Source of the DNA: Phycisphaeraceae bacterium D3-23
GTDB lineage: Bacteria; Planctomycetota; Phycisphaerae; Phycisphaerales; Phycisphaeraceae
Direction of reading: 5' to 3'
NCBI GenBank assembly: GCA_039555135.1
Contig: CP114179.1
Coordinates: 1,860,001 to 1,924,000 of the forward strand
Length of the DNA stretch: 64,000 nt
The stretch's first letter is position 1; every line of letters begins with the position of its first letter. A program made the translations under genes and the position numbers. Below, one piece after another: positions 1 through 64,000 of the stretch. Under the pieces are notes generated by a model. That model made no database searches. It saw only the letters and a program-made list of their open reading frames with translations, and had not been told where the DNA came from.

Positions 1-243
1 TTCGTCGTGCTCTTCAACTGGCTGCTCGCCAAACGCGGCAAGCGCGCCCCCGCCAACCCCTGGGGCGGCAACCAGCTCGAGTGGCACACCAACTCCCCCC
101 CCCCGCACCTGAACTTCGACTACGACCCCGTCGGCACCGACCCCTACCACTTCCACGACTGGAAGTACGACGAAGAAATCGACGGCTACGTCCTGGACCC
201 CGAGCACGACCCAAGCAACCCGACCCAGCAGCCCGTGCATTAG
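1..243 (+). CDS. ctaD: Cytochrome c oxidase subunit I, C-terminal end (partial)
   Basis: The reading frame is open from the first base, so the gene starts outside the window and only about 80 C-terminal residues are present. They contain NPWGGNQLEWHTNSPPP followed by HLNF, which matches the conserved tail of heme-copper oxidase subunit I just after its last membrane helix (the family usually reads NPWxxxxLEWxxxSPPP). The preceding LFNWLLAKRGKRAP looks like the end of that helix and its basic cytoplasmic flank. Subunit I holds the heme a / heme a3-CuB centre that reduces oxygen. The downstream subunit III and IV genes lie on the same strand, which supports one operon. The catalytic histidines are not in the window. 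Confidence 0.9.
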   Translation, partial: FVVLFNWLLAKRGKRAPANPWGGNQLEWHTNSPPPHLNFDYDPVGTDPYHFHDWKYDEEIDGYVLDPEHDPSNPTQQPVH

Positions 244-310
244 CGCGGGGGACTTGAGCAGGCGGTGAACCGCCTTGTGCCGACTGCGTGTATGTTTTGA
301 TGCCTTGTCA

Positions 311-340
311 CCTAGGCCCTAGGCCCTAAGCCCTAACGAC
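311..340 (+). repeat. Start-proximal CCTAGGCCC repeat, copy 1
   Basis: The 19-base string CCTAGGCCCTAGGCCCTAA begins here and the ATG of the next gene follows at 342. The identical 19-mer recurs at 29962-29980, again just before an ATG. The flanks are also alike: GATGCCTTG before this copy and GATTGCCTTG before the other, with a CCCTA-rich stretch and ACTA after both. This looks like a shared mobile or regulatory element; no function is known to me. Confidence 0.7.
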
Positions 341-341
341 T

Positions 342-1631
342 ATGTCTGACCACGAACACGATCACGACCATCCCGACTATCTGGCGCACCACTTCGATAC
401 GCCCGACCAGCAGTTCGAGGCCGGCAAGCTCGGCATGTGGCTGTTCCTCGTCACCGAGGTGCTGATGTTCGGCGGGCTGTTCTGCGCCTACGCGCTGTAC
501 CGCGCCAACCACCCCGACATCTTCGTCTACGCCCACGGCTTCCTGGACTGGAAACTGGGCGCGACCAACACCGCCATCCTGCTGGCCAGCTCGTTCACGA
601 TGGCCCTGGCCGTCCGCGCTTCGCAGCTCGGGCAGAAGGGCGCGCTCGTCCTGCTGCTGGTCCTCACGCTCGGCGGCGGGGTCGGGTTCCTGGTCATCAA
701 GTACGTCGAGTACACCAGCAAGTTTGGCCACCAGCTCTGGCCCGGGCAGCACAACCTGTACTACCCGCAAGAACTCACGAAGCTCCAACAGGTCGATGGG
801 GAAAAACAACTCGTCCGCGACGCCGAGGGCAACCCGCTGCTTATCACCCGAAGCATGCAGCTCGACGAGATCGCGTTTGTCGAGTTCGAGGTCCTCGCGC
901 TGGGCCACGGCTACGCGCCCGAGCGCCCGCAGACCACCTTCGACCAGTACCGCGCCGCGGGCGTGTTTGAGCGCCTGCACGGCCACCACTTCGAGGACGC
1001 GATGGAGCTGTTCGCCGGCCTCGGGGTCGATGTCAGCGCCGTCGTCGATGCACACCACGACGGGCATGGCCACGACGAACACGACGACGGCCACGCGACC
1101 GACGAGGCGCACGCCGAGGGCGGCGAAGGCCACGAAGAAACCCACGGCGAAGAACACGCGGCGCACCCTGTCGAGGAAGACCCGGCCTTCGACTACAACG
1201 CCGAGATGATGCTCGTCCCCGTGGCGGGCGAGACTGCCGCCGCGTCGAAGGTCACGCCCCCGCCGTACGCCGGGACACAGCTATCGCACGACTTTGCGCA
1301 CGATGCGGATCCGACCCACAAAGCGAGCACGCTCGAAGCACTCGGCGCCCCCGACCTCTCGCACAGCGGGCACTACCTGCCCTACGCGATGCAGCCCGAG
1401 GCGGTCCAACGCCGCGTCCACCTGTTCTTCCAGATCTACTACTGCGCGACGGGGCTTCACGCCTTGCACGTCCTGATCGGCATGGGCTGCATCACCTGGG
1501 TATTGGGCAAGTCCTTGGCCGGGTCGTTCTCGGCCGAGTACAACGTCCCCGTCGATATCGTCGGTCTGTACTGGCATATCGTCGACCTGATCTGGATCTT
1601 CCTGTTCCCGCTGCTGTACCTGATCCACTGA
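342..1631 (+). CDS. ctaE: Cytochrome c oxidase subunit III with a large His-rich insertion
   Basis: This 429-residue membrane protein is a heme-copper oxidase subunit III. Hydrophobic helices lie near residues 31-53, 72-92, 100-120, 358-385 and 403-428. Family landmarks include GMWLFLVTEVLMFGGLF near the N-terminus and the C-terminal YWHIVDLIWIFLFPLLY. Between the third and fourth of these helices sits an insert of roughly 230 residues (about 128-352). The usual protein is around 200-260 residues and lacks it. Residues 237-275 of the insert are extremely rich in His, Asp and Glu, and the N-terminus (DHEHDHDH) is similar. Such stretches can bind metal, so a copper or zinc buffering role is possible, but this is inference. 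It follows ctaD by about 100 bases and is probably co-transcribed with the subunit IV gene. Confidence 0.9.
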   Translation: MSDHEHDHDHPDYLAHHFDTPDQQFEAGKLGMWLFLVTEVLMFGGLFCAYALYRANHPDIFVYAHGFLDWKLGATNTAILLASSFTMALAVRASQLGQKGALVLLLVLTLGGGVGFLVIKYVEYTSKFGHQLWPGQHNLYYPQELTKLQQVDGEKQLVRDAEGNPLLITRSMQLDEIAFVEFEVLALGHGYAPERPQTTFDQYRAAGVFERLHGHHFEDAMELFAGLGVDVSAVVDAHHDGHGHDEHDDGHATDEAHAEGGEGHEETHGEEHAAHPVEEDPAFDYNAEMMLVPVAGETAAASKVTPPPYAGTQLSHDFAHDADPTHKASTLEALGAPDLSHSGHYLPYAMQPEAVQRRVHLFFQIYYCATGLHALHVLIGMGCITWVLGKSLAGSFSAEYNVPVDIVGLYWHIVDLIWIFLFPLLYLIH

Positions 1632-1759
1632 GTGATTTTTGATTTACGATTTCAGATTTTGATGTTGACCCCAAGCCCGCGGCTTTGACGCGAGCGGTAA
1701 CGCCGCAGAAAACGAAAGTCAGAATGCCCCGCCCGGGCTACGACGCCACGAGAAACGCT

Positions 1760-2206
1760 ATGTCCGACACGCCCCTGAACCACGACGAACACGCAGACGC
1801 CCACGCGGGTGACGGCCATGGCCACGACGGCGAACACCACGTCGTCGGGTGGAAGATCCTCACCGTCGTCTTCCTCGCGCTGATGGTGCTCACGGTCCTG
1901 ACCGTCGCGGCGATCAACGTCGACCTCGGGCCCTTGAACATAGTCGTCGCCCTGGGCATCGCGCTGGTCAAGGCGCTCCTCGTCGTCTTCATCTTTATGC
2001 ACATCTGGTGGGACCGCGCGTTCCACGGCCTGCTGATCGGCGGGTCGCTGTTCTTCGTCACGCTCTTCATCGCGTTCACGATGATCGACACGGCCCACTA
2101 CGAAACCGACATCGAAGCCGAAGACCGCATCAAGGAGGTCGAAGCGATCGGGACCGGCAACTACACGCCGTCGCCCACGCTCCAGACCGACGGTGGCGGG
2201 CACTGA
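1760..2206 (+). CDS. Cytochrome c oxidase subunit IV (prokaryotic type)
   Basis: The protein has 148 residues from the ATG at 1760. An upstream in-frame start at 1685 would add 25 residues with no family character, so the later start is preferred. After a His/Asp-rich N-terminus there are three hydrophobic helices near residues 31-53, 58-80 and 89-109. The second holds KALLVVFIFMHI, the typical signature of the small bacterial subunit IV, which stabilises the oxidase and has no redox centre. Its His-rich head echoes those of the neighbouring subunit III and may reflect shared exposure to metal. The gene lies about 130 bases after ctaE on the same strand. Confidence 0.85.
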   Translation: MSDTPLNHDEHADAHAGDGHGHDGEHHVVGWKILTVVFLALMVLTVLTVAAINVDLGPLNIVVALGIALVKALLVVFIFMHIWWDRAFHGLLIGGSLFFVTLFIAFTMIDTAHYETDIEAEDRIKEVEAIGTGNYTPSPTLQTDGGGH

Positions 2207-2473
2207 GCCCTCGGCAACCAGTCGGCGACTCCGAAGCCACAGGTATAAGAAGACGCCGCCACGGCCAATCCGCATCGTGCCACGGTTGATCCGCGGCTCG
2301 GAGCGGTCGGCCGTGCTCCGGCAATCCGACGACAGTATTGACCACAGCCGAGACGGCCGACCGCTGAAGCGAATCGACCGTGCCCACCGCCAGCCATCTA
2401 TAGTTGACCCCCGCCCCGGCCTTCAGCGCGCCTAGACTATTTTGGCTCTACCCAAGCACTCCACCCAACCGCC

Positions 2474-3160
2474 ATGCCCGACACGACGCCCACCACGCCC
2501 GACGCCGCCCAAGCGCCCCACCCCTTCCGGGTGCTGATGGGGCATACCCGGGGTAACGCGGTCCCGCCGGGCACGCATGCGCTGGGGATGTGGCTGTTCC
2601 TCGCCGCGCTCGCGATGCTTTTCCTGGCCGGGCTGCTCGCCTACATCCTCATCCGCATCATGGGCACGTTCGACTACGTCGCGCCCACCGGCGAGGTCGT
2701 CCCCGCCACTGCCCCGCCGCTGCACACCCTCCAGATGCCCATGGTCCTCTGGCTCAGCACCGCCGCGATCCTGCTCTCGAGCTACACCCTCCACCGCGCC
2801 GTGGAAAACATCCGCCACGAACGCCAGGACAAGTTCCGACAGGCCCTCACCGCGACGCTCGTCCTGGCCGCCCCGTTCTTCCTCGCCCAGCTCTTCGGCC
2901 TCGGGCTTATGCTCAAGGGCAACGGCGACCTCACGCTGGGCGGATCGCCCGCGCTCTACCGCACAATCGTCTTCCTCATCGTCGTCCACGCCCTGCACCT
3001 GGTCGGCGGGCTGATCCCCCTGGCCGTCGTCACGAAGCGCGCCCACGCCGGCCGCTACGACCACGAGTGCCATACCCCCGTCGCCAACCTCGCGCGCTAC
3101 TGGCACTTCCTCGACCTCGTCTGGCTGACGATGTTCGGGACGTTCCTGGTGCTGGGGTAG
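2474..3160 (+). CDS. Second cytochrome c oxidase subunit III-like protein
   Basis: This 228-residue integral membrane protein has about five hydrophobic helices. It carries subunit III landmarks: GMWLFLAALAMLFLAGLLAY near residue 40, and a C-terminal YWHFLDLVWLTMFGTFLVLG that matches the YWHFVDxVW motif. It is of normal family length and lacks the His-rich insert of the upstream subunit III, so the operon encodes two different subunit III-like proteins. It might replace subunit III under some conditions or belong to another oxidase or quinol-oxidase-like complex. The 267-base gap after the subunit IV gene leaves room for a separate promoter. It is the last gene on this strand before a hairpin and a convergent cluster. 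Confidence 0.85.
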   Translation: MPDTTPTTPDAAQAPHPFRVLMGHTRGNAVPPGTHALGMWLFLAALAMLFLAGLLAYILIRIMGTFDYVAPTGEVVPATAPPLHTLQMPMVLWLSTAAILLSSYTLHRAVENIRHERQDKFRQALTATLVLAAPFFLAQLFGLGLMLKGNGDLTLGGSPALYRTIVFLIVVHALHLVGGLIPLAVVTKRAHAGRYDHECHTPVANLARYWHFLDLVWLTMFGTFLVLG

Positions 3161-3212
3161 GAAACAGGCTCGAGCAATCAGGCTTGAGACAAACGCATTT
3201 GATATGAAGCAA

Positions 3213-3241
3213 GAAGCCCACGCTCGTCGAGCGTGGGCTTC
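3213..3241. terminator. Hairpin between convergent gene clusters
   Basis: A perfect 13-base stem, GAAGCCCACGCTC against GAGCGTGGGCTTC, closes on a three-base loop GTC. It lies between the end of the oxidase operon (+) and the end of the TadE-like cluster (-), where a bidirectional terminator is expected. No clear U-tract follows on either strand, so termination efficiency is uncertain. Confidence 0.7.
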
Positions 3242-3286
3242 ATGTTGACTTACAAAACTGAATCGAACCTCACACCGAAATCCAAC

Positions 3287-4054
3287 TCAATACGACCAGC
3301 CGCTGGACGGGTCCCAGGTGGTGGGGATGTCGGGGCCGCGGTAGCCGGGGTAGGCCGTGTAGAACTCTTGGATCGCCAAGGCGAGGTCGTTGGTGCGGGT
3401 GTAGGGGGAGAGGCCCTCGTCGAGCTCGACGAAGAAGACTTCGCGCAGCGCCGGCCCAGGCACGACACGGTAAGAGGCGGGCTCCCACTTCTGCTTCTGG
3501 CTGTTGTACGTCACGCCGTTGGCGAACCGCCAGTCGCCGTTGAGTCGACGGTGGCCCGTGCGGGTGCGCGTCATGTCGGACATGAAACGTGCAAGGTAGG
3601 GGCTGATCTGGTCGTGCCGGGCCTCGAAGCGTTCGTAGATGCCGGTGGGCGACGAGGACAGGAAGCTCTCGAGGTACGCGAAGCCCTCGTCCGCGGTCTG
3701 CTGCTGGAGGGTGCGGTGGGCGTCGGGGATATCGGTTCGGCCGCGGTTGCGCGCCTCGGTCAGCGTGCGCGCCTGATCGGTGACATCGCTGAAGAACGCC
3801 TGGTTCAGCGGCTCGTGTCCCAGCACCTCAGCCTGTCCGGGGCCCGTCGCGCCGGGGGTGGTCTCGCGCCAGACCTCGTAGCGGTCCATGTTGGTGACGC
3901 GCTCGAGCCGGCGGAAGCTCCAGCCCAAGTACATCAGCAGCACGATCACAACCATCAGAAGCGGCGTGATCAGGACGGTCTCGACCATCACCGCGCCGCG
4001 GCGGTTGCGGCGGAGACGGGCGGTCCGGCGGGTTGGATGAGGTTTACTAGACAT
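3287..4054 (-). CDS. TadE-like pilus-assembly family protein
   Basis: The 255-residue protein has a basic N-terminus (about residues 8-19), then GAVMVETVLITPLLMVVIVL at residues 20-39. This is the TadE-like pattern of a glycine followed by a glutamate a few residues into a single hydrophobic helix. The rest is a soluble domain I do not recognise, presumably exported. TadE/TadF/TadG are minor pseudopilin-like proteins of Flp/Tad pili. It is the last of three same-strand genes; the upstream TadG-like gene ends 28 bases before this start, so they are likely one operon. No Tad ATPase, secretin or peptidase is in the window, so a working Tad apparatus here is unproven. Confidence 0.7.
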   Translation of the reverse strand: MSSKPHPTRRTARLRRNRRGAVMVETVLITPLLMVVIVLLMYLGWSFRRLERVTNMDRYEVWRETTPGATGPGQAEVLGHEPLNQAFFSDVTDQARTLTEARNRGRTDIPDAHRTLQQQTADEGFAYLESFLSSSPTGIYERFEARHDQISPYLARFMSDMTRTRTGHRRLNGDWRFANGVTYNSQKQKWEPASYRVVPGPALREVFFVELDEGLSPYTRTNDLALAIQEFYTAYPGYRGPDIPTTWDPSSGWSY

Positions 4055-4081
4055 CGTAGTTCGTGGGGTTTTGATTTTTCC

Positions 4082-5956
4082 TCAATGGTTCAACAGGATC
4101 GGCGCGAGCTCCTCGACCGAACGGAGGTAGCGGGCGACTTCGCCGACTTCGCCGGCATCCAGGTCGGGGAACCCGCCGGCATCGCCGAGCGTTTCTTCCA
4201 TCAGGTTCACCCAGCCGGTGTAGTCCTGCACGGGCTCGAGCTGGGCGTGCCACATCTGGGTCCAGAGGTCCCACGAGTGGTTGTTGAAGACGCCGGCCTG
4301 CGCGATCGCGACGTGGCCGTCGTACGCGCCGGTGTTGAACAGGTCGGCCCACATGGGCGCGGTGTTGGGCTGCTTGGCGACACCAAGGAACGCGAAGGGC
4401 TCGCCGGGCTGGCCGACCGCGCCGTCCTGGGGCCGGAACATCGTGGCGTGGTCGAAGTCGACGGGCGCAGGCAGCTCGTTTCGGTTGGTGAAGTTGTTGG
4501 GGTTACGGATCTCGATCTGTGGGCCGACGTTCATCCCCGCCCAGACAAACTCGCGGGTGAGCTCGGTGCGTGTCTCGACGCCTGTGTCGGGGTCGGTGTA
4601 GACGATCTCGGCCTCGTCCTGCCAGGTGTGGTTGCCGGTCTTGGGCAGGCCCGGCACGTTCAGCCGGCCGCCGCGCGGGCGCAGGATGGTCCAGTCGGTG
4701 AGCACGGGATCGGGGGTCTGCGGGACGTCGTTGATGAAGACCTGCTGGAAGTCCATGCGGATGAACTGCGTGTACGCGGCGCGGGGAGTGCCGGCCTCGA
4801 TGATCGAGCGGGCCTCTTCGTAGCTCGTGATCCACTGCGGGTCGAGGAACACCCACTCCTGCGCCGAGCCGGGCCAGACGTAGTTGAGCTTGTTCCCCGC
4901 CATGCGGTTGACGCGGGTGACGAACTGGCTGTTGTAGAGCACGCCCTCGACATCGACGCGGTCGCGCAGCACGCGACCCAACCACTGCCATGTGCCGAAG
5001 GTCGTGTAGGACGTCACCCGGCTGGAGACGACGATCGACCCGCCGCCACGCCCCGTCCCGCCGGACCAGCGCGAGCCAAAGCCGTCGGTGACGCGTTCGT
5101 TGCCGCGGTCGGGGTTGGGGATCTCGACATCCTCGCGCTGCGAAGACTGCCAGCCAAAGATCGTGTCGTACGGGCCGCGGTTGGTGATCTCGTCATCGAC
5201 CCAATCGGGCAGCCGGCCGCGCGTCACCGGGCCGCGGAAGTCGTCGAACTCGTAGCGCTCCCAAATGTACTGCGGTCGGAAGGGCGCGGTGAACGCGGCA
5301 GTCCGCTCGCCCTGGTGGTGCATGTTGTCTCGGCCGGACTGGATCGCGTTGACCTGCTGCAGCTCGCCGACGTACTCCATCGTGGACTGGCTCAGCGCGT
5401 CGAGCGACTCCATCGCCTTCCATAGCTCGCCGCGCCCATCCGGGCCGCTGTAGAACGTCATCTCCCGGACGTCGTAGCCCGAGTGGTTGAAGAACTGGTC
5501 CATCTCGGTCAGCAGCGCGATCTGCTCAATGAGGTCGTCGCGGATCATGCGCAGCTGGTCGTCGACCCACGGGTCGCTGCCGCCGCGCGTGATCTGGTCG
5601 ATGACGACGTCGAGCGTCGCCTCTTGGTCGGCCAGGGTGTACTCCACCGCCAGGGGCATCGAATCGAGCATCTGCACCGCCGCGATCAGCCGGGAGATCT
5701 CGACGTTATTCATCGCCACCGTGTTGAACGACCGCGCGACATAGCCCGCGCCGCCCACGGCCACGGCGTCGGCCGCGTTCTGCGTCTCCTGGCGCAGCTG
5801 TGCGTGCCGGCCCGTGTTGAACACGTAGCCGATCATCCCCGCGATCAGGAAGATGCCGAACACCGCGATCACGATCACCACACCGCGCTGCCGCGCCGAG
5901 CGCGCACGCAGCGCTCGACGCGAGCGGGGGGTCGGTCGTTTTTTCGCTGCGGTCAT
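4082..5956 (-). CDS. TadG-like pilus-assembly family protein
   Basis: The protein has 624 residues from the ATG at 5956. A GGAG sequence lies just upstream of that ATG, so it is preferred to the ATG at 6004. After a strongly basic N-terminus, RGVVIVIAVFGIFLIAGMIG forms one membrane helix near residues 24-46. Then comes NTGRHAQLRQETQNAADAVAVGGAG, which matches the TadG/TadE-like pattern (D/N-x-G, helical QxAADAAALAGA). The remaining 550 residues look extracytoplasmic and aromatic-rich, with no domain I can name. It sits between two TadE-like genes with short gaps. Role: probably a surface or pilus-tip component of a Tad-like system, inferred from family and position. Confidence 0.7.
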   Translation of the reverse strand: MTAAKKRPTPRSRRALRARSARQRGVVIVIAVFGIFLIAGMIGYVFNTGRHAQLRQETQNAADAVAVGGAGYVARSFNTVAMNNVEISRLIAAVQMLDSMPLAVEYTLADQEATLDVVIDQITRGGSDPWVDDQLRMIRDDLIEQIALLTEMDQFFNHSGYDVREMTFYSGPDGRGELWKAMESLDALSQSTMEYVGELQQVNAIQSGRDNMHHQGERTAAFTAPFRPQYIWERYEFDDFRGPVTRGRLPDWVDDEITNRGPYDTIFGWQSSQREDVEIPNPDRGNERVTDGFGSRWSGGTGRGGGSIVVSSRVTSYTTFGTWQWLGRVLRDRVDVEGVLYNSQFVTRVNRMAGNKLNYVWPGSAQEWVFLDPQWITSYEEARSIIEAGTPRAAYTQFIRMDFQQVFINDVPQTPDPVLTDWTILRPRGGRLNVPGLPKTGNHTWQDEAEIVYTDPDTGVETRTELTREFVWAGMNVGPQIEIRNPNNFTNRNELPAPVDFDHATMFRPQDGAVGQPGEPFAFLGVAKQPNTAPMWADLFNTGAYDGHVAIAQAGVFNNHSWDLWTQMWHAQLEPVQDYTGWVNLMEETLGDAGGFPDLDAGEVGEVARYLRSVEELAPILLNH

Positions 5957-6012
5957 CTCATTGCTCCAGACAGACCGACGCTCACACGTCGCGTACACAT
6001 TCAATCGCAGGC

Positions 6013-6945
6013 TCAGCGGCGCGGGACGCGCGGCGGGTCAGGCAGGGTCCGGTCGATGCCTTCATTCGTCAAAATAGCCCGCGCACGAATCACGGTCCAT
6101 GTCCCCGGCGGCGGGGGCGAGCCATTGTTCGTGCGCGACTGTGGGCTATAGCTGCCCGAGTTCGCGCCGTCGCTTCGGCTGCCCGACAGGCGGAACAGCT
6201 GCGACGCGACCGGCACCGTCAACGCAAACTCGTGGCGGACCTGCACCGCGATCGCTTCCTTCGGGCCGAAGTTCACCTGGCCCGTAACGTCGCTAAACAG
6301 CACCGTGCCATCGTCGAGCGCGTTGACCGACTGGACCGTCACCGTCGTGTGTTGCTCGGCATAGTTCAGCCGCCCCTCGGCGAGGTTGTCGACCCAGCCC
6401 GGCGCGGTCTGGCCCTGCGCGCTGTAGTAGCGGTGCAGACCGCTTACCAGCGTCGTGGCCATCTGCAGGTCGCCCTCTTCCTGCCCCGACACGGGCATCA
6501 CGGCGATGATCGCGGCGGCGCGGATGTGGTCAAACTTGAACCCGCCCTCGATCGGCGTGAGCACGTTGGGCCCGTCCGCGCCGATGTTTGCGGGGATGTA
6601 GACGATCGCCGAACGCGCAGCCGCATAGGCAGAGTAGTTGACGTAGAAGAGCCCGGTGAAGACGAGCATCGTCTGGATCAGGATCAGCGTCACCGTCAAC
6701 AGGAACGGCGCGACCAGGACAAACTCGATCGTCGCGACGCCCGACTCGTTGGAGGGTCCGCCACCCGCCCGGGACGGGGAGGTCCGCCGAAGACGCCAGC
6801 CCATGAACACCAGCAGCAACACACAAACCCCAGCGATCGCGAGGCAGGTCACGGCCGGGCCGCTGGTGAGCGTCTCCCACCACCACGCCTGCGAGGCAGG
6901 CGCGGCATTGGCCAGCGCGGTCGGGATGTCGGCGGTCACCTGCAT
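6013..6945 (-). CDS. TadE-like protein with an extra N-terminal membrane helix
   Basis: This 310-residue protein has two hydrophobic segments. The first is near residues 31-50. The second begins at residue 69 (GVATIEFVLVAPFLLTVTL), with the TadE-type Gly and Glu at its start. Ordinary TadE proteins start directly with this segment, so the upstream helix is an addition. The C-terminal region is extracytoplasmic and unassigned. It is the first gene of the trio on this strand. About 200 bases of non-coding sequence upstream, bordered by the end of the glycanase gene, probably hold the promoter. Function in a Tad-like pilus or surface complex is inferred. Confidence 0.68.
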   Translation of the reverse strand: MQVTADIPTALANAAPASQAWWWETLTSGPAVTCLAIAGVCVLLLVFMGWRLRRTSPSRAGGGPSNESGVATIEFVLVAPFLLTVTLILIQTMLVFTGLFYVNYSAYAAARSAIVYIPANIGADGPNVLTPIEGGFKFDHIRAAAIIAVMPVSGQEEGDLQMATTLVSGLHRYYSAQGQTAPGWVDNLAEGRLNYAEQHTTVTVQSVNALDDGTVLFSDVTGQVNFGPKEAIAVQVRHEFALTVPVASQLFRLSGSRSDGANSGSYSPQSRTNNGSPPPPGTWTVIRARAILTNEGIDRTLPDPPRVPRR

Positions 6946-7150
6946 AGAAAACTACAACGCCCGATTGTACCGGGACAAACGCCGTCTCCATAGAGACTAA
7001 CGCACAAAAACCCCCCACCATTTCATCGGCTATGGCAATTCCCAGGGTTTCCACATTCCCCCAGGCCCGGCAAAACGGACCACGGAACCCAGAATGCCCA
7101 AATTAACATTCCGAAGCCGATAAAACCGGCCCCTAGGGACTGACAGGGCC

Positions 7151-8914
7151 TTATCGCGTGTAAAACACCTGCGATTCGACCCAGTGCGTCGCCTGCGCCT
7201 GGTCACGCGCCAGGTTCTCATACGCCATCGGGACATACCCCAGCGTCGCCTCCCGGCCCTCGGCAAACGCCTCGCCCAGCCCGATTTCCCAGGGCAAGAC
7301 CATCGCGCCCGGGGCCCAGCCCGCGCGGTCGAACTTCCACGTCCCGCCCTGGGGCCGGCACGGATTCAGGTAGCAGTCCTCACGCCAGAGCAGGTCGCCA
7401 TGACGTTCGGTGCGGTTGACGACCAGCGTCCGGTCGGCGGGCATGAACTCCCCGGCGTTGTACGTCGCGGGGTGCATACCGTGGCCCGTTACCATCAGCC
7501 GGACAAACCCGCCGGTCGCGCCTTCGGGCAGCGTCAGCGTCTTGTCCTCAAAGAACGCCTGCATCGGCGCGGCAGGGTTGCCGTACTCCGGCTCGCCGGT
7601 CCAGAGGTTCTCGATCGCAACCACCTCTCGCTCGGGCGTCCCGGGGTAAAAATCGAGCGCCACGCTGATCGTCCAGCCCGGCGTCGTCTCAGGCGTCTCG
7701 CCCGACATCCACGTATCGACAAACAAGCCTGCGGCGATGTCGCCCGACAGCAGTGTCGCGTAGTCCGTGACGTCGATCTTCCATTCGTAAGGCCGGCCGT
7801 AGGGCGTGATAAAACGCAGCAGCTCGAAACGCTCGCCCGCCGCGTCGAAGATGTAGACCGCGCCCTTCTTGTCCCACGGGTCACACCCGCCCGGGCCTGG
7901 GTCGAGCGTGAGCGTCGCGATGATACGCCCGGTCTGCGCGGGGTCGATCTCGGGCAGCGCCGCCTGCGACATCGGCTCACGGTTGCCGGCGTGCACCACG
8001 GCCTTGTCGATCAGCATCGCCCGCGTCGGCTCGGCGCGCTCACGGGCCGGGGAACCGACCTCGTACGCGATCGCGCGAATATCAAACGGCGCGGCGAAGT
8101 CGCTGCTGCTCGCGCCAAAACCCAGGCGGTGCTCATAGGGCATCAACCCCGCCACAAACCGCCGACCGATCACGGCCTGCTCATCGATCAGGACCGTCAC
8201 ATACCCGCCACCGGTCGCGTGCTCGACACGCAGGTGTACGGCATGGAAACCTTCGTCCTCGTCTTCCTCGCCCTCGATCCCCACGGCGAAGTCGACATCG
8301 CTCAGCACGTTCGCGATCTCGACACCATCAAAGTGCAACGACACCTCGCGCTGCGGCCGATCGTAGATATTGCCCATCGCGTTGAACCAGTTGCCCGACG
8401 GCGGGTTGTGCGTATCAAACGCCACCGCCAAAGCGCCGGGCAGATTCGGCTCGTCCCACGAAAACCCCTCGGGCAGCGCATCGATCGGACCACTTTCGCC
8501 AAACCCCTGAGTCGGCAAGAGCGCCACCGCACCGCCAAGCCCGCCCACGCCCGCCCGCAGCAGGAACCGCACATCGACCGTCTCGTACCCGCCGCGCTCC
8601 CACAGCCCAAACACCGCCGTGTTCGTCTGGTGCGTGTAGCGCCAGGCCATCAGCATCTCGAGCGTGTCGCCCGGGTCAAACACGCCCGCGGCGATGTCCT
8701 CCGGCGTCACCCCCGACACCGACACGCTCGGCGGCGGCACGTCCGTCGGTACGGCGCTGGTCCCGCCGATCCGCTCGCCCCCCGACCCGCTCACATACAC
8801 CGGCGTCCCGTTAAACCGCGGTGGCCCCTCCGCCGCATCGGCCTCGGGCTGCGCGGCCACGATCGGCCCCGCCATCACCGCGAACAACAAAACACACCAC
8901 CAGCAAACGCGCAT
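7151..8914 (-). CDS. Secreted PNGase F-like peptide:N-glycosidase
   Basis: This 587-residue protein starts with a signal peptide (about residues 1-21). Residues 30-300 form a beta-rich region that may be a lectin-like domain. Residues 330-587 resemble flavobacterial PNGase F: CDPWDKKGAVYI, FELLRFITPYG, DVTDYATLLSG, NAGEF and GTWKFDRAGWAPG align with the known enzyme. The catalytic Asp60 is matched by Asp348 (WDK) and Glu206 by Glu489 (GEF). The third acidic residue, Glu118, appears to be Asp400 (VDTW). The cysteine of DRAGWCPG is alanine. PNGase F releases N-glycans from asparagine; this protein probably acts on glycoproteins outside the cytoplasm, although the Glu-to-Asp change could alter activity. 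It lies 70 bases downstream of the ThiF-like gene. Confidence 0.82.
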   Translation of the reverse strand: MRVCWWCVLLFAVMAGPIVAAQPEADAAEGPPRFNGTPVYVSGSGGERIGGTSAVPTDVPPPSVSVSGVTPEDIAAGVFDPGDTLEMLMAWRYTHQTNTAVFGLWERGGYETVDVRFLLRAGVGGLGGAVALLPTQGFGESGPIDALPEGFSWDEPNLPGALAVAFDTHNPPSGNWFNAMGNIYDRPQREVSLHFDGVEIANVLSDVDFAVGIEGEEDEDEGFHAVHLRVEHATGGGYVTVLIDEQAVIGRRFVAGLMPYEHRLGFGASSSDFAAPFDIRAIAYEVGSPARERAEPTRAMLIDKAVVHAGNREPMSQAALPEIDPAQTGRIIATLTLDPGPGGCDPWDKKGAVYIFDAAGERFELLRFITPYGRPYEWKIDVTDYATLLSGDIAAGLFVDTWMSGETPETTPGWTISVALDFYPGTPEREVVAIENLWTGEPEYGNPAAPMQAFFEDKTLTLPEGATGGFVRLMVTGHGMHPATYNAGEFMPADRTLVVNRTERHGDLLWREDCYLNPCRPQGGTWKFDRAGWAPGAMVLPWEIGLGEAFAEGREATLGYVPMAYENLARDQAQATHWVESQVFYTR

Positions 8915-8984
8915 GACCCAACTCCTGTGTCAGAGCTAACCAGCATAACGGCGTCGACATGAAGCGTGGGTGATGAAACCCACC

Positions 8985-9755
8985 TTATCGGGAACCACAT
9001 ACTACGCACGTCGGGTCGGCATACGTCTTTACCGTGCGGAACTTCATCTCCCGCAGGTTCAGCCGGACCATCCGACCGATCAACGGCTCGCCGATGCCCG
9101 AGAGCAGCTTCACCGCCTCCATCGCGCCCATGCACCCCACCGTCCCGCTCACCGCGCCGAACACCGGGAACTGCCTTTTCCAAGCCGCCGGGACTTCCGG
9201 CACCAAACACCGCAGGCAAGGCCGACCCTCAGGCGACAATGTGGTGATCGTCGCCTCCAGGTCGTACATCGCGCACTCGACGACGGGCTTGCCCTGTGCA
9301 ATCGCCGCGGCGTTCATCGCGAACCGCTCCTCGAACATCGGCGCCGCATCCACCACGACATCCGCCAGCCCGACGAGCTGCTCGGCGTTGGCATCACTAA
9401 CATTCTCGCCGATCGGTGTGACCTTCAAACGCGGGCTAAGGTCTTTGAGCCGGCGCTCGATCGTCTCGATGCGCGGCTTGCCCAGCCAGTCATGGGTCAT
9501 CAGGAGCTGCCGGTTGAGGTCGGAGTGTTTCACATCCCCCCCGTGCGCGATGACCAGGTGCCCGACCCCCGCGGCTGCGAGTTCGTAAGCCACAACACTC
9601 CCCAGCCCGCCACAGCGTGAGATGAGGACCGTGCTGTTCTTCAGGCGACGCTGGCCTTCTTCGCCGAAGCCGGGCGACCATATCTGCCATTCATACGTCG
9701 CGCGTTCTTCGTCGGTGAGCGCATCGGCGGGTTGTTTGGGGAGTTTCTGATCCAT
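8985..9755 (-). CDS. ThiF/MoeB/HesA family E1-like adenylyltransferase
   Basis: The 256-residue protein has the fold signature of E1-like enzymes that adenylate the C-terminus of sulfur-carrier proteins (MoaD, ThiS). Visible are a nucleotide-binding loop RCGGLGS at residues 47-53, SDLNRQ near 78-83, and two CxxC pairs (CLRC near 180, CVVC near 252) that usually bind zinc. The first glycine of the canonical GxGGLG loop is cysteine here, which is unusual. The Arg and Gln of LNRQ, important for adenylation, are kept. A molybdate-type importer lies directly upstream on the same strand, which favours a MoeB-like role in molybdopterin synthesis. ThiF-like or HesA-like roles remain possible because no moaD or thiS gene is in view. 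Confidence 0.8.
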   Translation of the reverse strand: MDQKLPKQPADALTDEERATYEWQIWSPGFGEEGQRRLKNSTVLISRCGGLGSVVAYELAAAGVGHLVIAHGGDVKHSDLNRQLLMTHDWLGKPRIETIERRLKDLSPRLKVTPIGENVSDANAEQLVGLADVVVDAAPMFEERFAMNAAAIAQGKPVVECAMYDLEATITTLSPEGRPCLRCLVPEVPAAWKRQFPVFGAVSGTVGCMGAMEAVKLLSGIGEPLIGRMVRLNLREMKFRTVKTYADPTCVVCGSR

Positions 9756-9767
9756 GTGCAGAGTTTA

Positions 9768-9933
9768 AACCACGAAGGCGCGAAGGGCACGAAGGAAGGC
9801 AACCAGCTCTCGATCAAGTTTTGACCGAATGTAATCCGGGCACTGATCGTGCTTATCCATCTATTCTGTCATCCTGTGAAAACTCCATATTTTTTTACTT
9901 GCCTTCCTTCGTGCCCTTCGCGCCTTCGTGGTT
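9768..9933. repeat. Perfect 35-base inverted repeat (CACGAAGG type)
   Basis: Bases 9768-9802 are exactly complementary to 9899-9933, separated by 96 bases. The arm is built from CACGAAGG/GCGAAGG/GCACGAAGG units. The right arm overlaps the 3' end of the ABC ATPase gene and encodes its last dozen residues (NHEGAKGTKEGK). The repeat lies between the ThiF-like and ABC ATPase genes. Similar CACGAAGG repeats are, to my knowledge, scattered in several environmental bacterial genomes. Confidence 0.9.
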
Positions 9934-10569
9934 AAAAAATTCGACCTTTCCCTCCACCAGCCGTAGCACGTGCGTGCCGAGTTGTCTCGCCTCCGACGAG
10001 CTGTGCGTGATGTGCAAAGCGGTCACGTGTTCGTGCTGCTGGACGCGCTTCAGTAAGTCGATCATTCGGCCGCGCGTATCTTCGTCGAGTGCGCTGAGCG
10101 GCTCATCCAGACACAGCACCTCCGGCCGAAACGCCAACGCACGGCCCAACGCGACGCGCTGCCGCTCCCCGCCCGACAAACCGCGCGGCTTGCGCTTGAG
10201 CAGGTGCGCGATCCCCAGCAGCTCGGCGAGCTCATCGATGCGCTGCTTCTGTTTTTGTTTGTCCCACTTGCGCAGCTGCATCGCGAACGCGAGCTGGTCG
10301 TTGACCGTCATCGTCGGGAACAGCGCGCCGTCCTGCGGGACGTAACCGATGCCGCGCTCGCCGGGCTTGGCCCGCGTGATGTCTCGGCCGTGCAGGGTGA
10401 TCGTGCCCGCGCCGACTTTACGCAGGCCACAGACGGCTTCGAGCAGCGTCGTCTTCCCGCAGCCGGTCTTGCCCATGAGGATCGCGTAGGCGTTGTCGGG
10501 CACGGCCAGCGCGATGTCCTTCAGCGCAAAGCCGGGCAACGAGATCGCAAGCCCTTTGACCTCGATCAT
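9895..10569 (-). CDS. ABC transporter ATPase, molybdate/tungstate importer type
   Basis: The 224-residue ATPase shows Walker A GKTGCGKTT at residues 33-41, the signature LSGGE, Walker B LCLDEPLSALD, and a switch histidine in ITHSS. It belongs with ModC/CysA-like importers but lacks the C-terminal regulatory (TOBE) domain. The ATG at 10569 overlaps the permease stop by one base and has a GGAGG seven bases upstream; a GTG at 10572 is an alternative. The last dozen residues come from the inverted repeat at 9899-9933, so the original C-terminus has probably been replaced. It would energise uptake through the adjacent permease. Confidence 0.85.
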   Translation of the reverse strand: MIEVKGLAISLPGFALKDIALAVPDNAYAILMGKTGCGKTTLLEAVCGLRKVGAGTITLHGRDITRAKPGERGIGYVPQDGALFPTMTVNDQLAFAMQLRKWDKQKQKQRIDELAELLGIAHLLKRKPRGLSGGERQRVALGRALAFRPEVLCLDEPLSALDEDTRGRMIDLLKRVQQHEHVTALHITHSSSEARQLGTHVLRLVEGKVEFFNHEGAKGTKEGK

Positions 10570-11456
10570 CACACCACCTCCCGACCGACGCCGAGCAATC
10601 GTGTCACGAGCAGCACGACCATCGCCAGCGCGACCATGAGCATCGACACCGCGACCGCGCCGTGGATGTTGCCGATCGAGAACTCAAGGTACACACTCGT
10701 CGAGAGCACCTCGGTCTTCATGCGTGTCGTACCCGCGAAGATGAGGATCGGGCCAAACTCGCCCAGCGACCGCGCCCAGGCGAGGGTGAACGCGGCCGTC
10801 ATCCCGCGGTAGGACTGGGGCAGCGCGACGCGCGAGAAGGCCGTGGCGTGGCCCGCGCCCAGGGTCAGCGCGACGCGCTCGGGGCGCGGGTCGATCTGCT
10901 CGAACGTCACGCGCATCGTCCGCGTCGCGAACGCCGCCGCGACCGTGAACTGCGCCAGGATCACTGCGGGGATCTCATACGTAATCCCGCGGATGCCGTC
11001 CGCACCGATGAGTTTCATCAGGTCGCTGAACGCGCCGTCGAGCCAGCGGCCGGCCGGCGTCTGGAACAGGATCAGCAGCGAGATCCCTATCACAAGCGGG
11101 GGCAGGACGATCGGGATATCGAGCACCGTGTCGATCAGTTTCTTGCCCGGGAACCGGTAGCGCGACATCAGGTAGCCGATCGGCACGGCGACCCAGATCG
11201 AGAGGATCGCGGAGATCGTGCAGGTGATGAGCGACAGCGCGATCGAGAAGCGGATGTCGTCGTCGCGTAGCGCCTTGCCGATCTCGGCCAGCGACGTGAA
11301 CCGCCAGTCGGCCCAGAGCATCGCGACGATGAGCAGCAGGTACGCGCTGCCGACCGCGACCATCGCCGCGAAGAACGGGACATCGCCCCGCACACGGCGC
11401 TGCGCGGTCCCGCTTCGCGGCGTGTCATTCGTCGGCGTGGCGTCGGGTTCGGGCAT
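10569..11456 (-). CDS. ABC transporter permease, ModB/CysT type
   Basis: The ATG at 11456 gives 295 residues. A longer frame to 11573 would run through a palindromic repeat and is rejected. About six hydrophobic helices are present. The coupling-loop motif ALTLGAGHATAFSRVALPQ (EAA loop) and the following LGEFGPILIFAG are typical of molybdate, tungstate and sulfate permeases. It is flanked by its substrate-binding gene upstream and its ATPase downstream, the latter translationally coupled. The substrate is probably an oxyanion. Molybdate or tungstate is favoured by the ModA-like binding protein and the neighbouring ThiF/MoeB-like gene, but sulfate cannot be excluded from sequence alone. Confidence 0.85.
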   Translation of the reverse strand: MPEPDATPTNDTPRSGTAQRRVRGDVPFFAAMVAVGSAYLLLIVAMLWADWRFTSLAEIGKALRDDDIRFSIALSLITCTISAILSIWVAVPIGYLMSRYRFPGKKLIDTVLDIPIVLPPLVIGISLLILFQTPAGRWLDGAFSDLMKLIGADGIRGITYEIPAVILAQFTVAAAFATRTMRVTFEQIDPRPERVALTLGAGHATAFSRVALPQSYRGMTAAFTLAWARSLGEFGPILIFAGTTRMKTEVLSTSVYLEFSIGNIHGAVAVSMLMVALAMVVLLVTRLLGVGREVV

Positions 11457-11470
11457 ACGCGGCAGATCGC

Positions 11471-11570
11471 GGGTGCCACACAACTGGCCGCAGGCCTGCT
11501 GTGTGCGTTCTGGAACAAGGTGACCAATACTCAACACACAGCAGCCCTTCGGGCAGTTGTGTGGCACCCA
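11471..11570. repeat. Large palindromic element, GGGTGCCACA family, copy 1
   Basis: The left arm (11471-11505) begins GGGTGCCACACAACTG. The right arm (11535-11570) ends CAGTTGTGTGGCACCCA. The inner parts also pair (CTGCTGTGTG with CACACAGCAG). The result is one long imperfect hairpin of about 100 bases between the permease and binding-protein genes. A second element with the same outer ends but a different inner sequence is at 44745-44831. Confidence 0.9.
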
Positions 11571-11589
11571 CAAGATAACGCCCGCCGCG

Positions 11590-13221
11590 CTACCGCGGGT
11601 CGCGCCAGTGGAACCCGGCCCCCTCGAAACGCGCCCGGCTTTGCTCGCTGCTCAAGACCTCGAACAAACGACCCATCAGCTGCTTGTGCTCCGACATCTC
11701 CGCAACCGACCACGGCTGCACCGCGCGGGCGAGCCCCGCCCCGCCGTCGTCGATCTCGATGATGTCGAGCGCCTCGGTGTTGGCCGGGCTCGACAGGATG
11801 TTGCTGCGGTAGGCGATCACCGCATCGAGCCCGCCGGTCATGATCTGGCTGATGAGCGTCGGCCCCGTGTCGACCTCGACGGCTTTGGCGTCCTGCACCC
11901 GGCCGTAGATGTTGTCGAACCGGTCGGACGAGAGCATGGCCTGCGTCAGCCGGCCCAGCGCGGAGTCGGTCGGGTGGCATACCCCCAGTCGGACGCCGGG
12001 CTGGAGCAGGTCTTCGGGCGACTCGATGCCGTGCGGGTTGCCCTTGGCGACAGCGATGACGATGTCGTTCTCGGAGACGATGGTGGGCTGGCCGAAGATG
12101 CGCTCGCCGCCGCGCTCCCGGATCGAATCGTAGAACTGCACATCACAGGCGAGGTAGGCCGAGGGGAAGTCGTCGGGGTCTGCACCACTCTCCAGCAGCG
12201 CATCCATCTGCGCCACAAGTTTGCCGCAGCCGGCCCACTGCACGTCGATCCTGACGCCCTCGCGCTCTGCAAACTCGGCGATCGTGTCCTCGAACACGGC
12301 GCGGAACATCGAGCCGCTGTAGAACACCACCGTCGGGAGCTCGTCCCACTTGTCACCCTCGACAACATCAAACCCGTCTCGCTCGAAGTTGGCGAGCCCC
12401 TCGTCGTGGGCCGTAATGAAGCGCGCCAGCCGGAGCGCCTCGGCCGGGCGTTCGCAGGTACTGACCACGGCGACGCCGATGTGGCTGACGTGTTGGCCAA
12501 ACGCTCGGTGCGGGTCTTGAACGACCTCGACGCCGTCGGTCATCGCCGCGATGGTGTCCCAGACCACGGCCGCGTCAAGCGCGCCGACGCGCACCGCATC
12601 GACCAGCGCGACCACCGTCTCCTGCTCGGTCTTGCGGTTCTGCACCAGGGCGTCGCGGATACCCATCGCCTCGGCGATCGCACGGGTTTTTTTGCCCACG
12701 GCCGCGCCCTCGTTGGCGATGCCAAAGTCGATGCCGTTCGCGGGGTCGGCGAGGTCGGCGAGCGAGGTGATGTTCTTCGGGTTGCCCGGGGCGACGATGA
12801 GGACGGGCCGCTGCGTGCCGATGGGCAAGACCTCGGCGAGTATGCCCGCGTCTCGGCCTTCGTCGAAGTAGCTGTCCTCGGCCGAGAGGTAGAGGTCGGG
12901 GGCGGTGCCCAGTTCGTGCTCGGTCTTGATCTGACCAAAGAGCGTGCCCGAGCCGTGCGCGTGGACCTCGACCTTGACGCCGTAGCGCGCTTCGTAGTCG
13001 TCGAGGATCTTCTGGACCGTCGGGCGGACGCCGGCCGCGCAGTAGAGCCGGAGCGGTTCGCCGTTCGCACGATCGTCGCCAGGCTGGATCAGCGGCGCTT
13101 CGCCGCGCAGCGCGAGAGCGGCGATTACCAGCACAAAGAGCACCACGGCGGAGGCGAGGACCAAAACGACGGCGGTATTCGCCGCGCCGCGTGATCGCAC
13201 ACAACACCGTGGGGTAGACAT
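11590..13221 (-). CDS. Membrane-anchored binding protein with two ModA-like domains
   Basis: From the ATG at 13221 the protein has 543 residues: an N-terminal membrane helix, then two periplasmic-binding domains in tandem. The first starts LRLYCAAGVRPTVQKILDDY and has GSGTL and PDLYLSAED, as in molybdate-binding ModA. The second starts TVVFYSGSMFRAVFEDTIAEF and has SAYLACD and a similar hinge region. ModA is normally a single domain of about 230 residues. The 5' end lies inside a GGCAGACA-type repeat: the ATG at 13221 is within one copy. A GTG at 13200 (VRSRGAANTAVVLV) may be the original start. A frame running further upstream only translates repeats. It feeds the adjacent permease and ATPase. 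Confidence 0.82.
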   Translation of the reverse strand: MSTPRCCVRSRGAANTAVVLVLASAVVLFVLVIAALALRGEAPLIQPGDDRANGEPLRLYCAAGVRPTVQKILDDYEARYGVKVEVHAHGSGTLFGQIKTEHELGTAPDLYLSAEDSYFDEGRDAGILAEVLPIGTQRPVLIVAPGNPKNITSLADLADPANGIDFGIANEGAAVGKKTRAIAEAMGIRDALVQNRKTEQETVVALVDAVRVGALDAAVVWDTIAAMTDGVEVVQDPHRAFGQHVSHIGVAVVSTCERPAEALRLARFITAHDEGLANFERDGFDVVEGDKWDELPTVVFYSGSMFRAVFEDTIAEFAEREGVRIDVQWAGCGKLVAQMDALLESGADPDDFPSAYLACDVQFYDSIRERGGERIFGQPTIVSENDIVIAVAKGNPHGIESPEDLLQPGVRLGVCHPTDSALGRLTQAMLSSDRFDNIYGRVQDAKAVEVDTGPTLISQIMTGGLDAVIAYRSNILSSPANTEALDIIEIDDGGAGLARAVQPWSVAEMSEHKQLMGRLFEVLSSEQSRARFEGAGFHWRDPR

Positions 13222-13412
13222 TCCTGTCTGCCGCCGGCTGAAGGCCGAGTGCGGGTGTGTGGCAGCGCGGTTCTCGGCTGCGACGAGAGGCAGACAGGAA
13301 TGTCTGCCCCACGGATCACTTTGTTCACGAGGCAGACAGGAATGTCTGCCCCACGGATCACTTTGTTCACGAGGCAGACAGGAATGTCTGCCCTGCGGAT
13401 CACATTGTTCAC
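13208..13412. repeat. Cluster of four hairpin repeats, three in 42-base tandem
   Basis: One copy of the repeat core GGCAGACATTCCTGTCTGCC (first C changed to T) lies at 13208-13232. Three inverted copies lie in a tandem array with unit length 42 bases, at 13287-13328, 13329-13370 and 13371-13412. The first two units are identical; the third differs at a few bases. Each core is itself a hairpin (GGCAGACA, loop TTCC, TGTCTGCC). The array separates the ModA-like gene from the LolD-like gene and overlaps the start region of the former. Other copies are at 31417, 31553 and 37358. Confidence 0.95.
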
Positions 13413-13434
13413 GCTTGTGGGTCGTCATGATGCG

Positions 13435-14142
13435 TCAGGGGTGTATGTGTTCTACGGGCTGCCCGGTTCCGGGGGCCACCACTCCGCCGCGCAGGGTGAC
13501 GACGCGGTCGGCGGCGTCATCGTGCAACGTCGAGTGGGTCGCGACGAGGGCCGTTCCGCCGGCGTCGGCGAAAGCGCGGAGCGCGGCGAAGGCGGCGTGT
13601 GCGTTGTCAGGGTCGAGGTTGCCCGAGGGCTCGTCGGCGAGGATGACCTTGGGCTGGTTCAGCATCGCCCGCGCGATGGCGGCGCGTTGGCGCTCACCCT
13701 GGCTAAGCTCCCCGGGCTTGTGGCGCATACGGTCGGCCAATCCCAGCTCGGCGAGGAGCGTTTCGGCCCGGTCACGCGTCGCCCGCTGTTTTTGTTGTTC
13801 CGGGGGCGCGGCGAGCAGGACGTTTTCCACGGCCGAGAGATACGGGATCAGGTTGAGCGTCTGGAACACAAAGCCGATGCGCTCCGCGCGGAATCGTGCG
13901 CGGCCGGCGGCGCTCATGGCGTAGAGGTCGGTGCCGTGGACCGAGACCGCGCCCGAGGTGGGGCGGCGCATCGCGCCCACTGCGAGCAGGAGCGTGGATT
14001 TGCCCGAGCCCGAGGGGCCGGTGACCAGCGCGAGCTCACCGGGCGCAAACGAAAGCGAGACGTCGGCGAGCGCATCGACTCGGCCGTGCTTGCCGTCGTA
14101 GCGGTGCGACACCGCGTCGAGTTGGATCATCGCATCGTTCAC
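13435..14142 (-). CDS. LolD/MacB-type ABC transporter ATPase
   Basis: This 235-residue ATPase has Walker A GPSGSGKST, the Q-loop region FVFQTLNLIPYLSAVENV, signature LSQGE, Walker B VILADEPSGNLD and a switch His in ATHST. The FVFQ, DEPSGNLD and LIPYLSA patterns place it in the LolD/MacB/FtsE group that works with FtsX-like permeases. The GTG at 14142 is chosen because GGGAGGA precedes it and it starts two bases after the FtsX stop; an ATG at 14130 is possible. It probably powers a mechanotransmission or lipoprotein-handling system with the two genes upstream. Confidence 0.88.
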   Translation of the reverse strand: MNDAMIQLDAVSHRYDGKHGRVDALADVSLSFAPGELALVTGPSGSGKSTLLLAVGAMRRPTSGAVSVHGTDLYAMSAAGRARFRAERIGFVFQTLNLIPYLSAVENVLLAAPPEQQKQRATRDRAETLLAELGLADRMRHKPGELSQGERQRAAIARAMLNQPKVILADEPSGNLDPDNAHAAFAALRAFADAGGTALVATHSTLHDDAADRVVTLRGGVVAPGTGQPVEHIHP

Positions 14143-14144
14143 GG

Positions 14145-15341
14145 CTAGTCCTCCCGCATCGCGTCGGCGGGGTGCTGCGTCACGGCCCAAACGGTCGGCA
14201 GCGCCGCGGCCAGCGCCGCGAACACCGGCGCCGCGATCAATACCGCAAGCAGCAAACCGTTCTCGGGGCGAAGCCGGCCCGGCTCAAGCTCAAACACGCC
14301 CGGCCCACGCAGCGACACCAGCGCCCAGCCCGCCGCGACACCGACCACCGCGCCGAGCGCCGCAAGCAGCAGCGCCTTGCCCAGGAACAGCGCGCCGATC
14401 GAGCACGAGCCCTTGCCCAGCGCGCGGAGCACGCCGATCTCGCCCCGGCGGTCGCGGACGTTGAGCATCGTGATCGCGCCGATGGCGATGGGCACGCCGA
14501 TGAGGATGACGGGCAGCATGACGCCGTGGAACTTCTCGATGATGCCGGTCTGCTTGGCGAGCAGCGACCTTTGCAAAACACGGGCGTTGGCGACATCCGC
14601 GTCGCGCTGCACCTGCAACTCGGGCGCGACCGTCGCGAGCTCGTCGCGCAGGATGCCCAGGGCCTCTTGCTCGGGGTCGGCGCAGCTCACGCAGTCGAGC
14701 GCCTCGATTTTGTTGATCTGGCCTTCCTTACCGAGCATCCGCTGCGCGTCGGCGAGGTTGGCGTAGACGCGCAGGTCCTCGGCCGTACCCTTGGGGACGT
14801 AGACCAGCGCAACGTAGAGCGACTCGCCCAGCAGCTCGACGGTGTCGCCCGTCACGACGCCCAGCGCCTCGGCGGCCGCGCTGCCGAGCTCCAGCATGCC
14901 CGGCTCGACGCCGTCGTTCATCTTTTTCTTGGGCCGGCCCGGCGTGTGCTGCGAGGGCGCGATGCCGGTGAGCAGGATGCTGTGGCCTGCGAGCTCGACG
15001 CGGGCCTCGAGCATCGGGATCAGGTGGTTCATCGAGACCGCGTCCTGCGCGATCAGGCGTTCGAGCACGGACTCATCGACCGTATCGACCGCGACGCCGC
15101 CCGCGTCGTAGTAGGCCGAGAGGTCGGTCGCGGCGGGGATGAGCGTCAGGTTCGTGCCCATCGCCTTCTGGATCTTGCGTGTCGCGTCCTCGGCCTCGGC
15201 GGCCTGGGCGCTGAGCGCCTGCGCGCCGGTGTAGTAGAACACCACCAGCGCGCTCGCGGCCGCGACGGTGAGCAGCACCAGCAGCGCGCTCAGCGGGCGG
15301 AAGCGCAGCTCCTTGAGGATCATGCCGAGGACGCTGCCCAT
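14145..15341 (-). CDS. FtsX/MacB-like ABC permease
   Basis: The 398-residue membrane protein has one helix near the N-terminus, a large extracytoplasmic domain (about residues 45-265), then three helices. This is the usual four-helix FtsX/MacB layout. The motif RDRRGEIGVLRALG before helix 3 is a hallmark of the family. The ATG at 15341 follows the upstream stop by one base and has a GGGGGAA sequence before it. The ATPase gene begins two bases after its stop, so the trio is tightly coupled. The substrate is unknown; such systems move lipoproteins or transmit force across the membrane rather than import solutes. Confidence 0.88.
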   Translation of the reverse strand: MGSVLGMILKELRFRPLSALLVLLTVAAASALVVFYYTGAQALSAQAAEAEDATRKIQKAMGTNLTLIPAATDLSAYYDAGGVAVDTVDESVLERLIAQDAVSMNHLIPMLEARVELAGHSILLTGIAPSQHTPGRPKKKMNDGVEPGMLELGSAAAEALGVVTGDTVELLGESLYVALVYVPKGTAEDLRVYANLADAQRMLGKEGQINKIEALDCVSCADPEQEALGILRDELATVAPELQVQRDADVANARVLQRSLLAKQTGIIEKFHGVMLPVILIGVPIAIGAITMLNVRDRRGEIGVLRALGKGSCSIGALFLGKALLLAALGAVVGVAAGWALVSLRGPGVFELEPGRLRPENGLLLAVLIAAPVFAALAAALPTVWAVTQHPADAMRED

Positions 15342-15342
15342 G

Positions 15343-16608
15343 TCAGTGGTTCCCCCGCGACTTGGCGATGAGGACGCCGCCAGCGATGAGTACGAGCAAC
15401 GCAAGACCACCCAACGCGAACAGCGTCATCCACATCGGCGAAGCGCCGACTATTGAAGCGGGCGGCGGGACGGTGTCAGCGGAGGCGTTGGACGCGGCCG
15501 TCGAATTTGCATGGCCTGTGTCGTCGGGCGAGTCACTGGCGTTGCGCTGCGTCGCCGACGCCACGACTGCGGGCGGGACGCTCGACGCCTCGTCATTCAA
15601 GTTGTAGATGGTCAGCCCGGGGATGCCGATGTTCGTGCCGCTGTCTTCGAGGAACGGGTCGCGCACGTTAGCGCCGCTGCTGCCCGGGCCGCGTTCGAGG
15701 ATGCGGGCCACGGCCGCGCGGGTCGCGGCGGACTCGGGGTCGAAGCCCAGGCTGTCGTACGCCCGGCGGCGCAGCGCGTCGTCCCACACCAGCGGGATCG
15801 TGTTGCTGTAGAGCCAGCCGCGGTCGAGGTCGCACTCGCAGTCGCGGGCGACGACGCTGAGCATCGTAAACAGCGCGTGGTCGGTCAGTTCGCTGCCGGT
15901 GAGCACATCGCCCAGGCGTCGGCCCTTGCCGTAGAGCACGGCAACGGAGGGCATGGCTTCGCCTCCGTCTGTGATCCCCAGCGACCAGAGCAGCCAGCGC
16001 TCGTCGCTGCGCTCGGCGGCGGTGATGACGCGCAGCGCCGGGCCGATCTCGATCACACGGTCGAACCCGGACTTCACGGCGTTGATGCGTTGGATCGCGG
16101 CTTCCGCGAGTTCGCGTGCGGCGCGGTTGGCGTCGGCGTCGGTGCCTTCGACAACAAGCACGGTCGCGTAGCCGTCGATGAGCGCCGCGCCCAGACCTTC
16201 ACGCGCGGGGGAGTGCGTGAGCTCGTCGACCGTCGTGATCAAGCCGCGCCGATCGCCGTCCGGCGAAAGGGCCAAAAGCTCGTTCCTGCCGTCGGGTGCG
16301 TACACCACCGCCGCAGGGAGATGGTCGCCCGCCCGGTCCACAACATCCGCATATTCCCCGCCATCCTCAGCAGACCCGATCGACACCACCACGTTGCCCG
16401 GCCCGATCGCGGCACGGGCTTGGGCCAAAACCCGGTCGCGCTCCGCGTCGTCGGTCCATTCCGCCACCGCGATCACCACCCGGTACGGCTCGTGGTACAG
16501 CGACACAAAACCCACCTCGCGCACACAGTACTCACACGCCGACGCCCCCGTCGTGGGGAGCAGCAGGAGCATGAGAACGACAAGCTGGAGGAGCGATCGT
16601 TGGAACAT
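15343..16608 (-). CDS. Exported, C-terminally anchored partner of the FtsX-type system
   Basis: I do not recognise the family. From the ATG at 16608 the protein has 421 residues: a signal peptide (about 1-24), a CEYC pair at residues 25-28 right after it, a long soluble alpha/beta region, a Ser/Thr/Ala/Pro-rich linker around 355-390 and a single membrane helix (about 392-414) followed by basic residues. This implies an extracytoplasmic domain tethered by its C-terminus. It starts the operon with the FtsX-like permease (one base downstream) and LolD-like ATPase, so it probably acts as their external partner. The CxxC next to the cleavage site could be redox-active or could come from an altered lipobox-like region; neither is shown. 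Confidence 0.6.
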   Translation of the reverse strand: MFQRSLLQLVVLMLLLLPTTGASACEYCVREVGFVSLYHEPYRVVIAVAEWTDDAERDRVLAQARAAIGPGNVVVSIGSAEDGGEYADVVDRAGDHLPAAVVYAPDGRNELLALSPDGDRRGLITTVDELTHSPAREGLGAALIDGYATVLVVEGTDADANRAARELAEAAIQRINAVKSGFDRVIEIGPALRVITAAERSDERWLLWSLGITDGGEAMPSVAVLYGKGRRLGDVLTGSELTDHALFTMLSVVARDCECDLDRGWLYSNTIPLVWDDALRRRAYDSLGFDPESAATRAAVARILERGPGSSGANVRDPFLEDSGTNIGIPGLTIYNLNDEASSVPPAVVASATQRNASDSPDDTGHANSTAASNASADTVPPPASIVGASPMWMTLFALGGLALLVLIAGGVLIAKSRGNH

Positions 16609-16659
16609 AAGAAACGACTCGTTACACAGCCAGGCACTGTAATCTGGAACAAGCCCGAT

Positions 16660-16736
16660 TAGCCGGTGGCCTACGGACGCCGGACGTTTGGGCGTATCTT
16701 GACGCATGGGGTCCGGCGTCCGTAGGCCGCCGGCTA
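16660..16736. repeat. 26-base inverted repeat, AGCCGGCGGCCTACGG family
   Basis: Bases 16660-16685 pair with 16711-16736 with one mismatch and a 25-base loop. The arm reads TAGCCGG(T/C)GGCCTACGGACG, then CCGGAC. Single-arm copies occur inside genes at 36948-36972 and 40274-40298, where they encode SRRPTDAG. This copy is intergenic, between the divergently oriented FtsX-partner promoter region and the end of the PQQ gene. It may form a strong hairpin in either transcript. Confidence 0.9.
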
Positions 16737-16834
16737 TTCGTTCGCGTCAACACAACGCCCCTGCCTGTCCTTACCCGCGCGGGCGGGACGCTTACATCAT
16801 AGGCCAGCCGCCCGCGCGGCCTGCAAGAAACGCG

Positions 16835-19800
16835 CTACTCACCGGGGCCCCCATCGCCCTGCCCCGCCGACTCGCTCGTCGCCTTGGGCATCCACCCCAG
16901 CGAGGTCTCGATCCACGAGCCGCACGAACACCCGCCGCCGCCCTCGGGCGAGAGCACCATGCCCCCCGCCGGGATCGTGCTGATCCAGCAGTCGGGCCGG
17001 TGCCGGTTCCATCGGCTGATCTGCGAATCGTTGACGCTCCACATCATCGTGTCGCCCGCGCGGGCGAAGAGCGCGTTGGTCGTCAGCGTGTACGTCCCGC
17101 ACTGGTGCCCATCGGGGAAGTCGAGGTCGTGCTGGCTGCCGGTGTTGAGGTCCATGACCTTGGGCCGCATGAACACCAAGTCGCCAACGACCGCCGGCCT
17201 AGCGAGGTGCTTGCCGTGGTGGTTGGCCTGCCAGGCAAACTGCGAATCCCAGACGAGCGAGCCGTCCCCGGCCTCGATGCAGACCAGCGTAAACTGGTTG
17301 CCGGCCGAACTCGACAGCAGCAGTTTGCCCTGCGAATAGACGAGGTAAAACGCGGTCGTCCCCGCAACAGGCTCGATCGATTTATCCAAGACCTCGCGCC
17401 CCGTCATCGCATCGACGCCGACCAGGTGGAGCCCCTCCCACGCGGCGTCGGACTGCAGACGACGCGTGTCGCCGCCGATGACAGCGCGGTTGCGCGACTC
17501 GACGAAGTAGACGATGTCGCTGCCCTCGGAGTCCTGTCCCACGGTGATCGTCGTGTTGAGGACGAGGCCTTCGCTGCGGTTCCAGCGTTCCCGGCCGGTC
17601 GCGGGGTCGAGCGCGAAGAGCGCATCGGACGCGACCTTCGCGGCCATCTCCCCATCCTGCTGGTCGTACCAGTTCGCGCCGCCCCACCAGTCGGTGAAGA
17701 TCGCCCCCGGAAGGACGCTTGTGCCGAGCAGGACGCCGGGCGAGGCATCCGTCTGCGCGGCGCGCCCGACGTAGCCCCAGTCCCAGGTGCGCTCGGCGGT
17801 GCGGTTGCCCGCCGCGCGGAAGCGCTCGAGGATCACGCCAGTTCGGCCGTCGATCTTGAGCATCTCATCAAGCACCGCGACGTAGAGGTGCTCGCTGTCA
17901 GCGCACCAATTCGCGCTGTCACGCGGGACGTTCCACCGCATCATCTCGGGGACCTCGACCGACCAGAGGATCGTGCCGTTGTACTGGTCGCAGCAGATGA
18001 TGCGCTGGAGGCCTTGCATGTAGAGCCGGCCACCCGCGGCGAGGGGCGCGGGCTTGCGCGTCTGGCGGTCGGACTGGTAGCGCGGGCCGGGTCGGCCGAC
18101 CCACTGCACCTCGAGGTCGTCGGTGGACGCCGCCCCGGCGATCGCCTCGCCGCCGAAGGAGGAATTGTCGGCGCTGCCGTACATGTGGCCCCAGTCGCCT
18201 GCCCCTTCAATCGGCGGGGCGGTCCAGAGCAGATCGCCGCGATGAACCAGCACGCCGCCGGGCTGGATCAGTCGCCTGGCCTGGTCGGCAAATACATCTG
18301 CATCCACACCGGCGCGGGGATCAACCACAACTGCATTTGCGAACAAGCTGGGCAGCGCTAGCGCGCTCATATCCTCGACATGCATGAGCGTGATCCGCTG
18401 GCCATAGAGCCCCATCTCAACCAGCCGACGACGATGCTCGTCCACGACCGCACGGTCTTCGAGTAGACAGATGACGTTCAGGCCGCTGCCGCAGACCAGG
18501 TCGTAGGCGAAGTGCGCATCGGGTCCACCCGCAACAACTGCAAACCCCTGATTTGCCGGGATGTTCTCCAACACCCGCTGGGCCTCCGGCGCGAACTCTT
18601 CTTGTGAGAAGAACGGCGAGTGCTTCAGAGTTCTTGAGCCGCGATAGTTGAAGAACGTGTCGCACTCGAAGCTGCGCGTCGTGCGTTCGCTAGAGCCCGC
18701 CGACGCGGTGATCTGGTACTGATAGACCGCGTGAGCCTGCAGCCCCGTCACGGTGACTGCGTGGTCCACCCCACGCCTTGCGCTCTCGACCGTGATCGTC
18801 TCGTCGTCGCGCACAAACGTGATGCTCCCCGTCGTTGGCCGATCGGTCGACCACTGCACGACCGCCTCGCCCGGCGCGGTGAAGTGCAGGTACGGCCCGA
18901 ACGCCAGGAAGTTGCCCCCGACGTTCCCGCCCGTGTTCCCATTGTCGCCCTCGACCTGCACGGGCTCGGGGAAGTTCCCGGCCTTCGCGCGGAACAGTGC
19001 GGTGACATCCCGGTCGCGCAAGACGTTGGTGTAGACCCGCACCTCATGCAGCAGGCCTTTCATACGGAAGTCTTCGTTCTCGTCTTTGTACGCGCCGATG
19101 ACGTAGTGGATCGCGTCGGGGTAGACGATGTCGCCGCCCTGCGCGTCGGACGACACCTCGAATCGGCCGTTGATATAAAGCCGCATCGTGTCGCCGTCGT
19201 ATGTGCCCACGACGTGCGCCCAGCCGCCGGGGGTGAAGGCGTTGTTCGCGGTCATGTAGGTGAGCGCGCCGCCCTGTTCGGTGCTCAGCCCGAAACAGAA
19301 CTTATCATCGCGGAAGCCCAGCAGCCAGCCCTGCTCATCGTTGCCGTTGTCGCGGACGCAGCCGACGATCCCGCCCCAGGCCATCGCCTCATCAACGCGG
19401 ACCCAGGCCTCGACACTGAACTCTCGGCGCGGCAGATTCGCACTCCGTGGATCAGTCGCGAGTTCGACCAGCGTGTTGCCATCGAGCACCATCGCCTCGA
19501 TGTTGTTGATGCGCTGGGTGGATGCCTGGCCGACCAGTCGGCCGTGGAGGTCGCGGGCCTGGTCGCGGATCGCGACGTCACGGAAGGTCTCGCTGTCGAC
19601 GCTCGCGCCGTCGGCATCGCGCATCGCGCTGCGGTGGAAGACCCATCGGCCGACCAGCCCGCGCGCCCGGACGTTTTCAACCTCGGGCGACTCGACCACG
19701 CCGTCGCCCGCCGTCTCTCGCTCATCGTCACCCTCTTCGGCGACACGACTTCCGGGGGCGGCCTCGACGAAGCAGTGGATCGTGCCGGCGTCGGTGCTGA

Positions 19801-20992
19801 CAAGCAGCGCGCCGTTGGCGACCACGAGCCCGTGGGCCGTCCCGCTCACCTCGGCCGACCAGACGCGGGTGCCTTCGACGGCGTTGTAAGCCGAAACGCG
19901 GCCGTTGCTGCCGACGTACAGCGTGTCGCCGGCGAGCACGAGGTCGGCCGGGCCCTCAAGTTTGTGACGCCAGAGCTCTTTGCCCTCGGCCATGTCGAGC
20001 CCGATGACGTTTTCAAGGTCCAGTAGAAAACCGTATATGCCCGAGACAACGAGCGCGTGGCCCCGGCTGTACTGCGCTACCTGGTCGTTGCCGACGAGCC
20101 CGCCCGCGCGGGCCTGGCCCTGACGGAGGATGTGCTGGTCCGCGGTGATGACGACGAACACCCCGCCGCCGCCGCCAAGCGAGCCGTTGGCTTCGCCGGT
20201 CGCGCGGTCGAAGCGCATCGGCGCGACCCGGCCCTGGGGCAGGATCAATTCGCTGTCGGTCGCGAGCATCGCGCCCTCCATCGTCTGGCCCTCGACGCGC
20301 TGGCGGAACGTGCCCGCGCCGCCCACCTCGCCCGTCTGCGCATCGACCCCGACGAGGTACGACTCTTTCCACGGCAGCAGCGACGCGCCGAAGTACGCGA
20401 TCCCGTCGCGCACCACCACGCCCGTCCGCACCGGGTGGAATGCGATCGCCCGGCCGTTGTTGAGCACCATCCGCTCGCCCGGCGTGACGTCGAAGCGCCA
20501 GACTTCGTCGCCCGTTTCGGCGTCGACGCAGTACGCCGCGCCGTCGTCCGAGCCAAAGTAGACCTTGCCTTCATGCACCATCGGCGCGATCCGGATCGGC
20601 CCGCCGGTGGTGAAGGTCCAGACGACCTCGCCCGTCTCGGCGTCGAGCTTGGTGACCGAGTCGTTGGTCGACGACCCAAAGTACACCGCGCCGCCGACCG
20701 CGATCGTGTGGTAGCACGGGTCGTAGTTCCGCATCGACGGCAGGTCTTTGATCGCGGCGTAGGCGTCCCACCGCGCGGGGCCCGGCCACGCGGGCAGCGG
20801 CGGCTCGGCCGCTTCATGCACCCACGCCTCGCCCAGGCGCGTCGCGTCGAGCTGCTCGGCCGTCGTCCCCGTCCGCGACACGTCGTGCCTGAACGTGGGC
20901 CAGTCCTCGGCCTGTACGCCCAACGCCAGCAGCACCGCACACAGCGCGCTCAGGGAAACGGTCCAAAAGCGTCCGGGCAGGGGCAACACCAT
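16835..20992 (-). CDS. Giant exported PQQ-like propeller protein with LamG, Fn3 and Rossmann domains
   Basis: The 1385-residue protein has a signal peptide (about 1-28), then DWPTFRHD at 30, the usual opening of planctomycete PQQ-like propellers. Domains in order: propeller blades (31-410, repeats such as VYFGSSTNDSVTKLDAETGEVVW); LamG/concanavalin-like (446-670, WAHVVGTYDGDTMRLYINGR); a fibronectin-III or phosphatase-N-like beta domain (695-780); a Rossmann-like domain resembling SAM methyltransferases (805-925) but without a clear GxGxG; then more propeller blades (930-1385) starting at WGHMY. The Rossmann unit splits the propeller. Enzyme activity is not assured. It is the last gene of module 1 and has a shuffled paralogue at 44850-48683. 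Probable role: an exported, perhaps surface-bound, carbohydrate- or matrix-interacting protein. Confidence 0.8.
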   Translation of the reverse strand: MVLPLPGRFWTVSLSALCAVLLALGVQAEDWPTFRHDVSRTGTTAEQLDATRLGEAWVHEAAEPPLPAWPGPARWDAYAAIKDLPSMRNYDPCYHTIAVGGAVYFGSSTNDSVTKLDAETGEVVWTFTTGGPIRIAPMVHEGKVYFGSDDGAAYCVDAETGDEVWRFDVTPGERMVLNNGRAIAFHPVRTGVVVRDGIAYFGASLLPWKESYLVGVDAQTGEVGGAGTFRQRVEGQTMEGAMLATDSELILPQGRVAPMRFDRATGEANGSLGGGGGVFVVITADQHILRQGQARAGGLVGNDQVAQYSRGHALVVSGIYGFLLDLENVIGLDMAEGKELWRHKLEGPADLVLAGDTLYVGSNGRVSAYNAVEGTRVWSAEVSGTAHGLVVANGALLVSTDAGTIHCFVEAAPGSRVAEEGDDERETAGDGVVESPEVENVRARGLVGRWVFHRSAMRDADGASVDSETFRDVAIRDQARDLHGRLVGQASTQRINNIEAMVLDGNTLVELATDPRSANLPRREFSVEAWVRVDEAMAWGGIVGCVRDNGNDEQGWLLGFRDDKFCFGLSTEQGGALTYMTANNAFTPGGWAHVVGTYDGDTMRLYINGRFEVSSDAQGGDIVYPDAIHYVIGAYKDENEDFRMKGLLHEVRVYTNVLRDRDVTALFRAKAGNFPEPVQVEGDNGNTGGNVGGNFLAFGPYLHFTAPGEAVVQWSTDRPTTGSITFVRDDETITVESARRGVDHAVTVTGLQAHAVYQYQITASAGSSERTTRSFECDTFFNYRGSRTLKHSPFFSQEEFAPEAQRVLENIPANQGFAVVAGGPDAHFAYDLVCGSGLNVICLLEDRAVVDEHRRRLVEMGLYGQRITLMHVEDMSALALPSLFANAVVVDPRAGVDADVFADQARRLIQPGGVLVHRGDLLWTAPPIEGAGDWGHMYGSADNSSFGGEAIAGAASTDDLEVQWVGRPGPRYQSDRQTRKPAPLAAGGRLYMQGLQRIICCDQYNGTILWSVEVPEMMRWNVPRDSANWCADSEHLYVAVLDEMLKIDGRTGVILERFRAAGNRTAERTWDWGYVGRAAQTDASPGVLLGTSVLPGAIFTDWWGGANWYDQQDGEMAAKVASDALFALDPATGRERWNRSEGLVLNTTITVGQDSEGSDIVYFVESRNRAVIGGDTRRLQSDAAWEGLHLVGVDAMTGREVLDKSIEPVAGTTAFYLVYSQGKLLLSSSAGNQFTLVCIEAGDGSLVWDSQFAWQANHHGKHLARPAVVGDLVFMRPKVMDLNTGSQHDLDFPDGHQCGTYTLTTNALFARAGDTMMWSVNDSQISRWNRHRPDCWISTIPAGGMVLSPEGGGGCSCGSWIETSLGWMPKATSESAGQGDGGPGE

Positions 20993-21148
20993 GGGCTGGC
21001 CTCGGGCAAGAGTGATAGAACCACCGCGCGGCCGACAAACATCGATCGGCCCGGGCTCACATTATCTTACCCATTCGTGTGCAGATTCTTACGGTCTTGC
21101 ACAGATTGCGCAAAACCTCGCCGGCCCTGCGCGTTCCCCGTCGATCGA

Positions 21149-21931
21149 CTAGGGCGACACATTGACGCTTTCGATCGGGTCCCACTGGGTGTGCCAGCTC
21201 AGCGACCAGAGGTTGTTCAGCCGGACGTGGCCCGCAGAGCCGTCGGCCATGACGACGTTGACGCCGAAGTTGTGCCGGTCGATCGATAGCCGGGCCATGT
21301 GGCTGGCGACGACGTTGGCGATATCGCTGTAGGGGTCGGACGTGCTGGTCGGGGGCACATCGGTAACGAGCGGGACCGCCGCGGCCCAGGCGCTGTCAAA
21401 GAACACGGGGTTTTCCGAAAGACTCGCGCGAGAGTCGTCGATCCCCTTGAAGTAGAAGCTCTGGGTCCAGCCACCGCGTTCCAGGCCGGCGTCCCATTGG
21501 CTGAGCTTGTCGATGTCGTACCACCAGTCGCTCATGCCGTAGCTGCCCCAGTGATAATCCGTGCCGTCGTTGATCCACGAGCCCGGGCTGTACTGCCCGG
21601 TCCACGCTGTTGTCGCCGACCCCCAGCCGTTGGCCCCTTCCAACGACGCCTCGGGGCAAACGCGGGCGAGGTCGCTGTCGCCGGTGTACTCCTCCATGTG
21701 CGCGAACCAGAACGTATCGATCTGATGGACGCGGGGCCAGGTCTTGCCCTTGTGCTCGCTGGTCCAGTTGTTGAACGCGATCCCGAGCTGGTGCGTGTTG
21801 CTCAGGCACTGGGCCTGGCGCGCCCCTTTACGCGCCGAGCCCAGCGCGGGCAAAAGGATCGCGATGAGTAGCGCAATGATGGAGATGACGACGAGCAGTT
21901 CGATCAGGGTAAAGGCGTGGGTGCGACGCAT
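21149..21931 (-). CDS. Type II/IV prepilin-like protein with H-X9-DG motif
   Basis: This 260-residue protein begins with a short basic leader and [20 protein letters not shown], the class III signal processed by prepilin peptidase before Phe, with Glu five residues after the cut. The C-terminal part carries H-X9-DG (His in DRHNF, then MADG), typical of the planctomycete prepilin-like families. About 280 members per genome is not unusual in this phylum, so the exact role is unknown: pseudopilin, adhesive pilin or matrix fibre. The paralogue just upstream (21991-22809) shares the same design. Both lie between PEP-CTERM genes and the PQQ gene in module 1. Confidence 0.85.
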
Positions 21932-21990
21932 GGCCAGACTCCGAGGTAAGAGGGGAAAGCGGAGGCGTGAGTCGTGAACTCATGATTGCG

Positions 21991-22809
21991 CTAGGGGTTG
22001 ATCGAGATGCTGTCGTCCTTGATGAAGGTGGCGTGCCACTTCATGTCCCAGAGATCGCCGAGGTGGGCGGACTCGCCGTGGCCGTCGAGGAAGACAAGTT
22101 GTGTATTGCCCTGGTGGCGGTCGACGGTGTGCCGGCCGATCTCGCCCGGCGCGAGGCCGAAGACGAGGAACGGGTCGGGGTTGACGTAGTTGCCGCTGGG
22201 GGTGTTGGTGTGGTGCGGGAGCGAGTCGATCCAGAACCCGTCGCCCATGATGGGGACCTCGGTCGGCGCGATGCGTGCGTCGTCCATGCCGTTGATGAAT
22301 GAGTTCGCGCCGTTCCCGCCACCGATGTAGCCGTCGGCAGCGCCGATGATCGAGCCCGGGGAGCCGACGCCGGACTTGCGTACCTCGAAGAGCCAGCCGT
22401 TGAAGGTGTAGCCCGACTTGAAGCGCTGGTTGTTGACATCGCTGATCGCCTGGGATTCCCAGTAGAGCTCCGCCTCGCCGTAGTAGTTGGCGCCGAAGAA
22501 CGGCGTGTCCGACCGGGCCTTGGTCTTGGGGCAGAGGTTGGCCGACTGCCCGGAGGTGTCGGTCATGTATTCCTCCATCACCGCGATCCAGCTCCCGCCG
22601 CCGACGCTGCCGTACGGCAGTTCGTGGCCGTTGTCGATGGTGTAGGTCGTCTTGGCCCGCCCCCACTGCTGAAGATTCGAGAGGCACTGCGAAGACCGCC
22701 CCGCCTCACGCGCCGCGCCCAGCGCGGGCAGGAGGATGGCGATCAGCAGCGCGATGATGGAGATCACGACGAGCAGTTCGATCAGGGTAAAAGCAGAGCG
22801 GATACGCAT
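21991..22809 (-). CDS. Type II/IV prepilin-like protein with H-X9-DG motif (paralogue)
   Basis: This 272-residue protein has the leader [20 protein letters not shown], a long hydrophobic helix to about residue 28, then a variable exported domain rich in aromatic residues, Gly and Asn. The H-X9-DG motif is present (His in DRHQG, then FLDG), followed by a short C-terminal region ending in Pro. It resembles the next gene downstream in both ends but not in the middle, as expected for a duplicated pilin whose exposed part has diverged. It follows the PEP-CTERM pair on the same strand with about 160 bases between. Confidence 0.85.
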
Positions 22810-22965
22810 TGGGATTCCTTCAGCGAAACAGACAAACGAGACATCGGCCTACAAACACCGTCGGCCGGGGAATCAGCCGCCCGCTACGTTGGTGCGGACG
22901 ACCGTGGGTGGAAACCCCGGGCCCGTTTTTTAGATGGGCCCAGAGCGAAGGAGGATGCGTGAGAC

Positions 22966-23634
22966 TTAGCGACGCCGACGCAGGAGTGCGAGGCCGCCGA
23001 GGCCCAGCAGTGCGAGCGAGCCGGGCTCGGGGACGACGGTGTCGTTGAACGCGGCTTCCGAGAAGCCCACGCGGTCGCCGCCTGCGGGGCCGGCACCGGA
23101 GCCGTCGCCCGGTGCGATGAAGCCGTTGTCGGTCACGGTCACGGTGGCGAACGCGGCGCTAAACGTCCCGCCCAGGTCGAGCAGCTGGCCGGCGGAGCCG
23201 TTGATATCGACATTGAGGACGATGCCCGCGGCAACGTCGCTGCCGCCGGCGGTCGTGCCCAGGTCGATGGAGAACTGGGTGGCCGAGTTGGTGTGGCCCG
23301 TGCCCGCGAGTTGGGCTTCATAGCTGTAGAGCCCGGCCAGGAAGCTGGAGACCGAGACCGAGCCGCCGAAGTCGTAGGACAGGACGACGGGGTCGGCCGC
23401 GACGATGTAGTCCGACGGGAAGCCGCCAGGCGCTTCGGTGATGTAGCTGCCGCCGACGCCGTCGCCGACCAGCCCGTCCTGCAACGCCGCGATGCCTGCG
23501 CCACCGGCCGCTTGGCCGCTATTGGTCTGGGCCAGGTTACCGACATCGGTGATCGTCGCGGTCACCTGGGCCCCCTGGGCCCCGACCGCCAGGGTGCCGG
23601 CCGCGAGGCCGGCGAGAAGAATGCGCGTCTGCAT
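22966..23634 (-). CDS. PEP-CTERM sorting-tail protein
   Basis: The 222-residue protein has a signal peptide (MQTRILLAGLAAGTLAVGAQG) and a C-terminal PEP-CTERM tail: VPEPGSLALLGLGGLALL followed by RRRR. This tail is recognised by exosortase, which cuts and transfers the protein to the envelope or exopolysaccharide. The middle is a Gly/Ser/Asp-rich beta region I cannot assign, with a large unpaired surface and no Cys. A GGAGG lies seven to eight bases before the ATG. Its signal peptide is nearly identical to that of the next PEP-CTERM gene upstream, so the two are duplicates that diverged in the middle. No exosortase gene is in the window. Confidence 0.88.
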   Translation of the reverse strand: MQTRILLAGLAAGTLAVGAQGAQVTATITDVGNLAQTNSGQAAGGAGIAALQDGLVGDGVGGSYITEAPGGFPSDYIVAADPVVLSYDFGGSVSVSSFLAGLYSYEAQLAGTGHTNSATQFSIDLGTTAGGSDVAAGIVLNVDINGSAGQLLDLGGTFSAAFATVTVTDNGFIAPGDGSGAGPAGGDRVGFSEAAFNDTVVPEPGSLALLGLGGLALLRRRR

Positions 23635-23701
23635 GATTGAATCCTCCGTTTAGAAGTGGGTAGACGCTATGCCCGGCGGAACACCCGCCGAGTCAACGCC
23701 C

Positions 23702-23723
23702 CGGCCCCGCGGTGGCGGGGCCG
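23702..23723 (-). terminator. Hairpin after the PEP-CTERM gene at 23743
   Basis: Nine-base stem CGGCCCCGC / GCGGGGCCG with the loop GGTG, 20 bases beyond the stop of the upstream PEP-CTERM gene on the minus strand. No T-run follows on that strand, so it may attenuate rather than fully end transcription, or protect the 3' end of the message. Confidence 0.55.
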
Positions 23724-23742
23724 TGACGAAAGGATGTGAGAC

Positions 23743-24468
23743 TTACGCGCGTCGACGCCGCAGGAGCGCCAGGCCGCCGAGGCCCAGCAGCGCCAGCGAG
23801 CCGGGCTCGGGGACAACTTCGGTCGCGAAGCGGACTTCGCCGATCCCGACGCGGTCGCCGCCGCCGCCCACGCCTTCACCGGCGGGGTCGCCGAAGTGGT
23901 TGTCAGTGAAGGTGAGCTGGACGTACCGGCCCGAGCCGCCGCCCAGGCCGAAGGCCTGCGCCGAGTTGGTCCCGCCCAGCGCGAGTACCGACTCGAGTGT
24001 GATCGTCTGGCTTGGCCCGGCGAAGCTGCCGGTGCCCTGGGCGTCGGTGTTGACGCGGACATCGATGGTGTAGGCATGGTTGCCGATATCGGTGCCGGTC
24101 CCGCCGTTGTTCTGGTATTGCCAGAGCAGGATCGAGCCGACGGTCGTGTCGCCGCCGCCGGTCAGGTCGTAGACGAGGGCTGGCGCGGCAGAGGTCGCGA
24201 AGTAGTCGGGCGCCGCGGCGTTGGTGACCCACGACTGGTTGTACGCACCGCTGAAGTCGTGTGTCGCCGTGAGCGCCGAGGCCAGCGAATCGCCACCGTT
24301 GACCGCGGTGTTCATCCCGTTGTTGTTGACGGTCTCCGTCGGGCTGGCGGGGCCAAACGTGTCCGGGCTAGAGGCCCCCGCAACGTAGGTCGGCGCGATC
24401 ACAGCCGCCGAGGCCGACGCCGCCAGGGTGCCGGCCGCGAGGCCCGCCAAAAGGGTACGAGTCTGCAT
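23743..24468 (-). CDS. PEP-CTERM sorting-tail protein with discoidin-like middle
   Basis: This 241-residue protein starts with MQTRTLLAGLAAGTLAASAS, almost the same signal peptide as the next gene, and ends with VPEPGSLALLGLGGLALL and RRRRA, a PEP-CTERM tail. The middle is a beta-sandwich candidate: regions such as ALVYDLTGGGDTTVGSIL and RYVQLTFTDNHFG resemble F5/8-type (discoidin) carbohydrate-binding domains, though this is a weak call. The gene has a GGAGGA site before the ATG. It is the first PEP-CTERM gene after the FecR anti-sigma gene, and so a likely target of that sigma factor. Confidence 0.85.
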   Translation of the reverse strand: MQTRTLLAGLAAGTLAASASAAVIAPTYVAGASSPDTFGPASPTETVNNNGMNTAVNGGDSLASALTATHDFSGAYNQSWVTNAAAPDYFATSAAPALVYDLTGGGDTTVGSILLWQYQNNGGTGTDIGNHAYTIDVRVNTDAQGTGSFAGPSQTITLESVLALGGTNSAQAFGLGGGSGRYVQLTFTDNHFGDPAGEGVGGGGDRVGIGEVRFATEVVPEPGSLALLGLGGLALLRRRRA

Positions 24469-24579
24469 TACAAATCCTCCAAAAAGGAAGGTCTACTTTT
24501 CCCCCCACGGAACGTCCGTGTTGGGTTGCCGGCGAAACACATCACTCCGCGTGGCCGGCGCACGCGGGAGCAAACAACG

Positions 24580-26352
24580 CTACGGCCGATCGCTCGGACG
24601 CAGGTCAATGCGGGGCTGGCACAGCAGCACCCAGTCAAAAAACGTGCCGTTCAGGCCATCCGTCACCACGACCGTGAGGTAGTCATCCCCGTTTTTCAAC
24701 GGGATTTCGATATCGAGCATCCCGTCCGCCGTAGAGACATCAGACCGGCGGTAGGCAAGCTCACCATCGACGAAGACCCAGACATCGACCGAGGCGTGGA
24801 GGTCCCGGTTGGGGTCGTTGGGTTCGCGACGCGTCGCCTCGCGGTTCGAGAGTCCGGTACGGAATCGCGTCGTCGCCAGCCCGGGGTGGCGGCGGCGTAT
24901 CTCGGCCAGGTCGAAACACAAACCCGCGTTCGCGTGCATCCGCACCAGCCCCCGGCTAGGCGCGGCGAAGTTCACACCGCCGATGACCGTATCCAGCTCG
25001 GGCTGCTCGCCGGGCACCGGCACAAAACCGCCCGCCCAGGTCAGTCCGAACGCGACGCTCTGCGACACGGTGAAACCCTCGAAGACATGCCCCGCCGGGT
25101 CGATCTGGTTCGACAGTCCGCCACCGGCCGGGATGAACGTCCCCGCCACAAGCGGGCAATGCGACACTTCATGGAAACGGCGGTCGCCGGGACGCGTCCA
25201 GTCCGCCCCCAGCGGCGTATCCGTCAAACGCCCGGTCAGCGGGTCGATCCCCGCGTTGCGTCGGCCGGTCGTGCCGTCGCCCCCCGCCACGGCATCGACC
25301 AGGTCAATCACCTGCACATAGTCCATACTGAATCGGTCGCCGCCCGCCTGGATCGGGTCAACCCGCGCCCCAACGCGGTCCATCCGCACCGCTTCATCAC
25401 GGCCGACTTCCACAAAATCGCCAAGGATGCCACCTGCCGAACGCGGCGCGACACGGATCACTCCACGCATCACCTCGGCCTCGGTCGTCTTGTGGTCCAG
25501 CACATCCACACCGAAGGCCGTGCCCTGATCGACGATATCCCCGGCCGGGGTCTGGACCCGGAACCCGGCCGCCCGCTCGGGCACATCCGCGACCAATCGG
25601 CCGCGCGACAGCGTGATCGCGCCGACACCTTCAAGCGTAAAGTCCGCCGGAGCGACGACCTTGACCCGCGTCCCATCCGCCAGCCTCATCCGCACCGACC
25701 CCTCGGTCAGGCGGTAACGCCCGGCCGAAAGCTCACCGCCACGTGGAGCGTCGCCAGTGTCCCACTGCGGCTGAAAATCATCGAGCACACTGGCAAAAAT
25801 CTCACGCTCCTGTCCGGGCTGTTCGAGCGACCCCGGCCGCGTCGAAGTCTGCGGCAGACCAGGCCAGACAAACACCGCCACCAACGCAACCGCCGCGGCC
25901 AAGCTGGCAAGCGCCGCCCAGATACGGAACGTCCCGGCATGCGAGGTCGACAACGCCCCGTCCGCCCGTCGGCCACGGTCCTCCGCGCGGCGGCGAGCCC
26001 AGCGCTCTCGCTTCACACGCTCGGTGATATCCACCAACTCGATCTCGCCCGCCCCCGCCTCCATCGCCGCGAGCTGCGCCAGCACCGCGTCTGAATCATC
26101 GCCGGCCGACACCGCCTCCAGCCCGTCCTCGGGCTCGACACGGATCAGCTCGACCCGATCCGCGTGCGACATCTCGTCTGCCAGCATTTGGTCGAGCTGC
26201 GACAGCGCCGCGAGCCGGTCAACCAACCCGGGCTGCGCGCGAAGCAGATCACAAAGTGTGTCGTAATCCGCATCGGTGATCGAGCCATCGAGGTAGGCGG
26301 CGATCAGCAGGTCGCTATCGTGTTCAGGATTCGAGGCGTGTTCGTGGCTCAC
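24580..26352 (-). CDS. FecR-type anti-sigma factor with NPCBM-like ectodomain
   Basis: The 590-residue protein has an N-terminal cytoplasmic region (1-142), one membrane helix (143-162), a FecR-like domain (about 205-300) and a C-terminal region (about 420-585) resembling the NPCBM domain attached to glycoside hydrolase 98, with the late pattern DVWVFVDGELAYRRSDV and FFDWVLL. FecR proteins hold their sigma factor until an outside signal is received; an NPCBM-like end suggests that the signal is a carbohydrate. The gene starts with GTG and overlaps the upstream sigma stop by four bases, so the pair is translationally coupled. It would control the sigma factor encoded at 26349-26888. Confidence 0.82.
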   Translation of the reverse strand: MSHEHASNPEHDSDLLIAAYLDGSITDADYDTLCDLLRAQPGLVDRLAALSQLDQMLADEMSHADRVELIRVEPEDGLEAVSAGDDSDAVLAQLAAMEAGAGEIELVDITERVKRERWARRRAEDRGRRADGALSTSHAGTFRIWAALASLAAAVALVAVFVWPGLPQTSTRPGSLEQPGQEREIFASVLDDFQPQWDTGDAPRGGELSAGRYRLTEGSVRMRLADGTRVKVVAPADFTLEGVGAITLSRGRLVADVPERAAGFRVQTPAGDIVDQGTAFGVDVLDHKTTEAEVMRGVIRVAPRSAGGILGDFVEVGRDEAVRMDRVGARVDPIQAGGDRFSMDYVQVIDLVDAVAGGDGTTGRRNAGIDPLTGRLTDTPLGADWTRPGDRRFHEVSHCPLVAGTFIPAGGGLSNQIDPAGHVFEGFTVSQSVAFGLTWAGGFVPVPGEQPELDTVIGGVNFAAPSRGLVRMHANAGLCFDLAEIRRRHPGLATTRFRTGLSNREATRREPNDPNRDLHASVDVWVFVDGELAYRRSDVSTADGMLDIEIPLKNGDDYLTVVVTDGLNGTFFDWVLLCQPRIDLRPSDRP

Positions 26353-26888
26353 CGCCCGCCCCCTTCCCCGCGAAGGCGCAGACGGATACAGTCTGCCAAA
26401 GCGAGCCGGGCACGGTAGAGCAGGTTCGACACGGCGCCGGGTGTCTTGCCCAACTGGTCCGCGATCGCCATCACTTCCATCTCGCGTACATAGCGGAGCC
26501 CGAGCACCTTGCGGGTGCGGTCGGGCGCGCGCCCCAGGCAGTACGCCAAGGCGTCGCGGCGTTCGTCGTAGTCGCCCGACAGGTTTTCGTGGGCCCGCGC
26601 CAGGCCGAGCACGAGGTCTTCATCAAAGATGTGCCGGTCCCGCTTGGCAGAACGCAGGTAGTGCAGCATCTTGTTCCGCGCGACCCCCACCGCCCAGGGC
26701 GTAAACGGCTGCGCGGGGTCGTACCGCTCGAACGACGACGCCACCGTCGCGGCGACCTCCTGGGTCAGGTCCTCGACATCGTGCCGATCCCGCACGACCG
26801 ACGCGATGAATGCCGCGACCACCGGCTGGGCCTTCATCCAAAGCAGCGTCAGCCGACGCATCTGCTCGGCCTGCGGCGTGATCGGCAT
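26349..26888 (-). CDS. ECF-type RNA polymerase sigma factor
   Basis: The ATG at 26888 gives 179 residues and matches the length of the paralogue in module 2. A TTG at 26909 with GGAG nearby is an alternative. Region 2 contains DVEDLTQEVAATVASSFERY and PWAVGVARNKMLHYLR. Region 4 contains RTRKVLGLRYVREMEVMAIADQ and a helix-turn-helix ending in YRARLAL. This resembles the planctomycete/verrucomicrobial ECF group paired with FecR-like anti-sigma proteins. It overlaps the FecR gene. It is about 45% similar by eye, not computed, to the sigma factor at 57474-58022, with shared stretches such as LRYVREM. Confidence 0.86.
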   Translation of the reverse strand: MPITPQAEQMRRLTLLWMKAQPVVAAFIASVVRDRHDVEDLTQEVAATVASSFERYDPAQPFTPWAVGVARNKMLHYLRSAKRDRHIFDEDLVLGLARAHENLSGDYDERRDALAYCLGRAPDRTRKVLGLRYVREMEVMAIADQLGKTPGAVSNLLYRARLALADCIRLRLRGEGGGR

Positions 26889-27041
26889 GTCGTCGTGCGG
26901 CGTCGTCAAGGGTGCTCCGATATGGGCGCAGCGTGCATCAGCCCCCCCTTCTGGTTTCCCGCCGAAGCCCCGATCTCACACAAAAATCTCACGGAATGCT
27001 AAAAATCGTGATCTCTTTGCCATCCATTGCCCCAAGACATG

Positions 27042-27064
27042 AAAAAACCCGCCATCAAGGCGGG
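27042..27064 (-). terminator. Rho-independent terminator of the tRNA-Gln gene
   Basis: On the minus strand CCCGCC pairs with GGCGGG across a five-base loop TTGAT and is followed by six T residues. It lies 26 bases beyond the 3' end of the tRNA on the same strand. Confidence 0.85.
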
Positions 27065-27089
27065 CCGGGAAGCCAAAGCTTCTGCAAAG

Positions 27090-27161
27090 TTGGCCCACAG
27101 GGACTTGAACCCCGACTGACAGAATCAGAATCTGCTGTGCTACCAATTACACCATGGGCCA
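27090..27161 (-). tRNA. tRNA-Gln (anticodon CTG)
   Basis: The 72-base sequence folds as a tRNA. The acceptor stem TGGCCCA pairs with TGGGCCA, beginning with U1-A72 as in glutamine tRNAs. The D stem GTGT pairs with GCAC. The anticodon stem GCAGA/TCTGT encloses the loop TTCTGAT with anticodon CTG. The T arm is CGGGG-TTCAAGT-CCCTG. The discriminator is A and CCA is not encoded. The variable loop has four bases. Confidence 0.92.
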
Positions 27162-27224
27162 GCACGGTGGATGGGCTATCGTAGGGGTCCGATTCTGCGG
27201 CGTCAACCGGCGAATCTATAGAAG

Positions 27225-27935
27225 CTACCTCGCGATTTCACACGCGTGGAACGCGTTGATCACGCCTTTGGGGTCGTCCGATCCGAACAGCGCAGACGCC
27301 GTCACCATCGTGTCCACCCCCGCCGCCGCAGCCAGCGGCGCAGTCGTCGGGCTCAGCCCGCCATCCATCTCGATCCGCGTCGTGCCCGGCAAACGCTCGG
27401 CCAACCAACGGGCCTTGTCGAGCACCTCGGGCATGAACGCCTGGCCCGACCTGCCCGGCACGACACTCATCACCAGCACCAGGTCCAACTGCTCCAAGTA
27501 CGGCTCAAGCGCCTCAACCGGCGTCGCCGGGTTGATGACCATCCCCGCGTGCATCCCCAGCGCGCGGACCTGCTCAATCAACGCGTGCCCATCCACGCCG
27601 CCCGCGTCCTTGGGGCGCTGCGTGTCGCACACCTCGACATGGAACGCGAACTGGTTCGCGCCCGCCTTCGCGTACGCCTCGGCATAGTCGCCGGGGCGCT
27701 CCACCATCAGGTGCACATCCAGGTACACGTCCGGCAGGTGCCGACGCAGCCCGCGGATCATGTCCACCCCCATCGTGAGGTTTTGCGCGAAGTGGCCGTC
27801 CATCACGTCGACGTGCAGCAGGTCTGCGCCCAGGCCGAGCACCCGCCGGCAGTCGGCCGCCATATCACCGAAGTCCGCCGACAAGATCGACGCGGCGACG
27901 AGCGGGCGGGTGGGTTGTTGTTTGAGGTCAAGCAT
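27225..27935 (-). CDS. rpe: Ribulose-phosphate 3-epimerase
   Basis: The 236-residue TIM barrel interconverts ribulose-5-phosphate and xylulose-5-phosphate in the pentose phosphate pathway and Calvin cycle. Visible marks: VAASILSADFGDM near residue 13; HVDVMDGHFAQNLTMG (metal-binding His and catalytic Asp); DVHLMVERP; and EMDGGLSPTTA (second catalytic Asp) near the end. The usual PGFGGQ loop reads PGRSGQ here, a modest variation. The length fits the family. It lies about 60 bases downstream of the tRNA on the same strand but probably has its own transcript. Confidence 0.93.
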   Translation of the reverse strand: MLDLKQQPTRPLVAASILSADFGDMAADCRRVLGLGADLLHVDVMDGHFAQNLTMGVDMIRGLRRHLPDVYLDVHLMVERPGDYAEAYAKAGANQFAFHVEVCDTQRPKDAGGVDGHALIEQVRALGMHAGMVINPATPVEALEPYLEQLDLVLVMSVVPGRSGQAFMPEVLDKARWLAERLPGTTRIEMDGGLSPTTAPLAAAAGVDTMVTASALFGSDDPKGVINAFHACEIAR

Positions 27936-28002
27936 GACGTATCAGAAATCCAACACGAATAACCGCGCGTCACACGCGGGGGATGTCATCAACGAACCTG
28001 CA

Positions 28003-28704
28003 TCAACCCGCGCCCATGATCCCCTCTTCAAACGGCTGGATCACGACCCAGCCCTCGCCCTCGAAGTGCATCTGGTACGACTCGCCGCTGCTGCGGCCGA
28101 TGAACGTCTTGAGCGACACGTCCGTCTTGAAGCTCGGCTGCAAGTTACCCGACCACATCACCGTCGCCTGCGGGTCCGTGTACACCGGGTTGCCCGGCGA
28201 CACCCGCAGCGTCATCGGGTCGTAGTGCGACGCGACCGCGACCATCCCCGTGCCGTTGAGGTGGATATTGAACAGCCCGCCCGCCGCCATCGCCGCGAGC
28301 TTCTTGGCCATCTTGATCTCGTACTTGATCGCGGGCTCAAACGCCAGGAGGTCCTGCCCGTTCACCACGATCGACTCATTGGCGAGGTTCAGGATCGTGA
28401 TCTTCTTGCCCTGGTCCGCGAGGTAGAGCTTGCCGCTGCCCTCGGCCTTGGTCAGCCGGGCACCCTCGCCGGAGACGGCTTTTTTCAGCAGGTTGCCGAT
28501 GCCCTGCTCGAGGATGCCTTCACGCACAAACTTGATCCCGCCGGTGTACGCGACCATCGAGCCCATCTTCGTCCAGATCGTGCCGTTGAGATTCACTTCG
28601 AGCAGCCGTTCGGTCTCGAACTCGAAGAGCCCCTGCCCGCGGTCGCGCTCGGCGGTGCGTTCAATAAAGTCGGAGATGGAGTAGCGTTGGCCTGTGTCGG
28701 ACAT
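28003..28704 (-). CDS. AIM24 family protein
   Basis: The ATG at 28704 gives 233 residues; a longer frame to 28818 runs into the neighbouring gene. Motifs such as VAYTGGIKFVREG, ESIVVNGQDLLAFEP, GMVAVASHYDPMTLRVSPG and SGESYQMHFEGEGWVVIQP place it in the AIM24 (TRAP-like beta-fold) family, whose bacterial members have no settled biochemical role. It is Gly-rich and beta-rich, with no signal peptide or membrane helix. It sits between the rpe and heptosyltransferase genes on the same strand, with about 80 bases upstream that could hold a promoter. Confidence 0.85.
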   Translation of the reverse strand: MSDTGQRYSISDFIERTAERDRGQGLFEFETERLLEVNLNGTIWTKMGSMVAYTGGIKFVREGILEQGIGNLLKKAVSGEGARLTKAEGSGKLYLADQGKKITILNLANESIVVNGQDLLAFEPAIKYEIKMAKKLAAMAAGGLFNIHLNGTGMVAVASHYDPMTLRVSPGNPVYTDPQATVMWSGNLQPSFKTDVSLKTFIGRSSGESYQMHFEGEGWVVIQPFEEGIMGAG

Positions 28705-28784
28705 GGGGAGCCCCTTGCGTGTTGAGGAAGTTGTGAAGTCGGTATCGACAACCGAATCCGCATGATACCGCCGATGCCTTTCGC

Positions 28785-29903
28785 TCACGCGGGCAGACGC
28801 GCTTCGAGTTTCGCCCACACGGCATCGACCGCCACCCGCGCGATCAGCGCATCGTCATCCTTTCGGCCGCGATAATCCCCCATGTCGTCAGCCGTGATCC
28901 CGTCGGGCTGCACCACATCGTCACCGCGCCGGTACGGGCCCACGAGCTTGGGGTCGGTCGGCCCGAAAATCCCTACCGCCGGGCGGCCCAGCCCCACCGC
29001 CAGATGCAGCGCGGCCGAGTCGTTCGCGACGACCGCCGCTGCGGCTTGGATCAATCCCATGAGCTGGCCGACCGTCGTCGCCGGTAATAGCGCCAGGTCG
29101 CCCAGCGCCTGCGTGATCGGTGTCAGCCGGTCGTGCTCGTGCGGCGCGGCAAGTATCACCACGCGGTCCTCGACGCCGACGTGCGCCACCACGCGCTGCG
29201 CCAGTTCCGCATAGCGCTCTGCGGGCCAGCACTTGCAGCCCCACTGCGCCGTCGGCGCGAGGCAGACGTACCGCCCCGCCGATAGCCGCTGCGTCTCTAA
29301 GTAGTCCCGCGCCCAGGCCGCGTCGTCTTCGCCGACGTACAGCCGGGCGTCATGCACCGGCGAGAGCCCATCCGCCTCCAGCAGCCCGAGCATCCGGTCC
29401 ACCGTGTGCTGCGCGACCGCGACGGGGTACTTGACGTTGTAGCCCAGCCCCGCGCGCTCCCGCGCGTACATGAACCCCACCCGCTTGGGCGAGCGCGTCA
29501 GCCAGGTCAAGAGCCCCGACCGCGCGAGCCCCTGCAGGTCGTACACCCGGGTGTACTTCGCCCGCCGCAGCCGCTTAGCGAGCGCCAGCCCCGCCCGCGT
29601 CGCGCGGGGCCTGAGCCCAAACCCACTGAGCCCCTTGCGGTCGAACGGCACGACACCATCGAGCATCGGGTGGTACCCCACCACATCCGCAAACGCGCTG
29701 TGCACCAGCCAGTCGATCCGCGCCCCCGGGAATGCCGCACGCAACGTTGCCAGGCACGGCACCGTCTTGGCCACATCCCCCAGCGCCGTGGGCCGAACAA
29801 TAAGGATGCGCTCCCCGCTGGCGTCGGGTGCCGGGTCGAGGGCCTGGCGTTCCGGGGTCCGGTGTTCCGGGGTCTCGGGTTTCGGGGGCTCGCCGCCTGA
29901 CAT
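28785..29903 (-). CDS. Glycosyltransferase family 9 (heptosyltransferase-like)
   Basis: The chosen ATG at 29903 gives 372 residues. The first 25 or so, rich in Pro, Glu and Thr (PKPETPEHRTPERQ), look like translated repeat sequence, so the real domain begins near GERILIVRPTALGDVAKTVP. This matches the opening of ADP-heptose:LPS heptosyltransferases. Later motifs are VYDLQGLARSGLLTWLT, APTAQWGCKCWPAERYAEL, and VVANDSAALHLAVGLGRPAVGIFGPTDP, the family's donor-binding end. Such enzymes add heptose to the lipopolysaccharide inner core on the cytoplasmic side. The donor sugar in planctomycetes is not certain. A divergent phosphoesterase gene starts about 90 bases upstream. Confidence 0.87.
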   Translation of the reverse strand: MSGGEPPKPETPEHRTPERQALDPAPDASGERILIVRPTALGDVAKTVPCLATLRAAFPGARIDWLVHSAFADVVGYHPMLDGVVPFDRKGLSGFGLRPRATRAGLALAKRLRRAKYTRVYDLQGLARSGLLTWLTRSPKRVGFMYARERAGLGYNVKYPVAVAQHTVDRMLGLLEADGLSPVHDARLYVGEDDAAWARDYLETQRLSAGRYVCLAPTAQWGCKCWPAERYAELAQRVVAHVGVEDRVVILAAPHEHDRLTPITQALGDLALLPATTVGQLMGLIQAAAAVVANDSAALHLAVGLGRPAVGIFGPTDPKLVGPYRRGDDVVQPDGITADDMGDYRGRKDDDALIARVAVDAVWAKLEARLPA

Positions 29904-29961
29904 TGCAGTAACATTAGCGACTCCTGGCGGGGCCGCGCGTCTCACCCGTCGATTGCCTTGA

Positions 29962-29994
29962 CCTAGGCCCTAGGCCCTAACCCCTAGCCACTAC
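29962..29994 (+). repeat. Start-proximal CCTAGGCCC repeat, copy 2
   Basis: The 19-mer CCTAGGCCCTAGGCCCTAA occurs here and at 311-329. This copy lies in the divergent region between the heptosyltransferase and phosphoesterase genes, ending just before the phosphoesterase ATG at 29996. Preceding and following bases also match copy 1 (GATTGCCTTGA before, CCCTAGCCACTA after). Its position right at a translation start in both cases argues against chance. Confidence 0.8.
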
Positions 29995-29995
29995 C

Positions 29996-30751
29996 ATGCA
30001 AACCGCCATCATCTCCGACATCCACGGCAACATCGACGCGCTCAACGTCGTCATCGCCGACATCGAAGCGCGCGGCGTCGACCGCATCGTCTGCCTGGGC
30101 GACATCATCGGCTACGGCCCCAACCCCCTCGAGTGCCTCGACACCGTCATCGACAAGTGCGACTTCGCGATGATGGGCAACCACGACTTCGCCGTCCTCT
30201 ACGAGCCCACCAGCTTCAACACCACCGCCGAGGCCGCCGCGTTCTGGACCCGCAAGCAGTTCGAGGAAGAGCCCGACGCCGACATGCGCCGCAAACGCTA
30301 CGAGTACCTCGGCAACCTCCTGGTCCGGAAGTGGGAAGAGGGCACGCTCTACGTCCACGCCTCACCCCGCCGGCCCATCAACGAATACATCTTCCCCGAC
30401 GACGTCGTCAGCGCTCCCAACAAGATGTCCTCCATCTTCGACCGCATCACCGAACGCTGCTTCGTGGGCCACACCCACGTCACCGGCGTCTTCACCGACG
30501 AGCCCGACTTCTACCCCCCCGCCGACCTCGGCGGGGCCTACAAATGGGGCACGGATGACAAAGCCATCGTCAACCCCGGCAGCGTCGGCCAACCCCGCGA
30601 CCGAGACCCCCGCGCGTCCTACGCCATCATGACCGACGAGCAGGTCGAGTTCGTCCGCCTCGAATACGATGTCAACGCCGTGGTCGAAAAAGTCAAAGCC
30701 ATCGACGACCTCAGCGACTTCCTCGGGCAACGCCTGGTCGAAGGGCGTTAG
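29996..30751 (+). CDS. Calcineurin-like metallophosphoesterase
   Basis: The 251-residue protein has the five metallophosphoesterase motifs: DIHGN near residue 8, GDIIGYGPNP near 35, GNHD near 60, a His region near 120 (VHASP), and GHTH near 160. These coordinate two metals. The family includes protein phosphatases, YfcE-like phosphodiesterases and nucleotide hydrolases, so the substrate cannot be named. No signal peptide is seen, suggesting a cytoplasmic enzyme. The ATG follows the CCTAGG repeat at once, with no obvious Shine-Dalgarno sequence, which makes the repeat a possible part of the translation signal. Confidence 0.88.
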   Translation: MQTAIISDIHGNIDALNVVIADIEARGVDRIVCLGDIIGYGPNPLECLDTVIDKCDFAMMGNHDFAVLYEPTSFNTTAEAAAFWTRKQFEEEPDADMRRKRYEYLGNLLVRKWEEGTLYVHASPRRPINEYIFPDDVVSAPNKMSSIFDRITERCFVGHTHVTGVFTDEPDFYPPADLGGAYKWGTDDKAIVNPGSVGQPRDRDPRASYAIMTDEQVEFVRLEYDVNAVVEKVKAIDDLSDFLGQRLVEGR

Positions 30752-30922
30752 AAAAGTACAAACGCGAAGAGCGCTACAAAAACACAAAGCCCACGGCGTT
30801 GACGCGAGTTCCGCGAGCGGCAATGCCGTGGGATATCGCGTGACCCGCGCAGACGATCCCGCAGCATCGCTAAAGCGACGCAGCGGGCTTGGGTTGTTGC
30901 ATTCAGAGGATGCGCGGCGGTG

Positions 30923-31270
30923 CTAGAAACTCGCCACCGCTTCTTCGACATCGTCGAACATCGGGAACACCGAATCCAATCGCGTCACCTTGAATAGGAA
31001 CGCGACGTTCTCCTGGCAGCCGGCAAGCGCGATCTGGCCGCGGTGTTGCTCGATGTCCTGCAAGAGCTGCACGAGCGCACCGATGCAGGCGCTGGCGAGG
31101 AACTCGACATCCGTCATGTCGAACACAAAGTGCTGGGCCTTGTCGTAGCGCATCTTGTCCACGCACGCGTCCACCATCTCCTGCATCTGCTGGAAGGCGA
31201 CCTCGGCCTGGTTCAGCTTCGCGGTGACGATCTGGCCGTTCTGCTCGATCTCGATCTCGTCGATGGGCAT
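30923..31270 (-). CDS. STAS-domain protein (anti-anti-sigma type)
   Basis: The ATG at 31270 gives 115 residues; the earlier frame to 31336 lacks family character. The fold shows a beta strand start (IVTAKLNQAEVAF), a central helix, FVFDMTDVEFLASACIGALV and GQIALAGCQENVAFLFKVTRLD. The Ser of FLASACIGAL matches the phosphorylated Ser of SpoIIAA-like proteins (usually SSGxGxL). Such proteins bind kinase-type anti-sigma factors or act as scaffolds. No kinase or phosphatase is encoded nearby, so the partner is unknown. It lies alone between two repeat-rich gaps. Confidence 0.82.
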   Translation of the reverse strand: MPIDEIEIEQNGQIVTAKLNQAEVAFQQMQEMVDACVDKMRYDKAQHFVFDMTDVEFLASACIGALVQLLQDIEQHRGQIALAGCQENVAFLFKVTRLDSVFPMFDDVEEAVASF

Positions 31271-31416
31271 GCGCAAGCTCCGTGGTAGGGTCGGCACGAT
31301 CCCAACGACCGGCCCGATAGAAGCCTTATCGGCCACCCCGACGCGCGACTTTGGGCCAACCCGGCGGGTGATGTGGCGGCCGAATCGGCACAGGCGTTAC
31401 AGGCGGGAAGTGCAGC

Positions 31417-31577
31417 CGTGGGGCAGACATTCCTGTCTGCCGTCGGCCGAAGGCCGAGCCGCTGAGAGCACGAAGCGTAAGTGAGTGTCAGACGTGCGAG
31501 TTCCACCAATACTCACTCACGCTTCGTGCTCTGCGCTCCGGCTTCGCCGGACGGCAGACAGGAATGTCTGCCCCACG
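31417..31577. repeat. Large palindrome capped by two GGCAGACA-type repeats
   Basis: The left arm starts at 31417 with CGTGGGGCAGACATTCCTGT and continues through a small hairpin (CGGCCGAAGGCCG) and AGAGCACGAAGCGTAAGTG. The right arm is its approximate complement, ending at 31577. The two arms enclose about 25 bases. The whole 161-base unit lies between the STAS gene and the end of ygfZ, within a 309-base gap (31271-31579) that holds no gene. Confidence 0.92.
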
Positions 31578-31579
31578 TA

Positions 31580-32785
31580 TTACTCCGACAGAAAACGCAG
31601 GCCGCAGACTTCCGCATCGACCATCGCGCCGCCGGACGCGACGGCGACGGGTGTGCCCGGGCGGTGCTTGCCCCACTTCATCACGGCGAACGCCACGGCC
31701 GAGGCCCCGAGCATGGGCGACACGGCCGAGCTCGTCACGCCGCCGACCTGCCCGCCGCGCGGGGCGCGCGAACGCTTGTCGGGGTCGTGCTCGAACACCT
31801 GCGTCCCGGCGACCGGCAGGTCGTCGGCGCGGAGCTTGAGCCCGACGAGAATGCGCTTGGGGTGCGACAGGTTGTGCATCCGCGCGACGGCCTCCTGGCC
31901 GAGATAACACCCCTTGGTCATCGACACCGCCGACTCGAAGGTGTCTTTGCCAAGCTCGGCGGGGATCGAGTCGGGGCCGAAGTCGATGTGGAAGATCGGG
32001 AGCCCTTCCTCGATGCGTGCCGTGTTGAACGCGGCCCAGCCCACGGGCCGGCCGCGGAAAGTTGCGCGGCGGCGCGCCCCCGCCTCCGCATCCACGGGCT
32101 CGCCGTGCACATACCCCGCAGCATCCAAGAGCGCGTCGTAGACCGCTGCGGCGTACGGCGTGGGCACGAAAAGCCGGAAGCCCAACAGCCCCCCGAGGTC
32201 GCGTCGGCAGACGGAGACGAGCGCTTCGCCGATCTTCAGAACGTGCGTCGTATCGGGCATCTCGCCGACGCTGGCGGGCGACATCTCATCGGCCGTGTGC
32301 TGCGCGACGGCGTTCAAGAGCTGCTGCGACGCGGGGCCGAGCAGTGCGATTGTTTCGCGTGACGCGGTGATCGTTTCGAACGCGACATCCTCGGAGAACA
32401 GCCGGGCCTCGAGCAGCTCAAGCACCCCGGCGATATCGAAGCGGTCAAGCTCAAGCCAGGTGTTGGCGTCGCCGTGGTGGATGTGCATGTCGCCCAGGAT
32501 TTTGCCCTCGGCCGTGAGCTGGAACCCGCGCTTCGTCTGCCCGCCGGCCATCGCGTTGATGTCCTGGGTACACATGCGGTGCAGGAAGTCGGCCCGGTCG
32601 TCGCCCGTGACGCTGACCAGCCCGGTCTGCGGGAGGTGGAGGAGGCCGACGTGTCGGCGGATCGCGGCGTACTCCTGCTCGAACGCGCCGAAGTCCTCGG
32701 CGATCGCGACTTCCTGCTCGGCCGGGCCGTAGCCGATCAGCTCGGCACCGAGGGTTTGGAGGTGTTCGTGTAGCGGCTGAGTCAT
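31580..32785 (-). CDS. ygfZ: YgfZ/GcvT-family folate-binding protein
   Basis: The ATG at 32785 gives 401 residues; the long upstream extension of the frame is antisense to pgk and is rejected. The protein shows GcvT-like features: HVGLLHLPQTGLVSVTGDDR, DFLHRMCTQDI, and the C-terminal KGCYLGQE motif, whose Cys is the functional residue of YgfZ. YgfZ acts with folate in repair or assembly of iron-sulfur clusters, notably in enzymes such as MiaB. The length exceeds E. coli YgfZ (about 325). The gene is divergent from pgk with 108 bases between. Confidence 0.87.
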   Translation of the reverse strand: MTQPLHEHLQTLGAELIGYGPAEQEVAIAEDFGAFEQEYAAIRRHVGLLHLPQTGLVSVTGDDRADFLHRMCTQDINAMAGGQTKRGFQLTAEGKILGDMHIHHGDANTWLELDRFDIAGVLELLEARLFSEDVAFETITASRETIALLGPASQQLLNAVAQHTADEMSPASVGEMPDTTHVLKIGEALVSVCRRDLGGLLGFRLFVPTPYAAAVYDALLDAAGYVHGEPVDAEAGARRRATFRGRPVGWAAFNTARIEEGLPIFHIDFGPDSIPAELGKDTFESAVSMTKGCYLGQEAVARMHNLSHPKRILVGLKLRADDLPVAGTQVFEHDPDKRSRAPRGGQVGGVTSSAVSPMLGASAVAFAVMKWGKHRPGTPVAVASGGAMVDAEVCGLRFLSE

Positions 32786-32807
32786 CGCGGTAAACTGTGG
32801 GGCTGTT

Positions 32808-32838
32808 GCCCCCGGTCGTGATCGGGGGCGTTTGTTTT
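32808..32838 (+). promoter_or_regulatory. Hairpin with U-tract in the pgk leader
   Basis: GCCCCCGGTC pairs with GATCGGGGGC (one G-U pair) over a very short loop and is followed by GTTTGTTTT. It reads as an intrinsic terminator on the plus strand, yet no plus-strand gene ends here: it is 56 bases before the pgk ATG. It could be an attenuator of pgk, or a terminator for unmapped antisense transcription of ygfZ. Confidence 0.5.
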
Positions 32839-32893
32839 GAGAAACCCGAGCGTCCGGCAGCGGGCGTCGTAGTGTAGGACAAGGGAGCCGACC

Positions 32894-34096
32894 ATGGCCA
32901 AGAAGACGATCGCGGATGTGGATGTTGCGGGCAAGCGCGTGTTGATGCGGGTGGACTTCAACGTCCCGATGAAGGGTGAGGGGGATGCCCAGCAGATCAC
33001 GGACGACCGGCGGATCGTGATGGCGCTGCCGACGATCAAGAGCGTGCTGGAGCGCGGCGGCGGCGTCGTGCTGATGAGCCACCTCGGCCGACCCGAGGGC
33101 ACGGGCAAAGAGGCGGACAAGTCGCTCGCGCCCGCGGCGGCACGGCTGGCGCATCACCTGGAGCAGGACGTGATGATGGCCCCGTGCTGCGTGGGCGGCG
33201 CGGTCAAGAAGATGGCGGATGAACTCGAACCCGGCGGCGTGCTGATGCTCGAAAACCTGCGCTTCCACAAGGAAGAAAAAGCGGGCGACGTGAAGTTCGC
33301 TCAGCAGCTCGCGTCGCTGGGCGATATCTACTGCAACAACGCCTTTGGCACCTGCCACCGCGAGCACGCGTCGATGTACGGCTGCCCGAAGCAGATGAAG
33401 AAGGACGGCAAGCCGGCCGTCGTCGGCTTCCTCGTCGAGAAAGAGATCCAGTACCTCAGCGATGTCATCGCCCAGCCCGAGCGGCCCTTCGTCGCGATCC
33501 TCGGCGGCGCGAAGGTGTCGGACAAGATCAACGTGATCGACAACCTGCTCACGGTGTGCGACCAGGTGCTGATCGGCGGCGCGATGGCGTACACCTTCTC
33601 GCTGGCCAAGGGCGGGAAGGTCGGCAAGTCCCTCGTCGAGCCCGACAAGACCGACCTCGCCAAGAAGCTGATCGACCAGGGCGGCGATAAGTTGGTCCTG
33701 CCGATCGACACGCACTGCGGCAACGACTTCTCGCCCGACTGCGAGAAGCTGGTCGTCAAGAGCGGGTTCATCCCCGACAGCTACCAGGGGCTCGACATCG
33801 GCCCGGGCACCGCGCGGCAGTACGCCGAGATCGTGAAGAACGCGAAGACGGTGGTGTGGAACGGCCCGATGGGCGTGTTCGAGATGCCGCCCTTCGACGA
33901 AGGCACCAAAGCGGTTGCCCAGGCGATCGCCGACGGCGACGGCACCAGCATCATCGGCGGCGGCGACAGCGCTGCGGCCATCGAACAACTCGGCTTTGCC
34001 AACCAAGTGACGCACATCTCGACCGGCGGCGGTGCCTCGCTGGAGATGCTGGAAGGCAAGTCGTTTGCGTCGGTGGAGATTTTGGACGAAAAGTAG
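32894..34096 (+). CDS. pgk: Phosphoglycerate kinase
   Basis: The 400-residue monomer transfers phosphate between 1,3-bisphosphoglycerate and ADP in glycolysis. Conserved features are [13 protein letters not shown] at the N-terminus (substrate loop), [31 protein letters not shown] (substrate binding), GGAKVSDKI, and the C-terminal nucleotide loop [15 protein letters not shown] with STGGGASLE. The length is normal. It has a hairpin in its leader and a rho-independent terminator downstream, so it is probably transcribed alone. The neighbouring ygfZ gene is divergent. Confidence 0.96.
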
Positions 34097-34148
34097 TCAG
34101 AAGAAATTTGGAGGCAGGTGCGAGAAGGAAAAAGTCGAACACTTGAAG

Positions 34149-34173
34149 CCCACAGATTGTATCTGTGGGTTTT
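34149..34173 (+). terminator. Rho-independent terminator after pgk
   Basis: Nine-base perfect stem CCCACAGAT / ATCTGTGGG with the loop TGT, followed by TTTT. It lies 52 bases after the pgk stop and just before the zinc-ribbon gene start. Confidence 0.85.
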
Positions 34174-34208
34174 CCTATCACATGGTACCCACGGATATCA
34201 TCTGTTCG

Positions 34209-34724
34209 ATGCTGTGCAAACAGTGCCAATACGATCTGCGTCGGCTGGATCGGGAGGTCTGCCCGGAATGTGGCGAAGCGTTCTGCCGCGACCAGCCAAA
34301 AACATATCTGGAGTCCTTGCCGCCTAATCGCTTGCTTTTCTACAGCCAGGTCGTTGCGGTCGTACTGCCCGCCGCGGGGCTTTCGGCGTGGGTCGGCATT
34401 GCCGGCGTCTTTCTTGCCGTCCCGATCGTTTCCGTGATTGCAGGTCTCTTGTTCGCGAACTACTTCGAGCGCCAAGGCAAGTCACCGGAGTCAGGCGGGG
34501 CGTGGGGAGGCATCATCACGACCTGCCTGTTGATCCCGTTAGAACACATACCCTATGTCATCGAGCAGGCCTTCTTCTATCAAGGCCCATACCCCGAGCC
34601 CTTCTATGAAGATGGTCTGATGATGGAAATCTTTGCGTTTCCCGCTTTAGCCATCTGCATGCTCACCCCGTTCGCCGCCCTGATCGGATGGACCGCCGCG
34701 CGGTATCGATCGCGTCTGATATGA
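34209..34724 (+). CDS. Zinc-ribbon membrane protein of unknown function
   Basis: The ATG at 34209 is taken so that the protein starts with the first Cys pair; the ATG at 34182 would add nine residues. The 171-residue protein has CKQC and CPEC, spaced as in a zinc ribbon, within the first 25 residues, then two or three hydrophobic helices (about 45-80 and 135-160). Planctomycetes have many such small proteins with an N-terminal zinc ribbon and membrane helices, none with a known role. It is downstream of the pgk terminator and has lower GC content than its neighbours. Confidence 0.6.
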   Translation: MLCKQCQYDLRRLDREVCPECGEAFCRDQPKTYLESLPPNRLLFYSQVVAVVLPAAGLSAWVGIAGVFLAVPIVSVIAGLLFANYFERQGKSPESGGAWGGIITTCLLIPLEHIPYVIEQAFFYQGPYPEPFYEDGLMMEIFAFPALAICMLTPFAALIGWTAARYRSRLI

Positions 34725-34798
34725 ATCGCGGATCAACCAGTTCAGCGTAGCATCGGGCCCTACTGGAAAACACATCGGACAACGCCTACCGTACCCGC

Positions 34799-35782
34799 AT
34801 GAAAACCACACTCCGATCATTGCTCGCCGCCGTACTTTGCACCTGCAGCGTGAGCGCCCCCGCCGCGGCGCAGACCGGGCCCGAGCTGATGCTGCTGCCA
34901 TGGCAGGAGGGCCAGACCGCGCAGGTCTCGGGCCGGGTCTCGACGCAGGACACCGAGACCGACCGCGTCAACTTCGACCTCGACCTCACGCGCTTCGTCG
35001 GCTCGGGCCGCTTCCGCTTTAGCCCGGACAGCGACGATAGCCCGGCCGTCGGCTTCCGCTACACCCACCTCGACCTGAACACCTCGGACCCGGCGCTGCC
35101 GTCGCGTTTGGTCGACTTCTCCATCGCGTTTGGCGGGCAGATCGGCACGACCGACTTCGGGTGCGATTGCGGCGACTGGCGGGTCGGCTACACCGTCGGC
35201 GTGGGCTACGCCGGGGACGTGCCCTTCCATGATGGCGACGCGTGGTACGCGCTGGGCTCGCTGTTTGCCGTGCAGGCGATCGACCGCGATACGCAGTGGA
35301 TCGTCGCGCTGCAGTACGACGGCAACCGCACGTTCCTCCCCGACATCCCGCTGCCGTCGGTCACGTACCGCGCGCGCTACAACGAACAGCTCACGTACGC
35401 GCTGGGCTTCCCGTTCAGCTCGCTCAACTGGAAGCCCAACGACCGGTGGACGGTGCTGCTGCGGACCGCGCTGTTCATCAGCGTCACCGCGCGGGTCGAG
35501 TACACCCCGGCCGAAGGGCTGGTGATCTACGGCGCGTACGAGCGCGAGGTCGACGCGTTCCAGCTCGATGGCGACGACTCCAGCCGACGGCTGATCTTCT
35601 CGCAGCAGCGCCTCGAAGCCGGCGTGCGCTACACGATATACGACAACACCACACTCACCGCCGCGGTCGGCTACGCCTTCGCCCAAGAGTTCGAGCGCGG
35701 CTACGACACCCGCGACACAAGGACCGTCCGCGACCTCGACGACGCGGTGTATGTGCGGGTCGGGGTCGAGGTAGGGTTCTGA
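34799..35782 (+). CDS. Putative outer-membrane beta-barrel protein
   Basis: The 327-residue protein has a signal peptide (MKTTLRSLLAAVLCTCSVSAPAAA). The rest alternates between polar and hydrophobic residues in about ten strand-like segments, such as FSIAFGGQIGTTDFG, WRVGYTVGVGYAG and TLTAAVGYAFAQEF. It ends in Phe after VRVGVEVGF, the usual C-terminal signal for outer-membrane insertion by the BAM machinery. No specific porin family is recognised. It stands alone, followed by a large palindromic region before the sigma-factor operon. Confidence 0.68.
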   Translation: MKTTLRSLLAAVLCTCSVSAPAAAQTGPELMLLPWQEGQTAQVSGRVSTQDTETDRVNFDLDLTRFVGSGRFRFSPDSDDSPAVGFRYTHLDLNTSDPALPSRLVDFSIAFGGQIGTTDFGCDCGDWRVGYTVGVGYAGDVPFHDGDAWYALGSLFAVQAIDRDTQWIVALQYDGNRTFLPDIPLPSVTYRARYNEQLTYALGFPFSSLNWKPNDRWTVLLRTALFISVTARVEYTPAEGLVIYGAYEREVDAFQLDGDDSSRRLIFSQQRLEAGVRYTIYDNTTLTAAVGYAFAQEFERGYDTRDTRTVRDLDDAVYVRVGVEVGF

Positions 35783-35787
35783 TCGTA

Positions 35788-35940
35788 ATGCACGAATGTC
35801 GAATGGCGAATGCACGAATGAATGTCTAATGACCAAGCCCTAATGTCCAATGGCGGGTTGGGATGCTGTTCTGCATTGGACACTTGGGCTTGGTCATTTG
35901 GATTTCTTTCGCCATTCGCGCATTCGGATTTCGTACATTC
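35788..35940. repeat. Long imperfect inverted repeat of AATG/CGAATG units
   Basis: The left arm (about 35788-35852) is made of short AATGxxCGAATGGCGAATG-like words and ends ATGACCAAGCCCTAATGTCC. The right arm (about 35875-35940) is its near complement, including GGACACTTGGGCTTGGTCAT. The arms are about 65 bases each. The element lies between the putative barrel gene and the sigma factor at 35964, and covers most of that gap. Confidence 0.85.
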
Positions 35941-35963
35941 CTCCCTCACGGTATTCTGCCTTG

Positions 35964-36551
35964 ATGCCCGGACCGCCGCACAACGACCCGCGTGACGACC
36001 AGCAGCTGGTCGCCGCGATCAACCGGGGCGATGCGGATGCGTTTGAATCGCTCTACTACCGGCACCAGGAATACGCACTCAAACTCGCGATGCGGTTCTG
36101 TGGCGAACGGTCACTCGCGCTCGACGCCGTGCAGGACAGCTTCATCTATGTCTACAAGAAGTTCCCCGGCTTCACGCTCACCGCGAAGTTCACGACCTTC
36201 CTTTACCCCGTCGTCAAACACAACGCGCTGACCGCGAAGAAGAAGGCCCGCCGGACCCAGGGCCAGCCCACCGGCGACGGCGGCGACCCGCTCGACCGCC
36301 GGGCGGACACCCGCGCGCCCGACCCCGCGCGGGACCACGCCGATGCCCCGGGGCACGGCGTCGCCCAGCTCGTCGCGTCGCTGCCCGAGGCGCAGCGCGA
36401 GGTGCTCATGCTCCGCTTTGTCGACGGGCTGGCGCTCGACGAGATCGCGCAGGCCCTCGATATCCCGCTGGGCACCGTCAAGACCCGCATCCATCACGCC
36501 GTGCGCAAGCTCCGCGACGACCCGGCCACGAAAAGTTTTTTCGACATATAG
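35964..36551 (+). CDS. ECF-type RNA polymerase sigma factor
   Basis: The ATG at 35964 gives 195 residues. Region 2 shows DADAFESLYYRHQEYALKLA and DAVQDSFIYVYKKF. Region 4 shows SLPEAQREVLMLRFVDGLAL and EIAQALDIPLGTVKTRIHHA, the helix-turn-helix. A Pro/Asp/Gly-rich linker joins the domains. It is only distantly similar to the sigma factors of modules 1 and 2 and has no FecR partner. The next gene encodes a single-helix membrane protein that may be its anti-sigma factor. Translation is not coupled: 78 bases separate them. Confidence 0.88.
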   Translation: MPGPPHNDPRDDQQLVAAINRGDADAFESLYYRHQEYALKLAMRFCGERSLALDAVQDSFIYVYKKFPGFTLTAKFTTFLYPVVKHNALTAKKKARRTQGQPTGDGGDPLDRRADTRAPDPARDHADAPGHGVAQLVASLPEAQREVLMLRFVDGLALDEIAQALDIPLGTVKTRIHHAVRKLRDDPATKSFFDI

Positions 36552-36629
36552 AACCCGGCCACCCCGCCACGCACTTCACCCCTGGAGCGTCGGGTGCCCA
36601 CTTTTCCGGGGGGGCACCCGCGAACCGCC

Positions 36630-37271
36630 ATGAACCCACACGAACCCCACGAACCCGACACCCTGCCGCCCGGGCTGATCGACGCCCTGCGCGGCTGCGA
36701 TGCCGGCCCGATCGCCCCCTCGGACGCACACGACGACGCGCTGCTGGCCGGCGTGCGCGACCACCTCGCGGGGCTGGCGATCCAGCAGCACGAGCGGCGC
36801 GGCCGATCGCGCTACGTCCTCGCCTTCCTCGGTGCCGGGGGCGCGGTCGCCGCCGCTGCGGCCGTGACGTTCGCGGTGTGGATCAACACAAACCCCTCGC
36901 CCGCCGATATGGGCCCGGTCGCGCAACAGGAAGCCGACACCCACAACAGCCGGCGGCCGACGGACGCCGGACCCGTCGACCCGGGGGCGACCGACGAAGC
37001 CGTGCCCCCCCCCGATACCCACGCCCGACCCGGCCGTGTTCCCGGTGATGTTCCGGGGAGTATTCCGGGGGCGCTCGCGGGCGACCTGGACCTGTCGGGC
37101 ACGATCGACATCCTCGACGCCTTCGCGCTGGCCCGCGCGATTGAGGACGACGACCCCGCCGCGCGCTCCCGCGCCAGCGACTTCAACCGCGACGGCAAGG
37201 TCGATCTCCAAGACGCCGACTGGCTCGCGACCCAGGCCGTGTCCCTTCGCCGTGACGGGGGGCGGGGATGA
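36630..37271 (+). CDS. Membrane protein with dockerin-type calcium repeats, possible anti-sigma factor
   Basis: The ATG at 36630 gives 213 residues: a cytoplasmic N-terminus (about 1-60) with many His and Asp, one membrane helix (about 63-82), a Pro-rich linker and a C-terminal dockerin type I domain made of two 12-residue calcium loops (DLDLSGTIDILD and DFNRDGKVDLQD). In the linker, NSRRPTDAGP is encoded by a genomic repeat (36948-36972). A sigma factor directly upstream and a cytoplasmic N-terminus suggest an anti-sigma role with an external calcium-binding module. This is inferred only. It overlaps the next gene by four bases. Confidence 0.6.
   Translation: MNPHEPHEPDTLPPGLIDALRGCDAGPIAPSDAHDDALLAGVRDHLAGLAIQQHERRGRSRYVLAFLGAGGAVAAAAAVTFAVWINTNPSPADMGPVAQQEADTHNSRRPTDAGPVDPGATDEAVPPPDTHARPGRVPGDVPGSIPGALAGDLDLSGTIDILDAFALARAIEDDDPAARSRASDFNRDGKVDLQDADWLATQAVSLRRDGGRG
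36948..36972. repeat. AGCCGGCGGCC repeat inside a gene, copy A
   Basis: A 25-base copy, one base different from the arm at 16711-16736, lies in frame in the dockerin gene and encodes SRRPTDAG. It is in a linker, where an insertion would do least harm. Confidence 0.85.
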
Positions 37272-37894
37272 TGCGCAGCCGTTACGTCATCGCGATGCTC
37301 GTTGTATTGATGCTTGCCACCGGCAGCGTGATCGCCCTGGGCGCGGTGCCCTCCAAGCGTGGGGCAGACATTCCTGCCTGCCGTTCGGCGAAACCGAAAT
37401 CGCCTACGTCTGCCACCGCCAAGCACACCCGCACAGCCCCTCCGCAGAAACAGGCCGAGCCCGACAACGCCGCCCGCCCCCCCGCCACCCGCTTCGCCAC
37501 GCTCACCGTTTCGATCGACCCCAAGGGCGCGCCGCTGGCCGCGTATCAGTTCGAGGTCACGGCCGGGCACGCCTTCACCGTCGTCGGGCTCGATAACGCG
37601 GGCAACCCCACCTTCCCCGACGCCCCGCGCTACGACCGCTCCGCCAACGCCGACGCGACCGACCGGCTGATCGTCGCCGACTACTCGACCGCCGGGCCCG
37701 GCCAACTCATCGCCAAGCCCTACCCCGTCGCGACGATCCACGCCGCGTTCGTGCTGGACGCGGACACCGACATCAACCGCCTCATCGACAGCGTCGCGCT
37801 CGCGCTCACCGCCGCGGCCGACGCGGACGGCAACCCGATCGACGCCGACATCACCTTCGACCTCCACTTCGCACAAGGCCAGGGAACGGAATGA
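37268..37894 (+). CDS. Exported protein of unknown function, repeat-containing
   Basis: I do not recognise the family. The 208-residue protein starts with MMRSRYVIAMLVVLMLATGS, a membrane helix or signal peptide. Residues about 30-42 (KRGADIPACRSAKP) are encoded by a GGCAGACA-type repeat at 37358-37382. A Thr/Pro-rich linker follows, then a beta-rich domain (about 75-208) with TLTVSIDPKGAPLAAYQFEV. It weakly recalls cohesin-like folds, which would fit the dockerin-bearing neighbour, but the similarity is too slight to claim. Four-base overlaps at both ends couple it to the dockerin and vWA genes. Confidence 0.55.
   Translation: MMRSRYVIAMLVVLMLATGSVIALGAVPSKRGADIPACRSAKPKSPTSATAKHTRTAPPQKQAEPDNAARPPATRFATLTVSIDPKGAPLAAYQFEVTAGHAFTVVGLDNAGNPTFPDAPRYDRSANADATDRLIVADYSTAGPGQLIAKPYPVATIHAAFVLDADTDINRLIDSVALALTAAADADGNPIDADITFDLHFAQGQGTE
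37358..37382. repeat. GGCAGACA-type hairpin repeat inside a gene
   Basis: A copy of the GGCAGACATTCCTG(T/C)CTGCC core lies in frame in the gene at 37268-37894 and encodes GADIPACR. It carries one base change in the right half-stem. Confidence 0.88.
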
Positions 37895-40260
37895 ACATCA
37901 CCCCCCATCGCGTGCTGACCTCCCTCCTGCTCCTCGTGCTGGGCGCTTCGGTACTCGGGCTGGGGGCGTGTACCGTCGACAGCTATATGGACCCGAGCGT
38001 GACCGGGGCGTACGAGGCGACGCCGGGCGCGCGCGGCGGTGCCTCCGGGAACAACGGCCCATGGGTTGAAGAGGCGGAAGATCGCTGGACTAACATCGAG
38101 TCCGCGCTCGCGGCAGAAATGGCTGCGCAAGGCCTGGCGGCTAACGGCCCCAACGCACAATCGGCAGCCCGCGCCCCCCTCGCCCTCGCCCTCGCGCGTC
38201 CCGGCGAGGACATCTGGGTGATCGTCAAGCCACCCGCCCTGCGGAATGACGAGCCCGGCACCGCCCCCCTCAACACCGACGACCACCCCGGCTGCGGCGC
38301 GATGGTCGCCTTCCGCCCCGGCACGCTCACCCCCGCCGAGGCGGATGCACGCCGACGCCTCCGCGCGGCCGGCGACCGGCGCGACTTCCCCATCGAACCC
38401 GACCTGGTCCCGCTCCCGCTCAAGCACACCGACGTCCACGCCAGCGTCGCCGGCTACATCGCATCGGTCAACGTCACCCAGCAGTTCCACAACCCGTTCG
38501 CCGAGAAGATCGAGGCGGTCTACCAGTTCCCGCTGCCCCAGGACGCCGCAGTGAGCGAGTTCGTCATGACCGTCGGCCCGCCGGACGACCCGCGCCGCAT
38601 CCGCGGCATCGTCCGCGAAAAAGAGGAGGCCCAGCAGATCTACCGGCAGGCCCGCGCGCAGGGGCTCAACGCGTCGCTGCTCACGCAGGTCCGGCCCAAC
38701 ATCTTCGAGCAGAAGGTCGCCAACATCGAGCCGGGCCAGCAGATCGACATCGACATCACCTACTTCAACACGCTGGGCTACGCCGACGGCTGGTACACGT
38801 TTGTGTTCCCGATGGTCGTGGGGCCGAGGTTCAACCCGCCGTACAGCGACGACCCCGTGCGCGCCGTCCCGCGCGGGACGACGCCCAAACTCGATGAGCG
38901 TGGGCTTCCTGCGGGCACCGACATCCCCTACCTCCGGCCCGACGAGCGCAGCGGCCACGACATCGCGCTGACCCTCGACATTGATGCGGGCGTCTCGATC
39001 GAAGAAGCCACCTGCCACACCCACGTCGTTGAGGCCGGCGTGAACGCCGACGGGCCCAACGCCGACCACAAACTGCGTGTCGAGCTCGCCGCCGGCGACC
39101 GCATCCCCAACAAGGACTTCGTCTTCAGCTTCCGCGTCGCGGGCGAGCGCATGAAGTCCGGGCTCGTCACCCATACCGGGCCCGACGGCGAGGGCTATTT
39201 CACGCTCATGCTCTACCCCCCCGCCGACCTGGGCGCACTCGAACGCCAGCCGATGGAGATGGTCTTCGTGCTCGACTGCTCGGGGTCCATGCGCGGCGAA
39301 CCACTTGCGCAGGCCAAGCAGGCCATCCGCCGGGCGCTTCATCACCTCGGCCCCGACGACACCTTCCAGGTGATCCGCTTCTCCAACAACGCCTCGACCC
39401 TGGGCCCGCGCCCGCTGCAGGCCACGCCCCGGAACATCGAGCGGGGGCTGGCTTACGTGGACTCCCTTTCCGGGGGCGGCGGGACGATGATGATCGAAGG
39501 CATCAAGGCCGCGCTCGACTTCCCCCACGACCCCCGGCGTTTCCGCACCGTCACCTTCCTCACCGACGGCTACATCGGCAACGAGACCGACATCCTCCGC
39601 GAAGTCAGCGCCCGGCTCGGCGACGCGCGCATCTTCAGCTTCGGTGTCGGGTCATCGGTCAACCGCTTCCTGCTCGAACGTATGGCCAAAGCGGGCCGGG
39701 GCGCAGCCGCGTACCTCCTGCCCGGCGACAGCGCCAACGACGTCATGGACCTCTACTTCAGCCGCATCAGCCACCCGGCCATGACCGACCTCGCGCTCGA
39801 CTTCGGCGCGATGCGGACCCACAGCGTCTACCCGGCTCGGACCCCCGACCTCCTCGTGGGCCGGCCCGTCATCGTCACCGGCCGATACACCGGCGAGCCC
39901 GGCGACATCCGTATCACCGGCCGCGCAGGCAGCCACGACCTCACCGTCACGCTCGACGCCGCGCAGGACGCATCGACCCACCCCGCCCTCGCGCAGGTCT
40001 GGGCCCGGCGGCGCATCGCCGACCTGATGGACCAGATGGCCTACCACGAAAACCGTCACCCCCAGCTGCAAAGCGAGTTCAAGCGGCACGTCCTGGTCAC
40101 CGCGCTGGAGTACCAACTCATGAGCCAGTACACCGCGTTCCTCGCCGTCGATGCTTCGCGCGTCACCGCCGGGGACCACGGCACGACCGTCACCCAGCCG
40201 CTGCCGATGCCCGAGGGCGTGCGCTACGACACGACGGTGGATGGTGAAACAAACGAGTAG
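37891..40260 (+). CDS. VIT and von Willebrand A domain lipoprotein
   Basis: The 789-residue protein has a lipoprotein signal (residues 9-27) with lipobox LGAC. Domains: a low-complexity N-terminal region; a VIT domain (about 175-305; e.g. VTQQFHNPFAEKIEAVYQFP); and a vWA domain (about 455-650) with the MIDAS motif DCSGSM near residue 460 and a TDG-type loop (FLTDGYIGNE). VIT-vWA proteins (inter-alpha-trypsin inhibitor heavy chain-like) bind ligands through a metal at the MIDAS. In bacteria their role is unknown. The four-base overlap with the upstream gene, and 20 bases with the next, suggest a polycistronic unit with the sigma factor at 35964. Confidence 0.87.
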   Translation: MNITPHRVLTSLLLLVLGASVLGLGACTVDSYMDPSVTGAYEATPGARGGASGNNGPWVEEAEDRWTNIESALAAEMAAQGLAANGPNAQSAARAPLALALARPGEDIWVIVKPPALRNDEPGTAPLNTDDHPGCGAMVAFRPGTLTPAEADARRRLRAAGDRRDFPIEPDLVPLPLKHTDVHASVAGYIASVNVTQQFHNPFAEKIEAVYQFPLPQDAAVSEFVMTVGPPDDPRRIRGIVREKEEAQQIYRQARAQGLNASLLTQVRPNIFEQKVANIEPGQQIDIDITYFNTLGYADGWYTFVFPMVVGPRFNPPYSDDPVRAVPRGTTPKLDERGLPAGTDIPYLRPDERSGHDIALTLDIDAGVSIEEATCHTHVVEAGVNADGPNADHKLRVELAAGDRIPNKDFVFSFRVAGERMKSGLVTHTGPDGEGYFTLMLYPPADLGALERQPMEMVFVLDCSGSMRGEPLAQAKQAIRRALHHLGPDDTFQVIRFSNNASTLGPRPLQATPRNIERGLAYVDSLSGGGGTMMIEGIKAALDFPHDPRRFRTVTFLTDGYIGNETDILREVSARLGDARIFSFGVGSSVNRFLLERMAKAGRGAAAYLLPGDSANDVMDLYFSRISHPAMTDLALDFGAMRTHSVYPARTPDLLVGRPVIVTGRYTGEPGDIRITGRAGSHDLTVTLDAAQDASTHPALAQVWARRRIADLMDQMAYHENRHPQLQSEFKRHVLVTALEYQLMSQYTAFLAVDASRVTAGDHGTTVTQPLPMPEGVRYDTTVDGETNE

Positions 40261-40768
40261 CGAAGCGCTGGACAGCCGGCGGCCTACGGACGCCGGACCG
40301 ATAGCGCTAGAACAAGCCTTGGTGCCCGGGGTCGAGTCCGCGAGCCCCGGAACGGGACACGACCGACGCGGCATCATCACCGACTTCGCATTCCTCGGGC
40401 AGGTCACGTTCGACAAGGACGCCAAGCCCACCACCGACCTCCGCGCCGTCCTCTTCACCGCCGTCGTCCACGACACCAACGGCAACGGCCAATTCGGCTA
40501 CCACGACGAAGAGACGCTGCTCGTGGGCGACGGCGCGGGCAACGGCCTGCACGCGATCAACCCGCCGGGCACGCAGGTCGAGCGCATGCGATATGACCCG
40601 CTGGACAACACGCTCTACCTACTGCTCATCGCCGATACGAATGGCGACACGCGATTTACCCAGGCCGACACCTCGCAGCCGTATGCCTACACGCTGGGGG
40701 ATGATGGCCTGGCTCAGCCGATGGTGGACGCCGATCTGATCGAGCGGGCCGAGTCGCTGCTGCGGTAG
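40241..40768 (+). CDS. Unknown protein with two EF-hand-like calcium loops
   Basis: The ATG at 40241 gives 175 residues and overlaps the vWA gene by 20 bases. Residues about 11-32 include SRRPTDAGP, encoded by a genomic repeat at 40274-40298, so the true N-terminus may have been displaced; no signal peptide remains. The core has two 12-residue calcium-binding loops, DTNGNGQFGYHD and DTNGDTRFTQAD, like dockerin or EF-hand loops. I recognise no family. It lies at the end of the sigma/dockerin/vWA operon. Without an export signal the protein may not reach the same compartment as its neighbours. Confidence 0.5.
   Translation: MVKQTSSEALDSRRPTDAGPIALEQALVPGVESASPGTGHDRRGIITDFAFLGQVTFDKDAKPTTDLRAVLFTAVVHDTNGNGQFGYHDEETLLVGDGAGNGLHAINPPGTQVERMRYDPLDNTLYLLLIADTNGDTRFTQADTSQPYAYTLGDDGLAQPMVDADLIERAESLLR
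40274..40298. repeat. AGCCGGCGGCC repeat inside a gene, copy B
   Basis: A 25-base copy matching the arm at 16711-16736 lies in frame near the start of the gene at 40241 and encodes SRRPTDAG, the same peptide as copy A in a different protein. Confidence 0.88.
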
Positions 40769-40848
40769 TTTTTGTCGCGGCGTGTTGAACTTGGCCAGGG
40801 CGTCGCGCACTACACGAGCGTCCTCATACACAAACCAGGAGACGGCTC

Positions 40849-41628
40849 ATGCAGGGTAAAACGATGCGCGATCGGTGCGCGGTGGTCGTGATGGTCGGTT
40901 GGCTGATGATGCTGGCCGGTTGCAGCTCATACGCCGTCGCGCCGCAGGGCGCGAACATGGCGTTGTTCGGCATGGCGGATGAAGAAACACGGGCCGAGCA
41001 GACAGACTGGGGCGTGCGTGATGCGCTCGCGCTCGAGCCGCTCGCGCGGTTCCCGTCGGCGATCGCGGTCGCGCGGGTGCAGAGCGCGTCCTACAGCAGC
41101 CGATCCCACGGCGTGTCCTACGGCCGGGGCGCGTACACCGTCGTCACGACCCGCACCGTCGAGCAGGACGCCGACTTCGCCAAGGTCGGCCGGCTCAACG
41201 ACGTCACGGGCGTTGCGCCGCTCAATCGGCTGGTGCTCGCCAGTAACCTGCGCAGCGACCAGGAGCTGCGCACCGCGGCCGCGCGGCTCCACGCGGACCT
41301 GCTGCTGATCTACACCTTCGACACCGCGGTATTTTCGGGCGACTCCGACAGCCCGCTCGATGTCGTCACGCTCGGCTTCCTGCCCGGCAAGGAGGCGCGG
41401 GTCGTGACCACCGCGAGTGCCGTGCTCATGGGCACCCACAACGGCTACCTCTACGCCACCGCCGAGGCGACCGCCGAATCGTCGCACCGCGCCAACACCT
41501 GGACTAACGAACGCAAGGTCGACGAAGCCCGCTACGCGACCGAGGGCGAGGCGTTCGGCGAGCTGATGGATTCGTTCGTGCAGGTCTGGCCCCGCGTGGT
41601 GGAGCACTATGCACGGCCTGCGGAGTAG
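40849..41628 (+). CDS. Lipoprotein of unknown function (paralogue 1)
   Basis: The 259-residue protein has a lipoprotein signal peptide ending in the lipobox LAGC (Cys near residue 25). The rest has no domain I can name. It includes ADLLLIYTFDTAVFSGD and the late ATAEATAESS, which resemble parts of the next lipoprotein (41747-42517: ADFLLVYTVRT and YALAQADGDA). The two thus appear to be distant paralogues made by tandem duplication, separated by a palindromic repeat. An ATG at 40864 is an alternative start. It is separated from the operon upstream by 80 bases. Confidence 0.68.
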   Translation: MQGKTMRDRCAVVVMVGWLMMLAGCSSYAVAPQGANMALFGMADEETRAEQTDWGVRDALALEPLARFPSAIAVARVQSASYSSRSHGVSYGRGAYTVVTTRTVEQDADFAKVGRLNDVTGVAPLNRLVLASNLRSDQELRTAAARLHADLLLIYTFDTAVFSGDSDSPLDVVTLGFLPGKEARVVTTASAVLMGTHNGYLYATAEATAESSHRANTWTNERKVDEARYATEGEAFGELMDSFVQVWPRVVEHYARPAE

Positions 41629-41636
41629 GCCGAACT

Positions 41637-41716
41637 GTTTAGCCGTCGCCCCACCGGCGGCGCGTCGGGTCAGTGGGAGGCGCGTCTGCGCGCCGCTCGT
41701 TGGGCGACGGCTAAAC
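41637..41716. repeat. Palindromic repeat between two paralogous lipoprotein genes
   Basis: GTTTAGCCGTCGCCC at 41637-41651 is complementary to GGGCGACGGCTAAAC at 41702-41716. The inner bases also contain CGGCGCG and CGCGCCG on opposite sides. The element forms an 80-base hairpin in the 118-base gap. Confidence 0.88.
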
Positions 41717-41746
41717 GGGCTTCCCGGTTTTCTTAGGAAACACGCC

Positions 41747-42517
41747 ATGTCAACGCCACTGATCCAATGGATGGACCGCCACCGTTTCGTGCTGGCGTTC
41801 TTCGCCCTCCTCGCGGCGGGGGGCGGGTGTATGCAGCCCTACCGGTCCTCCGAGTTGGTCGATCTGAAACGGCTGGGTGTGGATGAATACACGCAGGCCC
41901 GTCTGAACGGTGCGGCGGAGCTGCGCCCCGGCGACCCCGCGCCGGTGTGCAACCTGTATGGCGAAGTCCTCGTGGTCTCCCTGGACTATCGCCGCCGACA
42001 CACAGACGACGAGCGCGACAAGAAAATCGAAGACATCGTCGCCCCGATCGGCGAACTCCAAGGCGTCACGAGCGTCGGCTACCTCCCGATCCATAATCTG
42101 GTCGAAGCACAGAACCGAGACTACGCCGATGACAACCGGCCCGCCGCTTCGCTCCGGGAGTCGCTCATGGCAGAGGCGACGCGGACCGGCGCCGACTTCC
42201 TGCTGGTCTACACGGTCCGGACCGATTCGCAAGTCACCGACATCACGCTCACCCTGGGGTCGATGCTGACGCTCGGGACCGCGCCGACGAAAATCGTGAC
42301 GGGCGAAGCGGAACTGGAAGCGGTCTTGATGGATGCACAGACGGGCTACATCTATGCGCTCGCCCAAGCCGACGGCGATGCGTGGGGCGCGACGAATCGC
42401 GTGAACCAGACCCGGGCGCAGTACCGGGAGGACTACGAGGCCCAGCGGGTCGCGCTGCGGGTGCTGGTGGAGCGCCTCGAAGCCGCGTGGCCGGCGATGC
42501 GGGCGGCGTATCCATAG
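41747..42517 (+). CDS. Lipoprotein of unknown function (paralogue 2)
   Basis: The ATG at 41747 gives 256 residues; the earlier frame to 41609 runs through the palindrome and is rejected. The signal region ends in AAGGGC, an acceptable lipobox (Cys near residue 28). The rest shows PVCNLYGEVLVVSLDYRRRH, ADFLLVYTVRTDSQVTDITL and MDAQTGYIYALAQADGDAWG. The third matches TAVLMGTHNGYLYATAEAT-like residues of the upstream protein, so the two are paralogues. Function unknown. It precedes an FGE-like lipoprotein on the same strand. Confidence 0.68.
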   Translation: MSTPLIQWMDRHRFVLAFFALLAAGGGCMQPYRSSELVDLKRLGVDEYTQARLNGAAELRPGDPAPVCNLYGEVLVVSLDYRRRHTDDERDKKIEDIVAPIGELQGVTSVGYLPIHNLVEAQNRDYADDNRPAASLRESLMAEATRTGADFLLVYTVRTDSQVTDITLTLGSMLTLGTAPTKIVTGEAELEAVLMDAQTGYIYALAQADGDAWGATNRVNQTRAQYREDYEAQRVALRVLVERLEAAWPAMRAAYP

Positions 42518-42545
42518 CCCGCTTGCGCCTGGCTACAATATCGGT

Positions 42546-43652
42546 ATGCGATTTTTGCCGGCGGTGACTGCGGGAGTGTGTTGTCTTGGGCTGCTGGGTT
42601 TGCCCGGGTGTGGGGGCGGTTCGGGCTCGGGAGAAACGGCTGGGGGGACTGCCGGTGAACCGGCCTCTGCCGGGGGGGGGTATGACGCGTCGGTGGTGGT
42701 CGAGCCGACGACGGCGGGCATGGTCTGGGTCCCGGCCGGGTCGTTCGTGATGGGGACGAACGACGGGCACTGGAACGCCGCGCCGGCGCACGAACTTTCG
42801 ATGGACGGGTTCTGGATGGATGCGCACGAGGTGACGAACGCCGAGTTCGCCGCGTTTGTCGAGGCGACGGGCTATGTCACGGTGGCGGAGAAGCCGATCG
42901 ACCTTGCGACGATCCCGGCGCACATGCACGGCAACCTCACGCCGGACATGCTCGTGCCGCAGTCGATGGTGTTTACGCCGACCGACGGGCCCGTGCCGCT
43001 GGATAGCGAGCACCGGTGGTGGCGGATGGAGCGGGGCGCGGACTGGCGTCACCCCGAGGGGCCGGGCAGCTCGATCACCGGCCGCGACGATGAGCCGGTG
43101 CTGCACGTGGCGTGGGAAGATGCGCAGGCCTACTGCCTGTGGGCGGGCAAGTCGCTGCCGACCGAGGCGCAGTGGGAATACGCGGCGCGCGGCGGGCTTT
43201 CGGATGTGACCTACGTATGGGGCGACGAGAAGAACCCGGGCGGCGCGTGGATGGCGAACATCTGGCAGGGCGAGTTCCCGGTCACGAACACACAGGAAGA
43301 CGGCTTCACCGCGGCCGCGCCCGTCGGCTCGTTCCCGCCCAACGGCTACGGGCTCTACGACATGTCGGGCAACGTCTGGGAGTGGTGCGCCGACTACTAC
43401 AGCGACGCGTACTACGCGCGAAGCCCGGCCCAGAACCCGCCCGGACCCGACCGCTACCAGGACAGCGGACCGCGCTCGGCCGAGGGCTTATCGATGCGCA
43501 TCATCCGCGGCGGGTCGTTCCTGTGCTCGGACGTCTACTGCCTGGGCTACCACCCCACCGCGCGGATGTACACCGACGAAAGCTCGGCGACCAACCACAC
43601 GGGCTTCCGGTGTGTGAGCAACACGCTGCCGGGGCCGGCGGAAGAAAATTGA
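42546..43652 (+). CDS. Formylglycine-generating-enzyme family lipoprotein
   Basis: The 368-residue protein has a lipoprotein signal with lipobox LPGC (Cys22) and a Gly/Ser linker. Residues 57-360 form the FGE-sulfatase domain: GMVWVPAGSFVMGTND, VTNAEFAAFVEATGY, VLHVAWEDAQAYCLWAGKSL, PTEAQWEYAARGG, YDMSGNVWEWCADYY and IIRGGSFLCSDVYC. The two cysteines of LCSDVYC (Cys327, Cys332) match the copper-binding pair of human SUMF1 and bacterial FGE, so catalysis is possible. FGE turns a sulfatase cysteine into formylglycine. Many family members lack these cysteines and bind ligands only, so this one is notable. No sulfatase is in the window. The lipid anchor would place it outside the cytoplasm. Confidence 0.85.
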   Translation: MRFLPAVTAGVCCLGLLGLPGCGGGSGSGETAGGTAGEPASAGGGYDASVVVEPTTAGMVWVPAGSFVMGTNDGHWNAAPAHELSMDGFWMDAHEVTNAEFAAFVEATGYVTVAEKPIDLATIPAHMHGNLTPDMLVPQSMVFTPTDGPVPLDSEHRWWRMERGADWRHPEGPGSSITGRDDEPVLHVAWEDAQAYCLWAGKSLPTEAQWEYAARGGLSDVTYVWGDEKNPGGAWMANIWQGEFPVTNTQEDGFTAAAPVGSFPPNGYGLYDMSGNVWEWCADYYSDAYYARSPAQNPPGPDRYQDSGPRSAEGLSMRIIRGGSFLCSDVYCLGYHPTARMYTDESSATNHTGFRCVSNTLPGPAEEN

Positions 43653-43720
43653 TGATTGCTGAATGATGCCATGCGTACCAGACGCTTCGCGGACTCAGCG
43701 TCGGCGTGGACCCACTCCCC

Positions 43721-44731
43721 ATGTACATCTATGCCGGCATCGACGAGGCGGGGTATGGGCCGATGTATGGGCCGATGGTGGTAGCGCGGTGTGTGCTGGT
43801 GATCCCCGCGCTCGCGCACGATGCGCCGCCGCCCAAGCTCTGGCAGCGCTTGTCGAAGGTCGTCTGCAAGCAGCTCCGCGGCGCGAAGGGCCGGATCCCG
43901 GTCAACGACTCGAAGAAGCTCAAGACCAAGGCCGCGGGGGTGAAGCACCTGGAGTCGGGCGTGCTGTCGTTCGCGGGTTTGGGCGGAGGCGACGCCGGGG
44001 GGCTGGCGGATGTCGCGGATTGGCTGGATTTGATCGGGGAAACGCGCCATCGCGTGGCGGGAGATGCGCCTTCGCTCGAAGCGCTGCCGTGGTACGCGGC
44101 GACGCCGGCCGCGCCGTGGCAGGCGCTGCCCTCGGCAAGCACGGCCGACGAGCTCGCGATCACTAAGGCCATGCTCGCGACGACCTGCCAGCGCATCGGC
44201 GTCGAACTCGGTGGCTTCAAGGCGCGCGTCTTCTATGAAGACGAACTCAACTACCGCCTCGGGCAGATGCGCTCCAAGGCGGCCGTCAGCTTCATGGCCG
44301 TCGCGAACCACCTCGACGACATCTTTCGTCGGCACGGCGAGCACCACCCCCACGTCTCCGTCGATCGGCAGTCGGGCCGGACACGCTACCGCGAGCCGCT
44401 CGCGCAGGCGTTCGACGGCGCGGCGGTCGATATCCTCGGCGAGACGGACGCCTACAGCGCCTACCACGTCGCTGCGGGCGGCCGGTCGATGACCGTCACG
44501 TTCCAGACCCAGGCCGAAGAATCACACATGCCCACCGCGCTCGCGTCGATGGCGGCGAAGTACACACGCGAGCTGTTGATGCAGCGTTTCAACGCGTACT
44601 TCGCGGCCGTTGCGCCGGACGTGAAACCCACCGCCGGTTACGGCACGGACGCCAACCGGTGGCGCGACGACATGCTGCCGCGCTTGCAACAAGCGGGGAT
44701 CGACCACGCCCGGCTGCGTCGGCGGGCGTAG
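43721..44731 (+). CDS. Divergent RNase HII-like protein
   Basis: The ATG at 43721 gives 336 residues; a GTG at 43706 is possible. The start IYAGIDEAGYGPMYGPMVVA matches the first motif of RNase HII (DEAGRGPLAGPV), giving the first Asp and Glu of the active site. VNDSKKLK matches the DSKKL region. VSVDRQSGR supplies a third acidic residue. ALASMAAKYTRELLMQRFN matches the AxASIxAKxxRD helix near the fourth. RNase HII cuts RNA in RNA/DNA hybrids and removes misincorporated ribonucleotides. The protein is about 130 residues longer than standard RNase HII and divergent, so activity should not be assumed. Confidence 0.72.
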   Translation: MYIYAGIDEAGYGPMYGPMVVARCVLVIPALAHDAPPPKLWQRLSKVVCKQLRGAKGRIPVNDSKKLKTKAAGVKHLESGVLSFAGLGGGDAGGLADVADWLDLIGETRHRVAGDAPSLEALPWYAATPAAPWQALPSASTADELAITKAMLATTCQRIGVELGGFKARVFYEDELNYRLGQMRSKAAVSFMAVANHLDDIFRRHGEHHPHVSVDRQSGRTRYREPLAQAFDGAAVDILGETDAYSAYHVAAGGRSMTVTFQTQAEESHMPTALASMAAKYTRELLMQRFNAYFAAVAPDVKPTAGYGTDANRWRDDMLPRLQQAGIDHARLRRRA

Positions 44732-44744
44732 ATAGGCCGGCCGC

Positions 44745-44831
44745 GTGGGTGCCACATCGCGAGCTCCGCGAGCTTTGTGCACGAATCTTGAATCGGCACA
44801 AAGCTCCCTCGGGTCGCGATGTGGCACCCAC
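44745..44831. repeat. Large palindromic element, GGGTGCCACA family, copy 2
   Basis: Left arm 44745-44780 begins GTGGGTGCCACATCGCGAGC. Right arm 44796-44831 ends GTGGCACCCAC. The inner parts pair (GCTTTGTGC with GCACAAAGC). It lies between the convergent RNase HII-like and PQQ genes. Outer ends equal those of copy 1 at 11471-11570; inner sequence differs. Confidence 0.92.
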
Positions 44832-44849
44832 TACGGCAAACAGAGAACA

Positions 44850-47800
44850 TTACTCTGCACGTTCCACGAAATCGGCATACCGCTCCGCGACCTGCTCGGC
44901 GGGCATCGCGCCGCGGTAGATCGCGGCGAAGCCCAGCGCGCCAATCACAGGGTACGTCTCGTTGTCATCCCGGTACGCGGCGATCGCCAGCCAGCCCGAC
45001 GGGGCGTGCGCGATGGGGCCGGCCTGCTCGGCGCTGGTCGCGACGCGCTCGCCGTTGACATAGAGCGTCATCGTCGCGCCGTCGTAGGTGCCCACGAGGT
45101 GGACCCATTCGCCCAACGCGGTCGCCTCGGGCGCGTGGAGGTAGGTGATGCGGTTGGTCGTCTGGCTGGTCAGGCCGAGGATAGGCTTGTTCTCGTGCAG
45201 CCCGAGGATGACGCCGCGTTCGTAGCTGCCGTTATCCTGCAGCGCGCTGATGAGGCCGCCCCAGTCGGGGGACCGGTCGACCCGCGCCCAGCATTCGAGC
45301 GTGAGTGTCCGGGCGGGCAGCGCGGGGAGCGCGCCGCCGTCTTCCACCGTCAGCCGCAGCGCCGCGTCGGCGAGCGGGAGCGTGCCGGCGCTCGGGGCGG
45401 CGTCGCCCTCGATCGTGACGGGCAGTTCACCAACGACGGGCGCGACCCGCCCCGCCGTTTCGCCCGGCTGGTTCAGGTCCCAGGCGTAGAGCGCTTCAAG
45501 CGGTTCGTCGACCGCGTGATCGGCCGCACGCGCCTGGGCGTGTGTCCCGCGCGGCACGGGCCTAAACGCCATCGACGTCTGCAGCGCGTACGAGCACACA
45601 CACGATGCACTCGCCTCGGGGATCAGCACGAGCCCCTGCGCGGGCAGTACGTTGATCCAGCAGCCCGCGCGCGTCGGCGCGAGGCGTGTGAAACGGTCGG
45701 CTCCGGTCGTCTGGTCGGTCAGGTCGAGCATCGTCGGGTTGCTCGCACGGAAGAAAAGATAATCGCCCGCGCCCGACATCGTCCCGCACGAGTGGCCCGG
45801 CCGATTGAGCTGCCACGGGCTCGCGCCGCCGTCGGGGTTGATCACCGCGCCGTTCTCAAGGTTGTAGATCACGGGCTCGGCGACCAGACGATTGCCGAGG
45901 ATCACCGGGTGGTGCACCTGCTCGCCGTGGTAGAGCCCGCCCTTGACGTGCAGGTGCTCGGCCTTCCAGATCTCGTCGCCGCTCCGTGCATCCAGCACAC
46001 GCAGGAAGTACCGCGCGGTGTCGTTGGGCGCGTCGACCGATGTTGACAACACCAGCTTGCCGTCTTCGGACGCGACAAGGTAGAGGATGTTCCGCGCATT
46101 GGGCAGCTCGATGGGTTCTTCCCAAAGCTGCTCGCCCGTCTCGGCGTCGAGCGCGACGACAAAGCAATCCGAAGCGAGCAGCATCTCAACCGGGATGCTG
46201 CCGTCGTCGTCGTTCATCGCGGCGGCGTTGCGGGACTCGACAAAGTAGACGCACTGGTCGCGGATCGTGATCGTGCCGTTGACGATGACGCCGGCGTTGC
46301 GGGTCCAGTCGGGGCGTCGCTGGCCGGGCGCGGTCCTGAACAAACCGACGCTGGTGACCAGCGGGTGGCTGGAGCGGTAGGTCGTGTCGGGGAGGGTTTG
46401 CCGGACCTCGGTGATCGGCGCGGCGGCGTGGATGACGCTGCCGAAGAGCGCATCGTCGACCAGCGCGAGGTAGCCCCAGTGGAACTTGTCCGTGTCGATG
46501 CCGCGCGGCATCGGGACACGATCGGTGCGCTCGCCGGTCTCGGCGTCGATGACCCAGACGGCGCCATCGACGGCGGCGAAGACGTGCGTCTCGTTGGCGG
46601 CGATGTAGCCCGCATCGTAGGGCATGGCGTAGCGTTGGGACTCGGGCAGGTCGAGTTCCCAGAGCTCCGTGCCGTTGTAGGCGTCGACGCCGATGAGTTT
46701 GTTCTCGCCGACCATGATGACGCGCCCGCCGATCGCGAGTGGCGGCGGCCCGCGGAGGTGGCGATCGATCATCCGGCTGGGCCCGGGCCCGCCGAACCAC
46801 TGGAGCGCGACCTCGCCGGTGAGGTTTTGTTCGCCGGAGTTGCTGTCGTTGCCGGGGTTGGCGTACATGTGGGTCCATGTGCCGACGTCTTCGAGCGCGG
46901 GCCGGCGGAACGTCGAGCCGTCGGCGAGGAGCGCGACGCCCCGGCTGGGCGCGAGGACGCGCTCGATCTCTTCACGCGGCCAGGGGGCGGCGTCGCCGTC
47001 GTTCGCCGTCATGTCGACGACGAGGTTGATGCAGTAGTCGGTGACGGGGATGCGGCGGTCGTGGGCGAGGTGGACGGTGATGCGGCGGCCGTAGACCGCG
47101 CGCTCACTGAGTGTCTGGCGGAGCGCTTCTGCCGCGTCGGCATCGACGCAGACGGCGAGGATGCTCAGGTCGGTCTGCTCCGCGAGGGTCTGGAGCACCT
47201 CGGCCGACGGCGCGCCGAGGACGACGGCGTAGCCCTTCGGGTTCGTCAACTCGTCGGCGGCGCGTTGAAGGATGTCGCGGGCCTCGCCCTCGGGCCAGCG
47301 CGGCGCGGTCGGCGTCGCCGTGACCTCGTTAGGCCGGCCCTGACGACGCTGGTCGCTGAACAGGTACACCGCCCCGCCGTCCGTCGTCGCGACCAGCACG
47401 CCCCCGCTCGCGGCGAGCCCCATCGCCGCGCCGTCGATGCGCTGCTGCCAGGCCTTGCGGCCGTTGTCGGCGCGGTACGCCGTGACTCGGCCGTCGCCGC
47501 CGACGATGGCGTGCTCCCCCGTCGCGATCAGTGACGCGTGGTCCTCGGTCTCGACCTCCCACAACACGCACGCCTGCACGTCCCGCTGCACGTTGGCGAG
47601 CTGCTGCTGCAACGCGACGATCCGCTCGCGGTGCTCGGCCGCGTCGCCCAGCGGCTGAAGCTCAGCCCGCAGCGCGGCGGCCCGCTGCGACAGCTCGGTG
47701 TAACGCACCCGATCGAGCGCGAAGAGCTTTTCACCCGTGACGAAGTACGTCACGCGCGGGCCGACCGCGAGGTGCTTGCCCTGGTAGCTCATCAGGTTCT

Positions 47801-48683
47801 GGCCCGAGTCGGGCGCGATGGATTGCAGCGTGTTGTTATTGCCGGGGCCCGCGATCAACGCATCGTCGGCGAGCACCGCGTACGTCCCGCCCGGTGTGCC
47901 GTAGGATCGGCCGACCGCGCCGGTCTGCTTGTTGATCGTAAACGGGTTGCTCCGCCCCGTGGGGACAAAGAGCGTGTCGCTCGACGCGAGCAGGTAGCCC
48001 TGGGGCGAGTGTTCGCCGAGGTTGGTGCGCCAGACCAGCCCGCCATCGTCGGCGTTGAGCGCGACGGCGTAGGTGCCTTGCGAGGGGAACAGGCCGGCAC
48101 ATGCGTAGACGACGCCGCCGTCGACCAGCACACCCGTGCGGATCGGCCAGGGGCTGATGAGTCGGCCGTTGCCGGGGATCAGGTCGCCCCCGGAACCCGG
48201 CCGGTAGTCCCAAACGAGCGCGCCATCGTCGAGCGACAAACAGCGCACCAACCCGTCATCGCTGCCAAAGTAGACCTTGCCGTCCGCGACCTCCGGGGCG
48301 TAGCGGATCGGGGCGCCGGCGACGAAGGACCAGACAACTTCGCCCGTCGCGATGTCGAGGCAGTAGAGGTGGTCGTTGGCGGACGAGCCGAAGAGGACGC
48401 GGCCCTCGACGATGACCGGCTGGTAGGCGATGTCATCGGTGACGCGGGCCTCGATGTGCGTGAGGTTTTGCCAGAGCGACCCGCGCGCGGGCTTGGGCCA
48501 GGCCGGCGCGGGCGGCGGCGCGAGAGTATTGATCCACTGCGCCTGAAGTGGCACCTCGAGCGCGTCGGGGTTGTAGCCCCGTCGGCCGTGGTCGCCGCGG
48601 TAGCTGGGCCAGTCGGCGTGGGCGGTGCCCGCGAACATCAACAGCATCGCGAGCGTGGTCACGATTCGGAAGAGTGGGGTCAT
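44850..48683 (-). CDS. Exported PQQ-like propeller protein with Rossmann and C-terminal LamG domains
   Basis: The ATG at 48683 gives 1277 residues; a longer frame to 49082 is antisense to no gene but overlaps the next endonuclease gene and has no signal peptide, so it is rejected. Signal peptide 1-23, then DWPSYRGD. Domains: propeller (24-445) with VLFGSSANDHLYCLDIATGE and a coiled-coil-like insert near 326-372; Rossmann-like (470-600) without a clear GxGxG; propeller (600-1070) starting at THMY; LamG-like (about 1075-1277, LGEWVHLVGTYDGATMTLYV). It is paralogous to 16835-20992. The LamG unit sits at the end here but near the front of the other. It is the last gene of module 2. Confidence 0.82.
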   Translation of the reverse strand: MTPLFRIVTTLAMLLMFAGTAHADWPSYRGDHGRRGYNPDALEVPLQAQWINTLAPPPAPAWPKPARGSLWQNLTHIEARVTDDIAYQPVIVEGRVLFGSSANDHLYCLDIATGEVVWSFVAGAPIRYAPEVADGKVYFGSDDGLVRCLSLDDGALVWDYRPGSGGDLIPGNGRLISPWPIRTGVLVDGGVVYACAGLFPSQGTYAVALNADDGGLVWRTNLGEHSPQGYLLASSDTLFVPTGRSNPFTINKQTGAVGRSYGTPGGTYAVLADDALIAGPGNNNTLQSIAPDSGQNLMSYQGKHLAVGPRVTYFVTGEKLFALDRVRYTELSQRAAALRAELQPLGDAAEHRERIVALQQQLANVQRDVQACVLWEVETEDHASLIATGEHAIVGGDGRVTAYRADNGRKAWQQRIDGAAMGLAASGGVLVATTDGGAVYLFSDQRRQGRPNEVTATPTAPRWPEGEARDILQRAADELTNPKGYAVVLGAPSAEVLQTLAEQTDLSILAVCVDADAAEALRQTLSERAVYGRRITVHLAHDRRIPVTDYCINLVVDMTANDGDAAPWPREEIERVLAPSRGVALLADGSTFRRPALEDVGTWTHMYANPGNDSNSGEQNLTGEVALQWFGGPGPSRMIDRHLRGPPPLAIGGRVIMVGENKLIGVDAYNGTELWELDLPESQRYAMPYDAGYIAANETHVFAAVDGAVWVIDAETGERTDRVPMPRGIDTDKFHWGYLALVDDALFGSVIHAAAPITEVRQTLPDTTYRSSHPLVTSVGLFRTAPGQRRPDWTRNAGVIVNGTITIRDQCVYFVESRNAAAMNDDDGSIPVEMLLASDCFVVALDAETGEQLWEEPIELPNARNILYLVASEDGKLVLSTSVDAPNDTARYFLRVLDARSGDEIWKAEHLHVKGGLYHGEQVHHPVILGNRLVAEPVIYNLENGAVINPDGGASPWQLNRPGHSCGTMSGAGDYLFFRASNPTMLDLTDQTTGADRFTRLAPTRAGCWINVLPAQGLVLIPEASASCVCSYALQTSMAFRPVPRGTHAQARAADHAVDEPLEALYAWDLNQPGETAGRVAPVVGELPVTIEGDAAPSAGTLPLADAALRLTVEDGGALPALPARTLTLECWARVDRSPDWGGLISALQDNGSYERGVILGLHENKPILGLTSQTTNRITYLHAPEATALGEWVHLVGTYDGATMTLYVNGERVATSAEQAGPIAHAPSGWLAIAAYRDDNETYPVIGALGFAAIYRGAMPAEQVAERYADFVERAE

Positions 48684-48745
48684 GGGTGGGCCCTGCGGGT
48701 CAAGGGTATCTGTCTGTATCGTAGTCCGGGCGGTTGAGTAGAGCG

Positions 48746-50083
48746 TTAGCGTCGTCGGCGTCTGGCCGTGAGAATACAGCCCGCTCCGAGGAGCATGAGC
48801 GAGCCGGGCTCGGGGATGTTGATGTCCGGCGCGGTGCCTTGGGACCAGTTGGCAAGGACCAGCGCGAGGTCTTGCTGCCCCACCACGCCGTCGCCGCTGG
48901 GGTCGCCCAGTGCGCGGTTGTAGGCCGCGACGCTGTCGCCCCAGTTCGCCAGCAACAGGTCGAGGTCCGCGACACCCACAAAGCCGTCGCCCGTCAGGTC
49001 GCCCAGGATAAAAGGCGCGAGCTCGAAGTCGATCGCCACGGCCCGGTGGTCCGACACGGTGTGCAGCGCGTCGTTGTTCCACCAGGCGGCGAGGTCGACA
49101 TCCCCCGAGCCGTTGACACCCGTGCCGTTGGCTTCGCCGATGAGTGTCGAGTCGGAGACGGTGACGCCATCCCCCTGGTAGTAGACGAAATCGATGCGGT
49201 CGTCGTCGGCCGAGCCCGAGACATCGCTGCCCCAGGTGTAGCCCCAGCGGGAGACCTCGGTCTCGCCGTCGTTGAGCCGGTCCTGGTGGTAGCCGTCGGT
49301 GAAGCCGAGCGTGTCGATGACGTGGTGGCTGAGCGGCGCATCGACGGCGAGCGGGATGTAGCCCGCGTCTGCCGCGGCCTGGGTCCAGTCCAGGTGCGAG
49401 GGCTCGTTGAAGTCGCCGGTGAAGAAGACGGGCAGCCCGCTGGCGAGCGCGGTCTGCATGTCCGCATCGATATTGGGCTGAGTCGAGCCCCAGTTGTTCA
49501 GGTCGTGGACAAAGTCAATGATCTCCTGCTCGCTGTGGCCGTCGCGCGCGGCGTAGGGGATGTACGAGTCGTTCCAGTTCGGGTGCAGGCCGTAGTGCGT
49601 GTTGAAGACCCACACGCTCTGGCCCGAGGGCAGGACGACACGCGCGCCGTAGTTGCCGTCGGTGGTCTCGGCGATTTCGTAGCGGCTGAGGATGCCGCCG
49701 GCGGAGGTGTCGGCGTAGTGCCACTGCCCGCCGCCGAGCGCGGCGAGTCGGCCGAGGAGGTCGGCCGGGCCGTTGCTGTATTCCTGGAGCCCGACGATGT
49801 CCGCGCCGCTGTCGAGGACGGTCTGCGCCGCCGCGTCGCCCCGCTCCATCGTCTGCCAGTGCGGCCCGCTGGTCGCGTTGTTCCCGAGGACCGCCTCGGT
49901 GTTGTACCAGACCGCGCCCGGCGAATCCCAGCCGTACAGCGAGCTGACGCGGACGTTATACGTCATCACCGACAACGCCTGCGGCTCTGGCTCCTGCGCA
50001 AACACCGGCGACGCCTGCAGGGATGCAAGCGTCACGATGAGCAAGGTCGCCCAGCGATGGATTCCAAACATCACAAAATCCAT
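48746..50083 (-). CDS. Exported endonuclease/phosphatase-fold protein with dockerin and PEP-CTERM (1 of 3)
   Basis: The 445-residue protein has a signal peptide (about 1-29), an endonuclease/exonuclease/phosphatase (DNase I-like) domain with SVMTYNVR, DIVGLQEY (catalytic Glu), NTHYGLHPN, FTGDFNEPSHLDW, RIDFVYYQG and SDHRAVAI, then two dockerin-like calcium loops (DLTGDGFVGVAD, DPSGDGVVGQQD) and a tail IPEPGSLMLLGAGCI with RRRRR. The main catalytic motifs are kept, so it could cut phosphodiester bonds in nucleic acids or lipids outside the cell. It is the most distal of three tandem copies and is followed by the PQQ gene. Confidence 0.85.
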   Translation of the reverse strand: MDFVMFGIHRWATLLIVTLASLQASPVFAQEPEPQALSVMTYNVRVSSLYGWDSPGAVWYNTEAVLGNNATSGPHWQTMERGDAAAQTVLDSGADIVGLQEYSNGPADLLGRLAALGGGQWHYADTSAGGILSRYEIAETTDGNYGARVVLPSGQSVWVFNTHYGLHPNWNDSYIPYAARDGHSEQEIIDFVHDLNNWGSTQPNIDADMQTALASGLPVFFTGDFNEPSHLDWTQAAADAGYIPLAVDAPLSHHVIDTLGFTDGYHQDRLNDGETEVSRWGYTWGSDVSGSADDDRIDFVYYQGDGVTVSDSTLIGEANGTGVNGSGDVDLAAWWNNDALHTVSDHRAVAIDFELAPFILGDLTGDGFVGVADLDLLLANWGDSVAAYNRALGDPSGDGVVGQQDLALVLANWSQGTAPDINIPEPGSLMLLGAGCILTARRRRR

Positions 50084-50110
50084 TCGGTAAGAGAATCAAG
50101 CAACAATGCG

Positions 50111-51301
50111 TCAGCGTCGGCGACAACCGATGCAAGCGCCGACAACCAGCAGCGCCAGCGTCCCCGGCTCGGGGATGTTCACGTCCGGCGGGGTGCCGTC
50201 GGACCAATTCGCGATGACGAGGTCGAGGTCGGCCTGCCCGACAAGCGCATCACCGCTGAGGTCCCCGGCCGAGCGGTCGTAGGCCGCGACGCTGTCGCCC
50301 CAGTGGGCCAGCAGCACGTCGAGGTCTTCAACCCCGACAAAGCCGTCGCCGGTGATGTCGCCGGGTTCACCGGGCTCGGGGAACGCAAACCGCGCGGCGA
50401 CCGCGCGGTGGTCGGAGCTGTAGTTGGATAGCGCGATGTCGCTGGACACGCCGCCGGCCGAGCCCGTGTCGCCGACCAACTGCACATCGGTGAGCGCCAG
50501 CCCCTCGCCCTGGTAGTAGACAAAGTCGATCCGGTCGTGGACCTCGAGCGAAGGGTCGTTGGTCGTCCAGGTGTAGCCGAGGTCTGCGGTTTCGTCGGGG
50601 AGGATGTCGCGGTAGGTGTCGATGAAGCCGGCATCCGTGACCGTGATGGAGGTGGGCCAGGGGACGACGTGGGTGTGGTCGCCCGTGCCGTCGGGCCCGG
50701 CCGCTGCCGTCCAGTCCAGGTGCGAGGGCTCGTTGAAATCGCCCACGAGGAAGACCGGCGCGCCGTCGGGGACGTTCGCGGCGATCTCGTTGAGCACGAC
50801 GCCGATCTGCCCGGCCCGCGCGCTGTTGGCCCGGGCGACGGCCTGGGCCACATCACCCGCGTCCGAGCCGGTGTTGATCGGGGAGCCGCACCCCAGCGCC
50901 CCGGCCTGCGGGTGCAGCTCGTAGGGCTGGTACGGGCACGAGGTCAGGTGCACACTGAAGATGTAAGCCAGCCCCAACGCGCCCATGTCGATTTGCACGC
51001 CGTTGTCATAGGTGTCGGTGATGTCGAAACGGGTGATGATGCCGTTGCTGGACCCGCGTTGGCTGTCGCTCAAGACGTGCCCGTTGTAGCCCAGCAGGTT
51101 CGCCATCGTCAGGGTCGAATTCCCGCCCTCCTGGATCCCGATGATGTCCGCCCCGGCCGCGAGGATTGCATCGACATCCGACTGGTTGCCCCCGCCCAGC
51201 ACGTTATAGGACAGCACCGTCACCTCGGACTGCGCCGCCGCGGAGGGGCCAAGCGACAACAGCACCATCACAAGCGGAATCAGGAAACGTAGTCTCAGCA
51301 T
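50111..51301 (-). CDS. Exported endonuclease/phosphatase-fold protein with dockerin and PEP-CTERM (2 of 3)
   Basis: The ATG at 51301 gives 396 residues. A signal peptide (about 1-23) leads to an endonuclease/phosphatase domain with TVLSYNVLGG, DIIGIQEGG, VHLTSCPY, VGDFNEPSHLDW, RIDFVYYQG and SDHRAVAARF. This is followed by dockerin-like loops (DITGDGFVGVED, DLSGDALVGQAD) and the tail IPEPGTLALLVVGACIG with CRRR. The order of parts equals that of its neighbours. It is the shortest of the three, lacking the long loops of the first. The 19-base gap to the third copy suggests co-transcription. Confidence 0.85.
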   Translation of the reverse strand: MLRLRFLIPLVMVLLSLGPSAAAQSEVTVLSYNVLGGGNQSDVDAILAAGADIIGIQEGGNSTLTMANLLGYNGHVLSDSQRGSSNGIITRFDITDTYDNGVQIDMGALGLAYIFSVHLTSCPYQPYELHPQAGALGCGSPINTGSDAGDVAQAVARANSARAGQIGVVLNEIAANVPDGAPVFLVGDFNEPSHLDWTAAAGPDGTGDHTHVVPWPTSITVTDAGFIDTYRDILPDETADLGYTWTTNDPSLEVHDRIDFVYYQGEGLALTDVQLVGDTGSAGGVSSDIALSNYSSDHRAVAARFAFPEPGEPGDITGDGFVGVEDLDVLLAHWGDSVAAYDRSAGDLSGDALVGQADLDLVIANWSDGTPPDVNIPEPGTLALLVVGACIGCRRR

Positions 51302-51320
51302 CGTGTTCTCCGTTGAGGCG

Positions 51321-53015
51321 TCAAACCGACCGACGCCGCCGACCCAGCAGCCCGCCCGCCAACAACAACGCGCCCAGCGTGCCGGGCTCGGGGATGTTGA
51401 CATCGGGCGCGGTGCCGTTGGACCAGTGGGCGAGGACCGCGTCGAGGTCGGCCTGCCCGACGACGCCGTCGCCGCTCAGGTCGCCGCGCGACCAGTCGTA
51501 GCGGGTCACCGTATCGCCCCAGTGGGCAAGCAGGAGGTCGAGGTCTTCGACACCGACGAACCCGTCGCCCGTGAGGTCACCGATGAGGGCCTGGTCGAAC
51601 AAGACGTTGTCGAGCGCGAGCTCGTTGTTTTCGCCGCCCGTATGCACCAGCCGGAGCGTGAGCCCGCCCATCACGGCCCCGGCGAGGCCGGTCTCGACAT
51701 GCAGGGTCGCGTCGTCGCCGACGTTGGCCGTGCCCGAAGTGATGACCGCACCGCCGCTGTCGCGCAGCGACCACTGCACGGACTGGCCCGTCGTGTTGCC
51801 CGAGTCCCAGTCGATGAGGTCGAAGGCGTGGATGATCCCGGCGTAGTCGGCATCGGGCGCGATGGTCGCCTGGTAGGTCGCGCCGCTCGCTTGGCCGCCG
51901 TTGCCCGAGTCGAGGAACGCGACGCCGTCACCCCAGTTATTGCCTTCCCAGTAGGACCATTCCCCGCCGTTACTCGTGTACGACAGCGCGAGTTTGGGCG
52001 TACTCAGCGCGTGGTCGGCGTAGTCCTGGTCGATCGCGTCGCCGTTGCTGCCCAGTGCGGTGAAGGTCAGCGTCGTCGTCCGCAACGCGCCGAGCTGGAA
52101 CTGGCTCGCAACGCCACGATGGTCGGAGGGGAAGCCGCCGACGCCGAGGTCGGAGAATCCGTCGCTCGGGCCGACCGTGTTCGAGCTGGTGGGCGTGACG
52201 TCTTGCCCGGCGTAGTAGACGAGGTCGATGCGGTCCTGCGGCTCGTTTTCACCCGCGTTGATGTAGTCCGGGCCGTACACCGGCGACCAGGTATTGCCCG
52301 GCGTCGCCACCTCGTCCGGATGCACCACACGGAACGAGTCATTGAGCCCGGCGTTTTGTACCGCGGTCGATGTCGGCCAAGGCACCTCGGCGCTGTGGAC
52401 GCCCGCCGCGTCGGCCCCGGCCGTCCAGTCCAGGTGCGACGCCTCGTTGAAGTCCCCGGTCAGGAACACCGGCAGCCCGCTGTTGAGCGCGACCTGCATC
52501 TCGTTCAAGACCGACGCGATCACACCGCCCCGCGCATCAACCTGGTCCTGGACCACCGCGTCGATGTCCGACGGGTTGTCCGGGTCGTAAAGCGCCCCAC
52601 CGAAGTACGGGATCCCCTCGAGCTGGTACGGCCCATAGGGGTGGTGGATCAGGTGGACATTGAACACGTACGCCTCGTGCCCGGGCGCGAGCTCGATGCG
52701 CACGCCGCTGCCAAACGAGTCGTCGAGGATGCGGTAGCGCGACGCGATCATCGACCCGCCGTCGTAGGACATGCCCAGCGCGTTGGCGACCGTCGTGCCG
52801 TGGCCCCCGCCCATCTCCTGGAACCCGACGATGTCCGCCCCGCCCGCCTGCACCGCCGCGACGATGCCCGCCCGCCCGGACGACGAGCCCTCGGAAGTCC
52901 AGACATTGAACGACATCACCCCCAGCGACGGGCCCTCCTGCGCCAAGGCAGGGCAAGCGAGAGACACGGGCAAGGCCACACATCCCGCCAGAACAAAACA
53001 GCCGGTCCAACGCAT
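51321..53015 (-). CDS. Exported endonuclease/phosphatase-fold protein with dockerin and PEP-CTERM (3 of 3)
   Basis: The ATG at 53015 gives 564 residues. Signal peptide about 1-26; endonuclease/phosphatase domain with GVMSFNVWT, DIVGFQEMG, VHLIHHPYG, TGDFNEASHLDW, RIDLVYYAG and SDHRGVAS. A second beta-rich domain of about 150 residues, absent from the other two copies, lies between residues 330 and 490 and resembles a carbohydrate-binding beta-sandwich. Then come dockerin-like loops (DLTGDGFVGVED, DLSGDGVVGQAD) and the tail IPEPGTLGALLLAGGLL with RRRR. The added domain suggests divergence toward a different polymer substrate. Confidence 0.85.
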   Translation of the reverse strand: MRWTGCFVLAGCVALPVSLACPALAQEGPSLGVMSFNVWTSEGSSSGRAGIVAAVQAGGADIVGFQEMGGGHGTTVANALGMSYDGGSMIASRYRILDDSFGSGVRIELAPGHEAYVFNVHLIHHPYGPYQLEGIPYFGGALYDPDNPSDIDAVVQDQVDARGGVIASVLNEMQVALNSGLPVFLTGDFNEASHLDWTAGADAAGVHSAEVPWPTSTAVQNAGLNDSFRVVHPDEVATPGNTWSPVYGPDYINAGENEPQDRIDLVYYAGQDVTPTSSNTVGPSDGFSDLGVGGFPSDHRGVASQFQLGALRTTTLTFTALGSNGDAIDQDYADHALSTPKLALSYTSNGGEWSYWEGNNWGDGVAFLDSGNGGQASGATYQATIAPDADYAGIIHAFDLIDWDSGNTTGQSVQWSLRDSGGAVITSGTANVGDDATLHVETGLAGAVMGGLTLRLVHTGGENNELALDNVLFDQALIGDLTGDGFVGVEDLDLLLAHWGDTVTRYDWSRGDLSGDGVVGQADLDAVLAHWSNGTAPDVNIPEPGTLGALLLAGGLLGRRRRSV

Positions 53016-53117
53016 CAAAACACTCCTTCAGGATCGTTCTCCCCCAAGGCGGGCGTACACACAGCCCGCCCCGATAGACTTCACCGGGCACACGGTTTTC
53101 TTACAAAACGCCCCGAC

Positions 53118-54737
53118 TCAGCCGTCATAGCCAAACGCCTCGATAAACGGGGCAAGCGTCTCAAACGCCGGGGCCAGGTGTTCCTCATAATGCTTCCACC
53201 GCCCGACCGCCCGGGTGTAGACCGGCTGCTTCACCGCCTCATACGTCGGCGAGCTGACCTGCCGCTCCTTGCCCAAGCGCTCGCGGTAGTCCATCACCGC
53301 CGGGTCCCACGGCAGCCCGAGCGTCTCGAGCGCCCGCCGCGCCTGTTTTTCAAGGTCCGCCACGCTGTCCTCGTAGCGCACCTCGCACCACGGGTTGGGC
53401 ACGATGTCGCGGAACTTCAGCCAGGCATTCATATCCAAAGCGTAACGCTGGGCCGTACGCTCGACCGAGAGGAAGTTCACACTCACCGGGTTGAGAGGCA
53501 GGTAGCGCAAGTAACAACTCAGCACCACGTCGCGCGGGTCGCGCAGCGCGATGAGGATGCGCGACTGAGGGAACAGCCGCAGCAAGACCGGCAGGAACAG
53601 GTTGTACGCCGGGTTCTTGTCCAAGTGCATCCGCCCGGCGATCGGCTCACCAAGGAGCTGCTCCATGACGTTGAAGTAGTTCTGCTGCTCGGTGCGGATC
53701 CGTTTGATCGAGAGCCCGTTGAGCACATCGAGGATCGGGCCGGCGCGTTGGCCGGGCCGCTGGATCTCGTCGAACTGCACCTTACCCAGGTAGTCGCGTT
53801 CCTCGCTCGAAACCAACTCGTCGTGCGCATCGAGTACCTGCTCAAGCAGCGTCGTCCCCGAGCGCGGGAAGCCGGCGAGGATCGCCGACCGCGTGTCGGG
53901 CAGGTCCGCCGCCTCGTCGCGCCACCGGTTGAAGTCCGGGGCCGAGATCGACTGCACCATCGCGCCGAACCGTGCGAGGACGCTGTTCGCGGCCGTCTGT
54001 TCCTTCGCACAGCGCCCGCGCTGCGCCTGCTTGCAGGTGCCGATCGCCTCGATCGCTTGTTCGTATTCCCCCTGCCGGTCGTAGAGCAGCGCGAGGTCGG
54101 CCCAGGCCTTGCACGCCCACTCTTCGTCGGCCGGGAGCTTGCCGATCAGGTCCCTGAGCGCCGCCTCGGCCGCGTCGGGCCGCTTGTCGCGCAGCAGCAA
54201 ACGCGCCTCGATCAGCGCGAGTAGCGGTAGGCGCAGTCCTTGTGACCGCGCGCGTTCAACAAGCCCGCGCGCCTCGTCCAGCCGGTGCGACCGCTCGTAC
54301 TGCGCGGCGAGTTCCATCCAAGTCCCCGGCTGTACGCCCGGCAGCGCGCAGGCCTTCTCGTACGCCGCCACAGCGCAGCCGGTCTGATTGGTCAGCGTAT
54401 AGGTCTCGGCGATGTAGTGGTGGACGCCCGGGTGGTCGGGCGCAAGCAGACGCAGGCGGTCGAGCATCACCTCCATCTCCGCCAGCCGATACCGCTCGGC
54501 GTGGACGCGTGCGGCGAGGAGATAGGCCCGGATATTGTGGGGCAACTCCTTGACCCCGCGCTCGTAGAGCGCGAGCGCCTCGTCGCGCTTGCCCCGCTCC
54601 CAGCAGGCCTTGCCCATCTGGAGGGTGTCAGTCATCTGGTCGATGAGCGCCGGCGTTGCGGCGGGGCCGGCGCGCTTGGTGGGCTTGCGCGTCTTGGCGC
54701 GTTTCAGTGCGGCGCGGCGTTGTTTGCGAGAGGCCAT
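53118..54737 (-). CDS. TPR-containing sulfotransferase
   Basis: The ATG at 54737 gives 539 residues; the longer frame to 54992 is antisense to nothing but overlaps the PEP-CTERM gene and is rejected. Residues 35-250 are helical tetratricopeptide-like repeats (ALALYERGVKELPHNIRAYL). A sulfotransferase domain follows with the 5'-phosphosulfate loop AILAGFPRSGTTLLEQVLDA near residue 287 and the 3'-phosphate motif ALRDPRDVVLSCYL near 400. Such enzymes move sulfate from PAPS to a sugar or tyrosine. The TPR part probably binds a protein. No signal peptide is present, so the active site is cytoplasmic, unlike the exported proteins around it. Confidence 0.85.
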   Translation of the reverse strand: MASRKQRRAALKRAKTRKPTKRAGPAATPALIDQMTDTLQMGKACWERGKRDEALALYERGVKELPHNIRAYLLAARVHAERYRLAEMEVMLDRLRLLAPDHPGVHHYIAETYTLTNQTGCAVAAYEKACALPGVQPGTWMELAAQYERSHRLDEARGLVERARSQGLRLPLLALIEARLLLRDKRPDAAEAALRDLIGKLPADEEWACKAWADLALLYDRQGEYEQAIEAIGTCKQAQRGRCAKEQTAANSVLARFGAMVQSISAPDFNRWRDEAADLPDTRSAILAGFPRSGTTLLEQVLDAHDELVSSEERDYLGKVQFDEIQRPGQRAGPILDVLNGLSIKRIRTEQQNYFNVMEQLLGEPIAGRMHLDKNPAYNLFLPVLLRLFPQSRILIALRDPRDVVLSCYLRYLPLNPVSVNFLSVERTAQRYALDMNAWLKFRDIVPNPWCEVRYEDSVADLEKQARRALETLGLPWDPAVMDYRERLGKERQVSSPTYEAVKQPVYTRAVGRWKHYEEHLAPAFETLAPFIEAFGYDG

Positions 54738-54795
54738 AGGTTGATTGTAGAGGCCGTAGGCGGGTTGTAGGTTGGGCTGTTGGGTGGAGACAAAA

Positions 54796-54823
54796 CAATC
54801 CCCCGCGTCGCCGCGGGGGATTG
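54796..54823 (-). terminator. Rho-independent terminator after the module 2 PEP-CTERM gene
   Basis: Twelve-base stem CAATCCCCCGCG / CGCGGGGGATTG with a four-base loop, followed on the minus strand by TTTT. It lies 36 bases after the stop at 54859, before the sulfotransferase gene on the same strand. Confidence 0.85.
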
Positions 54824-54858
54824 CATGGAGAGACAGGTGATCCGCTGGCGGTGCGTAA

Positions 54859-55566
54859 CTAGCGACGCCGACGCAGCAGCGCCAAGCCACCGAGGCCGAG
54901 CAGCGCCAGCGAGCCGGGCTCGGGCACTTCGTTGATCTCGAACGTGACGTTATCGACGTAGCCGTCGGGGCCCCCGCCGGTGTTGTGAACATTAGCGTAG
55001 ACCGAGACCTGGACCGTTGCGGTCCCGACGGGGATCAGCCCGGAGTCGGTCAGTTGGGTCCAGGTCTGGAGGTTGGTCCCAGGGCCAAACTCGGCGGTGC
55101 CGAGACTGCTGCTGCCGGCATCAAGGAAGTCGAAATGGACCACCGAGGCGTCGTCATCGGACTGGTAGGTGCTGAAGAATGCGCTGGCGGAGTACTGGGC
55201 GGTGCCTGCGGCGATCTGGGTCGCGGTATCGCCGGTCGAGACGTCAATGAGTTGCGAAACTTGACCTGGGCTTAAGACATCGCCGCCGCTGCTCTGGTTG
55301 GGGGTGAAATAGCGGTCGCCCCCACCCGCCAGGGGGCCGCCGTTGTCGTACTGACCCGAGGCATAGGTGAAGCCAGCATCGGACCCTTGATTCCAAGAGT
55401 TCAGTTCCGCGGCTCCATAAGCACCGGTCCCGGGCAGGAATACATCCTCGAACCCCCCGTCAACAACGAGGTCCGTGCCCAGTGTCGCCGCGTCCACGTC
55501 CATCGCGAAGCCGGCGCAGCCGACGACCGCCACAGCGGCGACCAAGGTTTCTTTGCTGAATCGCAT
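54859..55566 (-). CDS. PEP-CTERM sorting-tail protein with DUF642/CBM-like middle
   Basis: The ATG at 55566 (AGGAG seven bases before) gives 235 residues; the frame to 55635 is not supported. A signal peptide (MRFSKETLVAAVAVVGCAG) leads into DLVVDGGFEDVFLPGTGAYG, the usual opening of DUF642 or CBM4/9-like beta-sandwich domains. The tail is VPEPGSLALLGLGGLALL with RRRR, which targets exosortase. The same NGDFE-type opening occurs in the ectodomain of the FecR protein encoded just upstream (NLVVNGDFEQ), so sensor and cargo share a domain type. The gene lies about 240 bases downstream of that FecR gene, on the same strand, and is the likely first target of the module 2 sigma factor. Confidence 0.86.
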   Translation of the reverse strand: MRFSKETLVAAVAVVGCAGFAMDVDAATLGTDLVVDGGFEDVFLPGTGAYGAAELNSWNQGSDAGFTYASGQYDNGGPLAGGGDRYFTPNQSSGGDVLSPGQVSQLIDVSTGDTATQIAAGTAQYSASAFFSTYQSDDDASVVHFDFLDAGSSSLGTAEFGPGTNLQTWTQLTDSGLIPVGTATVQVSVYANVHNTGGGPDGYVDNVTFEINEVPEPGSLALLGLGGLALLRRRR

Positions 55567-55809
55567 CGTTAATCTCCTAAAGTGAGAAAATCCATCCAAG
55601 TCTCCTCCACGGACCTTCCGCTTCGGACCCGGCACAGCGCCGGGCTATTAGTTCTTCACCTGTGCCAGCCCACTCTTACACCGGGCCTGAAAAATAACTC
55701 CCTAACAAACGTCGGCTCCTGCCGCCGCGCGGGCTGGGCTGGGCTGGCCGATCAGCGACATCATGCACCTGCCATGTTGCTGGCGGATGATTGGCGGGTC
55801 AGAAAACCG

Positions 55810-57474
55810 TCAATCCGGCACCACCGACAGCGACAGCGCCACATTGTCGGCATAGCCATCACGGACATAGGGTGGGGTGTGGTGGCCGACGTTTTCGATC
55901 ACGATCTCGATCGAGCGGGTCCGGGCCGGGACCTGGCCGTGGCTCTCCCGGAGTACGAAGCCGGATTCCCCATCACGGTCGTACACATGGACCGGGTCCA
56001 GGGCGGCGGGCCGTCCCACACGCCGCCCCCGCTCATCCATGAAGTGGGCGGTCAGCACCAGATACTCGTCCTGCTCGGCGTACCCGCCCAGCCAGGCCGA
56101 GAGGTCAAACGCCACCTGACCGGCGTCGATCAGCCCGGCCAAGCCCGACACGTCCACCCGCTGGCGGATCGAGCCCTCGGCCATCCCGGCATAGAACGCT
56201 TGGCCGTGGTCATCGGGCATCGGGTGCAGCGCGGGATTGGGGTAGTCAAAGGCAGACGCGGCCTCGTACGGGAGCAGCGTCCCGGGCCCGGTGTCTTCCC
56301 ACCCGGGCACGCGGATGTTCTCGACATCGTGAAGTGTTGCGCCGGTAACATGCCCCGGCTCGCCCTGCTCGAAGTCGCCGTTGACGACGAGGTTGCGGTA
56401 CAAGAGCGCGACATGGGGCGCGAGGTCTTCGAACGCTCGGCCATCCACCTCGATCGTGCGGGCGACGCGTGTGTCGGCGTCGATGGCGAGCCCGTCGCGC
56501 GACTTAACTGATCCGGCCTCGCCGAGGTGGCCCTGGGTGTCGAACGCGGCCGCGGTGACTTCGCCGGCGAAGACCTGCACGGCGCTGTCGCCGGCGGCGT
56601 CGGCGGTCATCGCGAACTCGGTGCCCAGGTCCACGACGCGCATCGTTGGCGTATCGACCGTGAAGCCGTACGCATCCTTGGGCACGTTGGCGACCATTGC
56701 GCCCTCGATGAGCGCCATGCGGTTGTCGCCGCGCAGGTCGATCAGCGCGGGGCCGCGGAAGGTCGCGACCGCGCCGCTCTCGAAGCGGACCTCGGCGATC
56801 CCGGCGTCGAGCTGGAGCATGCCCTTGCGCAGCGGTGTGCCGGGCCGGGTCGAGCGTGTGTGATTGGCCCACCGGACACCCCGGCCACCGACAAGGTGCG
56901 CGACCACGGGGGGCAGGGACTGGCCGGCCGTATCGGCGTCTTGTTGCTCGACCAGCGTCGGCGTCGCGCTCTGCTTCCCGCCCAGCCAGCCGGCATAGCC
57001 CGCGAAGATCAGCCCAAACGCCACCGCCGCCGCGACGCTGTAGGCCAGCGCCTTGGGGATCACAACCGCCCGCGCGACGCCGTGCTCGCCCGGGCGTTCG
57101 CCGCGACGCGACATCGCCGCGCGCCGCGCCTTCTCGCGCCGCTGCGCGAGACCGCGACGCTTCATTTCTTCGGTCAGGTCGACCATCCCGCTGTCGCCGG
57201 CCCCCTGCTCGATCGCGAGCAGCTGCTGGAGCACGTCGCCGTAGTCCACGTCGGTGGCGTCACTGTGATCGTCCTGGATCTGCTGGAGGTCGCGCACATG
57301 CAGCTGGTCGTAGACCTGACGGTGCAGCCACGCGGACTTCGCGAAACGCCGCGCATTCTCCGAGCTCTCTTTTACCCATGCATTGAGCGCCGCGCCCTGC
57401 TCGGGCGTCAGCGTCTCGTCGAGGTAGGCATCAATCAACTGTTGCGGGTCCAACTGTTGCAGGTCGTTTTCCAT
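55810..57474 (-). CDS. FecR-type anti-sigma factor with DUF642-like ectodomain
   Basis: The ATG at 57474 shares one base with the sigma stop; the frame to 57522 is rejected. The 554-residue protein has a cytoplasmic N-terminus (1-140) that recognises the sigma factor, a membrane helix (141-163), a FecR domain (about 195-320: FESGAVATFRGPALIDLRGD, VVDLGTEFAMTADAAG) and an ectodomain (about 355-554) starting at NLVVNGDFEQGEPGHV. The ectodomain looks like DUF642 or a CBM4/9 sandwich. It may sense polysaccharide or its own matrix. It is the functional parallel of the NPCBM-bearing anti-sigma factor in module 1 but is unrelated in its outer end. Confidence 0.83.
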   Translation of the reverse strand: MENDLQQLDPQQLIDAYLDETLTPEQGAALNAWVKESSENARRFAKSAWLHRQVYDQLHVRDLQQIQDDHSDATDVDYGDVLQQLLAIEQGAGDSGMVDLTEEMKRRGLAQRREKARRAAMSRRGERPGEHGVARAVVIPKALAYSVAAAVAFGLIFAGYAGWLGGKQSATPTLVEQQDADTAGQSLPPVVAHLVGGRGVRWANHTRSTRPGTPLRKGMLQLDAGIAEVRFESGAVATFRGPALIDLRGDNRMALIEGAMVANVPKDAYGFTVDTPTMRVVDLGTEFAMTADAAGDSAVQVFAGEVTAAAFDTQGHLGEAGSVKSRDGLAIDADTRVARTIEVDGRAFEDLAPHVALLYRNLVVNGDFEQGEPGHVTGATLHDVENIRVPGWEDTGPGTLLPYEAASAFDYPNPALHPMPDDHGQAFYAGMAEGSIRQRVDVSGLAGLIDAGQVAFDLSAWLGGYAEQDEYLVLTAHFMDERGRRVGRPAALDPVHVYDRDGESGFVLRESHGQVPARTRSIEIVIENVGHHTPPYVRDGYADNVALSLSVVPD

Positions 57475-58022
57475 CACTCCCCCCCCTTGCCGTCTGTGTG
57501 ATGCATCTGCTGGTCGATGCACTTCTCGAGTGCGGCACGGATGCGGTGCAGCATCACGCTCACCGCGTTCGCCGTCATCCCCATCTTCTGCGCGATGCGT
57601 GCGGGCTTCATCTCACGCACGTATCGCATCTCCAACACCGTCGCGGCACGCCCCTGCACCCGCTGCACACACGTATCCAGCGCCTGCTTGCGATTGTCCA
57701 GTGCCGGCTCAAGCTCGCTGTAAGCCCGGGCGATCCCGTCGATCGCCTCGCTGTCGAAGACGTGCTTATCACGCTTCACCTTGCGGTAGTAGTTGTACAC
57801 CTTGAACCGCGCGATCCCGATCGCCCAGGGCACAAACGGCCGGGACGGGTCGTACTGCTCAAACTGCTCGGCCACCGCCACGGCGACCTGCTGGATCAGG
57901 TCCTCGGCCGCGTGGAAGTCCAGCACCATCGACGACACAAACGCCGCGATATGCGGCTGGGCCTGTGTCCACAGGACCGCCAGGTCTTTACGCTGCTGCT
58001 GCTCACGGTTGGGTAACGCCAT
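57474..58022 (-). CDS. ECF-type RNA polymerase sigma factor (module 2)
   Basis: The ATG at 58022 gives 182 residues. Region 2 shows DFHAAEDLIQQVAVAVAEQF and PWAIGIARFKVYNYYRKVKR. Region 4 shows LEMRYVREMKPARIAQKMGM and the helix-turn-helix ending VSVMLHRIRAALEKCI. It is clearly related to the sigma factor of module 1 (shared WAxGxAR and MRYVREM / LRYVREM regions) and each partners a FecR protein. A terminator upstream of the gene, at 58066-58094, separates it from the prepilin gene, so it has its own promoter, perhaps autoregulated. Confidence 0.87.
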   Translation of the reverse strand: MALPNREQQQRKDLAVLWTQAQPHIAAFVSSMVLDFHAAEDLIQQVAVAVAEQFEQYDPSRPFVPWAIGIARFKVYNYYRKVKRDKHVFDSEAIDGIARAYSELEPALDNRKQALDTCVQRVQGRAATVLEMRYVREMKPARIAQKMGMTANAVSVMLHRIRAALEKCIDQQMHHTDGKGGE

Positions 58023-58060
58023 CTTCAAGGTCTCAATCGTATGCTAACAGTGTCGTCTGT

Positions 58061-58094
58061 AAAAACCCCGTCGGCAACGGCGTCGCCGACGGGG
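58061..58094 (-). terminator. Rho-independent terminator after the module 2 prepilin gene
   Basis: CCCCGTCGGC pairs with GCCGACGGGG over a nine-base loop and is followed by TTTTT on the minus strand. It is 45 bases after the stop at 58139. Confidence 0.88.
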
Positions 58095-58138
58095 CGAAGG
58101 AGGAAGCGGGTCTGCCTTGTATCGGCAATGAGTCGGAT

Positions 58139-59017
58139 TTAGTGCGGGTCGAGCTGGACGTCCCAGTCGCAGCGGTCCTGCGAGCACTCGATATCGCCCG
58201 CCTTGAGCGACGAGACGTGGGAGTCGAGGAACAGGTAGTTGGCGTTGGTCTCGTCGCCGTGGCGCTCGAGCCCCTTCTCGCCAACGCCCGAGGCGACGGC
58301 GCTGCGGTCGTAGCCCGAGGCCAGGGCGTTGGTGTTGCTGTAGATCCAGAAGCGGTCTTCGGGGAAGTAGAGAAGGTTGCCCTGGGCGTCGGACGAGCTG
58401 TTGCCGTCGCCGAAGCTGATCGAGTCGGTGGCCGATTCGACTTGCCCCTGCTTTGTGGTTTGGTACGTCGAGCCGCCGTAGCCCGCCCAGGAGCCTCGGC
58501 CGTGGGGCGGCTGGAAGGTGCCCACCCCGCCGCCGGGCCAGTGCACATCGACCGCGCCCAGCCCGCTGGGGATGTTGGTTTCGTTGGAGTTGGGCTGGCC
58601 GGCCTCATTGAACGCGCCGTCGGCGTAGCGCTCGTCCGCCTCTTCGGGGCAGTCGAACACATCGGGCGACTCGTTGCCGTACTCCCACAGCAGCCCGCGC
58701 CAGGACAGCTCGATATTCCCCGCCAGCGGGTCGATCTTCCACGACGAGCCGTTGGTCGAACTCACCCACGCCTGCATGGGCACGATGCGTTCCTTGTAGT
58801 CCGATGAGAACGCGGCCTCGGAGATGCCGACCTGCCGGAGGTTGGACTTGCACTTGACGTCACGCCCCGACCTACGAGCCGCGCCCAAGGCCGGGAGCAG
58901 GATGCCGATCAGCAGCGCGATGATGCTGATGACGACGAGCAGTTCAATCAGGGTGAACGCACGGGGGCGACGGCTCAGTTGGCGGGTTCGGTGGGTTCGG
59001 TGGGTTCGGTGGGTCAT
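58139..59017 (-). CDS. Type II/IV prepilin-like protein
   Basis: The 292-residue protein starts with a basic leader made of THR triplets (from a nine-base tandem repeat near 58982-59015), then [20 protein letters not shown], the prepilin-peptidase signal. The exported part is rich in Gly, Ser and Asn. Near the end the motif reads [15 protein letters not shown]: the spacing and the final Gly of H-X9-DG are altered, unlike in the two module 1 prepilins. It lies first in module 2, but a terminator separates it from the sigma factor. The THR leader may make it a poor or unusual prepilin-peptidase substrate. Confidence 0.83.
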
Positions 59018-60075
59018 GGCGGGTCCTGTTCGAGTTTGGAGACGGTCGGCCGAGCCACGCGACTCTTGGGCGATCGCCCTCTGTGGATGATTACCCCGCG
59101 GTGCCGGTTTCTTACATCGCGGGTCGATGATCGAGGCGGGCGTGAGTATGCCCGCATTGCATGCGCTCTCGATGTGGGACGGGTGAGAAACGGGTGAATG
59201 AGCACCAGGTGAGTAACAGGTGAGCGCGACGTTGGCGGACTGGACCTACCGCGACACCACCGGGCACGTTTTCCACAGCCCGACGGACAGCGAGATAAAC
59301 ACCCCCGCCCTCCATAAACTCCCATTTCAACAGGGCTAAAACCACGCGCTGAAAAAATCGCAAACAACTTCAAGGGCGAGCGTTGACCTGTGCGATACAC
59401 CTACATATAGTGGTTGCTCGGCTGGAACCCACCGAATCTGGTGGAAAAAGTCGGAGGGATGCAGTTCTCTCTTTAGACCGTGTGACTCGGTGCCCCAACT
59501 CGGCAGACCCGCCCCGGCCAACAGGGTGGAGCGGTATTGCGCCGGAAAAGGGGCTTGACAAAACCGAACAAAGTCCTAAAAAGAACACCTGCAAACCACA
59601 CCCCGGCACGGTGCCGAGGACACTGGACGACGACGGGGCCTGCGGGCCCGGAGGTCACGTGGCTATGGACAGCCGATCAACGCACCAATCCCCGACACCG
59701 CACCGCCGACCCGTGACCCCTCGGGACGGCGGGCCGGCGTGTCCGCCTCGGCGGCGGCACCGGCGCGGGCGGCGGCGGGGACTGGTGGGGAGACCCGACT
59801 AGCTCTCAACCGTCTTGCCCCGTCATCCGGGGCGAGCGCTTCGCAGCCCCCCGACGGAGCTTGGGCGGCGGCGACGCGCGTGACAGAGACAACTCAACCC
59901 CGGCCACAGGGCGGCAGGCGGAGGCCTCAGCCCAGGCGCGGTTTGTACGCACGGACTTTCCCCGCTCAAACACCCCCGCAGACCGACACGCACACGCCTC
60001 AACGACCCACACCCACAACGACTCGCCACGACCCGCACATACCCGCCTCTTTTCATACCGACCGGAGTTTTATCC
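59018..60075. other. Long non-coding region between the module 2 prepilin and nrdA
   Basis: This 1058-base region shows no convincing gene on either strand. Its part nearest the prepilin must hold that gene's promoter on the minus strand. Toward nrdA it contains a good plus-strand promoter (59383-59411), a second TTGACA-like site near 59555, and about 650 bases of GC-rich leader. I looked for the conserved boxes of a cobalamin riboswitch, common before ribonucleotide reductase genes, and did not see them. The leader could still be structured. Confidence 0.6.
59383..59411 (+). promoter_or_regulatory. Candidate housekeeping promoter for nrdA with possible NrdR site
   Basis: TTGACC at 59383-59388 and TATAGT at 59406-59411 are separated by 17 bases, an almost ideal sigma-70 promoter. 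The palindrome-like ACACCTACATATAGTGGT (59397-59414) overlaps the -10 box and resembles the NrdR consensus ACACwATATATwGTGT, as expected for ribonucleotide reductase control. Only one box is seen; NrdR usually binds two about 31 bases apart. Confidence 0.6.
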
Positions 60076-62988
<2,913 letters not shown>

Positions 62989-63000
62989 GACGAATTTTTC

Positions 63001-63457
63001 ACCGCAGAGGACGCGGAGAGCGCAGAGTTACGCTCAAGAAAGCACGAGAGATGGACACAGCAAGGCAACACGCATACATGACGCTGCTTGCGCAAGGCCT
63101 ACTCCACTTGAAGTGGGACTTGGGATTCGTGGCCGATGGGTTGGCCTGGCGTAAGCCGTGGCTGATCCCAAGCCAAGGCCGGGCAGTGAAACAGGCTTTT
63201 GCTCGTGCCTTCGTACTGCATAATTTGGCTATTTTCTCGACCTGGTCATTTGACAACTTCTCTGAAGAGCGTTTTTGGGAAGGTGTGGACCAATTCAAAA
63301 ATGAATACCCCAAAGCGATTTGTCCCTACCGCAACACGTTCGATCGCCTGCTGAGGAATGAACCCGTCAACATCGTCGCGCCGGGCGGTGTTGGATCGAC
63401 ATGACCGTAAGCTGAGCCGCAGTCCAAATCCCTCTGCGTCCTCCGCGCCTCTGCGGT
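63001..63457. repeat. Inverted repeat pair flanking a small gene between nrdA and nrdB
   Basis: ACCGCAGAGGACGCGGAGAG begins the left arm at 63001-63027. The right arm at 63432-63457 is its complement with one insertion/deletion (CTCTGCGTCCTCCGCGCCTC). The enclosed 404 bases hold a 117-codon gene. CCGCAGAGG-type repeats are, to my knowledge, widespread mobile-like sequences in bacteria. Confidence 0.88.
63051..63404 (+). CDS. Small protein of unknown function inserted between nrdA and nrdB
   Basis: The ATG at 63051 gives 117 residues, mostly helical, rich in Trp and Phe (LLHLKWDLGFVADGLAW, IFSTWSFDNFSEERFW). No membrane helix, Cys cluster or known motif is seen. The open frame and lower GC content (the surrounding genes are much richer in G and C) suggest a real gene gained by transfer, but an expressed role is not shown. 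It lies entirely between inverted CCGCAGAGG-type repeats, and nrdB restarts about 110 bases after its stop. It may be a passenger of a repeat-flanked element. Confidence 0.5.
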   Translation: MDTARQHAYMTLLAQGLLHLKWDLGFVADGLAWRKPWLIPSQGRAVKQAFARAFVLHNLAIFSTWSFDNFSEERFWEGVDQFKNEYPKAICPYRNTFDRLLRNEPVNIVAPGGVGST

Positions 63458-63511
63458 AAAACACTCTCCCCCGAACCCCGAGACCCGAATCCCCAAACCC
63501 GAGACGTACCC

Positions 63512-64000
63512 ATGGCCTGCTGTGACGGACCTTCTGAAACCTACGACCTCTCCAAACCTGTCGATGTGAACGCCAAGCGGCTGATCAACTGCAAGGCGGT
63601 CGATGTGAACCAACTCTGCCCGATCAAGTACACCTGGGCGTGGGAGCACTACATCAACGGCTGCGCCAACCACTGGATGCCGACCGAGGTCTCGATGCAG
63701 AAGGATATCGAGCAGTGGAAGGACCCCAAGCTGTTCAGCGAAGATGAACGCCGGGTCATCATGCGCAACCTCGGGTTCTTCTCGACCGGCGAGTCGCTGG
63801 TCGCGAACAACATCGTGCTCGCGATCTTCAAGCACGTGACCAACCCCGAGGCCCGGCAGTACCTGCTCCGCCAGGCCTTCGAAGAGGCGATCCACACCCA
63901 CACGTTCCAGTACGTCTGCGAGTCGCTGAACCTCGACCACCGCGAGGTATTCAACATGTACCACGAGGTCGACTCGATCAAGGGCAAGGACGACTTCGTG
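63512..64000 (+). CDS. nrdB: Ribonucleoside-diphosphate reductase beta subunit, class Ic-like (partial)
   Basis: The first 163 residues are visible; the gene runs off the window. [20 protein letters not shown] and [20 protein letters not shown] match NrdB closely, most of all the chlamydial protein. Aligned with E. coli, the first metal ligand (Asp84) is Glu94 (GES), Glu115 is Glu125, His118 is His128, and the radical Tyr122 is Phe132 (IHTHTF). Phe at the tyrosine site together with Glu at the first ligand are the hallmarks of class Ic reductase, which uses a Mn(IV)/Fe(III) centre in place of the tyrosyl radical. The remaining ligands are outside the window. Confidence 0.9.

Follow-up and report, generated by a model that had tools for sequence, protein, structure and literature searches.

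Hairpin repeats in the window

The analysed stretch of DNA (the window, 64 kb, G000:C1:1860001-1924000) belongs to a genome consisting of a single contig of 4,619,879 bases (4.62 Mb). It carries facing hairpin pairs, a tandem array and a single copy inside an open frame (Table 1). When the window was searched with the 20-mer core of the hairpin (at most 3 mismatches), seven matches were obtained, compared with none in 100 shuffles. All seven copies claimed in the sequence-only reading were therefore real, with true starts at 13213+, 13289-, 13331-, 13373-, 31422+, 31553- and 37363+; the plus-strand starts given there (13208, 31417 and 37358) lay five bases early because CGTGG had been taken in. 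Five copies were exact, and those at 13213 (GGTAGA) and 37363 (CCTGCCTGCC) each contained a single mismatch. The 42-base array had also been recognised correctly, each unit consisting of one REP arm and 22 bp of flank, as had the larger inverted pairs (13207-13232 with 13289-13314, and 31417-31459 with 31535-31577). The spacing of REPIN 2 was 131, longer than that of most pairs.

Table 1. Coordinates of the repeats and of the open frame that carries one of them (window positions)
Feature	Position	Strand	Details
REPIN 1, facing pair	13209..13312		Plus arm 13209-13232 (foot GTGG, hairpin 13213-13232); minus arm 13289-13312 (hairpin 13289-13308, foot 13309-13312); site empty in G002
Tandem array, 3 x 42 bp	13287..13412	-	Hairpins 13289-13308, 13331-13350 and 13373-13392; identity 100/100/93%
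REPIN 2, facing pair	31418..31576		Plus arm 31418-31441; minus arm 31553-31576; empty in G002
Unrelated inverted repeat, nested in REPIN 2 centre	31465..31532		Arms 31465-31486 and 31511-31532
Single REP	37359..37382	+	Foot GTGG 37359-37362, hairpin 37363-37382; in-frame reading RGADIPAC
208-aa open frame with in-frame REP insertion	37268..37894	+	G002 orthologue without insertion

Three other short stretches of the window (~21830-21935, ~22700-22795 and ~23738-23821) had dozens of matches of 74-93% identity per genome in G001, G002 and G003, with a smaller number in G004. Our guess is that a large family of proteins, for example prepilin-like ones, has its conserved beginning encoded here.

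Anatomy of the family across the genome

A count of the core in the complete genome, as the sequence-only reading had proposed, gave 45 rows on the plus strand and 45 on the minus strand (at most 3 mismatches), and the reversed control gave 0 and 0. These rows represented 89 distinct copies, because one palindromic locus was counted on both strands. The foot was GTGG in 74 of the 89 copies and GTAG in 4, and the hairpin comprised an 8-bp stem (GGCAGACA / TGTCTGCC) closed by the loop TTCC. In 57 copies another perfect hairpin, 5 bp or longer, lay within 4 bases, whereas the other 32 had no clear second hairpin. The loop of this second hairpin was GAA, GCA or GTA in 44 of the 57, and its stem varied on both sides (TTCGGC/GCCGAA, CAGGCC/GGCCTG and TCAGGAC/GTCCTGA). 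Triloops of the C-GNA-G type are known for high stability in DNA and would fit a role in single-stranded DNA. The 24-mer of foot and hairpin was open in all six frames in 80/89 copies, a count that includes related copies, compared with 27% of shuffles.

Neighbouring copies less than 200 bp apart were predominantly facing (26 facing, 0 back-to-back and 2 tandem). The spacing of facing pairs was 62-82 in 24 of the 26 and 131 (REPIN 2 of the window) and 156 in the other two. The second stems of the two arms differed in type (A and B) in 19 of the 26 pairs; one pair was BB, and in six pairs one arm could not be typed. We considered whether the pairs were copies of one master REPIN together with its centre, and this was ruled out: the centres of 24 pairs shared no words beyond the shuffled level (mean 4.04 versus 3.92; longest 7 versus 8). 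With centres this dissimilar, the pairs are not plain duplicates of a single master. A common sequence resembling GTAGGGTGGGTGGAGCGAGTCCGCGAG, apparently another repeat family, came after the single REPs at G000:C1:1592488, 2091677 and 3124062 (L128, L023 and L132).

Probable mobility of the repeats and their cognate RAYT

A genome of the same genus (G002, 98% complete) was colinear with G000 around the window and lacked both the cluster 13207-13412 and the REPIN 31417-31577. The G002 orthologue of the gene at 37268-37894 had 54 bases fewer, and the REP-bearing stretch aligned at 37363-37416; this gene holds the 37363 copy as an in-frame insertion. The presence/absence comparison suggested at the outset thus found all three window sites empty in a close relative. 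The hairpins are strong and perfect, and at two of the three window sites they fall in gaps between long open frames or at the frames' ends; they might instead be host regulatory, terminator or protein-binding structures under selection rather than mobile DNA. We rejected a terminator or regulatory origin because the sites were empty in G002 and one copy lay in frame in a gene. An Rfam scan of the window, which returned one tRNA and no family at the repeats, also argued against such structures, as did the existence of a RAYT with the same ends (described below), and we regard this explanation as very improbable.

The spread of the repeats was patchy: the window motif (at most 2 mismatches) was detected in six out of 61 genomes, with G000 counted among the six. 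A degenerate form of the stem was present in 20 of 298 genomes of the class, with at least six copies in eleven genomes from three families. G002 contained 11 copies, all with a sister stem, and its RAYT match was only 30%; G027 contained 37 copies and no RAYT match, which speaks against a strict tie between repeat and transposase.

The sequence-only reading had raised the possibility of an unseen transposase and suggested looking for a RAYT. A PF01797 search of the genome yielded three matches, and one of them, at C1:1312938-1313393 and 0.55 Mb from the window, encodes a RAYT of 152 aa beginning MSEPPNK. It was flanked by perfect REP copies at 1312898+ and 1313407-, 509 bp apart. The protein scored 39.8 bits against PF01797 (cut-off 23) and contained the motifs DHVH and YLLANP; the HuH motif, the Y---NP core and the match to the family model place it in TnpA-Y1 class 2. 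A catalytic Tyr in the stretch WQDESYDR was also considered and dropped, as PMC6006769 puts the Tyr in Y---NP.

Related RAYTs were accompanied by related stems. In G001, a relative with 60% identity was flanked on both sides by a REPIN with the stem GACAGGCATTCCTGCCTGTC. The same stem, two compensatory changes away from that of the window, bounded a relative in G022 (50%) that was broken. Four of the eleven motif-rich genomes (G083, G102, G190 and G206) contained RAYTs 48-61% identical to that of the window genome. These nearest outside relatives extended a ThiD2-ThiE protein at its C-terminus (Pfam annotation for one of the four genomes), were joined to it through REP peptides such as VGQTFLSA, which is the window REP read in frame, and grouped with the window genome's RAYT on the tree (SH-aLRT 98).

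The family thus combined a tetranucleotide foot beside a short palindrome, many facing doublets, a cognate RAYT and presence/absence in relatives, and the earlier description of the repeats as REP/BIME- or MITE-like was supported, with REP/REPIN as the accurate name. The facing arms match the terminal inverted repeats expected of a MITE, for which target-site duplication is the customary criterion. REPs are typically extragenic; of the three window sites, one was intragenic. The REPs might still have spread without this RAYT, by another Y1 transposase or by recombination, the RAYT being bounded by REPs incidentally. The 37 copies in G027, where no RAYT match was found, and the further Y1 genes in the G000 genome favour such a route, whereas the perfect REP copies on both sides of the RAYT and the cognate stem variants beside the related RAYTs in G001 and G022 speak against it; we judge it improbable. 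Rather, the hairpins are very likely to be REP elements, for the most part paired as REPINs, that are mobilised in trans by the RAYT at C1:1312938-1313393, a gene with the same REPs at its ends. As a HuH-tyrosine, IS200-like transposase acting in trans, the RAYT would recognise the foot and hairpin in single-stranded DNA, excise the unit and reinsert it. The window finding is a well-supported new REP/REPIN family with its own RAYT.

A transposase inside valyl-tRNA synthetase

A second RAYT of the same genome, at C1:1599847 and 48% identical to that at C1:1312938, lay in frame inside a 1314-residue open frame with ValS on both sides; this was the genome's sole match to ValS. The unit ended in an exact 24-nt inverted repeat, GGTGGCACAGGCATCCTGCCTGTG, and its REP gave 25 rows (at most 3 mismatches) in the genome compared with 0 in the control. 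G002, G003, G007 and G009 had a short loop without an insert at the same place in ValS, and G040, G052, G157, G297 and G321 carried RAYTs there. In G044 and G048 the same place was occupied by a different Y1 transposase (PF01797 24.3 and 35.3 bits, cut-off 23) with NHIH or NHVH and YVLHEQ motifs, as described for class 3, and inverted ends of 30 and 27 nt.

The interrupted ValS was the only ValS match at E <=1e-8 in 14 of 14 genomes, a threshold at which it appears in several genomes as two pieces of one frame and a more distant second copy is possible. An AlphaFold model of a ValS-RAYT fragment contained a part with pLDDT of about 80 that matched 4er8, the structure of a RAYT in complex with a REP hairpin (E 2.9e-7); the mean pLDDT was 43.2 and the host part was poor. 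The model of a PurH-RAYT protein had a mean pLDDT of 35.6 and an unusable host part.

Embedded RAYTs across the class

A query with the ValS-type RAYT (E <=1e-12) matched 101 places in 75 of the 298 class genomes. The unit lay in frame within, or as an extension of, an identifiable host gene in 78 of the 101 places (62 of 298 genomes), to which G052 is added, and 23 were free or unassigned; the share of 78/101 is inflated because the query is itself an embedded RAYT. The four ThiE extensions are among the 78. We identified hosts from Pfam or NCBIfam matches of representatives and assigned further loci through BLAST clusters and joint motifs; some frames end at a contig edge. Among the 79, ValS was the host six times at site 1, thirteen times at site 2 and once at site 3, IleS three and four times at two sites, LeuS eight times and PurH twelve times. 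The others lay in DinG-like helicases (seven), DUF1156 proteins (six), Eco57I-like methylases (five), ThiE (four), RdgB (three), GcvP (two) and one each in MmeI-like, SNF2/PLD, MgsA/RarA, ETF and type ISP proteins. In this class sample, the same site of a host was used repeatedly. Units at ValS site 2, at the second IleS site and in seven of the eight LeuS cases were inserted shortly before VATTRPETM, LVWTTTPWTL and V(F/Y)TTRPDT, respectively, which we take from homology to be equivalent positions where the chain enters the editing domain.

A search with NF047646 matched 155 of 198 class genomes. Among the matches listed, open frames of at least 600 aa occurred in only 8 rows and free RAYTs dominated the top rows, which makes embedded units the smaller share of all RAYTs. 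Among the matches listed from the genome collection, the best 80 named loci included 17 ValS/IleS/PurH/RdgB/GcvP/MgsA loci and one HSP70 locus, all with titles of the Planctomycetota, Phycisphaerae or Phycisphaerales type; outside that group, the matches listed included PriA (Limisphaerales) and archease (a deltaproteobacterium). Short flanks, which make a RAYT look free, were found in 48 of 82 frames among the matches listed there.

Several individual loci were also observed. A RAYT domain lay inside an HSP70 frame of the Phycisphaerales (L290:3349-6063) and inside a PriA frame of the Limisphaerales (L360:331-3369), and a DUF1156 frame from a deltaproteobacterium (L286:3340-6813) combined a RAYT-type domain with a GIY-YIG domain. 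Tandem in-frame REP peptides, such as repeated HRRDACATSG or TSRAREEAGS, lengthened the joints in L192, L193, L198, L265 and L276. Three equal-scoring RAYT copies stood in a row, 1578 bases apart, at G127:C1:2614672-2618295.

State and descent of the embedded units

The HuH motif was retained in 78 of the 79 embedded RAYTs, Y...NP in 66 and both in 66 (19 of 23 for the free ones). Exact inverted ends of at least 12 nt bounded 52 of 77 embedded units, compared with 1 of 70 flanks taken 300 nt further out, in a test in which seven units had no control and some repeats were not REP-like. The NG86 dN/dS was defined for eight of ten embedded pairs and ranged from 0.06 to 0.43, with dS near 2 or above in four of these eight and three pairs sharing one row; the other two were undefined. 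YN00 gave 0.64 for the pair at 0.43. On a domain tree of 105 of the 117 domains (12 dropped by score or length), built by a quick method without bootstrap, there were 30 host-label changes compared with 73.3 in shuffles, and none of 200 shuffles was as low. RAYT lineages follow their host genes, with several host switches.

The embedded RAYTs could in principle reflect faulty assembly, pseudogenes accompanied by an intact copy, or inserts that RNA or protein splicing removes, and many of the genomes are indeed draft assemblies. Embedded units were nevertheless present in the single-contig genomes G000 and G297 and in the two-contig G052, and the frames were stop-free. The sole ValS matches at E <=1e-8 in the 14 genomes above oppose the pseudogene explanation. 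With regard to splicing, Rfam gave no match in 17 loci, and no intein family appeared in the Pfam tables of 28 frames (E <=1e-5, part at 1e-3). We consider artefact or splicing a far-fetched explanation.

A less remote, although still rather unlikely, explanation is that the embedded RAYTs are domesticated domains serving the host enzyme and not resident selfish elements. The host-gene specificity of the lineages, the purifying selection in pairs with defined dS, and the lack of the complete pair of catalytic patterns in about a sixth of units are in its favour. Against domestication stand the patchy presence (the empty ValS loops in G002, G003, G007 and G009), the retained inverted ends, the fact that the REP of the ValS unit is itself a repeat family, the occupation of this ValS site in G044 and G048 by another class of transposase, and the several host switches.

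We give about an even chance to the reading that Phycisphaerae RAYT lineages live inside host proteins, where units settle in frame at tolerant enzyme loops, are translated within the only host enzyme and colonise the same loops repeatedly. Very likely, the window family is one of a wider set in the class with ends that the ribosome can read through, and a REP or a whole REP-RAYT-REP unit can therefore settle in frame inside a gene. Judging from the intact frames, motifs and dN/dS, the embedded transposases may be made within the host protein and may still be active. As the embedded unit would be part of the only host enzyme, it could be lost only by exact excision. The loops that appear to be recolonised are those before TTRPxT (ValS and LeuS), the matching TTTPWT (IleS) and the ValS loop before YPERYAK, the last of which the different transposase class may also have colonised.

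Relation to known systems

The residents most similar in lifestyle are inteins and the like, in which a nuclease lives in frame at recurring sites of essential genes. Unlike inteins, the embedded RAYTs have no detected splicing domain, and the inserted part apparently remains in the protein.

REPINs and their RAYTs have been described in Pseudomonas fluorescens (PMC3116915). According to the parts of that paper compared, the present family shares the facing REP doublets with a RAYT, a variable spacer of fairly fixed length and compensatory hairpin changes, and differs in its stem, the frequent second hairpin with a GNA loop, the unrelated centres and the in-frame gene copies. GTAG-tagged REP families include those of R. 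baltica and the GTGG-footed GTAG-20 of Opitutus terrae (PMC3733652). In the portions of that work compared, the likeness in described features covers the foot, a stem of 6-13 bp, the short loop, HH dimers, tandem reiteration with flank, in-frame intragenic copies and presence in the PVC group; embedded RAYTs are unmentioned in those portions. In the TnpA-Y1 classification, as far as the sections compared describe it, HuH with Y---NP defines class 2 and Y----Q class 3 (PMC6006769), and the elements here resemble both classes in their HuH and Tyr motifs and REPtron layout. In its subclass 2.4, REPs lie in frame inside the transposase itself, whereas here the whole REP-RAYT-REP unit lies in frame inside housekeeping proteins. 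The same sections discard long transposase proteins as fusions or annotation errors. No report of a RAYT inside valS, ileS, leuS or purH was found in the open-licence literature, in a search covering few subscription papers or preprints.

With the window family, Phycisphaerae gain a REP/REPIN system that has a RAYT of its own. Of greater importance are the embedded units, which merit specialist attention. A transposase translated within the only ValS, or within PurH or IleS, would represent intein-like persistence without splicing, and such units could explain the long "fused" transposases that have been set aside as errors. They would also provide dozens of natural insertions that indicate where essential enzymes bear about 150 extra residues, and they open the question of RAYT persistence to direct testing.
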